Source: a virus. From it: DNA of 33,025 bases. Position 1 is the stretch's first letter. Every line of letters starts with the position of its first letter. Below the pieces are notes generated by a model. That model saw only the letters and a program-made list of their open reading frames with translations. It made no database searches and was not told the origin of the DNA. The stretch spans positions 1 through 33,025 of the IMG/VR virus record IMGVR_UViG_3300032307_000547, one strand, 5' to 3'. Positions 1 to 33,025 of this stretch are shown piece after piece. The position numbers and the translations under genes are program-made.

Positions 1-320
1 TAAAAGTACAAAGGGATGGGTATTTAACCACACTAAAGAGAAGGATACCTCTGAGTTGGATAGAAGGGGCAAATCCACAAAAGGTATTCAACTACCTATT
101 ACAGGCAGTAGAAACAGAACTGAATGTGGATAAAATTGGTAAGATATTAGGTTATATAAAAGGTAGTGGGATAAGTTTATCTCTGTATACCTATGACTCG
201 TTCCTTTTTGATGTACCTACTGATGTGAATACCGATACGATAGTAAAACTCAAAGGAATTGTAGAAGGGGGTGGATTTCCGATAAAAGCGAGTTGGGGTG
301 AAAATTATGGAAACCTATAA
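1..320 (+). CDS. C-terminal fragment of a polymerase-like protein (5' end outside the window)
   Basis: The reading frame is open from the window edge (first full codon at 3) to the TAA ending at 320, so only about 105 C-terminal residues are visible. The ATG at 126 is internal, because the frame upstream reads as a continuous protein. The segment LYTYDSFLFDVP (around bases 180-213) resembles the palm 'motif C' strand of family A-like polymerases found in T4-type phages of marine bacteria, and the ending FPIKASWGENYGNL is a matching C-terminus as far as I recall. Whether the full protein makes DNA or RNA cannot be told from this piece. The assignment is from memory of family patterns and is moderate to weak; that it is a truncated real gene is firm. 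Confidence 0.5.
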   Translation, partial: KVQRDGYLTTLKRRIPLSWIEGANPQKVFNYLLQAVETELNVDKIGKILGYIKGSGISLSLYTYDSFLFDVPTDVNTDTIVKLKGIVEGGGFPIKASWGENYGNL

Positions 321-360
321 AACCGATATTTATAGTATGTAACAAAAACTATACTATAAT

Positions 361-969
361 ATGAAAAAATCGGTGTTCCTTTTAGGGTTTCTATTCATTT
401 CTTTAAGTGGATTTGCTCAATTAGCAGATGTAAAGGTTAAGAACGAAGTGTTCGAAGTACTTTACTCACAATCGTTGGAGCAACCCATTTGGATTAAGTA
501 CCGCTCAACAAATCGTCCTACTAATGTGAATAGAGGACACATGAATTTTTATAAAGAACCCAATATTAAAACTTCGGATGATTTAGATTATAAAGCGAAT
601 GTATACGATAAAGGACATGGAGCACCTGCGGCAACATTTTCTGATAATGAAGTAAACCTAAAACAAACATTTTCATACCTAAACTCAATAATGCAGGACC
701 AGTATTTGAACAGAGGTGAGTGGAGATTATTGGAAGAGCAAGAGAGAAGATGGGATGATACCGAACCATTGACTGTAGTAATAAAAACATTTTTTGATAA
801 CCCAGTACTTAGAGTACCAACAGGAGCGGCAATTCCATCTCACATCGAAAAACATATCTACTTTGAAAAGAGTAAAAGATGGAGATGTTTTGTATTTCTA
901 AATGAAAGACCTAAGTTCAAATGGGATGAGTTGGAAAAACTCTGTAATGATGTAGAACACAAATTTTAA
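361..969 (+). CDS. secreted DNA/RNA non-specific endonuclease (beta-beta-alpha metal type)
   Basis: A 202-aa protein. Residues 1-19 form a Sec signal peptide (MKK, hydrophobic core, cleavage GFA-Q), typical of Bacteroidota exported proteins. The mature part resembles the NUC/EndA family: D83-K-G-H86 stands for the DRGH motif with His as general base, followed by APAATFS, N108 in YLNSIMQ at the place of the metal-binding Asn, and LNRGEWRLLE at 116-125, the usual conserved helix. The family cleaves DNA and RNA without sequence preference using one divalent metal. Arg is replaced by Lys in the DRGH motif. It lies 40 bases after the polymerase-like gene and 5 bases before the 657-aa gene. Export suggests action in the periplasm or outside the cell, for example on host or competitor DNA; that role is inference. 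Confidence 0.75.
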   Translation: MKKSVFLLGFLFISLSGFAQLADVKVKNEVFEVLYSQSLEQPIWIKYRSTNRPTNVNRGHMNFYKEPNIKTSDDLDYKANVYDKGHGAPAATFSDNEVNLKQTFSYLNSIMQDQYLNRGEWRLLEEQERRWDDTEPLTVVIKTFFDNPVLRVPTGAAIPSHIEKHIYFEKSKRWRCFVFLNERPKFKWDELEKLCNDVEHKF

Positions 970-974
970 TAAAT

Positions 975-2948
975 ATGACTTTATCTGAATTAATAAACGA
1001 AATAATTTCTGAGTGGGGATGTAGAGTAGATGATGGGATGCCAGATCCTAAAAATCCACAACATCTTAGAGAATTGAGAGATGTATTAGATGTTATGGGG
1101 TTATCCTCCATTAAAAACGAATTGATTGCAAACCTTTTAGAAGGGGATAATTTCAAAAATCCTGCACTAAATAAGGTAGTTCGTTATAAAGATGTACACG
1201 GTGAAGATGCGGAAGGTAAAGTGGGTAATTTAATGAGAAGACCTTCAGAGGAGGATGCACACCAAAAAGCGGTATCTACATTGGGTGGTAAAGATAGTGA
1301 TAGATACAAAGAAGCAATGCAGGATTTAGGTGGAGAGGGACAGCCTAAAAAGAAAGTTGAGAAAGAAAAAGAAGGAGGTAGTGAAGATGGAACCCCATCA
1401 GTAACCGGAACTGCATTTGATTTAAGTACTGACAGTGGAAAGGAATATATTGACTCATTACCGGATAATGATCCTGCATCGGAAGAAGAAATTACAGAAC
1501 TTTTAGAAGCGTTTTTTGGAGAAGGTGTGGATGTGTTAACAGAAGCTAGTTTTTTAGATCCACAATACAAAGCAGGACATCAAATAATTTTTAATAAAGA
1601 AACACCACCGAAATGGGCACCAAATCTTAAAAATGGTGATGTGTTAACTATAGTTGCGGATGATGAAACACTTACTCCATACGGAAGTGGGGATTTTACT
1701 AAAACACTTGAATTGCCTGATGGAAAACGGGTTAGGGTTGCATCATCAAATAGAGGTGGTGGAAATGCTGAATTATTTATACACTCAAAAAAAGGTGGAG
1801 CAACACCAACTGGAGAAGACTGGGAAGCATTAATTATATGTGCTTATAATGGAATTGATGAAAACTCAAATGAATGGAAGCGTGCTCAAGTTTTCTGGTC
1901 AAATTATGGAGAAGATGCTAAAAAAATAGCGAATTCTTTTTCAGGAATAATTAAATCATCTAAACTTTCACAATTAGGTTCTTCAACTGCGGCGATAAAA
2001 CCAGATTGGGGTGGAACTAACAAAACACCTAAAACTGATATATTAGGTAATAATAATGAGCGAATATCTCTAAAGAAAGCAGGGGGTTCACAATTAATGA
2101 GTGCAGGAAAAGAAGAAACCCTAGCAACTTTCCATGCCGCTATGAAAATGATGGGAGAAGGAAATCCTGCATCTCTAAAATCATTTTTAGATACATTGGA
2201 AACTAAAATGGGAACTATGAGTGAAAGAGGTACTATTACTGCCTTACAACAATTGAGAGATAGTGGAGAAACCTTAACTCCAGCTCAAGAAAAAGCGGTT
2301 GCCGAAATGGAACAACTGCAATTAAATGCTGCAGAGATTACTAAAGATATGGCAGAAATATTTAAGGATATGTACTTTAAGACCTGTTTTTGTTTTGAAG
2401 CTGCAACTGGAACAAATAAGTTTGCCGATAAAGATGCAATTGCAAATAAATTAATTGAGTTTGAGGACTCTGGAAAAATTACCGCACATTTACCTATGAA
2501 TGTTATTAACGATGCTAAAGTACTCGCATCTAAAAATTCATTCTTTGTTTCATTTAAGACTGGAAGTTCTACATCTAAACCATATCTATCGTTAAGAACT
2601 AAACAAATAGCAAAATCAAAATTGGTAGAAGTTACCACATTTAGAGATATTATAAATGAGGAGTTTAATAGATACAATTTTGGTGAGCAAATTTTATTAG
2701 AAGGTGATAGACAGCAACTTGATGAATTTCAAATATTTGATAAATTAATTAGAGGAGTAAAAAATGTATCTTCAAAAGTAAAAGATCAAGTAACCTCTAT
2801 ATTAAATAATATTATGAAAAGAATAAAGGAGGCGATTTCTTACATTAAGACTTTAGGTGCGAATATGTTTAATGCAATTACTAATTTCTTAGGAATGGAA
2901 GTAACTAATGTTAATATAAACACTTCAGGTCCTTTTCCTCTTATCTAA
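975..2948 (+). CDS. large phage protein of unknown function, 657 aa
   Basis: A soluble, strongly charged protein. Residues 1-55 (from MTLSELINEIISEWGCR) form a small helical domain of a kind I recall at the start of several T4-type phage proteins. Residues about 60-150 are low-complexity and rich in Lys/Glu/Gly (HGEDAEGKVGNLMRRPSEED, then KKKVEKEKEGG), probably a flexible linker. The middle (about 180-550) has mixed composition. The last 70 residues hold amphipathic helices (FDKLIRGVKNVSSKVK onward) and end in a hydrophobic PFPLI. There is no signal peptide or clear membrane span. A virion or DNA-packaging role is possible from size and architecture, but nothing in the sequence proves it. It follows the nuclease gene after 5 bases and may be co-transcribed. 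Confidence 0.6.
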   Translation: MTLSELINEIISEWGCRVDDGMPDPKNPQHLRELRDVLDVMGLSSIKNELIANLLEGDNFKNPALNKVVRYKDVHGEDAEGKVGNLMRRPSEEDAHQKAVSTLGGKDSDRYKEAMQDLGGEGQPKKKVEKEKEGGSEDGTPSVTGTAFDLSTDSGKEYIDSLPDNDPASEEEITELLEAFFGEGVDVLTEASFLDPQYKAGHQIIFNKETPPKWAPNLKNGDVLTIVADDETLTPYGSGDFTKTLELPDGKRVRVASSNRGGGNAELFIHSKKGGATPTGEDWEALIICAYNGIDENSNEWKRAQVFWSNYGEDAKKIANSFSGIIKSSKLSQLGSSTAAIKPDWGGTNKTPKTDILGNNNERISLKKAGGSQLMSAGKEETLATFHAAMKMMGEGNPASLKSFLDTLETKMGTMSERGTITALQQLRDSGETLTPAQEKAVAEMEQLQLNAAEITKDMAEIFKDMYFKTCFCFEAATGTNKFADKDAIANKLIEFEDSGKITAHLPMNVINDAKVLASKNSFFVSFKTGSSTSKPYLSLRTKQIAKSKLVEVTTFRDIINEEFNRYNFGEQILLEGDRQQLDEFQIFDKLIRGVKNVSSKVKDQVTSILNNIMKRIKEAISYIKTLGANMFNAITNFLGMEVTNVNINTSGPFPLI

Positions 2949-2958
2949 AAGTAAGTAA

Positions 2959-2989
2959 TTAATACCTTTCATTTCGTTTTTTATATTTA
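2959..2989 (+). promoter_or_regulatory. weak Bacteroidota-type promoter candidate
   Basis: TATATTTA at 2982-2989 differs from TAnnTTTG in the last base, as does the better-supported box at 4555-4562. The triplet 20 bases upstream is TTA rather than TTG. It lies in the 69-base gap before the 133-aa gene, with that gene's ATG 29 bases downstream. The AT-rich setting makes chance likely. Confidence 0.3.
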
Positions 2990-3017
2990 TAGTGGAAAAA
3001 CAAATATAAAGAGTGAT

Positions 3018-3419
3018 ATGAATACACAGTTACTATGTACTTTCACTACAAAAGGTGAAATGGAGTCTACATTACATACGATTAGAGAAAAATACACTAT
3101 AGTTTATAACTATATATACATACTACAAAACAAGTCCAATTTAGATGAATTATTTGTGACCTATAACATAGATACAAATAATCAACCTGAAAAACCACTA
3201 AATGGTACTATACTAATCCATAGAAAGAAGGAAAGTAATACATTATATACGATTAATGCGTTAAATGAACTAATCAAAGAAGAAAACGGAGGAAAATTAG
3301 ATAAATCCTTTGTTTTAGATTGGGATAAGTTCAAAAACTCAATTATCTTAACAAATGTTAGTGGGACAAAAAGGATACAGACTAGAGTATATGAAGTGAT
3401 ATCTTTTAGTGAAAATTAA
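3018..3419 (+). CDS. phage protein of unknown function, 133 aa
   Basis: A soluble protein without signal peptide or membrane span. It reads as an alternating strand/helix fold: an N-terminal strand and helix (LLCTFTTKGEMESTLHTIREKY), a strand-rich centre (TILIHRKKES.TLYTINALN) and a closing segment DWDKFKNSIILTN. The pattern TINALNELI followed by NGG, an aromatic D-W and SIILTN is one I associate with small conserved proteins of T4-type marine phages, but no function is known to me. The start ATG at 3018 has no Shine-Dalgarno sequence, as usual here. It precedes the endolysin by 35 bases. Confidence 0.65.
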   Translation: MNTQLLCTFTTKGEMESTLHTIREKYTIVYNYIYILQNKSNLDELFVTYNIDTNNQPEKPLNGTILIHRKKESNTLYTINALNELIKEENGGKLDKSFVLDWDKFKNSIILTNVSGTKRIQTRVYEVISFSEN

Positions 3420-3454
3420 ATCGGTTACGGATAAACAAAAAACGAAAAATTGAT

Positions 3455-4297
3455 ATGCTACTTAAAAAAGGTGATAACAACGAAAATGTTAAGTTAATGC
3501 AACAAAAGCTGGGTATTGAACCAGCAGTAACTAATTTTGGACCTAAGACAGAAGCAGCAGTAAAAGAATTCCAAGCAAAAAATGGTCTTCCTGCTGATGG
3601 TATTGTAGGACCTAAAACTTGGGAAATGATTATGGCGAAAGCTGGTGGGGTTGTTTCTACTCCCACTCCATCTGCTCCAATAGTACCCGTAGCGGGATTG
3701 AAATTGGATAAACTAAAAGGACATATTCCTGATGCAGTAATCCAAATGATACCTGATACCGCTGCTAAGTTTCAAATCAACACTCCGTTGAGATTGGCAC
3801 ATTTCTTAGCACAATGTGGACACGAAAGTGGTGGATTTAGAGCAACACAAGAAAACCTAAACTATTCTGCAAAAGGATTGAATGGTATTTTCAAAAAGTA
3901 TTTCCCAACTGAAGCATCGGCAGCAGCTTATGCAAGACAACCACAAAAGATTGCAAACAAAGTGTACGCAAATCGTATGAGTAATGGTGATGAAGCAAGT
4001 GGTGATGGATATAAATTCAGAGGTCGGGGGTATATCCAATTGACTGGTAAAGCAAACTATACTTTATTTGGAAAAGCAATTGGTGAGGATATCACCGCAA
4101 ATCCAGATGTAGTTAGTGGTAAGTACGCATTACTTTCAGCAGCTTGGTTCTGGTCAAACAATGGATTGAACAAATTAGCGGATGGTGGAGCAACTGATGC
4201 AGTAGTAACAACTATCACTAAAAGAGTAAATGGTGGAACTATTGGATTAGCAGATAGAATTAAACACTTTAAGGAGTACTACCATTTATTAGCTTAA
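3455..4297 (+). CDS. endolysin: peptidoglycan-binding domain plus GH19 chitinase-like lysozyme
   Basis: A 280-aa protein. Residues 1-63 are a PG_binding_1 repeat (LLKKGDNNENVKLMQQKLG ... FGPKTEAAVKEFQAKNGL, then GIVGPKTWE). A Pro/Thr/Ala-rich linker follows (64-82), then a GH19-type glycosidase domain (about 88-280): HFLAQCGHESGGF places the catalytic Glu at E124, and FRGRGYIQLTG lies at 188-198 with the conserved Asn/Tyr (KANY) after it. The family hydrolyses beta-1,4 bonds of peptidoglycan (or chitin), so host wall degradation at lysis is the likely job. There is no signal peptide, so it would need a holin or another route; no holin is recognised nearby, although the next gene encodes a small membrane protein. 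Family assignment is firm. Confidence 0.92.
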   Translation: MLLKKGDNNENVKLMQQKLGIEPAVTNFGPKTEAAVKEFQAKNGLPADGIVGPKTWEMIMAKAGGVVSTPTPSAPIVPVAGLKLDKLKGHIPDAVIQMIPDTAAKFQINTPLRLAHFLAQCGHESGGFRATQENLNYSAKGLNGIFKKYFPTEASAAAYARQPQKIANKVYANRMSNGDEASGDGYKFRGRGYIQLTGKANYTLFGKAIGEDITANPDVVSGKYALLSAAWFWSNNGLNKLADGGATDAVVTTITKRVNGGTIGLADRIKHFKEYYHLLA

Positions 4298-4309
4298 TAT
4301 TTGAGTATT

Positions 4310-4501
4310 ATGAAAAAGTTTTATAGAAGTATTAGTGATAAGAAAATATTTGGAGTTTGTTCTGGATTAGCAAGATATACAAACACCGATGTTACCTTAT
4401 GGAGATTGGGATTTGTGGCTGGATTATTTACACCACTACCTGTTATCATATTTTACTTTATAACCGCTATTGTATCTGAGGGGATAGAATTTACAGATTA
4501 A
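4310..4501 (+). CDS. PspC-domain small membrane protein
   Basis: A 63-aa protein. The N-terminal half [34 protein letters not shown] matches the PspC pattern (basic start, G-V-x-x-G-L-A-x-Y, D-x-x-x-x-R), and residues about 36-58 form one membrane helix. PspC proteins sense or help manage inner membrane stress in the phage shock response. The start is set at ATG 4310; an in-frame TTG at 4301 would add three residues but is less likely. It lies 12 bases after the endolysin and just before a terminator, so it is the last gene of that unit. Stabilising the membrane until lysis, or taking part in lysis, would fit the position, but this is inference. Confidence 0.8.
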
Positions 4502-4524
4502 AAAAATAATTAAAAATAATTTAG

Positions 4525-4551
4525 AAAAGACTTGGAAATCCCAAGTCTTTT
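4525..4551 (+). terminator. intrinsic terminator T1 after the endolysin/PspC unit
   Basis: AAAAGACTTGG (4525-4535) pairs perfectly over 11 bases with CCAAGTCTTTT (4541-4551) around a five-base loop, and a T run to 4553 follows. It lies 24 bases after the PspC stop. Its left arm also supplies the TTG (4532-4534) of the next promoter. Confidence 0.85.
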
Positions 4552-4562
4552 TTGTATGTTTA
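4532..4562 (+). promoter_or_regulatory. promoter P1, overlapping terminator T1
   Basis: TTG at 4532-4534, exactly 20 bases, then TATGTTTA at 4555-4562. This matches the Bacteroidota sigma-ABfr promoter (TTG near -33, TAnnTTTG near -7) except for the last base. The same spacing recurs at 4876, 6976, 8621, 19489, 20933 and 28277. The hairpin arm and the -33 element share bases. Confidence 0.65.
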
Positions 4563-4579
4563 TACTGTGATAAGAGTTC

Positions 4580-4595
4580 AACCCCTAACCCCCTC
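4580..4595 (+). promoter_or_regulatory. AACCCC leader motif (double copy)
   Basis: AACCCCTAACCCCCT sits just downstream of P1 and 5 bases before the ATG at 4600. The same C-rich element AACCYCTA/AACCCCCT precedes starts at 4944 (motif at 4929), 5148 (5131), 5330 (5317), 7046 (7024), 19556 (AACCTCTAA at 19536), 20989 (AACCTCAA at 20969) and more weakly 8760 (AACCTTTAA at 8740). It does not resemble a Shine-Dalgarno sequence. A role in transcript leaders (translation enhancer or protein-binding site) is inference. Confidence 0.5.
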
Positions 4596-4599
4596 TAAT

Positions 4600-4863
4600 A
4601 TGAACACAGTAAGATTTAACCGCCACGAATTATTCACCAACGAATGGATGGATTACCACACTATCACCCTCCGAATGGTAGAAGATTTCCACCTCAATCA
4701 AAACGAAAGTTGGTACACCCCCCTATACAATATGTTGTGTGGTGTGTGGGATGGATACCTTTACACCGAAATGTTGGAGATGGGTAAAGAAATGGGATTG
4801 CCTACCCCCATTCTTCAACGAATTGCTAACACCATCCAATTCATTGGAACTAGCGTAAAATAA
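4600..4863 (+). CDS. small protein of unknown function, 87 aa
   Basis: The start is placed at ATG 4600, 5 bases after a double AACCCC leader motif. An in-frame ATG at 4552 lies inside promoter P1 and cannot be the start of a transcript made from it. The protein is soluble and aromatic-rich (NEWMDYHTITLRMVEDFHLN, NESWYTPLYNMLCGVWDGYLY), probably all-helical, with a short conserved-looking C-terminal helix. No family is recognised. It is the first gene of a run of small genes that share the leader motif. Confidence 0.65.
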   Translation: MNTVRFNRHELFTNEWMDYHTITLRMVEDFHLNQNESWYTPLYNMLCGVWDGYLYTEMLEMGKEMGLPTPILQRIANTIQFIGTSVK

Positions 4864-4875
4864 TTAAAAAAAGAC

Positions 4876-4906
4876 TTGGATATACGAAATCTTTTTTGTA
4901 TGTTTG
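4876..4906 (+). promoter_or_regulatory. promoter P2 with a decayed hairpin
   Basis: TTG at 4876-4878, 20 bases, TATGTTTG at 4899-4906: a full match to the Bacteroidota promoter. The upstream AAAAAGA (4868-4874) and downstream TCTTTTT (4890-4897) still pair, but the central CTTGG arm has lost its partner (ACGAAA in place of CCAAG). The promoter is kept while the terminator stem is broken, unlike T1, T3, T4 and T5. Confidence 0.75.
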
Positions 4907-4943
4907 TAAGGTAATGAGAGAGACACTTAACCCCCTATATGAT

Positions 4944-5129
4944 ATGAATGTTAGTGAAATGATAAAAGTCCAGATTTTAAAAAACGATGAGGTTATCAAA
5001 ACCCTAGAATGTGTTGAGAGTAAACTACATATTACCTACCATACAGCCCAATGTATTGCAGGTGGTATGTGGAACGGAACTGATGTATTCACAATTTCAA
5101 TAAACTGGAATCCTTTCAACGGATTCTAA
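4944..5129 (+). CDS. small protein of unknown function, 61 aa
   Basis: The start is placed at ATG 4944, 6 bases after AACCCCCTA. The upstream in-frame ATG at 4896 lies inside promoter P2. The protein (MNVSEMIKVQILKNDEVI onward) looks like a small beta-rich domain with a single Trp-rich end (NWNPFNGF). It has no signal peptide or membrane span and no recognised family. It heads the unit transcribed from P2. Confidence 0.55.
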   Translation: MNVSEMIKVQILKNDEVIKTLECVESKLHITYHTAQCIAGGMWNGTDVFTISINWNPFNGF

Positions 5130-5147
5130 TAACCCCTAAACTACAAT

Positions 5148-5318
5148 ATGATGACTGATAAGGTATCAGAGTTTCTTAAACTGCAGGAAATGATTAATTT
5201 CCAAATCGATTTGACTGGCGAGGCTAGTCTTGAAATGGCAGATGAATTAGAAGAGATTTCTAACTCTTTGAATTCAGATGAAATTGAATATATATTTGAA
5301 ATGTTTTCTAATAACTAA
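5148..5318 (+). CDS. very small acidic protein, 56 aa
   Basis: The frame MMTDKVSEFLKLQEMINFQ ... ends EYIFEMFSNN, stop at 5316-5318. It starts 8 bases after an AACCCCTAA motif, and its stop overlaps the AACCCCCT motif of the next gene, so it fills the space between two genes exactly. The composition is acidic and helical (MADELEEISNSLNSDEIEY), suggesting a small helical binding protein. It is short enough to be missed by common length cut-offs. No family is recognised. A second ATG at 5151 is an alternative start. Confidence 0.55.
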   Translation: MMTDKVSEFLKLQEMINFQIDLTGEASLEMADELEEISNSLNSDEIEYIFEMFSNN

Positions 5319-5329
5319 CCCCCTTAGAT

Positions 5330-5656
5330 ATGAATAAGTTAGAAGTAACCTCCGAATTGATTGGTAAATATATCAACCAAGTCCTTTATACTGATGTAAA
5401 TCCTGTTGGTAAAATCATCGGTATCAAAGGTAAAACAAAAGTTCTCATTCAGCCTGTAGTGGCTGGTCCCAATAAAGCTAAAATGGAATACATTCCTGGC
5501 GGATTTGCTGGGCATTGTTACAACCAATCCGAACAAGAGTATGATTTTGTTGAAGTAGGTGAGCCATTTGAAGCTCCAATATCCAATTCATCCCTAAGAG
5601 GTAGAATGTGGAGAATAGGTGATACACCGCGAAAGTATTATGATTATAACTTCTAA
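5330..5656 (+). CDS. conserved phage protein of unknown function, 108 aa
   Basis: A soluble protein. N-terminal residues 1-25 (SELIGKYINQVLYTDVNPVG) lead into a basic strand region GIKGKTKVLIQPVV (31-44), then MEYIPGGFAGHCYNQSEQEYDFVEVGEPFE (52-81). Similar proteins with the IPGGF-x-x-HC-x-N motif are, as I recall, common hypothetical proteins in Bacteroidota phages; no function is known to me. The start at ATG 5330 follows AACCCCCTTA by 3 bases. The 3' end overlaps the next gene if that gene starts at 5640. Confidence 0.65.
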   Translation: MNKLEVTSELIGKYINQVLYTDVNPVGKIIGIKGKTKVLIQPVVAGPNKAKMEYIPGGFAGHCYNQSEQEYDFVEVGEPFEAPISNSSLRGRMWRIGDTPRKYYDYNF

Positions 5657-5912
5657 AATATATAAATCCTCTAAAACTATGTATTTTTCTTTAGGAGTTA
5701 TTGAAAAGATTGAGAAAGAATTCGGTTCTTTTGTAGTAGATCGAGTAATCGGTGGTTCTAATGATACACAACTCATTAGATTTGGTGGATGGAATAGAAT
5801 TAATTTTAATAAACTTCAACAAATTGTTGGTGATGAAGCGGTAATCGTAGAAAATGAACTTGATGATGATGACCGTAAAACTTTATACTCTTATAAATTT
5901 TATAAAAAATAA
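5640..5912 (+). CDS. small protein of unknown function, 90 aa (77 aa from the alternative start)
   Basis: Two starts are possible. ATG 5640 overlaps the previous gene by 17 bases. ATG 5679 lies 22 bases after the previous stop and follows CCTCTAAAA, which resembles the leader motif before 19556. The frame core is MYFSLGVIEKIEKEFGSFVV followed by GGSNDTQLIRFGGWNRINFNKLQQIVGDEAVIVEN, probably a small alpha/beta protein; the C-terminus is acidic then basic. No family is recognised. It is close-packed with the following gene (3-base gap). Confidence 0.55.
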   Translation: MIITSKIYKSSKTMYFSLGVIEKIEKEFGSFVVDRVIGGSNDTQLIRFGGWNRINFNKLQQIVGDEAVIVENELDDDDRKTLYSYKFYKK

Positions 5913-5915
5913 TAT

Positions 5916-6167
5916 ATGGACATAGTAAATCAATATCAAAAAGCAGCAGAGGAATTTGCATTGGAATATGATGTAACCAATCCTCACATTATCCGAATTA
6001 TCGCATCAGTAATGATGACAAGAGATGGTAAAGGATTGCAAGGTGGAAGTTTCGTTCAATCGGTAGTAGATAACGATTTGTTCGGAGCAATCGCAAAAGC
6101 AGATAATGAGTGTTATAATCACTTAAAAGTAATAGTAGCAGCAAATCAGTATTCGTATCTAAACTAA
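5916..6167 (+). CDS. small protein of unknown function, 83 aa
   Basis: A soluble protein with two helices at the start (QYQKAAEEFALEYDV), then HIIRIIASVMMTRDGKGLQGGSFVQSVVDNDLFGAIAKAD. The pattern 'MMTRDGKGLQGGSFV-x-A/S-V' with a following 'AI..AD' recalls small conserved phage proteins, but no function is known to me. It lies 3 bases after the previous stop and 6 bases before the small membrane protein, so it is probably part of the P2 operon. Confidence 0.6.
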   Translation: MDIVNQYQKAAEEFALEYDVTNPHIIRIIASVMMTRDGKGLQGGSFVQSVVDNDLFGAIAKADNECYNHLKVIVAANQYSYLN

Positions 6168-6173
6168 TAAAAA

Positions 6174-6347
6174 ATGAAAAAATTCAGCGTAAGTGAAATT
6201 CTTATCCTAGTAGTATGTGTAGTTTGTATTTTCGTAAGTGAATACATCTATTTGGTTCAAGGTGACCCATTGAAGGCAATCTTTATTGGGTTATGGCCTC
6301 CAACGATTTTGGGTTTAGTTAATTTTGTAAATATAAAACGGAAGTAA
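6174..6347 (+). CDS. very small membrane protein, 57 aa
   Basis: Begins MKKFSVSEILILVVCVVCIF, one membrane helix (about 8-22). A second hydrophobic stretch runs through AIFIGLWPPTILGLVNFV (about 35-52), with a basic end NIKRK. The gene fits between the previous stop (6 bases) and the next ATG (1 base), and the positive ends suggest both termini in the cytoplasm. It is below the usual length cut-off. A role in host membrane modification or lysis is possible but not shown. Confidence 0.6.
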   Translation: MKKFSVSEILILVVCVVCIFVSEYIYLVQGDPLKAIFIGLWPPTILGLVNFVNIKRK

Positions 6348-6348
6348 T

Positions 6349-6720
6349 ATGGAAAATTTGGATATTATAATCCTAACAACTATCGTATCTACACTATTTT
6401 TGGTTTTTTTCGTACTGATGTATAAAGAATTCTCAAAAATGGAAAAAGAGGAGTATACCTATAAAGCGGATGTAAAACGATATGGTAGAGATGGTATCTA
6501 CAATTTGTTGGAAAGATTATTTGATGATGATTTACAAACTAAATCTCAAAAGGTGAAATTGTTTAAGACAATTGATAGAACCATCTCAGATATGGAAAGT
6601 GATGGGATGTATTTTTCTAAAGATATAAAGGAAAAGTTGGAAAAAGAAAGAGAAGAGTTGTTTTGCGAGTATAGTGGGTTACCATCTCCCAAAGCATACG
6701 AAAGAGATGACCAAATATAA
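6349..6720 (+). CDS. membrane-anchored coiled-coil protein of unknown function, 123 aa
   Basis: Residues 6-27 (IIILTTIVSTLFLVFFVLM) form one membrane helix. The remainder is charged, mostly helical and cytoplasmic by the positive-inside rule (KEFSKMEKEEYTYKADVKRYGRDG). KEKLEKEREELF near 102-113 is a short coiled coil. No family is recognised. The gene follows the small membrane protein by 1 base, so the two may act together. Confidence 0.6.
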   Translation: MENLDIIILTTIVSTLFLVFFVLMYKEFSKMEKEEYTYKADVKRYGRDGIYNLLERLFDDDLQTKSQKVKLFKTIDRTISDMESDGMYFSKDIKEKLEKEREELFCEYSGLPSPKAYERDDQI

Positions 6721-6732
6721 AACGGATAAGAA

Positions 6733-6963
6733 ATGGAATTTTTAACAGATATTGGAGTTGTGACATTAGAAACTGCTAAGCGGTTAAAAAGTAATGGGTT
6801 TGATGTTCCTACTAACTTTTACTTTGTGGACGAAAAATCAACCGAAACCGATAGTGGTAAGTATTTACTACGATGTGGAAAGGGTAGAGATAACCACAAC
6901 CGAAGAGGTAGAGAGTTTTATTCAGCTCCATCGAGTGTTGAATTGCAAAAATGGGAAAAATAA
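6733..6963 (+). CDS. small conserved-looking protein, 76 aa
   Basis: A soluble protein: DIGVVTLETAKRLKSNGFDVPTNFYF, then FYSAPSSVELQKWEK at the end. I recall proteins with 'A..LK..GFD.P' and 'YSAPT...LQKWLRE' from Bacteroidota phages and hosts. In those the C-terminal helix usually continues past the Trp, so this copy seems to stop early. It is the last gene before terminator T3. Function unknown. Confidence 0.6.
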   Translation: MEFLTDIGVVTLETAKRLKSNGFDVPTNFYFVDEKSTETDSGKYLLRCGKGRDNHNRRGREFYSAPSSVELQKWEK

Positions 6964-6968
6964 ATGAG

Positions 6969-6996
6969 AAAAGGCTTGTATTATTCAAGCCTTTTT
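6969..6996 (+). terminator. intrinsic terminator T3
   Basis: AAAAGGCTTG (6969-6978) pairs perfectly with CAAGCCTTTT (6986-6995) around TATTATT; T-rich 3' side. It lies 6 bases after a stop codon. Stem and loop are identical to terminator T4 at 19481, 12.5 kb away. Confidence 0.85.
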
Positions 6997-7006
6997 CGTA
7001 TGTTTG
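6976..7006 (+). promoter_or_regulatory. promoter P3, overlapping terminator T3
   Basis: TTG at 6976-6978 inside the hairpin arm, 20 bases, TATGTTTG at 6999-7006. It is followed by GTAAGGTA as in P2 and P4, then by AACCCCTAA at 7024. It drives the nuclease/methyltransferase pair. Confidence 0.75.
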
Positions 7007-7045
7007 TAAGGTAGTGAGAGTTCAACCCCTAAAACGATAAAAATT

Positions 7046-7729
7046 ATGACATCCAATCAAAAATTAGAATTGAAAAAAATACTTACCGAGGTTGTAATAA
7101 ATCATTGGCAAAACTATCTCAAAAATAAGTTAAAAAAAGATCTTATAGGTGGTAAACTCAAAGCATGGGACACTCAGGGAGAAGATGTAGATTTTTTATT
7201 AGCATCAACTTTATCACGCTCTTATGACAGTTCTCGTGGAAATCTTTGGGAAAAGATTTTATTTGAAATTTCAACATATTATAATGATAAAACTTTTAAA
7301 AAGATAAAAGGTTTAAAATTAAAATCAAATGGAAAGGATTGGATTGTTGACCTTGCTTTTGAAAGAAATGGTAAAACCTATCTAATTGAATTAAAGTTGG
7401 GAGGCGAGTTAGATAATAAAAAAGCATTATCAGAAGCAAAGGCTTTATTTGAAAGAAAAAATGTATTACTTGAAAACAAAATTGCTTCAGATATTGAAAC
7501 TTATCTTGGAATTATTACTTTAAGTAATGGAGAAAATAATCCTACAGAGTGGAATATGGGAAGAGTGCAGTTGGGATTTGATAGAAGTGAAGTTTTTGTA
7601 GAAAGAGAATTATTTGACTTTGTATCCAATGATACTGATTTATTTGAATTTATAAAAACAGAAATACAGCCAATAGCTATGAGAGAATGGAAATTGGTAA
7701 AAGAAAAGATAAAATCAACATATTTATAA
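7046..7729 (+). CDS. putative PD-(D/E)XK restriction endonuclease
   Basis: A 227-aa soluble protein. The core reads DWIVDLAFERNGKTYLIELKLGG (98-120), the strand-turn-strand of a PD-(D/E)XK nuclease with D102 and E115-L-K117 as likely metal/catalytic residues; E70 in RGNLWEKILFE may be a further acidic residue. The length suits a Type II restriction enzyme. The strongest support is the neighbour: 27 bases downstream lies a Dam-type DNA adenine methyltransferase, the normal arrangement of a restriction-modification pair. The nuclease gene is first, behind its own promoter P3 and an AACCCC leader. It somewhat resembles the TdeIII-like group of restriction enzymes, but I am not sure of the subfamily and the target site cannot be read from the sequence. 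The alternative is a DNA-repair or host-DNA-degrading nuclease. Confidence 0.65.
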   Translation: MTSNQKLELKKILTEVVINHWQNYLKNKLKKDLIGGKLKAWDTQGEDVDFLLASTLSRSYDSSRGNLWEKILFEISTYYNDKTFKKIKGLKLKSNGKDWIVDLAFERNGKTYLIELKLGGELDNKKALSEAKALFERKNVLLENKIASDIETYLGIITLSNGENNPTEWNMGRVQLGFDRSEVFVERELFDFVSNDTDLFEFIKTEIQPIAMREWKLVKEKIKSTYL

Positions 7730-7756
7730 TAAACAACCATTTAAAAGATTGATACA

Positions 7757-8614
7757 ATGAAACCATTCTTTAAGTGGGCTGGGGGGAAGACTAAAGAGCT
7801 GCCCAAAATAAAACAATATCTCCCTAAAAAAATAAACACTTACTATGAACCTTTTGTAGGGGGTGGTGCTGCTTGGTTCGAATTAAATCACACACCATCT
7901 GTAATAAATGATAAATGGTTTGATGTTTATAATTTTTATACTCAACTTAAAGAAAATTCTGATATTTTAATTTCAAGATTACAAGACATAATAGAAAATT
8001 ACAATTGTATACATTTTGAAGGAATAAGTAAAGAAGAATTCTCCAATACCGCTGGTAAACTATATTATTATTACAGAGATAATACATTCGAAAATCCTAT
8101 TGATAAAGCTATTCAATTTTGGATTTTAAGACAATTATCTTTTAGTGGAATGAATAGATTTAATTCAAACGGAGAATATAATGTTCCATTTGGATGGTAT
8201 CAAAAATTAAGACAAATTGAATGGAGTGAAGAATTTCAATCTCTTTTTGAAAATACAACTATTTTAAATGTTGATTTTGAAGAATGTTTAAGTAATGTAG
8301 TAGAAAATGATTTTGTATTTTTAGATCCACCATATACAACTAAATTTAATAAATATTCACCGGATGGGTCTTTTACTCAAAATGATCAAATACGATTAGC
8401 GAATTGGTTTAGAAATTCTAAATCAAATAATATGATTATTATCAACAAAGATGATTTTACAACAGAATTGTATAGAGATTATATAGTTGAGGAATATGAT
8501 TATCGTTATTCGATAAAAGTTAGAGATAGAATTTCATCTGAGGCAAGTGAAATAAAGCACATAATCGCTACAAACTATAAAATAGAAAATAAATCTGGTG
8601 AATTTTTTACTTAA
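7757..8614 (+). CDS. dam: Dam-type (D12 class) DNA adenine-N6 methyltransferase
   Basis: A 285-aa protein with the full D12 layout: motif X KWAGGK (6-11), motif I YYEPFVGGGAAWFEL (29-43) for S-adenosylmethionine binding, the signature SFSGMNRFNSNGEYNVPFGWY (128-148) and catalytic motif IV DPPY at 190-193. The enzyme moves a methyl group from SAM to N6 of adenine in a short site, GATC in many relatives; the site here is unknown. It lies just after a PD-(D/E)XK nuclease, so its likely role is protecting phage DNA from that nuclease. It may also block host restriction. The codons are more AT-rich than in the replication genes, consistent with separate acquisition of the pair. Family assignment is firm. 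Confidence 0.93.
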   Translation: MKPFFKWAGGKTKELPKIKQYLPKKINTYYEPFVGGGAAWFELNHTPSVINDKWFDVYNFYTQLKENSDILISRLQDIIENYNCIHFEGISKEEFSNTAGKLYYYYRDNTFENPIDKAIQFWILRQLSFSGMNRFNSNGEYNVPFGWYQKLRQIEWSEEFQSLFENTTILNVDFEECLSNVVENDFVFLDPPYTTKFNKYSPDGSFTQNDQIRLANWFRNSKSNNMIIINKDDFTTELYRDYIVEEYDYRYSIKVRDRISSEASEIKHIIATNYKIENKSGEFFT

Positions 8615-8620
8615 AAACTT

Positions 8621-8651
8621 TTGGAATTCTGAATTATTTTTAGTATCTTTG
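8621..8651 (+). promoter_or_regulatory. promoter P6 for gene 32
   Basis: TTG at 8621-8623, 20 bases, TATCTTTG at 8644-8651, a full match without an overlapping hairpin. It lies 6 bases after the methyltransferase stop. The start of transcription would be near 8656, leaving a leader of about 100 bases before the gene 32 ATG, the longest leader in the window. Confidence 0.75.
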
Positions 8652-8675
8652 TATCATTAGTAATCACAGAAATCC

Positions 8676-8721
8676 AGGTTTTTGATATTTATATACGATG
8701 TGTAATCACATATTAAAACCT
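8676..8721 (+). promoter_or_regulatory. structured 5' leader of gene 32
   Basis: AGGTTTT (8676-8682) is complementary to AAAACCT (8715-8721), and inside them ATGTG (8698-8702) pairs with CACAT (8707-8711) around a TAAT loop. TAATCACA occurs twice (8661 and 8703), allowing an alternative pairing. The following 38 bases to the ATG are unstructured and AT-rich. In T4, gp32 represses its own translation by binding an upstream pseudoknot and then the unstructured start region. A similar control here is inferred from position and layout only. Confidence 0.45.
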
Positions 8722-8759
8722 AAAACAAATTAAATTATAAACCTTTAAATGTTAAAACT

Positions 8760-9590
8760 ATGGCTATTAACTTAGACGCAATCAGAGGTAGACTGAACAA
8801 ACTACAAAACACAACAGCTAAGACTGTAGAACAATGGAAACCAGCTCCTGGTAAACATCAAATCCGTTTAGTTCCTTACAAATTCAACAAAGAAAACCCT
8901 TTTATTGAATTGTTTTTTCACTACGGAATTAATAACAAAACTTATCTATCACCAATTTCATTCGGACGAAAAGATCCTATCGTTGAATTCGCTGAAAAGT
9001 TGAAAAGAATGGGCGATAAGGAAGATTGGAGAGCTGCAAAGAAAATGGAGCCAAAACTTAGAACTTTCGTACCAGTATTGGTAAGAGGTGAAGAAGGAGA
9101 AGGAGTTCGTTTTTGGGGATTTGGTAAGACTGTGTATCAAGAAATCTTAGGATACATTGCAGATCCTGATTACGGAGATATTACTGATGCACATGGAGGA
9201 AGAGATATCGTTGTTGAAATTGTTTCAGCGGAAGATAGTGGAACTTCATATCCAGTAACAACTATTAGAGTTAAACCAAAAGAAACTCCACTTGCTGATA
9301 CAAAAGAGCAAGTTGATAAGTTCTTAAATGAACAGAAAAACATTACAGACCTGTATCAAGAACTTTCTTATGAAGAATTGAAAGGTGTATTGGAAAGTTG
9401 GTTAAACCCATCTGCAACTAATGATGATGGAGTAGAAGCTGTATCTACTGAAGAACTTTCTAAAGCAGTACCATCTAATACCTCTAAAACGGATGATGAT
9501 ACTGAAGCAACTCCTGCTCCAAAAGCGGAAGCACCAACTAAAAAATTAGATGATGTAGCTGCCGCATTTGATGACCTATTCAATTCTTAA
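8760..9590 (+). CDS. 32: single-stranded DNA-binding protein, gp32-like
   Basis: A 276-aa protein. Layout as in T4 gp32: a basic N-terminal helix (AINLDAIRGRLNKLQ) for cooperative self-contact, an OB-fold core (about 25-205) with WKPAPGKHQIRLVPY, LSPISFGRKDPIVEFAEKL and RFWGFGKTVYQEILGYI, a Ser/Thr/Asp/Pro/Ala-rich linker, and an acidic C-terminal tail ending DVAAAFDDLFNS. That tail binds other replication and recombination proteins in the family. The protein contains no cysteine, so the zinc site of T4 gp32 (His plus three Cys) is absent. It coats ssDNA during replication, recombination and repair. It is followed 12 bases later by uvsX, its functional partner. Start at ATG 8760; the ATG at 8749 is out of frame and meets a stop. 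Confidence 0.9.
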   Translation: MAINLDAIRGRLNKLQNTTAKTVEQWKPAPGKHQIRLVPYKFNKENPFIELFFHYGINNKTYLSPISFGRKDPIVEFAEKLKRMGDKEDWRAAKKMEPKLRTFVPVLVRGEEGEGVRFWGFGKTVYQEILGYIADPDYGDITDAHGGRDIVVEIVSAEDSGTSYPVTTIRVKPKETPLADTKEQVDKFLNEQKNITDLYQELSYEELKGVLESWLNPSATNDDGVEAVSTEELSKAVPSNTSKTDDDTEATPAPKAEAPTKKLDDVAAAFDDLFNS

Positions 9591-9602
9591 TAACCAAAAC
9601 TT

Positions 9603-10724
9603 ATGGCGAAAGCAACTAAGGAAGTGGACTTGGCGGAAATACTCGCCGAGTCCCTTAACAAACAATCAAAAGACCAGAGAGTAGCATTCTTTTTGGACAA
9701 CAATGACTCCCCTACGAATGTAGAAGGTTGGATTTCAACCGGAGCATCAATGTTGGATGTGGCAATCTCTAATAGACCTTATGGGGGTTTGCCAGTTGGT
9801 AGAATTACCGAAATTACTGGATTGGAACAAAGTGGTAAATCATTGGTATCAGCACACTTACTTGCCGAAACTCAAAAGTTAGGTGGTATTGCTGTACTAA
9901 TTGATACTGAAAATGCAGTAAGTAGGGAGTTCTTAGAAGCCATTGGAGTAGATACATCAAAGTTACTATATGTAGCAGCTGAAACTGTTGAGCAATGTTT
10001 TGAGTATACTGAAACCATTATTGAGAAAGTAAGAACTCAATCAAAGGATAAGTTTGTAACAATCGTTGTTGACTCAGTAGCAGCAGCATCAACTGAAAAG
10101 GAGATGGAAGCAGATTATGGTAAGGATGGTTACGCTACCGATAAAGCAATTATCATTTCCAAAGCAATGCGTAAAATCACAAACCTTATTGGTAGACAGA
10201 AAATCACTTTGGTTTTCACAAATCAATTAAGACAGAAGATGAACGCAATGCCGTTTTCTGACCCTTGGACAACAAGTGGTGGTAAGGCAATTGCCTTCCA
10301 CGCTTCGGTTCGTTTGAGATTAAAGAGTATGGGAACGATTAAGGCTAAAGAAAATGGTAACGATAGAATTGTAGGTATTAAGGTTCGTTGTCAAGTGGTA
10401 AAAAATCGTATGGGTCCACCGTTGCGTTCAGCAGATTTTGATATCTTCTTTGATAGAGGTATTGATAACTACGGAGCTTGGTTGGGAATGATGAAAGAAA
10501 ATGGAATTGTGAAGCAGAGTGGAGCTTGGTATGAATATACTGATATTGATACTGGTGAAGTTATTAAGTTTCAGGCAAAAGATTTTCCTTCTACATTAGA
10601 AAGCAATACGGAAGTTAAAGAACAAATCTATAAGAGGATTTGTGAGGCAACAATTTTACAATACAAAAAAGACTCATTAGATACTGATAATCTGGTTATA
10701 GACTCAGAAGTTATCGGTGATTAA
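9603..10724 (+). CDS. uvsX: RecA/UvsX-family recombinase
   Basis: A 373-aa protein with the RecA-type ATPase core: GRITEITGLEQSGKS holds the Walker A motif GLEQSGKS (73-80), AVLIDTENAVSREF follows, VTIVVDSVAAAS is the Walker B strand, and TLVFTNQLRQKMN (near 200) is the L2/Gln switch region that couples ATP to DNA. It forms filaments on ssDNA and catalyses strand exchange; in T4 this also starts recombination-dependent replication with gp32 and UvsY. No UvsY is recognised here. Length is close to T4 UvsX (about 390). It lies between gp32 and the 81-aa gene in what looks like one operon from P6. Confidence 0.92.
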   Translation: MAKATKEVDLAEILAESLNKQSKDQRVAFFLDNNDSPTNVEGWISTGASMLDVAISNRPYGGLPVGRITEITGLEQSGKSLVSAHLLAETQKLGGIAVLIDTENAVSREFLEAIGVDTSKLLYVAAETVEQCFEYTETIIEKVRTQSKDKFVTIVVDSVAAASTEKEMEADYGKDGYATDKAIIISKAMRKITNLIGRQKITLVFTNQLRQKMNAMPFSDPWTTSGGKAIAFHASVRLRLKSMGTIKAKENGNDRIVGIKVRCQVVKNRMGPPLRSADFDIFFDRGIDNYGAWLGMMKENGIVKQSGAWYEYTDIDTGEVIKFQAKDFPSTLESNTEVKEQIYKRICEATILQYKKDSLDTDNLVIDSEVIGD

Positions 10725-10739
10725 TTAAAATAATAAGTT

Positions 10740-10985
10740 ATGAATAAGCATTTAATAACAATGTTACGAACATCCGCTGAAGCTGATAAAGCTAAAGCAC
10801 TACTAACTTTGGACCTTTTGGGTAATACTGGAGTAGGTATTGGTGATCATTCTACAAAAGATTTCTACGAAAACGCTGAGGAAGCACTTACAATGTTGGT
10901 AGATGCTGATGATAGATTGAAAGCAATTGAGAGATACTTTGGTAATCCAAGTGTTACTTACACTGCAACAACAACAGCTCTATAA
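10740..10985 (+). CDS. small conserved phage protein between uvsX and rnh, 81 aa
   Basis: A soluble helical protein. The central segment AKALLTLDLLGNTGVGIGDHSTKDFYENAEEALTMLVDADDRLKAIERYF (about 19-67) reads as a compact domain that I recall as recurring in T4-type marine phages, always uncharacterised. Its TAA overlaps the ATG of the RNase H gene (TAATG), so the two are probably translationally coupled. The association with recombination/replication genes suggests a helper role; this is inference. Confidence 0.65.
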   Translation: MNKHLITMLRTSAEADKAKALLTLDLLGNTGVGIGDHSTKDFYENAEEALTMLVDADDRLKAIERYFGNPSVTYTATTTAL

Positions 10986-12031
10986 TGAAGGAACTATACA
11001 AAAAATTACTAAATCAAGTTGAAGAGGAGCATAAAACTAACAACTTGAGGGTAAGAAATAGTAAAGTACTAATTATAGATGGACTAAACACATTCATTCG
11101 TAGCTGGACAACAAATCCAGCTATGAATGAAAATGGTGAGCACATCGGAGGTGTGGTTGGTTCATTAAACTCAATAGGGTTCCAAATAAGAGAGTTTAAC
11201 CCTACTAGAGTTATCCTTATTTTTGATGGAAAGGGTGGTTCTCAATCCCGTAAAAAAATATATGAGGGGTATAAATCCGATAGAGGCAAGAACCGCTTTA
11301 GAGTAAATCGTCAGTATCCTGAAATGATGGATCAGGAAGAGGAGTCTGTTTCTATGAGAAGACAGTTGATGTGGTTGATTGATATATTACATTATCTACC
11401 AATAACAACTATGATTTTTGATGGAATGGAAGCGGATGATGCAATAGCATATATTTCAACCGAACTTATTGGTGAAGATGAAGAGTGTGTGATAGCATCA
11501 ACTGATAAAGATTTCTTACAACTGGTGAATGATAGGACGAAAGTATATTCTTCCACAAAGAAAAAGTATTACGATAGAGACGTATTCTTTAAGGAATGGG
11601 GGATGTATCCTGAAAACTTTTTATTGTTCCGAACATTAGATGGTGATAGTTCAGATAATGTTCCTGGAATAAAAGGATGTGGTATCAAAACCGTGTTAAA
11701 AAGGTTTCCACAACTTACCGAAAACAGAGAGGTAACTTTTGATGAATTTTTCCAAATTTGCGAAAACAATTCTAACGATAAAATAAAATTATATAAGGAT
11801 ATATTGGATAATAAAGATGTTGTATTGAGAAATCAAAAAATAATGTCCTTAAAGGAACCCTCAATTACAATACACAACAGATTAAAAGTAAAAGATAGGT
11901 ATGATGAGGAGAATACCAAGTTTGATAAAATTGAGTTCTTAAAAGTTGGAATGAAATATAAAATCCTCCAAAATTGGAAAGATATAAACTCTTGGTTGAA
12001 TAGTACATTTTCCAATATAATAGTTAAATAA
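10985..12031 (+). CDS. rnh: T4 RNase H-like 5'-3' exonuclease (FEN family)
   Basis: A 348-aa protein. PIN/FEN domain: LIIDGLNTFIRS (29-40, D32), the helical arch region (GYKSDRGKNRFR), FDGMEADDAIAYI with the E-x-x-D-D metal ligands, ASTDKDFLQLV with two further Asp, then the helix-3-turn-helix GDSSDNVPGIKGCGIKTVLK that binds duplex DNA. The acidic cluster for two metals is complete. The enzyme removes RNA primers and flaps from Okazaki fragments together with gp32. The C-terminal 100 residues are helical as in the family. The ATG at 10985 overlaps the previous stop. The helicase gene follows after 16 bases. Confidence 0.9.
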   Translation: MKELYKKLLNQVEEEHKTNNLRVRNSKVLIIDGLNTFIRSWTTNPAMNENGEHIGGVVGSLNSIGFQIREFNPTRVILIFDGKGGSQSRKKIYEGYKSDRGKNRFRVNRQYPEMMDQEEESVSMRRQLMWLIDILHYLPITTMIFDGMEADDAIAYISTELIGEDEECVIASTDKDFLQLVNDRTKVYSSTKKKYYDRDVFFKEWGMYPENFLLFRTLDGDSSDNVPGIKGCGIKTVLKRFPQLTENREVTFDEFFQICENNSNDKIKLYKDILDNKDVVLRNQKIMSLKEPSITIHNRLKVKDRYDEENTKFDKIEFLKVGMKYKILQNWKDINSWLNSTFSNIIVK

Positions 12032-12047
12032 AAAAAGATATATAAAT

Positions 12048-13406
12048 ATGCAGGATACATTATCCAAATATGGTCAATCTTTTCAGACAAAGGTAATTTC
12101 AGCACTTATAACCGATGTACGATTAGTAGATACTTTGCACGAAGTAATACATACAAAGTTTTTTGAGTCTGAAGCGAATAAGTGGATAGTAGAACATATA
12201 GTAGAGTATTATAACCAATATAAATCAGTTCCATCATTAGACGTATTTAAGGTAGAGGTTTCCAAATTGGATGACAAATCTACTCAAAAAAATATCGTAG
12301 AGCAATTAAAGCAGGTATTTACATCTATTGGTGATGCGGATTTGCAATATGTAAAGGATGAGTTTAGTTCATTTTGTATAAATCAAAACCTAAAAAATGT
12401 AATCGTACAATCGGTAGATTTACTAAAAGCTGGAAATTACGATAGAATTAAAGAATTGGTTGATAAGGCAATGAAAGTTGGTGTAGAAGCTGATTTGGGT
12501 ATGGATTATGTATTGGATTTTGATGCAAGAACTGATGAAATAAACCGTTCAACTATACCTACTGATTGGGATACTATAAACGATTTGATGGATGGTGGTC
12601 TAGGACCTGGTGAATTAGGAGTTGTGGTTGCACCTTCTGGCGTTGGTAAGACTTGGGTGTTGTGTGCATTAGGTGCAGCAGCAATTAGAGCAGGTAAGAC
12701 GGTGGTTCACTATTCAATGGAGTTGTCCGAAAAATATGTGGGTAGTAGATATGATACGGTATTTACACAAATACCATCTGCAGATTTACCAAACAAAAAG
12801 GATGATGTTAAAGATAAAATCCGTAAATTAAAAGGTAAGTTGATTATCAAATACTTTCCACCAAAAGGAGTATCTACTAAAAAGTTGGAAGCACATATTG
12901 AAAAGATGACTGCAGCTGGAAATAAACCAGACCTGATTATTGTGGATTACGCAGACCTTCTTCTTTCACATACAAATAAAAGTGATAGCACTTATGGAGA
13001 GCAGGGTGGTGTGTATATTGAGTTGAGAGGTTTGGGTGGAGAGTTGGGTATTCCAATTTGGACAGCATCCCAAACAAACCGAACTGGTATAGATGCGGAA
13101 GTAATTGAAGCAGATAAAATCGCGGACAGTTACGCAAAAGTAATGAATGCAGATTTTATTATGAGTTTGAGTAGAAAATCCAAAGATAAGTTAAATAATA
13201 CTGCAAGGATGCACATTATGAAAAACAGATTTGGACAAGATGGAATTACCTTCCCTTGCAAAATGGATACCAACAAAGGTGTATTAGAGGTATATACCGC
13301 AACTTCATCGGACGGGATAATTGCGAGTAAGGAAAGTAAAAATGGGGAAGTGATGGAAAAACAACTACTTCACAAAAAGTATGTTGAAAACATAGATATG
13401 GGATAA
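12048..13406 (+). CDS. 41: replicative DNA helicase, DnaB/gp41-like
   Basis: A 452-aa protein. N-terminal helical domain (1-150), then the RecA-like SF4 domain: Walker A APSGVGKT (195-202), HYSMELSEKYVGSR (221-234) with the conserved Glu, Walker B LIIVDYADLL (296-305), and PIWTASQTNRTG carrying the Gln/Arg sensor, followed by HIMKNRFGQDG, the arginine-finger region. It forms a ring and moves 5' to 3' on the lagging strand, unwinding DNA ahead of the polymerase. Length matches T4 gp41 (475). The primase partner (gp61) and the loader (gp59) are not seen in the window. A DNA methyltransferase follows after 3 bases. Confidence 0.92.
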   Translation: MQDTLSKYGQSFQTKVISALITDVRLVDTLHEVIHTKFFESEANKWIVEHIVEYYNQYKSVPSLDVFKVEVSKLDDKSTQKNIVEQLKQVFTSIGDADLQYVKDEFSSFCINQNLKNVIVQSVDLLKAGNYDRIKELVDKAMKVGVEADLGMDYVLDFDARTDEINRSTIPTDWDTINDLMDGGLGPGELGVVVAPSGVGKTWVLCALGAAAIRAGKTVVHYSMELSEKYVGSRYDTVFTQIPSADLPNKKDDVKDKIRKLKGKLIIKYFPPKGVSTKKLEAHIEKMTAAGNKPDLIIVDYADLLLSHTNKSDSTYGEQGGVYIELRGLGGELGIPIWTASQTNRTGIDAEVIEADKIADSYAKVMNADFIMSLSRKSKDKLNNTARMHIMKNRFGQDGITFPCKMDTNKGVLEVYTATSSDGIIASKESKNGEVMEKQLLHKKYVENIDMG

Positions 13407-13409
13407 TTT

Positions 13410-14501
13410 ATGAAATTGTTACTAGGAGATTGTTTAGATAAACTTAAAGAATTAGATAATAATTCAGTGGATAGTATTGTTACTGATCCTCCCTACGGAT
13501 TATCATTTATGTCCAAAGATTGGGATAAGGTAAAAGCAACCAAAGAAACCAAATCACAAGTTGTTAAAGGTTTAGGAGCAGGTATGAAAATGACTACCCT
13601 CGCTGATAACATTGAGTTTGAGAAATGGGTAACCGAATGGTCTATTGAATGTTACAGAGTTCTAAAACCAGGTGGTTATATGTTGGCATTTGGTGGGAGT
13701 AGAATGTATCACCGATTGGCAAGTGGTGTGGAAAATGCTGGATTTGAGATTAGAGATCAAATGATGTGGGTATATGGTAGTGGGTTTCCTAAATCTATGA
13801 ACTTAGGACATAAGATAGATGAATATCAAGGTTGGGGAACTGCTCTTAAACCTGCTCACGAACCTATTGTAATGGGGAGAAAACCTATAAGTGAAAAAAC
13901 GGTAGCAGGTAATGTGTTAGAGTGGGGAACTGGTGGAATAAACATAGATGGCTGTAGGATTGAAACTGATGAAGAACTTGGTAGGTTTCAAATAGATGGA
14001 AATGGACCACTCTCACCAAAACATGGTTTCAACAATAATAATATGAGTAAGGGTGATAAGTTTATTGAAGGTAATCCAAATGGTAGATTTCCTGCAAACA
14101 TAATCTTTGATGAAGAAGCAGGTAAGATATTGGATGAGCAAATTGAAGGTGGAGCATCTCGTTTCTTCTATTGTCCAAAAACCAACAAGAATGATAGAAA
14201 TGAAGGTAACATACATCCAACCGTAAAACCAACTGATTTGATGGCATATCTTATTCGTTTAGTAACACCTAAAGGAGGTATAGTTCTTGACCCATTTATG
14301 GGTTCTGGTTCTACTGGTAAGGCAGCAGTGAGGGAAGGTATGAACTTTATTGGTATAGAAAGAGAAACTGAATACTTTGAGATTGCTAAATCAAGAATTG
14401 AGTCCGAAAAGAAAAACCCAATTATAGTAAAAACACCATCTGGAAAAAAAGTGGAAGTAGAAAAGAAAGTTGAAGAAAAAGTAAATCAGTTTTTTGGGTG
14501 A
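13410..14501 (+). CDS. DNA methyltransferase, DPPY type (beta-class order)
   Basis: A 363-aa protein. Catalytic motif IV TDPPYGL at 25-31 comes near the N-terminus; the SAM-binding motif I DPFMGSGSTG (about 293-302) lies near the C-terminus, followed by IGIERETEYFEIAKSRI. This order (IV before I) is the beta class. DPPY usually means N6-adenine, although N4-cytosine cannot be excluded. The insert about 140-260 (EWGTGGINIDGCRI, NGRFPANIIFD, ASRFFYCPK) is the target-recognition part seen in many phage orphan methyltransferases. No restriction partner is adjacent, so it probably protects phage DNA from host restriction. The C-terminal 30 residues are Lys/Glu/Val-rich. Its stop overlaps the GTG start of the next methyltransferase. 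Confidence 0.88.
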   Translation: MKLLLGDCLDKLKELDNNSVDSIVTDPPYGLSFMSKDWDKVKATKETKSQVVKGLGAGMKMTTLADNIEFEKWVTEWSIECYRVLKPGGYMLAFGGSRMYHRLASGVENAGFEIRDQMMWVYGSGFPKSMNLGHKIDEYQGWGTALKPAHEPIVMGRKPISEKTVAGNVLEWGTGGINIDGCRIETDEELGRFQIDGNGPLSPKHGFNNNNMSKGDKFIEGNPNGRFPANIIFDEEAGKILDEQIEGGASRFFYCPKTNKNDRNEGNIHPTVKPTDLMAYLIRLVTPKGGIVLDPFMGSGSTGKAAVREGMNFIGIERETEYFEIAKSRIESEKKNPIIVKTPSGKKVEVEKKVEEKVNQFFG

Positions 14502-15565
14502 GCATAAATTATCAAACATTCGCTAGATTTGTTGAAGTTGATGAACTGGATTTAGAGTATCAAAGGATTACATCTAACATATATGATGTAGTAGATGTAG
14601 ATGCTGCACTAGAAACTATATTCCAATACCACCGAAGAAAGGGATTTCCACATTACAATATACCAAATCACAAACGATTAGATGCTCTAAAAACTCTAAA
14701 AGATTTTGATGAAACTACTATATACAAAGATGGAAAGTTAGATCAAACAATGCATGGATTATCCCTAGCTTGGAGTTATTTTCCACATTGGGTAGAAGTT
14801 GAGTGTGGGAATAATACAATGAAACCCATGGATTATTGGAATGATGATACCAAACTCAAAGAAGTAATCCGTAAGACTTGGAACTGGCAAACCAAACATG
14901 GAAATGGGGTATTTACCTTAAACAGGTTGAGACAAAACTTTAAGATATATGGTGGTAATCAGTCTGTATCCAACTTTAGACCATCGGTTGCAAAATGGAT
15001 ATACAACGAATATGCGAGTGGTGGTGTGATATGGGATATGAGTTGTGGTTGGGGTGGTAGATTAGTTGGATTTTTGGCATCAAATGCTAAGCAGTATATT
15101 GGAACTGAACCATCTACAAAAACTTATGAGGGATTACTAAAACTGAATGAGGATATAAATGATGGTAGTAAATCCGTCCAAATCCATATGTTAGGTTCGG
15201 AAGTCTTCCAACCCGAAAAGGATAGTTTGGATTTATGTTTTACATCACCTCCATATTTTGATACAGAAAAGTATAGTGATGAACCAACCCAGTCTTACAA
15301 AAAATACCCAACAAAAGATAAATGGGTAAATGAGTTTTTGAGAAATACTATGGAAAATTGTTACTATGGGTTGAAGGATGAAAAGTATATGTTGATAAAC
15401 ATTGCGAACACTCCTAAATACAAAGATATAGAAGAAAAAACAATTGAAATTGGGGAAACTATCGGCTTCAAACATACTGATACTCTGTATCTTATTTTAT
15501 CATCTGTAGCGGGTAAGGGTATCAAATTAGAACCCATTTTTGTGTTCAAAAAAATATTCAACTGA
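14498..15565 (+). CDS. TSPPYF-motif DNA methyltransferase, paralogue A
   Basis: A 355-aa protein starting at GTG 14498, whose bases overlap the previous stop (GTGA). The SAM-binding region IWDMSCGWGGRLVGF (178-192) with YIGTEP (200-205) precedes catalytic FTSPPYF (248-254), followed by DTEKYSDEPTQS. The same three elements, in this order, recur in the genes at 23853 and 29048, so these are paralogues with very different N-terminal regions. SPPY is typical of N4-cytosine methyltransferases. The N-terminal 170 residues, unlike the other two, may set DNA target. It is probably co-expressed with the DPPY enzyme. An unusual base modification rather than plain methylation is possible. Confidence 0.75.
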   Translation: MSINYQTFARFVEVDELDLEYQRITSNIYDVVDVDAALETIFQYHRRKGFPHYNIPNHKRLDALKTLKDFDETTIYKDGKLDQTMHGLSLAWSYFPHWVEVECGNNTMKPMDYWNDDTKLKEVIRKTWNWQTKHGNGVFTLNRLRQNFKIYGGNQSVSNFRPSVAKWIYNEYASGGVIWDMSCGWGGRLVGFLASNAKQYIGTEPSTKTYEGLLKLNEDINDGSKSVQIHMLGSEVFQPEKDSLDLCFTSPPYFDTEKYSDEPTQSYKKYPTKDKWVNEFLRNTMENCYYGLKDEKYMLINIANTPKYKDIEEKTIEIGETIGFKHTDTLYLILSSVAGKGIKLEPIFVFKKIFN

Positions 15566-15610
15566 TAGTTAGAGTGTTGTAAAAATGTGGAAAAATAAAC
15601 AAAAATATCT

Positions 15611-15646
15611 GTAGGTTTAACTCATATATATTATAGTTATACCTAC
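15611..15646 (+). repeat. inverted repeat in the nrdB leader
   Basis: GTAGGTTTAACT (15611-15622) and AGTTATACCTAC (15635-15646) are complementary over 12 bases with one mismatch, around a 12-base AT-only loop region. It has no T run, so a terminator is unlikely. It lies 27 bases before the nrdB ATG in a 108-base gap that contains no TTG-N20-TAnnTTTG promoter. It could be an operator or mRNA structure controlling the reductase genes. It does not match the NrdR box as I know it. Confidence 0.55.
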
Positions 15647-15673
15647 CTATTAGAAAAAACAAACAAAAGATTT

Positions 15674-16657
15674 ATGGAAAAAAGAAGTATATTTAACAAG
15701 CGGGTCAATATACTTCCCTACGATTATCCATCATTATTACACTATAAAGATGCGATACGGCATTCGTATTGGATTGACACAGAGTATAATTTTACAACTG
15801 ATATCAACGATTTTAAGGTTGGTATCAATGATGAAGAGCGGGAAGTTATTAAAAAAACAATGTTGGCAATTGCCCAAATTGAGGTGAATGTAAAAACCTT
15901 TTGGGCAGATATGTACAAAAGAATGCCAATTACCGAAATTGGAGATGTGGGAATGACATTTGCAGAAAGTGAAGTACGCCATAAAGATGCGTATGCGAGA
16001 TTGTTGCGAATTTTGGGATTGGAAGATGAGTTCCGTAATGTTGTAGAAATACCTGCAATTAAAGACCGTATTGCGTATTTGAGCAAGTATTTGGATGGAA
16101 CGAGAAGTAAGGATGATAAAATGTACACCAAATCCGTATTGTTATTTTCTTTGTTTATAGAGCATGTATCTCTTTTTTCCCAATTCCTTATTATGATGTC
16201 TTTTAACAAAGAGAAAAACCTATTTAAGGGTATTTCTAATGTGGTAGAAGCAACTTCCAAAGAGGAGGAGATACATGGTAATTTTGGAGCAGAGATTATC
16301 AATATTATCAAAAGTGAAAATCCGGAATGGTTTGATGATGAGTTTGAGAAGTTGATATATTCAGCGTGTAAGAAAGCATTTATAGCTGAAACTAAAATAT
16401 TAGATTGGATTTTTGAGACTGGTGAATTAGAGTTCTTACCAAAGAAAACTATTGAGCATTTTATTATGAACCGATTTAACAATTCATTAGCTAAAATAGG
16501 AATGGAAAAATTGTTTGAGGTTGATACTACTTTATTGGAAAGGACTAAATGGTTTGATATTGAAGTTACATCTACCAAAGAGGGAGACTTTTTTTATAAA
16601 AAGCAAATTGATTACTCAAAGAAACAAAAGGCGATTACAGAAGATGATTTATTTTAA
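15674..16657 (+). CDS. nrdB: ribonucleotide reductase class I, beta subunit
   Basis: A 327-aa ferritin-like protein. The di-iron ligands and radical site can be read: E70 (AQIEVNV), E100 and H103 with the radical tyrosine Y107 in ESEVRHKDAY, E163 (LFIEHVSLF), and E198/H201 in KEEEIHGNF. It makes the tyrosyl radical needed by NrdA to reduce ribonucleotides to deoxyribonucleotides. The first ligand is Glu rather than the Asp of E. coli NrdB, as I recall for Bacteroidota enzymes. The C-terminal tail AITEDDLF probably docks on NrdA. nrdA follows after 3 bases; phages carry the pair to supply dNTPs during replication. Confidence 0.93.
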   Translation: MEKRSIFNKRVNILPYDYPSLLHYKDAIRHSYWIDTEYNFTTDINDFKVGINDEEREVIKKTMLAIAQIEVNVKTFWADMYKRMPITEIGDVGMTFAESEVRHKDAYARLLRILGLEDEFRNVVEIPAIKDRIAYLSKYLDGTRSKDDKMYTKSVLLFSLFIEHVSLFSQFLIMMSFNKEKNLFKGISNVVEATSKEEEIHGNFGAEIINIIKSENPEWFDDEFEKLIYSACKKAFIAETKILDWIFETGELEFLPKKTIEHFIMNRFNNSLAKIGMEKLFEVDTTLLERTKWFDIEVTSTKEGDFFYKKQIDYSKKQKAITEDDLF

Positions 16658-16660
16658 TTT

Positions 16661-18295
16661 ATGGAAAGAAGATACGAAAAATACTATTGGTTAAATGAGG
16701 AAAGTAGAACTTTCTTACAAAGAGGTTACATTAGTGAAAGTCCTGAGCAACGAATAAAAGATATGGCTATTGCAGCCGAAAAATATTTGGGGATAAAAGG
16801 ATTTGCGGAAAAGTTTGAGGATTACTCTATGAGAGGATTTTACAGCTTTTCTACTCCAGTTTGGATAAACTTTGCTAAAAATAAAGGATTGCCTATTTCG
16901 TGTTATGGTTCTAACATTGATGACTCAATGGATAGTATCCTAAATGCAGCTAGAGAAATTGGTATGATGTCTAAATATGGTGGGGGAACTTCTGCGTATT
17001 TAGGAAATATCCGTCACAGAGGAGCTGAAATATCCACAGGTGGTAAAGCAGATGGACCAGTTCATTATGCAAGATTGTATGATACTACTATTGATGTATC
17101 TAAACAGTCTGAAGCAAGAAGAGGTGCGTGTGCAGTTTATTTACCTATTGAACACAAAGATATTTTAGAGTTTTTGGATATTGGTACTGAAGGAAACCCT
17201 ATACAAAATCTACAATTTGGTGTGACAATTACCGATAAGTGGATGACGGAAATGAAAGCGGGTGATAGCGAAAAACGAAAAGTTTGGGCAAAAGTAATAC
17301 AGAGAAGAAGTGAGTTTGGATTTCCTTACATAATGTTTAAGGATAATACAAATAACAATACTCCATATAAAGAATTGGGTAGAGAAATTACAGCTTCTAA
17401 CCTTTGTAGTGAAATCCAATTACCAACTAATTCATACGAGTCCTTTGTATGTTGTATTGGTTCTATAAACTTATTGCATTGGGATGAGTTGGAAAAAACT
17501 GATGCGATTGAAGTATATACTTTATTCCTAAACGCAGTAATGGATGAGTTTATTAAGAAGTCCGAAACAATGCCAGGAATGAAAAGAGCATGGAGATTTG
17601 CAAAAGAGCATAGAGCAATTGGTGTTGGGGTTTTGGGTTACCATTCACTCCTACAATCTAAACTTATCCCATTTGAGTCATTAGAGGCGAAACAATACAA
17701 TCATAAAATCTTTAAGACATTAAAGGAAAGAACTGATGGAGCTTCTATGGAATTGTATAACTCAAATACTGAAAAGTATAAATGTATTAGAGATGGATAT
17801 TCTAATACTACATTGATTGCGATTGCACCAACTAAATCTTCTTCATTTATCTTGGGACAGGTTAGTATGGGTATTGAACCTATAAAATCAAACTACTTTG
17901 TTAAGGATTTGGCTAAAATAAAAACGGTGTATAAAAACCCATATTTGGTGGAAGAGTTAGAAAAGTATGAATTGAATACTGCGGAAACTTGGGATAGTAT
18001 CTTAAAGAAAGATGGTTCAGTTCAACATTTGGATTTTCCAACAAAAGAAGTGTTTAAGACATTTTTGGAAATATCACCAAAGGAGATTATCTTACAAGCT
18101 GCACAAAGACAGAAGTTTATTGACCAATCACAATCTCTAAACCTAATGATACATCCATCAATTCCTGCGAAAGATATAAACCAATTATATATGTATGCGT
18201 GGGAAGAGGGAGTGAAAACTCTTTATTACCAATTCTCTCAAAACTCCGCACAAGCGTTTGCGAGAAATATCTTAGAATGCGTAAGTTGTGAATAA
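16661..18295 (+). CDS. nrdA: ribonucleotide reductase class I, alpha subunit (without ATP-cone)
   Basis: A 544-aa protein, much shorter than E. coli NrdA (761). The active-site set is complete: C81 (PISCYGSN), N247-C249-E251 in SNLCSEIQLPT, the partner Cys near 264-265 (VCCIGSIN), the radical-transfer tyrosines Y522-Y523 in LYYQFSQN, and the C-terminal redox pair C540-x-x-C543. The N-terminal ATP-cone that turns the enzyme off with dATP is missing; the protein begins directly with a catalytic-domain helix. The specificity region is present (YGGGTSAYLGNIR). The tail cysteines need a thioredoxin, and one is encoded 0.9 kb downstream. Confidence 0.93.
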   Translation: MERRYEKYYWLNEESRTFLQRGYISESPEQRIKDMAIAAEKYLGIKGFAEKFEDYSMRGFYSFSTPVWINFAKNKGLPISCYGSNIDDSMDSILNAAREIGMMSKYGGGTSAYLGNIRHRGAEISTGGKADGPVHYARLYDTTIDVSKQSEARRGACAVYLPIEHKDILEFLDIGTEGNPIQNLQFGVTITDKWMTEMKAGDSEKRKVWAKVIQRRSEFGFPYIMFKDNTNNNTPYKELGREITASNLCSEIQLPTNSYESFVCCIGSINLLHWDELEKTDAIEVYTLFLNAVMDEFIKKSETMPGMKRAWRFAKEHRAIGVGVLGYHSLLQSKLIPFESLEAKQYNHKIFKTLKERTDGASMELYNSNTEKYKCIRDGYSNTTLIAIAPTKSSSFILGQVSMGIEPIKSNYFVKDLAKIKTVYKNPYLVEELEKYELNTAETWDSILKKDGSVQHLDFPTKEVFKTFLEISPKEIILQAAQRQKFIDQSQSLNLMIHPSIPAKDINQLYMYAWEEGVKTLYYQFSQNSAQAFARNILECVSCE

Positions 18296-18407
18296 GTAAT
18301 ACTCATTAAAATCGTTTATGTATTTGATACAAAACATTAAACAAAATTATGGTAAAATATTCCAAAAATTGGGTATTTATTAGTATAAATTTAAAAACAA
18401 AAAAGCT

Positions 18408-19184
18408 ATGAAAAGATCATTTATTTTATTATTCGGATTACTCACTATCCTTAGTAGTTGTGCAGTAGTGAGACAGGGTGAAGTTGGAGTAAAGAGAACA
18501 ATTGGTAAAATTCAAGAAAAACCTTTGATGGAGGGAGCTAGAGTTTACAATCCATTTGTATCTACAATTATCAAACTTCCAGTTAGAACAACTAATATGG
18601 AGTTAAAATCACCACTACCATCTAAAGAAGGATTGACCGTACAATCGGAGGTATCAATACTTTACAGATTGGTTGGTGATTACGCACCATCTATTGTAGA
18701 AAAGTTAGGAACTAACTATGAGGAAGTTGTAATTGTACCTGTATTCCGTTCAGCGGTTGCGGATGTATCTTCACAATACTTTGCAAAAGATTTACATACT
18801 GGACAGCGTTCGGTTATTGAAAGAGATATCCAAAAACTAATGGAAGTACAATTAAAAGATAGAGGATTTATTATTGAAGCCGTCCTATTGAAAAGTATTG
18901 TTTTGCCTGCTGGTTTGACCAAAGCAATTGGGGAAAAGTTAGAAGCTGAGCAAGATGCTCAAAGAATGGAGTTTGTACTTAACAAAGAGAGATTAGAAGC
19001 AACTAGAAGAATTATTGAAGCTGAAGGTATTAGAGATGCACAAAAAATCATCTCAGAAGGATTATCTCCATTACTATTACGCTTCAAAACCATTGAAGCA
19101 TTTAATAAACTTTCTACTTCACCGAACGCGAAAGTTATTATTACAAATGGAGAACAACCTTTAATGATTAACGGAGAAAATTAA
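18408..19184 (+). CDS. SPFH/prohibitin-like (Band 7) lipoprotein
   Basis: A 258-aa protein. Residues 1-18 form a lipoprotein signal with lipobox LSSC (C18), so the mature protein should be anchored in a membrane. The rest is an SPFH domain: VVRQGEVGVKRTIGKI (20-35), VYNPFVSTIIKLPVRTTNME, VQSEVSILYRL, FRSAVADVSSQYFAKDL, ERDIQKLMEVQLKDRGFIIEAVLLKSIVLP, then a long charged coiled coil EKLEAEQDAQRMEFVLNKER onward that would drive ring assembly. Host relatives (HflK/C, prohibitins) form rings around the FtsH protease. It lies between nrdA and a thioredoxin gene. A role in blocking host proteolysis or in superinfection exclusion is possible, not shown. The family is clear; the function is not. Confidence 0.85.
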   Translation: MKRSFILLFGLLTILSSCAVVRQGEVGVKRTIGKIQEKPLMEGARVYNPFVSTIIKLPVRTTNMELKSPLPSKEGLTVQSEVSILYRLVGDYAPSIVEKLGTNYEEVVIVPVFRSAVADVSSQYFAKDLHTGQRSVIERDIQKLMEVQLKDRGFIIEAVLLKSIVLPAGLTKAIGEKLEAEQDAQRMEFVLNKERLEATRRIIEAEGIRDAQKIISEGLSPLLLRFKTIEAFNKLSTSPNAKVIITNGEQPLMINGEN

Positions 19185-19198
19185 ACAATTAAAAAAAT

Positions 19199-19459
19199 AT
19201 GGTAGAAGTAAAACAATTTTCAGCATCATGGTGTGGACCTTGCAAAATGTTGAGCCCGATTATGAAAGAAGTAAAAAGTGAAATAACTGAAGCAAGTTTT
19301 CAGTATGTAGATGTTGATGAAGAAGGTGATTTGGCATCTAAATATGGAGTAAGAGGGGTTCCAACTGTTGTAATTGAAAAAGATGGTGTGGAGGTAAAAA
19401 GATTAGTTGGAATGCAGCAAAAGGGAGTGTTGATAAACGCAATTAAATCTTATTTGTAA
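19199..19459 (+). CDS. thioredoxin
   Basis: An 86-aa protein with the redox centre WCGPC at 11-15, the acidic strand FQYVDVDEEGDLASKYGV and the cis-proline P55 in RGVPTVV. It is slightly shorter than host thioredoxins (about 105), lacking the first strand and helix, which is common in phage forms. It reduces disulfides; here its natural client is the C-terminal CxxC of NrdA. T4 uses NrdC, a glutaredoxin-like protein, for the same job. It is the last gene before terminator T4. Confidence 0.92.
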   Translation: MVEVKQFSASWCGPCKMLSPIMKEVKSEITEASFQYVDVDEEGDLASKYGVRGVPTVVIEKDGVEVKRLVGMQQKGVLINAIKSYL

Positions 19460-19480
19460 AAATAAATAAAATATTTTTCT

Positions 19481-19510
19481 AAAAAGGCTTGTATTATTCA
19501 AGCCTTTTTT
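19481..19510 (+). terminator. intrinsic terminator T4
   Basis: AAAAAGGCTTG (19481-19491) pairs over 11 bases with CAAGCCTTTTT (19499-19509) around TATTATT, followed by T. It lies 21 bases after the thioredoxin stop. Stem and loop are the same as T3 at 6969. Confidence 0.87.
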
Positions 19511-19519
19511 GTATGTTTG
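19489..19519 (+). promoter_or_regulatory. promoter P4, overlapping terminator T4
   Basis: TTG at 19489-19491 in the hairpin arm, 20 bases, TATGTTTG at 19512-19519, then GTAAGGTA-like sequence and AACCTCTAA at 19536. It drives the DUF262-HNH gene. From 19482 to 19525 it differs from the P3 cassette at a single base. Confidence 0.77.
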
Positions 19520-19555
19520 TAAGGTAATTATTGAGAACCTCTAAAAGATAAAAAA

Positions 19556-20920
19556 ATGCTTACACACACAAATGTTAGAGAATGGACTATTGAAGAATTA
19601 CACGAACTTCATTCTAAAAAAAAGATATTTCACGATATTTCTTTTAATAGAATTCAAGCTGGAGCTTGGGATATTAGTAGAAAAAAAGGATATATCGGAT
19701 CTGTCTACGGTAACAGAATATATACATTAATAGTTTTAGTTCACATTGAGTCTTGTTTAGCCCACGCTAAAAATATTAACGATGAATTAAGTATTGGGTA
19801 TTTTGAGAAGTGTATAAAAAACGGATATGAATATGTAATCTTAGATGGTTCGAATCGTATTGGTAGTATAGAACAATATCTAAATGGGGATTTTGATATT
19901 GTCCAAAATAAAACTAGGAAAGATATCAACCGAACTGAATTTAAAGCCAAATATATACCAATATCCATTGTGAGAGCTTCATCAAAAAAGCAATTGCACT
20001 TAGACGCGATTGATTTAAATAGTGGTGTTTCATGGAACGGTCAAGAAAAAAGAAACGCGATAGATGCCAAAATAGCCGAATTTGTTAGAAACATTTCTAT
20101 CGGACAATATAAGCAATGTGTAGGTGGTAAACTTGATGGAGTTAATTTAAAACGTATGGGTGAGCAGGAATTGATTGCTAATTGTTTAAACCTTTTACAG
20201 TTTGGAAAATATACTGGAAATAAAGGGTTGGATCAATTATATAATCTTAAAGATAGGGATATATTAAATGAAACATACAATAAATTAGATTGCTTATTAA
20301 CCACGCAACATAATATGTTTAAAAATAAGAACAAGATGAAGTTCAAAAAATCATTTTATCTTTATCTTTTTGCTTTACTTAAAGAATTGGATGCGGCTGG
20401 ATATAGAGTATCTCAAGGTGAATTAATGAATTTTTTTAATAGTATCGCAGATAAATGGAGTGATTTGGATAACGATGGTAAAACTTTATACTTTTCATCG
20501 GAAAAAGAGCAATCTTATACTTGGAAAAATTTAATGGGATTTATTCCACTAGAATACGGACAAAAAGTAGCAGTTCTATTAGATTATGTTTATTCAAATC
20601 TTATGAAATGTATTGAGCCACTTCCTATTAATAACAAAAGAATACTCAAAACTTCTGCTGATAGTAAAATTAGATATGATATTGCCAAAAGAGATAATTG
20701 TAGAGTTAGAATTAATGGTATTATTAATGGAATTTGGTTTAATAGTGAAAAAACAGATGCAGAATATATTGAATATCCTTTACATGAAATACTAAAATCC
20801 TCAGATATAAATGTTGATCACATTATATCTTTAAATGGGCCAAATAAAGGAAGTGATGACATCCATAATATGGAACTTACCACATTTGAATACAATAATT
20901 GGAAACGGGCTAAAATATAA
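19556..20920 (+). CDS. DUF262/ParB-like plus HNH nuclease fusion (GmrSD/DGQHR-like)
   Basis: A 454-aa protein. The N-terminal part has the DUF262/ParB-like pattern: NRIQAGAWDISRKKGYIGSVY (31-51), then YVILDGSNRIGSIEQYLNGDF (93-113), where DGSNR (97-101) stands for the DGQQR/DGQHR motif that in GmrS-like proteins belongs to an NTP-using domain. The middle is helical. The C-terminus carries an HNH nuclease: NVDHIISLNGPNKGSDD ... HNMELTT ... NNWKRAKI (about 419-454), with D421-H422, N438 and N447 as likely active-site residues. This is the layout of single-chain GmrSD-type enzymes, which cut modified DNA. Flanked by terminator/promoter cassettes on both sides, it is an independent module. Alternatives: a homing endonuclease or a phage anti-competitor nuclease. 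Confidence 0.7.
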   Translation: MLTHTNVREWTIEELHELHSKKKIFHDISFNRIQAGAWDISRKKGYIGSVYGNRIYTLIVLVHIESCLAHAKNINDELSIGYFEKCIKNGYEYVILDGSNRIGSIEQYLNGDFDIVQNKTRKDINRTEFKAKYIPISIVRASSKKQLHLDAIDLNSGVSWNGQEKRNAIDAKIAEFVRNISIGQYKQCVGGKLDGVNLKRMGEQELIANCLNLLQFGKYTGNKGLDQLYNLKDRDILNETYNKLDCLLTTQHNMFKNKNKMKFKKSFYLYLFALLKELDAAGYRVSQGELMNFFNSIADKWSDLDNDGKTLYFSSEKEQSYTWKNLMGFIPLEYGQKVAVLLDYVYSNLMKCIEPLPINNKRILKTSADSKIRYDIAKRDNCRVRINGIINGIWFNSEKTDAEYIEYPLHEILKSSDINVDHIISLNGPNKGSDDIHNMELTTFEYNNWKRAKI

Positions 20921-20925
20921 ATTAG

Positions 20926-20954
20926 AAAAGGCTTGGATATACCAAGCCTTTTTT
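20926..20954 (+). terminator. intrinsic terminator T5
   Basis: AAAAGGCTTGG (20926-20936) pairs over 11 bases with CCAAGCCTTTT (20942-20952) around ATATA, followed by TT. It lies 5 bases after the DUF262-HNH stop. Confidence 0.87.
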
Positions 20955-20963
20955 GTATATTTG
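20933..20963 (+). promoter_or_regulatory. promoter P5, overlapping terminator T5
   Basis: TTG at 20933-20935 in the hairpin arm, 20 bases, TATATTTG at 20956-20963. A degenerate leader motif AACCTCAA follows at 20969. It drives the HD hydrolase/asparagine synthetase unit. Confidence 0.77.
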
Positions 20964-20988
20964 TACCCAACCTCAATACCAAAATGTT

Positions 20989-21645
20989 ATGAAGAAATAT
21001 ACAGACGAACAATTACAAACTAATTACACTAAGTTTATTGAAGCTCTGAAAAAATCCTTTGATGGAGAACGATTAGAAAAATTACTCCATATGTATTCAA
21101 TGGAAGAGTTGGGAGCGAACTTAATGTTATCTCCTGCGAGTGGAAACATCAACTACCACAATGCTTACGAAGGTGGATACATTGATCACGTTATGAATGT
21201 GGCAAGAAACTCACTCCGTATGATGAAACTTTATCAAGATGCGGGTGGATATATTGATTTTACACAAGAAGAATTACTATTTGCAGCATTCCATCATGAT
21301 TTGGGTAAGTTGGGTAGTAAAGGTAAATTGCATTATGTAATCAATACTTCCGATTGGCATGTAAAAAATCAAGGTAAGTTGTTTGTAAGTAATACAGAAT
21401 TATCATTTTTAACTCATACCGATAGAACTTTTTTCCTATTGCAAGAATATGGTATCAAATACAATGAAACCGAATACTTTGGTATCAAACTTACAGATGG
21501 TTTGTATGATGAGGATAATGAAAAATACTACAAAGTATTTGATACAACTAAATATCTTAAATCAAACATTCAATATATACTTCATTGGGCAGACCACATG
21601 AGTACTTGTATTGAAAGAGATAGAGAAATTAAAGCACCTTTTTAA
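20989..21645 (+). CDS. HD-domain phosphohydrolase
   Basis: A 218-aa protein. The start is placed at ATG 20989; an upstream in-frame TTG at 20953 lies inside promoter P5. HD-family metal ligands can be seen: H67 (GGYIDHVMNVAR), H103-D104 (AAFHHDLGKLG), a further His in FLTHTDRT, and the Asp in HWADHMST near the C-terminus. Such proteins hydrolyse phosphate esters of nucleotides or nucleic acids, including (p)ppGpp, dNTPs and cyclic dinucleotides. The substrate here is unknown. In a phage it could tune nucleotide pools or remove a host signal molecule. The next gene starts 1 base after the stop. Confidence 0.8.
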   Translation: MKKYTDEQLQTNYTKFIEALKKSFDGERLEKLLHMYSMEELGANLMLSPASGNINYHNAYEGGYIDHVMNVARNSLRMMKLYQDAGGYIDFTQEELLFAAFHHDLGKLGSKGKLHYVINTSDWHVKNQGKLFVSNTELSFLTHTDRTFFLLQEYGIKYNETEYFGIKLTDGLYDEDNEKYYKVFDTTKYLKSNIQYILHWADHMSTCIERDREIKAPF

Positions 21646-21646
21646 T

Positions 21647-23098
21647 ATGTGTGGTATAATAGGAGGAAACCAATATACAGAACTCTCTGTAAAAAATGGT
21701 TTAGAAAAAATTATACACAGAGGTAGAGATAATACTTCTATTGAATGTGTAGATGATTTTTATTTTGGACACAATCGTCTTTCAATACAGGACTTATCAT
21801 CAACCGCAAATCAACCATTTTGGAATGAGGATAAAACCGTTTGTGTTGTATATAATGGAGAACTTTGGGATAGTGCATATACTCAAACTTTAAGAGATAG
21901 CATAACCACTCCATTTAGGACTAAATCCGATACTGAAGTAATCTTAAATGCATATTTGGATTATGGGGTGGGTTCGTTTGGTGAGTTGGATGGCATGTTT
22001 TCTTTTGCGATAATAGATACGAGAATAACTACTGTATACCTAGTTAGAGATTATGTAGGGGAACTACCATTTTGGTATTCAGTTGATAGTATAACTAATA
22101 AATTGGCATTTTGTTCTGAAAAAAAAGGATTGCCGTTGGAAGATATCTATGAAAATAGTGTAAAAGCTGTATATCCAGGTACTTACATCCAATACAACTA
22201 TAAAACATTTGTTCATAGTGAGGTTGTTTATTATGAGTTGCCTACTGAAGTCATAAATGATGATAGGGAGGTAATTATTAAAAATATACGAACCTTATTA
22301 GAGGAAGCGGTAGAAGTAAAAATGGTATCAGATGTACCCATTTGCACAATTTTAAGTGGGGGTATTGACTCAGTCATAACAACATACCTTTTATCAAAGA
22401 AGTATCCTCAAATTGAAGCATTTGTGGTATCTATGGGTGATGGAAATACAAAGAACGATGATATAAAATATGCTAGAATTGCGGCAAAAGAGTTTGGTGT
22501 AAAACTGAATGAAATTATCCTAACTGAAGCTGATGTACTCAATACGATAGATGAAGCATTGTATGTAATTGAGCAGGATAGATGGCAAAACTTAGGTTCT
22601 GCAATAGCTCAAATATTTTTGGGTAAAAAAATAAATGAGTTAGGATACAAAGTTGTATTTAGTGGAGATCTTTCCGATGAGATTTGGGGAAGTTATGGAC
22701 ACATTCAAGCGTTTCATTGGAGACCTGAAGATTACGATATTGCAAGGAGAAAGTTGGTAAAGGATGTACATAAAACAAACTTCCTAACAACTAATCAATC
22801 TATTATGTGGGGTGGTACAGTTGAAATACGGACACCTTATAGTTGGAGACCTTTTGTGGAGTATTCCCTAAACATTCCCCCTCTATACCAAAAAGAAGGT
22901 GGTCACATGAAACCATTGTTGAGAGAAGCATTTAGAGGTGAAATTAGTGAAGAACTATTATGGAGACCTAAAGTATTTTTCGCCAAAGGTGCTAGAACTA
23001 GTGATTTGATAGAGGGAATGAAAGGTGAGTTGAACAACAGATTAAAAGAAAAGTTTAAGTACAAAAACGATATTACTGCTGATAAGTTTTTTGGATAA
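21647..23098 (+). CDS. asnB: glutamine-dependent asparagine synthetase homologue
   Basis: A 483-aa protein starting MCGIIGG at ATG 21647 (TAATATG after the previous gene). Cys2 is the N-terminal nucleophile of a class II glutaminase, so no upstream start is acceptable. RLSI (44-47), YNGE (69-72) and SDTE complete the glutaminase site; SGGIDS (237-242) is the ATP pyrophosphatase loop, followed by VVFSGDLSDEIWG. Both half-reactions look intact: ammonia from glutamine is passed to an AMP-activated carboxylate. AsnB makes asparagine. Phage homologues may instead amidate another acid, such as a DNA base precursor. The 3' neighbours are a GNAT protein and a methyltransferase. The family is firm; the substrate is open. 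Confidence 0.88.
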   Translation: MCGIIGGNQYTELSVKNGLEKIIHRGRDNTSIECVDDFYFGHNRLSIQDLSSTANQPFWNEDKTVCVVYNGELWDSAYTQTLRDSITTPFRTKSDTEVILNAYLDYGVGSFGELDGMFSFAIIDTRITTVYLVRDYVGELPFWYSVDSITNKLAFCSEKKGLPLEDIYENSVKAVYPGTYIQYNYKTFVHSEVVYYELPTEVINDDREVIIKNIRTLLEEAVEVKMVSDVPICTILSGGIDSVITTYLLSKKYPQIEAFVVSMGDGNTKNDDIKYARIAAKEFGVKLNEIILTEADVLNTIDEALYVIEQDRWQNLGSAIAQIFLGKKINELGYKVVFSGDLSDEIWGSYGHIQAFHWRPEDYDIARRKLVKDVHKTNFLTTNQSIMWGGTVEIRTPYSWRPFVEYSLNIPPLYQKEGGHMKPLLREAFRGEISEELLWRPKVFFAKGARTSDLIEGMKGELNNRLKEKFKYKNDITADKFFG

Positions 23099-23619
23099 TG
23101 GTAAATGTAATACACATTAAAGAAGAAGGTGAGGAGATGAACTCAGTGATTGAAAAATCAATGGAAATCATAAATCTTTATCCTGAAATATTCCCTCATT
23201 TATATAAGCAGGGATTTAAGTTAGTAAAAAGAATAAAGAGTGGAAACCTTATTTTAGAAGATGGTGTTTTGATAACTTTTACTAAATACGGAAATAGTGG
23301 TAAAATATCACCGAACGCTAAAGTACTAAAAAAGAGAGGAGATTATATCATACACCAAATAGCTAGTGATAAAAGTATAAAGGGAGCAACCAAAAAAGTA
23401 TTGGATAAGTTTGTAGAATATTGCCGAATGGGTGGTGGAGAAAGTATATTCTTAACTGTTAGAGCATTTAATGAGCATGCAAGGCAATTTTACGAAAGAT
23501 ATGGATTTGTGTATATGGATGATATAAAATGGAATAGTAAAGAAACTGGTGAAATACCTGGTGTAATATACAAATACAATTTAATAAATGGGAGGGCTGA
23601 AAAGTTTTTTAATATATGA
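23098..23619 (+). CDS. GNAT-fold acetyltransferase-like protein
   Basis: A 173-aa protein. The N-terminal 50 residues are helical. The GNAT core is seen in GVLITFTKYG (strand), GDYIIHQIASDKSIKGATKKVLDKFVEY (acyl-CoA binding loop region) and the signature LTVRAFNEHARQFYERYGFVYM (119-140), the N-x-x-A-x-x-F-Y-x-x-x-G-F motif. The end IKWNSKETGEIPGVIYKY completes the fold. The ATG overlaps the asnB stop (TAATG). The substrate is unknown: protein, small molecule or, as for the GNAT-fold DNA modifier Mom of phage Mu, DNA. An in-frame ATG at 23137 is an alternative start. Confidence 0.78.
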   Translation: MVNVIHIKEEGEEMNSVIEKSMEIINLYPEIFPHLYKQGFKLVKRIKSGNLILEDGVLITFTKYGNSGKISPNAKVLKKRGDYIIHQIASDKSIKGATKKVLDKFVEYCRMGGGESIFLTVRAFNEHARQFYERYGFVYMDDIKWNSKETGEIPGVIYKYNLINGRAEKFFNI

Positions 23620-23819
23620 ATAAACTACCACTATGGATGTTCAGTAATGCTAGAAGGGGTGAGTCACATCCAAAAGCAAAACTTACAAATGAGCAGGTTT
23701 TACAAATTAGGGACTTGCATAGCAAAGGATTTAGTCTAAATGTTATAGCTAGAAACTTTAAGATAAGTAAATGGAATGTGGAGCAAATTGTAAAAAATAA
23801 TACTTGGACTCATTTGTAG
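23616..23819 (+). CDS. orphan helix-turn-helix protein, 67 aa
   Basis: GESHPKAKLTNEQVLQIRDL (15-34) followed by GFSLNVIARNFKISKWNVEQIVKNNTWTHL (38-67) matches the small HTH often found at the end of HNH homing endonucleases (pattern 'AKLT..QV..IR.L...G.S...IA..F.VS...V..I....W'). Here there is no nuclease domain. The ATG overlaps the GNAT stop (ATGA). It may be a leftover of a degraded homing endonuclease or a small regulator in its own right. Confidence 0.7.
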   Translation: MNKLPLWMFSNARRGESHPKAKLTNEQVLQIRDLHSKGFSLNVIARNFKISKWNVEQIVKNNTWTHL

Positions 23820-23847
23820 GAAAAGTGGAAATAATTTCGTATCTTTG
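23817..23847 (+). promoter_or_regulatory. promoter P8, giving a nearly leaderless transcript
   Basis: TATCTTTG at 23840-23847 is a full -7 match. The triplet at the proper -33 position is TAG (23817-23819), one base from TTG; a TTG at 23814 is three bases too far. The ATG of the next gene is only 5 bases downstream of the box, so transcription should start at or just before that ATG. Confidence 0.55.
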
Positions 23848-23852
23848 TGTTT

Positions 23853-25085
23853 ATGAATGTAAAAGAATATTTTGAGCAATTTAAGGGAATGAAACCTTAT
23901 TTGCATATAACTAAATCTCAATGGAGTTATATAAAGGAGACATTCCCAATTGATGAAGTGAAGGAAGCACTCGCTGACCTTTGTATGGAGTATGAACTAC
24001 CATTTGCGGATATTAGTGAAAGTGATGCATTGGCGAGTTATCGTAAGTTAAAGGGGACTTGGTGGGCAGATTTACTAACAGAGGGTGAGTGGTTCCCTCG
24101 TAAAGCATCAGAGAGTAGGTATCCACTTACTTTTAGAGGAAAGCAGATGTATTTTCGTAGATTAAATACTGGAAACGAAGCATCTAACTACTTTCAACAG
24201 GAAAACCGATGGGGTGTGGATGGGACTGTATCTCCTGGTCCAAAAAGAACTTGGGAAACTAGAGAGTTTATGGTATCACTTATGGGTGGATTATATACCT
24301 TAAAGTTTGATGAAGTTGGTAAAAACGAATTGAGAGTATGTTTGGGTTTAAGAAAATACATTTGTTCCCAATTCAAACCAAATGTTGCGAAAGCACTTTA
24401 TGATTATTTGGAAGTAGAAAATGTATTGGATTTTTCTGCAGGTTGGGGTGATAGATTAGCTGGTTTTTATGCAAGTGAAACTGGAAAACACTATGTAGGA
24501 ATTGACCCAAGAAAAGAAAATCACCCAATATATCAACAACAGGCAGATTGGTATGAAAAACACAGAACATTTTTTGAGGTAGAAAAGAAAGCAGAGTTTC
24601 ATTGTTCACCTGCTGAAGATTTTGATTTTTCCCAATACCAAAACCATTTTGATATTGTATTTACATCACCACCATATTTTAATGTGGAAAGATACTCTTA
24701 CGATGAGACTCAAAGTTGGGTTAGGTATAAGAGTATAGATGCGTGGAATGAATTATTTTTACACAAAGTAATACATAATCTATGGGGGAGTATCCGTTCA
24801 GGTGGTTATTTGGCAGTGAACATTGCGGATGTGTATGCGAAATCAAATGATAGAGAAAAAGGTTATGTTGAAATCACAAATCCAATGAATGATTACATCC
24901 AATCTTTGGGTGGAGTTTATGAAGGATGTTTGGGTATGGAGATGGCAAAAAGACCAGGAAGTGCAGGAGCTGGAATGATTATTGATGGTGATGAAGACCG
25001 TTATAGTGAAGAAGCACTCGCAAAAGCTGAGGAGGGAAAAAATAAAACATTCTGCGAGCCTGTTTGGGTATTCCGTAAACCTTAA
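23853..25085 (+). CDS. TSPPYF-motif DNA methyltransferase, paralogue B
   Basis: A 410-aa protein starting at ATG 23853; a GTG at 23847 overlaps the promoter box and is unlikely. SAM-binding VLDFSAGWGDRLAGF (191-205) with HYVGIDP (213-219) precedes catalytic FTSPPYF (270-276) and NVERYSYDETQSW, aligning with paralogues A and C. GYLAVNIADVY follows as in other methyltransferase folds. The N-terminal 180 residues (helical, Trp/Tyr-rich, with PLTFRGKQMYFRRL) differ from both paralogues. SPPY points to amino-methylation of cytosine (N4), but the target and the exact chemistry are unknown. It is followed by a triple 20-base repeat and a GIY-YIG gene. Confidence 0.77.
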   Translation: MNVKEYFEQFKGMKPYLHITKSQWSYIKETFPIDEVKEALADLCMEYELPFADISESDALASYRKLKGTWWADLLTEGEWFPRKASESRYPLTFRGKQMYFRRLNTGNEASNYFQQENRWGVDGTVSPGPKRTWETREFMVSLMGGLYTLKFDEVGKNELRVCLGLRKYICSQFKPNVAKALYDYLEVENVLDFSAGWGDRLAGFYASETGKHYVGIDPRKENHPIYQQQADWYEKHRTFFEVEKKAEFHCSPAEDFDFSQYQNHFDIVFTSPPYFNVERYSYDETQSWVRYKSIDAWNELFLHKVIHNLWGSIRSGGYLAVNIADVYAKSNDREKGYVEITNPMNDYIQSLGGVYEGCLGMEMAKRPGSAGAGMIIDGDEDRYSEEALAKAEEGKNKTFCEPVWVFRKP

Positions 25086-25097
25086 AATAATATAATT

Positions 25098-25157
25098 TTT
25101 ATTACCAAATAATAATGTTTATTACCAAATCATAATATTTATTATCAAAATAAATAA
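25098..25157 (+). repeat. three tandem 20-base repeats upstream of the GIY-YIG gene
   Basis: Units start at 25098, 25118 and 25138. Units 1 and 2, beginning TTTATTACCAAAT, differ at two bases. Unit 3 keeps TTTATTAYCAAA and then diverges. They end 2 bases before the ATG of the GIY-YIG gene. About two helical turns per unit would place a bound protein on one face of DNA, so an operator is a reasonable guess. A homing target or replication slippage are alternatives. Confidence 0.75.
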
Positions 25158-25159
25158 CT

Positions 25160-25735
25160 ATGGAATATTATGTTTATAAGCATATTAGATTAAAAGATGG
25201 TTCTATTTTTTATATTGGAAAGGGTAAAGGTGATCGTATGTATTCTGATTATAGAAGAAATATATATTGGAAACGAATTGTGGAAAAAGATGGTGGATTT
25301 ACGGCTATTCTGATAAAAGAAAATCTTTCAGATAAAGAAGCTCTTGAATTGGAAAAAACTCTAATAAGTAAAATAGGTTTAGATAATTTATCTAACCTCG
25401 CTGAAGGTGGAACTGGTGGTGATACTCGTAAAGGATTTACTCAAGATGAATATGATGAATGGATACGAAATAAATCACAAGCTCAGAGAGGTAAAATTGG
25501 TTACTGGAAAAATAAAAAAAGACCAGAACATTCAGTAAAAGTAAAACAAGCTGCAAAAGATGGAGTATATGTAAATAATGGAAAATCAATTAGAACTGAT
25601 GAATGGAGGAAAGCCCAATCAATATCAGCTTCTAATAGAATTAGAAAAGTTGTTGTATGTGATAAGTGTGGTATTAAAATTTTAGATACACATTTAGCGG
25701 TACATCAAAGAGGAAAGAAATGTAAACAAACTTAA
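25160..25735 (+). CDS. GIY-YIG homing endonuclease (Seg-like, free-standing)
   Basis: A 191-aa protein. The nuclease domain is 1-85: YYVYKHIR stands for the GIY strand, FYIGKGKGDR (17-26) holds YIG and the catalytic Arg R26, the catalytic Glu lies in KEALELEKTLI (59-69), and NLAEGGTGG (79-87) closes the domain. The middle, with RKGFTQDEY and KNKKRPEHSVKVKQAA (about 117-132), looks like NUMOD-type DNA-binding segments. The C-terminus CDKCGIKILDTHLAVHQRGKKC (167-188) resembles a zinc finger with Cys/Cys/His/His/Cys. Such genes spread by cutting cognate genomes that lack them. It lies directly before the DNA polymerase gene, a favourite target in T-even phages. Its AT-rich codons suggest foreign origin. 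Confidence 0.88.
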   Translation: MEYYVYKHIRLKDGSIFYIGKGKGDRMYSDYRRNIYWKRIVEKDGGFTAILIKENLSDKEALELEKTLISKIGLDNLSNLAEGGTGGDTRKGFTQDEYDEWIRNKSQAQRGKIGYWKNKKRPEHSVKVKQAAKDGVYVNNGKSIRTDEWRKAQSISASNRIRKVVVCDKCGIKILDTHLAVHQRGKKCKQT

Positions 25736-25737
25736 AA

Positions 25738-25752
25738 AAGGAGGTCAATATT
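25738..25752 (+). promoter_or_regulatory. strong Shine-Dalgarno site and ATT start codon of the DNA polymerase
   Basis: AAGGAGGT (25738-25745) is a full-length Shine-Dalgarno sequence, 2 bases after the GIY-YIG stop. It is followed at normal spacing by ATT (25750-25752), in frame with the polymerase. No other gene start in the window has such a site. No ATG, GTG or TTG occurs in frame between the upstream stop (25723-25725) and TTG 25894. Confidence 0.7.
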
Positions 25753-28275
25753 TACCAGAACGTATATTATCAGAGAGAAAGAAACCTTGTACACTTATGG
25801 GATAGTAGGCAAGGATATAGAAACTTCCCTTACACCCGTTATGCGTATGAAAAAGCAACTAATGGAGAATACCTTTCAATTTATGGTGATAGATTGACTA
25901 AAATATATAAGTTTAAGAAAGATGACCCCTCATTATTTGAGAGTGATGTTGCTGAAACTACTAGAGTATTAGTTGATACCTACTCCGATACCGATGATGT
26001 ATCAGATGGACACATTATTTTAACTTATGATATTGAGGTTGAAATGGAAAGTGGATTGCCTGATACAAAGGAAGCAAAGAACGCTATAACATCTATTGCA
26101 TTAAATGACTCCGCTACTAATCAATACTGGGTTTTATTTGTTGATAAGGTAGGTAATATGGTTAAGAAAACTACTGAAAAGGCAATAGTTCTACCTTTTA
26201 GAAGTGAAGAGGAGTTATTACTAAAATATTTGGATATATACGAAGAAATCTCACCAACAATTGTGACGGGATGGAATATTGATAATTTTGATACTCCATA
26301 TCTATACAATCGTATTAAAAGAGTGTTGGGTGAAAAATACGCAAATAGATTATCTCCAATTGGTGAATGTTTCTGGTCACCATATCGTTCTAGATTTTTT
26401 ATGGCAGGTGTATCTTATTTGGATTACATTACACTTTACAAATATTACAACTATGGAGAACTACCAAATTACAGATTGGATACCGTTGCTCAAATAGAAT
26501 TGGATAAAGGTAAGGTTGAGTATTCAGGTAATTTGGACCAGTTATTTAGAGATGATATTGAAAAGTTTATTGAGTATAACTTAGTAGATGTTGAGTTGGT
26601 AGTTGCGTTGGATAAGAAATTGGAGTTTATTGATTTATGTAGAAACATCTGCCACGCCGGACACGTCCCTTATGAGGATTTTGTGTATTCATCAAAAGTA
26701 TTAGAGGGAGCACTTCTTACATATTTGAGAAGAAAAAACTTAGTAGCACCTAACAAACCTGCGGATAGACAGGAGAATATGGATGCATTGAGAGAAGCAG
26801 GTGAAGAGAAGTTCATTGGTGCGTATGTGAAAGACCCGATTGTGGGCAAGTACGAATGGATTTATGACTTGGACTTAACTTCACTATATCCATCAATTAT
26901 TATGACCCTAAACATTAGTCCTGAAACTAAAGTTATGAAGATTGATAATTGGGACTCTCAAAAATATATGAAGGGTGAGATTGATACTTTCTATGTTGGA
27001 ACTAAAAAAATCAGTAAAGAAAACCTAGCAAAATTATTGCAAGAAAGTGGATATACAATTTCATCAAATGGAGTCCTTTATACAAGTGATAAAGTAGGTT
27101 GTATTCCTGGTATTTTGGATTTGTGGTTCCAAAAAAGGGTTGAGTATAAGGATTTGATGAAGAAGTATGGTAAGGAGGGAGATAAAGCGAAATACGCATT
27201 TTACGGAAAAAGGCAATTGGTACAAAAGATTTTGCTGAACTCCCTATATGGTGTATTGGGATTACCAGCATTCCGTTTTTATGATATTGATAATGCAGAA
27301 GCAGTAACCTTAACTGGACAGAGGGTAATTAAATCAACTGCGGATATGGCGAATATCAAATATAATAAAGAGTTGAATACTCCTGGTGCAGACTCAAACA
27401 TTTATATTGATACAGACTCCGTATTCTTTTCAGCAGTTCCACTCTTAGACCATAGACATCCACAATGGAAAGGATTAGAGCAAACTGAAATTGCTAAATT
27501 GGTAGATGGTATTGCTGGTGAAATGCAGGATTATCTAAATAACTTTTATGATATACTCGCTTCTAAAGTATTTAATGTACCAAAGGATAAACACCGATTG
27601 GAGATTAAAAAGGAATATGTGGCGAAAGCAGGATTGTGGGTAGCAAAGAAAAGATATGCACAATGGATTATTTCAGATAATGGTGTACCTGTTGATAAAT
27701 TGGATGTTAAGGGGTTAGATGTTAAGAGAAGTTCATTCCCTAAAGCATTTCAAGATATAATGGCAGAAGTTCTTATTTCAATCCTAAGAGGCGAAACCGA
27801 AGAGGGTATATCAAATAAAGTAATGGAGTTTAAGAAAAACTTGGTAAACAGACCTGTATATGAAGTAGCTAAAAACTCTGCGGTTAAAAACTTATCCAAA
27901 TACCTTCCAAAGAAAAAGAAAGAAGCGAGGGTTTCATTTAGTGTAGAAAAGGGAACTCCTGCGCACGTTAAGGCAGCGATTGCATATAATGATTGCTTGA
28001 AACACTTTAAGTGTGCATACAAATATGAACCTATGAAAGATGGTGATAAGATTAAATGGGTATATCTAAAAGATAATCCATTGGGGTTAGAAGGTTTAGG
28101 ATTTACTGGATATAATGATCCAGATGAGATTTTAGATTTCGTAAAAACCTATATTGATTACAATAAAATCTTTGATAGAGAATTAAAAGGAAAACTACAG
28201 GATTTTTACGATGCTGTTGGTTGGGGTGAAATTGTAAATGAACAACAAAATGCGAAAAAGTTTTTTTCATTTTGA
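25750..28275 (+). CDS. 43: DNA polymerase family B (gp43-like), probable ATT start
   Basis: 841 aa if started at ATT 25750; starting at TTG 25894 would remove 48 residues. The extra N-terminus (IYQNVYYQRERNLVHLWDSR, then RYAYEK ... YLSIYGDRLTKIYKF) is clearly coding and looks like the normal beginning M-YQNVYY of such phage polymerases. Exonuclease motifs: Exo I YDIEVE (D94, E96), Exo II GWNIDNFDTPY, Exo III EYNLVDVE. Polymerase motifs: A with D375 and SLYPSI (378-383), B K493-x3-NSLYG, C YIDTDS (D554, D556). All catalytic residues are intact, so it is a proofreading replicative enzyme working with gp45 and gp44/62. Length compares with T4 gp43 (898). The gene is preceded by a GIY-YIG gene. 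Confidence 0.93.
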   Translation: MYQNVYYQRERNLVHLWDSRQGYRNFPYTRYAYEKATNGEYLSIYGDRLTKIYKFKKDDPSLFESDVAETTRVLVDTYSDTDDVSDGHIILTYDIEVEMESGLPDTKEAKNAITSIALNDSATNQYWVLFVDKVGNMVKKTTEKAIVLPFRSEEELLLKYLDIYEEISPTIVTGWNIDNFDTPYLYNRIKRVLGEKYANRLSPIGECFWSPYRSRFFMAGVSYLDYITLYKYYNYGELPNYRLDTVAQIELDKGKVEYSGNLDQLFRDDIEKFIEYNLVDVELVVALDKKLEFIDLCRNICHAGHVPYEDFVYSSKVLEGALLTYLRRKNLVAPNKPADRQENMDALREAGEEKFIGAYVKDPIVGKYEWIYDLDLTSLYPSIIMTLNISPETKVMKIDNWDSQKYMKGEIDTFYVGTKKISKENLAKLLQESGYTISSNGVLYTSDKVGCIPGILDLWFQKRVEYKDLMKKYGKEGDKAKYAFYGKRQLVQKILLNSLYGVLGLPAFRFYDIDNAEAVTLTGQRVIKSTADMANIKYNKELNTPGADSNIYIDTDSVFFSAVPLLDHRHPQWKGLEQTEIAKLVDGIAGEMQDYLNNFYDILASKVFNVPKDKHRLEIKKEYVAKAGLWVAKKRYAQWIISDNGVPVDKLDVKGLDVKRSSFPKAFQDIMAEVLISILRGETEEGISNKVMEFKKNLVNRPVYEVAKNSAVKNLSKYLPKKKKEARVSFSVEKGTPAHVKAAIAYNDCLKHFKCAYKYEPMKDGDKIKWVYLKDNPLGLEGLGFTGYNDPDEILDFVKTYIDYNKIFDRELKGKLQDFYDAVGWGEIVNEQQNAKKFFSF

Positions 28276-28276
28276 T

Positions 28277-28307
28277 TTGGATATTAAAAATAAAATGAGT
28301 ATATTTG
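28277..28307 (+). promoter_or_regulatory. promoter P7 for the sliding clamp
   Basis: TTG at 28277-28279, 20 bases, TATATTTG at 28300-28307, a full match without hairpin, starting one base after the polymerase stop. The leader to ATG 28332 would be about 20 bases, so the clamp can be made at a higher level than the polymerase. Confidence 0.77.
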
Positions 28308-28331
28308 TGATTATAAACTATAAAAAGTAAA

Positions 28332-29048
28332 ATGGAAAAACAAAAATTAAATCGTTTCGTAAGCAAGTACAATCTTGCTGGACTAGTTGAGTCCGTTAAG
28401 TGGGAAGTAAAGAGTGGAGTTCTAACTACCGCATTTATTTCAGATGACAAATCAGTATTGGGTTCAGTATCTATGACTGGATTTGAGAGTGATGATGCTG
28501 TATTAGGAGTATACGATACTTCTAAACTTACAAAAATGGTAAGTGTATTGGGTGATAGTGTAGACTTTTCAGTATCAGATGTGGATGGTAGACCTATTTC
28601 ACTTAAATTCAAGGATAATTCAGTATCATTGAACTATATGTTGGCAGACCTTTCGGTTATTCCAAATGTTCCTGACTTGAAGAAATTGCCAGAGTTTGAC
28701 TCTAAAATTAAATTGGACTCAAACTTTATTTCAACATTCATCAAAGCAAAGAGTGCACTTTCTGACGAAAATACTTTTACCTTTGTATGTAATGGTGGTA
28801 GTGGAAAAATTGTAATTGGTTATTCTAACATCAACACCAACCGAATTACAATTGATGTTGATTGTGTATGTGAAGGTGGTGATAAAGGACCTATTTCTTT
28901 CTCTGCAACTTATCTGAAAGAAATCCTTACCGCTAACAGAGATGCGAAAGATGCTACTTTGAGTATTTCATCTCAAGGATTGGCACATATTCACTTTGAG
29001 GTTGATAACTACACTTCAGATTACTATTTAGTAGAACTACAAGGATAA
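28332..29048 (+). CDS. 45: sliding clamp, gp45-like processivity factor
   Basis: A 238-aa protein, close to T4 gp45 (228). It is an all alpha/beta repeat protein of the clamp type: VESVKWEVKSGVLTTAFISDD, MTGFESDDAVLGVYDTSKLTKMVSVLGD (the first domain's helix with its acidic inner face), FIKAKSALSDENTFTFVCNGGSGKIVIGY, and the closing strand SDYYLVELQG. It forms a trimeric ring that tethers gp43 and, in T4, activates late transcription. Recognition is by overall pattern and by the setting between polymerase and clamp loader. Its TAA overlaps the ATG of methyltransferase C (TAATG). Confidence 0.85.
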   Translation: MEKQKLNRFVSKYNLAGLVESVKWEVKSGVLTTAFISDDKSVLGSVSMTGFESDDAVLGVYDTSKLTKMVSVLGDSVDFSVSDVDGRPISLKFKDNSVSLNYMLADLSVIPNVPDLKKLPEFDSKIKLDSNFISTFIKAKSALSDENTFTFVCNGGSGKIVIGYSNINTNRITIDVDCVCEGGDKGPISFSATYLKEILTANRDAKDATLSISSQGLAHIHFEVDNYTSDYYLVELQG

Positions 29049-30619
29049 TGGGATTGCCATATAAGAAAAAGTATTTTTACGAAAGAAATCAGTGGTTGCT
29101 TAATCCTGAAACTAACCTCACTTATGAGGAAGTGCTGAAAATGTCTTATCCTGACTTTGAGAAGTGGGTAGATTTTTTTAGAAAAAAGGTTATTGAAACT
29201 TGGGATACTACCGGAGCACCTCCAAAGATTGGGGTTGATGAACCGGAGATGATTGAACAATTCTCAAAATTGCAGGCATACAAAGTTGAAAAGTTTGAGG
29301 AAACTGATGATGAGGGTAATGAAGTTATTTTTAACTTTAATAAATTCGCAACTCCCGTAAATCAATTTTTTCCGGCAATGTACAAAACAAAAATCGGTGG
29401 GTCAACTTATGACTCACCGAAACCTTCTATTTATGATGTATTTGTTGATGATACATACCTACCACTTTTCATTAAACAAATGAGAAGATTGACGAGGCAG
29501 GATGGAATGTATAGGTTTTCTAAAACCCTACACATGGGAAATCCTGACTTTCATAATTCTCACATCCAAACTGGAAAGGAATGGATTGAAAAATGGATGA
29601 GTGGTGATAAATTAGAAGGACATGATTTTTGTTTATCTCAAGCAAACTCTAAAATACCTTCACCTCCAATAACTGCGGAAGAAGTTAAAGAGTTGTATAG
29701 AAATGGTAAGTTGGAGTACAAACACATATCTTCTCTAAAAACTGCAGAATGGGGTGAGAATATTGATAATTTAGTTGATATTGAGAAACAACCTATTCAG
29801 ATATGTATTTATCCATTAGGACAAACAATCTTTCCAGAAGCAACTGCGGCATTCCGTATTGGTATGGGAACACAACCTGCGGTTAACTTTCCACCACTAA
29901 CTGCAAAGTATCTATACAAAAGATTTACAGAGCATGTTAAAGACCAAGATGTAGTAAACATTTATGACCCTTCCGCTGGGTGGGGTGGTAGAATATTAGG
30001 AGCAATGAGTTTGGATGATAGAAATATCCATTACATAGGAAATGACCCTAATACTGAAAACTACATTGAGGAAATTGGAAAAACTAGGTATGAGTATTTG
30101 GCAGAGTTTTTCAATGAAAATACTGTTGGAGCTAGTAATGCATTTTGGGGACACCAAAACACTTATGATATTTTCCAAACCGGTTCTGAAATAATCCATT
30201 TGGATAGTAGATTTCAATCCTATAAGGGTAAGTTAGATATGGTATTTACTTCACCACCATACTTTGATAGAGAAAGATACTCCGATGATGAAAGTCAATC
30301 ATTTAGAAAGTTCAATTCATACGAAAGTTGGAGAGATGGATTTTTGAGACCCACCCTAACAACTGCGTTTGAGTGGTTGAGAAACGATAGATACATTCTA
30401 TGGAACATTGCTGATATTAAAGTTGGTAAGGATAAGTGGTTTACATTAGAGCAGGATAGTATTGATATACTTACTGAATTGGGATGTGAGTACAGAGGAA
30501 AGTTGAGAATGACGATGTCACCTATGACTGGAATTGATATGAGTGGTGTAAAAAATAGTATGCGGATAAATGGAACTGCATACAAATACGAACCAATCTT
30601 CATATTCTACAAACCTTAA
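29048..30619 (+). CDS. TSPPYF-motif DNA methyltransferase, paralogue C
   Basis: A 523-aa protein, the longest of the three. SAM-binding IYDPSAGWGGRILGA (305-319) with HYIGNDP (328-334) precedes catalytic FTSPPYF (400-406) and DRERYSDDESQSFRKF, matching paralogues A and B. The 300-residue N-terminal part is unique to this copy and includes FFRKKVIETWDTTGAPPKIG (43-62) and YPLGQTIFPEATAAFRIG; it may recognise DNA or a partner. It is translationally coupled to the sliding clamp (TAATG) and separates gp45 from the clamp loader, which are close together in T4. This hints at modification at the replication fork, but that is inference. Confidence 0.77.
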   Translation: MGLPYKKKYFYERNQWLLNPETNLTYEEVLKMSYPDFEKWVDFFRKKVIETWDTTGAPPKIGVDEPEMIEQFSKLQAYKVEKFEETDDEGNEVIFNFNKFATPVNQFFPAMYKTKIGGSTYDSPKPSIYDVFVDDTYLPLFIKQMRRLTRQDGMYRFSKTLHMGNPDFHNSHIQTGKEWIEKWMSGDKLEGHDFCLSQANSKIPSPPITAEEVKELYRNGKLEYKHISSLKTAEWGENIDNLVDIEKQPIQICIYPLGQTIFPEATAAFRIGMGTQPAVNFPPLTAKYLYKRFTEHVKDQDVVNIYDPSAGWGGRILGAMSLDDRNIHYIGNDPNTENYIEEIGKTRYEYLAEFFNENTVGASNAFWGHQNTYDIFQTGSEIIHLDSRFQSYKGKLDMVFTSPPYFDRERYSDDESQSFRKFNSYESWRDGFLRPTLTTAFEWLRNDRYILWNIADIKVGKDKWFTLEQDSIDILTELGCEYRGKLRMTMSPMTGIDMSGVKNSMRINGTAYKYEPIFIFYKP

Positions 30620-30630
30620 AAACTATAAAA

Positions 30631-30780
30631 ATGAAAGCATCATACAGTGAAAGTGCAACGAGAGAATTGATGAAGGAAATTAAATTGCTGGTAACCGATT
30701 TAGGTTTTGATTATGGTAGAATGTCTAAAAGTGGACAGCAGATTTATGATGAGTTGTGTGAAAAGTTGGGTATAGATTAA
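30631..30780 (+). CDS. very small protein, 49 aa
   Basis: The frame MKASYSESATRELMKEIKLL ... YDELCEKLGID fills the gap between methyltransferase C (11 bases) and the next gene (4 bases). Predicted helical, charged and soluble. It is below usual length limits. The even packing and normal codon use support a real gene. Function unknown. Confidence 0.5.
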   Translation: MKASYSESATRELMKEIKLLVTDLGFDYGRMSKSGQQIYDELCEKLGID

Positions 30781-30784
30781 GGAT

Positions 30785-31105
30785 ATGAATACAGACTTTT
30801 TACATAAGTTCGGTGAAATCCAATACCTAAAAGGTAGAATTGATGAATTACACAAAGCTCTACCTACGGTATTGGATTTGAGCCGTAAAAGAAAATTGGA
30901 TGTTCGGTTGGAGAAATATTACAATAAGTTGAAAGAAACTGATGAAATGGCATATCATTTGTATTTGGTAGAAAGAGAAAATCAACTAATGAGTAAAAGG
31001 AAATCCAAAAAAGAAATGGAAGAACTCTTAAATGAATTGATGAAATATATTAAAGAGGATGAGTTGATTAAAAAAATACAAAATCAAATTGAAAAATATG
31101 GATAG
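30785..31105 (+). CDS. helical, probably coiled-coil protein, 106 aa
   Basis: Nearly all helix: IQYLKGRIDELHKALPTVLDL, RKRKLDVRLEKYYNKLKETDEMAYHLYLVER, KKEMEELLNELMKYIKEDELIKKIQNQIEKYG. The regular spacing of Leu/Ile and the high Lys/Glu content suggest a coiled coil. Its place just before the clamp loader genes recalls small T4 genes there (such as rpbA), but I see no sequence similarity that would justify the name. It overlaps the next gene by 8 bases. Confidence 0.6.
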   Translation: MNTDFLHKFGEIQYLKGRIDELHKALPTVLDLSRKRKLDVRLEKYYNKLKETDEMAYHLYLVERENQLMSKRKSKKEMEELLNELMKYIKEDELIKKIQNQIEKYG

Positions 31106-31364
31106 CGATTTATTTTTAACTAAAATTGAAAACATTGTATATGATAATTGTGAGTGGTGTTTTCAGTTTGATGATGAAGAACCGCGTGTTTTTGCAGCAG
31201 CTGAAAAGCCGGAAGATCCTATTGAAACTCCAAAGGTAACATTCACATTATCGAACAATTGCAATTCAAATATAGTTTTTTCTCACAATGGTAGGCAATT
31301 CAAATTATTTGCAAGAGAATTAACTGAAGAAGGTAAAAAAATAATATTTAAAACAGCTGAATAA
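31098..31364 (+). CDS. small acidic protein of unknown function, 88 aa
   Basis: The start is placed at ATG 31098 (an upstream in-frame TTG at 31089 is less likely); it overlaps the previous gene by 8 bases. Two tryptophan/cysteine-rich and acidic segments (NCEWCFQFDDEEPRVFAAAE) and a strand-rich end (KVTFTLSNNC, NIVFSHNGRQFKLFARE). The CxxC at residues 18-21 is single, so a zinc site is not assured. Not recognised. Confidence 0.55.
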   Translation: MDSDLFLTKIENIVYDNCEWCFQFDDEEPRVFAAAEKPEDPIETPKVTFTLSNNCNSNIVFSHNGRQFKLFARELTEEGKKIIFKTAE

Positions 31365-31367
31365 TAT

Positions 31368-32294
31368 ATGAACAATAACGAACATAGTTTATGGGTGGAG
31401 AAATACAGACCCAATAAATTAGAAGATTATGTAGGTAATGAGCATCTAAAATCAAAAGTTGCAGGTTACATCGAAAGTGGCGATATTCCACACCTACTTC
31501 TGTATGGTAAAGCTGGTACGGGTAAAACTACATTGGCAAAACTGATTGTAAACTCAGTTGATTGTGATTATATGATTATCAACGCATCGGATGAAAATAA
31601 TGTGGATACTGTGAGAAACAAAGTAAAAAACTTTGCATCCACTATTGGTTTTAGACAAAGTAAAATCATTATCCTCGATGAGTTCGATTATATGACTCCG
31701 AACGCACAAGCAATCTTGCGAAATCTAATGGAGACATTCTCTAAACATTGTAGGTTTATTTTAACTTGTAATTATGTTGAGAAAGTAATTGACCCAATCC
31801 AGTCTCGTTGTCAAACTTTCCAAATCGTACCACCAACTAAGAAAGATGTAGCAGTACAAATCAGCAAAATCTTACAAAGTGAAGGTGTTAAGTTTGAGAT
31901 TAAGGATTTAGTACCTATTATTGATGCTGGATATCCTGATATTCGTAAAATTATCAACACCTGTCAACTTAACTCAATAAAGGGTGAATTGAAAGTAGAT
32001 GTACAGAACCTTTTGGAAAATGATTACAAAATGAAAATTTTGGAAATCCTAAAATCTAAAGATGATAAAAGAAATAAGTATATGAAATTGAGACAGGCAT
32101 TGGTTGATAGTAGAGCAACTGATTTTACTGAATTATATACTTTACTCTACGATAAAGTTGAAGAATACGCTGAAGGAAAAACTGCTAATGTAATTTTGGA
32201 ACTATCAGATGGACAGAGAAACGCATTTCTTTCTATTGATAAGGAAATCCCAACAGCAGCAACACTTATTAAAATACTAAACATAATCGCATAA
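31368..32294 (+). CDS. 44: clamp loader large subunit, gp44-like AAA+ ATPase
   Basis: A 308-aa protein (T4 gp44 is 319). AAA+ motifs in order: LWVEKYRPNKLEDYVGNE (8-25), the RFC-type start; Walker A GKAGTGKT (47-54); Walker B IIILDEFDYM; sensor 1 FILTCNY; and the SRC motif in QSRCQTF, whose Arg acts on the neighbouring subunit's ATP. Four copies with one gp62 open the gp45 ring and place it on primed DNA, driven by ATP. The zinc-ribbon gene overlaps its stop by one base, and gp62 follows. Assignment is firm. Confidence 0.94.
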   Translation: MNNNEHSLWVEKYRPNKLEDYVGNEHLKSKVAGYIESGDIPHLLLYGKAGTGKTTLAKLIVNSVDCDYMIINASDENNVDTVRNKVKNFASTIGFRQSKIIILDEFDYMTPNAQAILRNLMETFSKHCRFILTCNYVEKVIDPIQSRCQTFQIVPPTKKDVAVQISKILQSEGVKFEIKDLVPIIDAGYPDIRKIINTCQLNSIKGELKVDVQNLLENDYKMKILEILKSKDDKRNKYMKLRQALVDSRATDFTELYTLLYDKVEEYAEGKTANVILELSDGQRNAFLSIDKEIPTAATLIKILNIIA

Positions 32295-32557
32295 TGGCAA
32301 ACATTTTAGGACCAGGTGGACAACCACTCGCACCAAGAGAAGAAGCACCTTTAGATATCGCAAAAACCGAAGCAATTGGATGTAAGAAATGTGGAGGAGA
32401 AGTTTTTGTACAAGGGTTTGGGTTTAGGAGAATATCTAAACTACTAACCGGTAAACAAAAAGATGAAGTACTACCAGTTGAACTATTCCTTTGTGGGGAT
32501 TGTGGTGAAGTACTTAATGAATTACTACCTCCTGGATTAAGAGTAGAAGAAGATTAA
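32294..32557 (+). CDS. zinc-ribbon protein, 87 aa
   Basis: Two CxxC pairs, C30-K-K-C33 and C67-G-D-C70, separated by 33 residues (IGCKKCGGEVFVQGFGFRRIS ... LFLCGDCGEVL), form a likely zinc ribbon. The N-terminus MANILGPGGQPLAPREE is flexible. It overlaps gp44 by one base and is followed by gp62 after one base, so it is made together with the clamp loader. It could be a transcription or replication adaptor; T4 has no obvious counterpart at this place that I can name. Confidence 0.75.
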   Translation: MANILGPGGQPLAPREEAPLDIAKTEAIGCKKCGGEVFVQGFGFRRISKLLTGKQKDEVLPVELFLCGDCGEVLNELLPPGLRVEED

Positions 32558-32558
32558 T

Positions 32559-33011
32559 ATGGCGGGAATAACTCTTTTCGATCACATAAAGCAGATTACT
32601 GATGTACAAAATCCAAAGTATTGGGATACATTAGATGAAGGTTCTAAGAAAACTTTTTCTAATTATATGATACTTCGTTTTCTTTCTATGAAATATGAGT
32701 GGGTTGAAATGATTGGGGAATTACAACCACATTTGCAGGAACTTCCACCAAAAACTTTATACCTTACACTAATTGATATTATACCAAAAAGTAAAACATT
32801 CTTAAAATATATAAAACCTGCTAAAAGTGAAGAATATGAAAATTGGTTAATTGAGTTGATTGCAAAGTATTATGAAGTTTCCCTATTGGAAGCTGAAGAA
32901 TATGTTGGGATACTTTATTCTATAAAAGATGGTCACTCAAAGATAAAAGAAATTGCGGAAATCTATGGAATTGAAGAGAAACAGATTAAAAAATTAAAAC
33001 TAAAAATTTAA
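32559..33011 (+). CDS. 62: clamp loader small subunit, gp62-like
   Basis: A 150-aa protein (T4 gp62 is 187). ITLFDHIKQITDVQNPKYWDTL, NYMILRFLSMKYEWVEMIGELQPHLQEL and DIIPKSKTFLKYIKPAK follow the pattern of gp62, including 'RFLSM' and 'IIPK...FLKYIK'. The position directly after gp44 agrees with T4 order 45-44-62. It has no ATPase motifs, as expected. The C-terminal third (VSLLEAEEYVGIL ... GIEEKQIKKLKLKI) looks like a small helical domain. Function: fifth member of the gp44/62 loader. Confidence 0.83.
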   Translation: MAGITLFDHIKQITDVQNPKYWDTLDEGSKKTFSNYMILRFLSMKYEWVEMIGELQPHLQELPPKTLYLTLIDIIPKSKTFLKYIKPAKSEEYENWLIELIAKYYEVSLLEAEEYVGILYSIKDGHSKIKEIAEIYGIEEKQIKKLKLKI

Positions 33012-33012
33012 G

Positions 33013-33025
33013 ATGAAGAATGTTA
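33013..33025 (+). CDS. possible start of the next gene (cut by the window edge)
   Basis: ATG at 33013, one base after the gp62 stop, gives four codons (MKNV) before the window ends. The close spacing matches the rest of the operon. In T4 the gene after 62 is regA, the translational repressor, but nothing here can confirm that. Confidence 0.3.

Follow-up and report, generated by a model that had tools for sequence, protein, structure and literature searches.

The window analysed here is a stretch of viral DNA of 33,025 nt (IMG/VR record IMGVR_UViG_3300032307_000547). The features around its DNA polymerase gene are listed in Table 1. The polymerase is gp43-like: both the exonuclease and the polymerase domains of PolB and a phage DNA polymerase profile are matched (PF03104, PF00136, PHROG 262). 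The gene upstream of it encodes a GIY-YIG domain protein (PF22945, PHROG 314) and ends with a stop 14 nt ahead of ATT 25750. Two methylase-like genes (23847-25085 and 29048-30619) flank the polymerase and clamp genes; both match PHROG 12517 and, weakly, a DNA methylase.

Table 1. Features of the polymerase locus (positions in the window; SD, Shine-Dalgarno)
Feature	Position	Strand	Evidence and remarks
Upstream methylase-like gene	23847..25085	+	~97% identity with L002 as far as the insertion junction (25090)
Three direct repeats ATAATNTTTATTAYCA in the endonuclease leader	25092..25147	+	20 bp spacing; two such repeats in L262 and L263
GIY-YIG homing endonuclease with C-terminal zinc-finger-like cysteine/histidine motif	25160..25735	+	PF22945 2e-7; PHROG 314 homing endonuclease 5e-13
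Extended SD AAAGGAGGT	25737..25745	+	9 contiguous pairs with 16S tail, -13.4 kcal/mol, 4-nt spacer
ATT initiation codon of polymerase	25750..25752	+	aligned to the initiator of ~200 relatives
Conversion tract, first ~180 nt of polymerase	25750..25930	+	85-90% identity to L002, rising to mostly 95-100% in the following 1.5 kb
DNA polymerase B (gp43-like), 841 aa, proposed AUU start	25750..28275	+	PF00136 4e-40; PF03104 5e-20; PHROG 262 E 2e-185

The polymerase frame follows a TAA at 25723 and is open from 25726. The earliest in-frame ATG, GTG or TTG is TTG 25894, and the frame scan thus bears out the initial annotation, which had seen no such codon between the stop and this TTG. Codons 1-48 encode IYQNVYYQRERNLVHLWDSRQGYRNFPYTRYAYEKATNGEYLSIYGDR. 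In tblastn searches this segment aligned from residue 1 with most of 80 viral contigs, and in Microcystis phage Mel-JY01 the annotated polymerase begins with ATG at the codon matching ATT 25750. In codons 2-48 the window and L002 differ at 14 codons and in just 3 amino acids; the changes are mostly synonymous, which indicates constraint at the protein level. The 48 codons had been read as the polymerase N-terminus, with ATT at the position of the usual Met, and the alignments agree on both points. TTG 25894 is the first conventional start codon and the one reported by a mechanical list of open reading frames, but it is a highly improbable start, as the 48 codons upstream of it are conserved with mostly synonymous change, and L002 has CTA at the matching codon.

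After dereplication, codon 1 of the polymerase is ATG in 135 relatives, ATG with one extra codon in 11, TTG in 16, ATT in 6, ATC in 3 and GTG in 2, and no other codon was observed. If this were mere replacement of Met, CTN, TTA and ATA would also occur; their absence argues for a genuine start. This is the comparison of the same position in related phages that the initial annotation had proposed, and AUU recurs exactly there. Besides the window, ATT was found in L017, L050, L118, L262, L263, L264, L349, L351, L353 and L358 (at least six further lineages), and ATC in L020, L112 and L119. The tree contains 13 changes between ATG and non-ATG codons, and seven for ATT or ATC. The downstream clamp gene has ATG in 134 of 135 cases. 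The restriction of codon 1 to start codons, the ATG of the clamp gene and the mostly synonymous change in codons 2-48 make the start at 25750 secure, as judged by comparison. A single base would turn ATT into ATG, so a sequencing or assembly error at base 25752 was considered. It is practically negligible, as the same codon with the same SD occurs in several other contigs from different metagenomes. The recurrence of ATT, the strong SD and the near-invariant clamp ATG thus speak against both the error and the TTG start. As in infC, AUU stands at a conserved initiator position with no usable start upstream.

Within the extended SD, AAGGAGGT occupies positions 25738-25745, 4 nt before the ATT. 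For pairing we used the 16S tail UCACCUCCUUUCU, which we take from general knowledge of Bacteroidota 16S. Host and tail are those inferred for this record, and the tail is numbered as in PMC9976891. With this inferred tail, all other called starts of the window pair at -4.6 kcal/mol or weaker, the false start at 25894 (-7.2) being left out. The site had been described as the only strong SD, which is right for gene starts: further copies of AAGGAGGT at 1372 and 14272 do not lie at called starts. Pairing of -13 or stronger was found at 44 of 11003 random positions. The starts of the window show SD depletion (their median is -1.0, that of mock windows -3.75), and this confirms an unusually strong SD in an otherwise SD-avoiding phage. 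Starts are not SD-enriched, and tend to SD depletion, also in G001, G002, G011 and G032, as fits phages of hosts that ignore SD signals. SD use as a general rule of the group was therefore rejected for the window and these four genomes; it is weak in G010, which is slightly SD-enriched, and holds only for G003, which alone uses SD widely. The hosts are probably Bacteroidota that normally ignore SD signals. In the 120-kb phage of L349 the polymerase SD reaches -17.0, and the strongest of 112 other called starts -9.5. Both this site and that of the window (-13.4) are thus genome outliers of the rpsU type (about -13 kcal/mol or stronger). The SD of L118 is ordinary, since its phage uses SD throughout (52 of 142 starts at -7 or stronger versus 4 in the mock set).

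In the SD-depleted relatives a strong SD is retained by a few genes (L246, L248, L257, L258, L260, L261; G011, G001, G002): one, PLP-like and of 280 aa, lies upstream of the polymerase (-10.3 to -11.2), and the other, of 167 aa, is preceded by TTAGGAGGT or CAGGAGGT (about -11).

Six of the seven ATT alleles of the main set have a strong SD. At a threshold of -10, a strong SD accompanies 6 ATT, 1 GTG and 1 ATG alleles, and only 1 of the 165 alleles without it is ATT (p 6e-9, phylogeny not corrected for). With the window and the loci from the endonuclease search left out, the association has p 0.001, likewise uncorrected for phylogeny. The ATT of L017 and the ATC of L020, L112 and L119 have no SD, and thus near-cognate starts here do not strictly require one.

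The polymerase protein of L002 is 98% identical to that of the window, but its locus lacks the 25160-25735 gene, and the polymerase starts with ATG without an SD. The three closest relatives of the endonuclease in IMG/VR all lie directly upstream of polymerases starting with SD and ATT. The layout common to the window and these loci is the endonuclease stop, AAAAAGGAGGT, 4 nt and ATT. Endonuclease-free polymerases identical or nearly identical to those of the endonuclease relatives have ATG directly after the upstream stop. Three sister pairs were observed (window/L002, L262/L268, L263/L328), each a present/absent polymorphism with a conversion tract; the allele with the endonuclease always has SD and ATT, the other ATG. 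Thus the endonuclease, SD and ATT have together entered at least three lineages, with short conversion tracts. The endonucleases have diverged to 62-72% identity; AAAGGAGGT and ATT are kept and the spacer varies. This comparison indicates that the window allele was imported along with the GIY-YIG gene and that the surroundings of the polymerase start are not native. The initial annotation was right on the start and the SD, but not on their setting: the adjacent upstream gene encodes a homing endonuclease and is missing in the closest relative. An intron separating the polymerase from an upstream exon was rejected, as no Rfam match was found in the window and the endonuclease gene has hardly any non-coding sequence around it. 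No TAnnTTTG promoter was seen within the endonuclease gene in the three loci checked.

The best explanation, to which we assign a probability of roughly 0.7, is that GIY-YIG insertion and gene conversion brought SD and AUU, with low, SD-dependent polymerase output from AUU 25750. The comparison shows the insertion, placed precisely at the boundary of the upstream gene and the polymerase, with its conversion tract, and likewise the start position, the strong SD, the recurrence and the ATG sister alleles; conversion swapped the native ATG context for a module of extended SD (AAAGGAGGT) and AUU. The host ribosomes would mostly ignore SD, and AUU is probably too weak alone, so initiation would rest on pairing of the SD with the 16S tail. 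Since IF3 discriminates against AUU, which depends on strong contacts of the mRNA with the ribosome, the extended SD is likely required. The SD would recruit by direct pairing, and the IF3-disfavoured AUU would limit. With the polymerase parted from its old start context by the insertion, the pair would then set a lower output that depends on SD, and metering of the polymerase amount by AUU and the strong SD is likely. Such output would follow the supply of ribosomes whose anti-SD is exposed.

A different role of the endonuclease would be self-protection: its target would span the polymerase start, alleles with the endonuclease would have shed ATG and recoded codons 2-4 to escape cleavage, and the SD would repair the translational damage. 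Indeed, the insertion is exactly at the start codon, the conversion tracts begin there, and alleles with the endonuclease have CAG at codon 3. On the other hand, insertion at the site would by itself destroy the target, and ATT persists without the endonuclease in L050, L351 and L358. G or C at the third position of codon 3 is commoner in non-ATG alleles (13 of 29 versus 12 of 147; not significant after tree correction, p about 0.18). In L262 and L263 the repeats of the endonuclease leader, a possible operator, are similar to the polymerase start (the top match among 250 and 221 windows, respectively), much as the operator and the homing site of I-TevI are alike (PMC2988022), but the match fails in the window, where it ranks 63 of 247. 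We consider self-protection unlikely.

Further polymerase starts with SD and ATT were located by a pattern scan in L358, L349 and L351/L353. In L358 the start lies beside a short stretch resembling the 3' end of the endonuclease, an apparent remnant. L349 and L351/L353 have their own TAnnTTTG promoter; L351 is endonuclease-free, and the GIY-YIG gene of L349 lies farther upstream and is more distant (42% identity). L050 and L118 also have SD and ATT, with different spacing. As the combination occurs both beside the endonuclease and in such loci, it is a recurrent module of polymerase starts, frequently though not invariably found with the endonuclease.

TAnnTTTG, presumably the Bacteroidota promoter pattern, precedes the polymerase in many relatives, which fits Bacteroidota hosts. 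These boxes bear on a more general reading, in which the strength of the start codon drifts to offset the upstream context and the endonuclease is incidental. It predicts TTG, ATT or ATC behind leadered promoters or a strong SD, and ATG at coupled starts or where the promoter is right at the gene. Leadered TAnnTTTG promoters precede 11 non-ATG and 7 ATG polymerases; all six polymerases with the promoter at -13 have ATG, as do 87 of the 90 with an upstream stop within 6 nt. Correction for the tree leaves about 4-5 independent pairs to 0 (p 0.06), a marginal support; one clade retains ATG despite leadered promoters, and the invariant AAAGGAGGT is not explained. This tuning overlaps with our preferred reading, and we put it slightly short of an even chance. 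In L003, L005, L009-L013, L015 and L054 the TAnnTTTG lies 13 nt ahead of the polymerase ATG, and thus these transcripts may be leaderless or nearly so.

The initial annotation had drawn a parallel with T4 gp43; the translational operator of T4/RB69 gp43 acts at the polymerase ribosome-binding site. This parallel was not supported: no stable fold was observed at the polymerase start in the window and relatives (z-scores from -0.9 to 1.8, no better than shuffles), which together with the lack of an Rfam match led us to reject a hairpin operator.

On the ribosome side, bS21 is encoded in 10 of the 22 first relative records and in three records searched later; none was found in the window record, a 33 kb fragment. 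Tyr54 of F. johnsoniae bS21 holds the anti-SD. The residue aligned to it (7JIL) is Arg in ten phage bS21 proteins and Ala in one. Four of those in which it is replaced carry a Tyr or Trp two to three residues downstream, and thus a shifted alignment could restore an aromatic residue there; six have none nearby. F. johnsoniae ribosomes lacking bS21 use strong SD, the SD energy of the window being within the range, and Y54A ribosomes yield about 3-fold more product from a strong-SD template in vitro (PMC9976891). The lack of a Tyr54 equivalent in bS21 of several relatives fits gating by ribosome composition, and, taken with the Y54A result, makes gating of polymerase mRNA by anti-SD-exposed ribosomes plausible. 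The stricter form is unlikely: AUU with an rpsU-class SD would be started efficiently only by 30S subunits with exposed anti-SD (lacking host bS21, or with phage bS21 without the Tyr54 clamp), so that ribosome composition would set polymerase output. No IF3 gene was found in 13 records searched, no phage tRNAs in the window or ~384 kb of relatives, and no phage rpsU with its own strong SD was seen except in G003. The search for host genomes carrying this polymerase gave one short match with 40% identity.

To our knowledge, AUU is the established start of very few genes. The single elements, namely strong SD, AUU starts, phage bS21 and homing endonucleases beside replication genes, are already known separately. 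The infC gene of E. coli starts with AUU and is repressed by IF3, a case of a near-cognate start limiting a potent protein; sigR of Streptomyces, repressed in the same way, combines a near-cognate start (GTC) with a long SD (AGGAGGTG) (PMC5472188). Here, unlike both, the gene encodes a phage replicative polymerase in SD-avoiding genomes, and the relatives searched have no IF3 gene. The single outlier SD (-13 kcal/mol or stronger) in an SD-depleted genome is analogous to rpsU of Flavobacteriales, where an exceptionally strong SD is read by ribosomes lacking bS21 and to which SD-dependent control in Flavobacteriales had been taken to be limited (PMC9976891); the present case differs in being a polymerase gene with an AUU start. 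The free-standing seg/mob endonucleases of T4, such as segG beside gene 32, likewise lie next to an essential gene of replication and show a conversion tract. T4 segG contains promoters of the downstream gene (PMC2988022), whereas the flanking signal here is a ribosome-binding site with a start codon and no promoter. The open-access literature searched contained no description of a phage polymerase starting with AUU, nor of a homing endonuclease moving with the SD and near-cognate start of its neighbour, such absence being weak evidence. The locus is one in which a homing endonuclease travels together with the ribosome-binding site of an essential neighbour.

With such a natural set of alleles (ATG without SD, AUU with SD), whose proteins are near-identical, one can test directly if AUU is rescued by an extended SD on Bacteroidota ribosomes, and also if phages exploit ribosomes that have a free anti-SD. 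Genes with near-cognate starts such as sigR are missed by gene callers (PMC5472188), and AUU-started polymerases of this sort will be truncated.

Two minor observations may be added. The bS21 proteins of L238, L239, L240, L347, L348 and L360 have Arg at the Tyr54 position, in contrast to Chen et al. (PMC9723584), who reported late expression and, for every phage bS21 of theirs, an aromatic residue. Polymerase codons 2-48 of L112 differ from those of L018 and L131 at 14-15 of 47 positions, all synonymous, and the next 352 codons at only 22-29, which suggests an exchange of the start region without an endonuclease.
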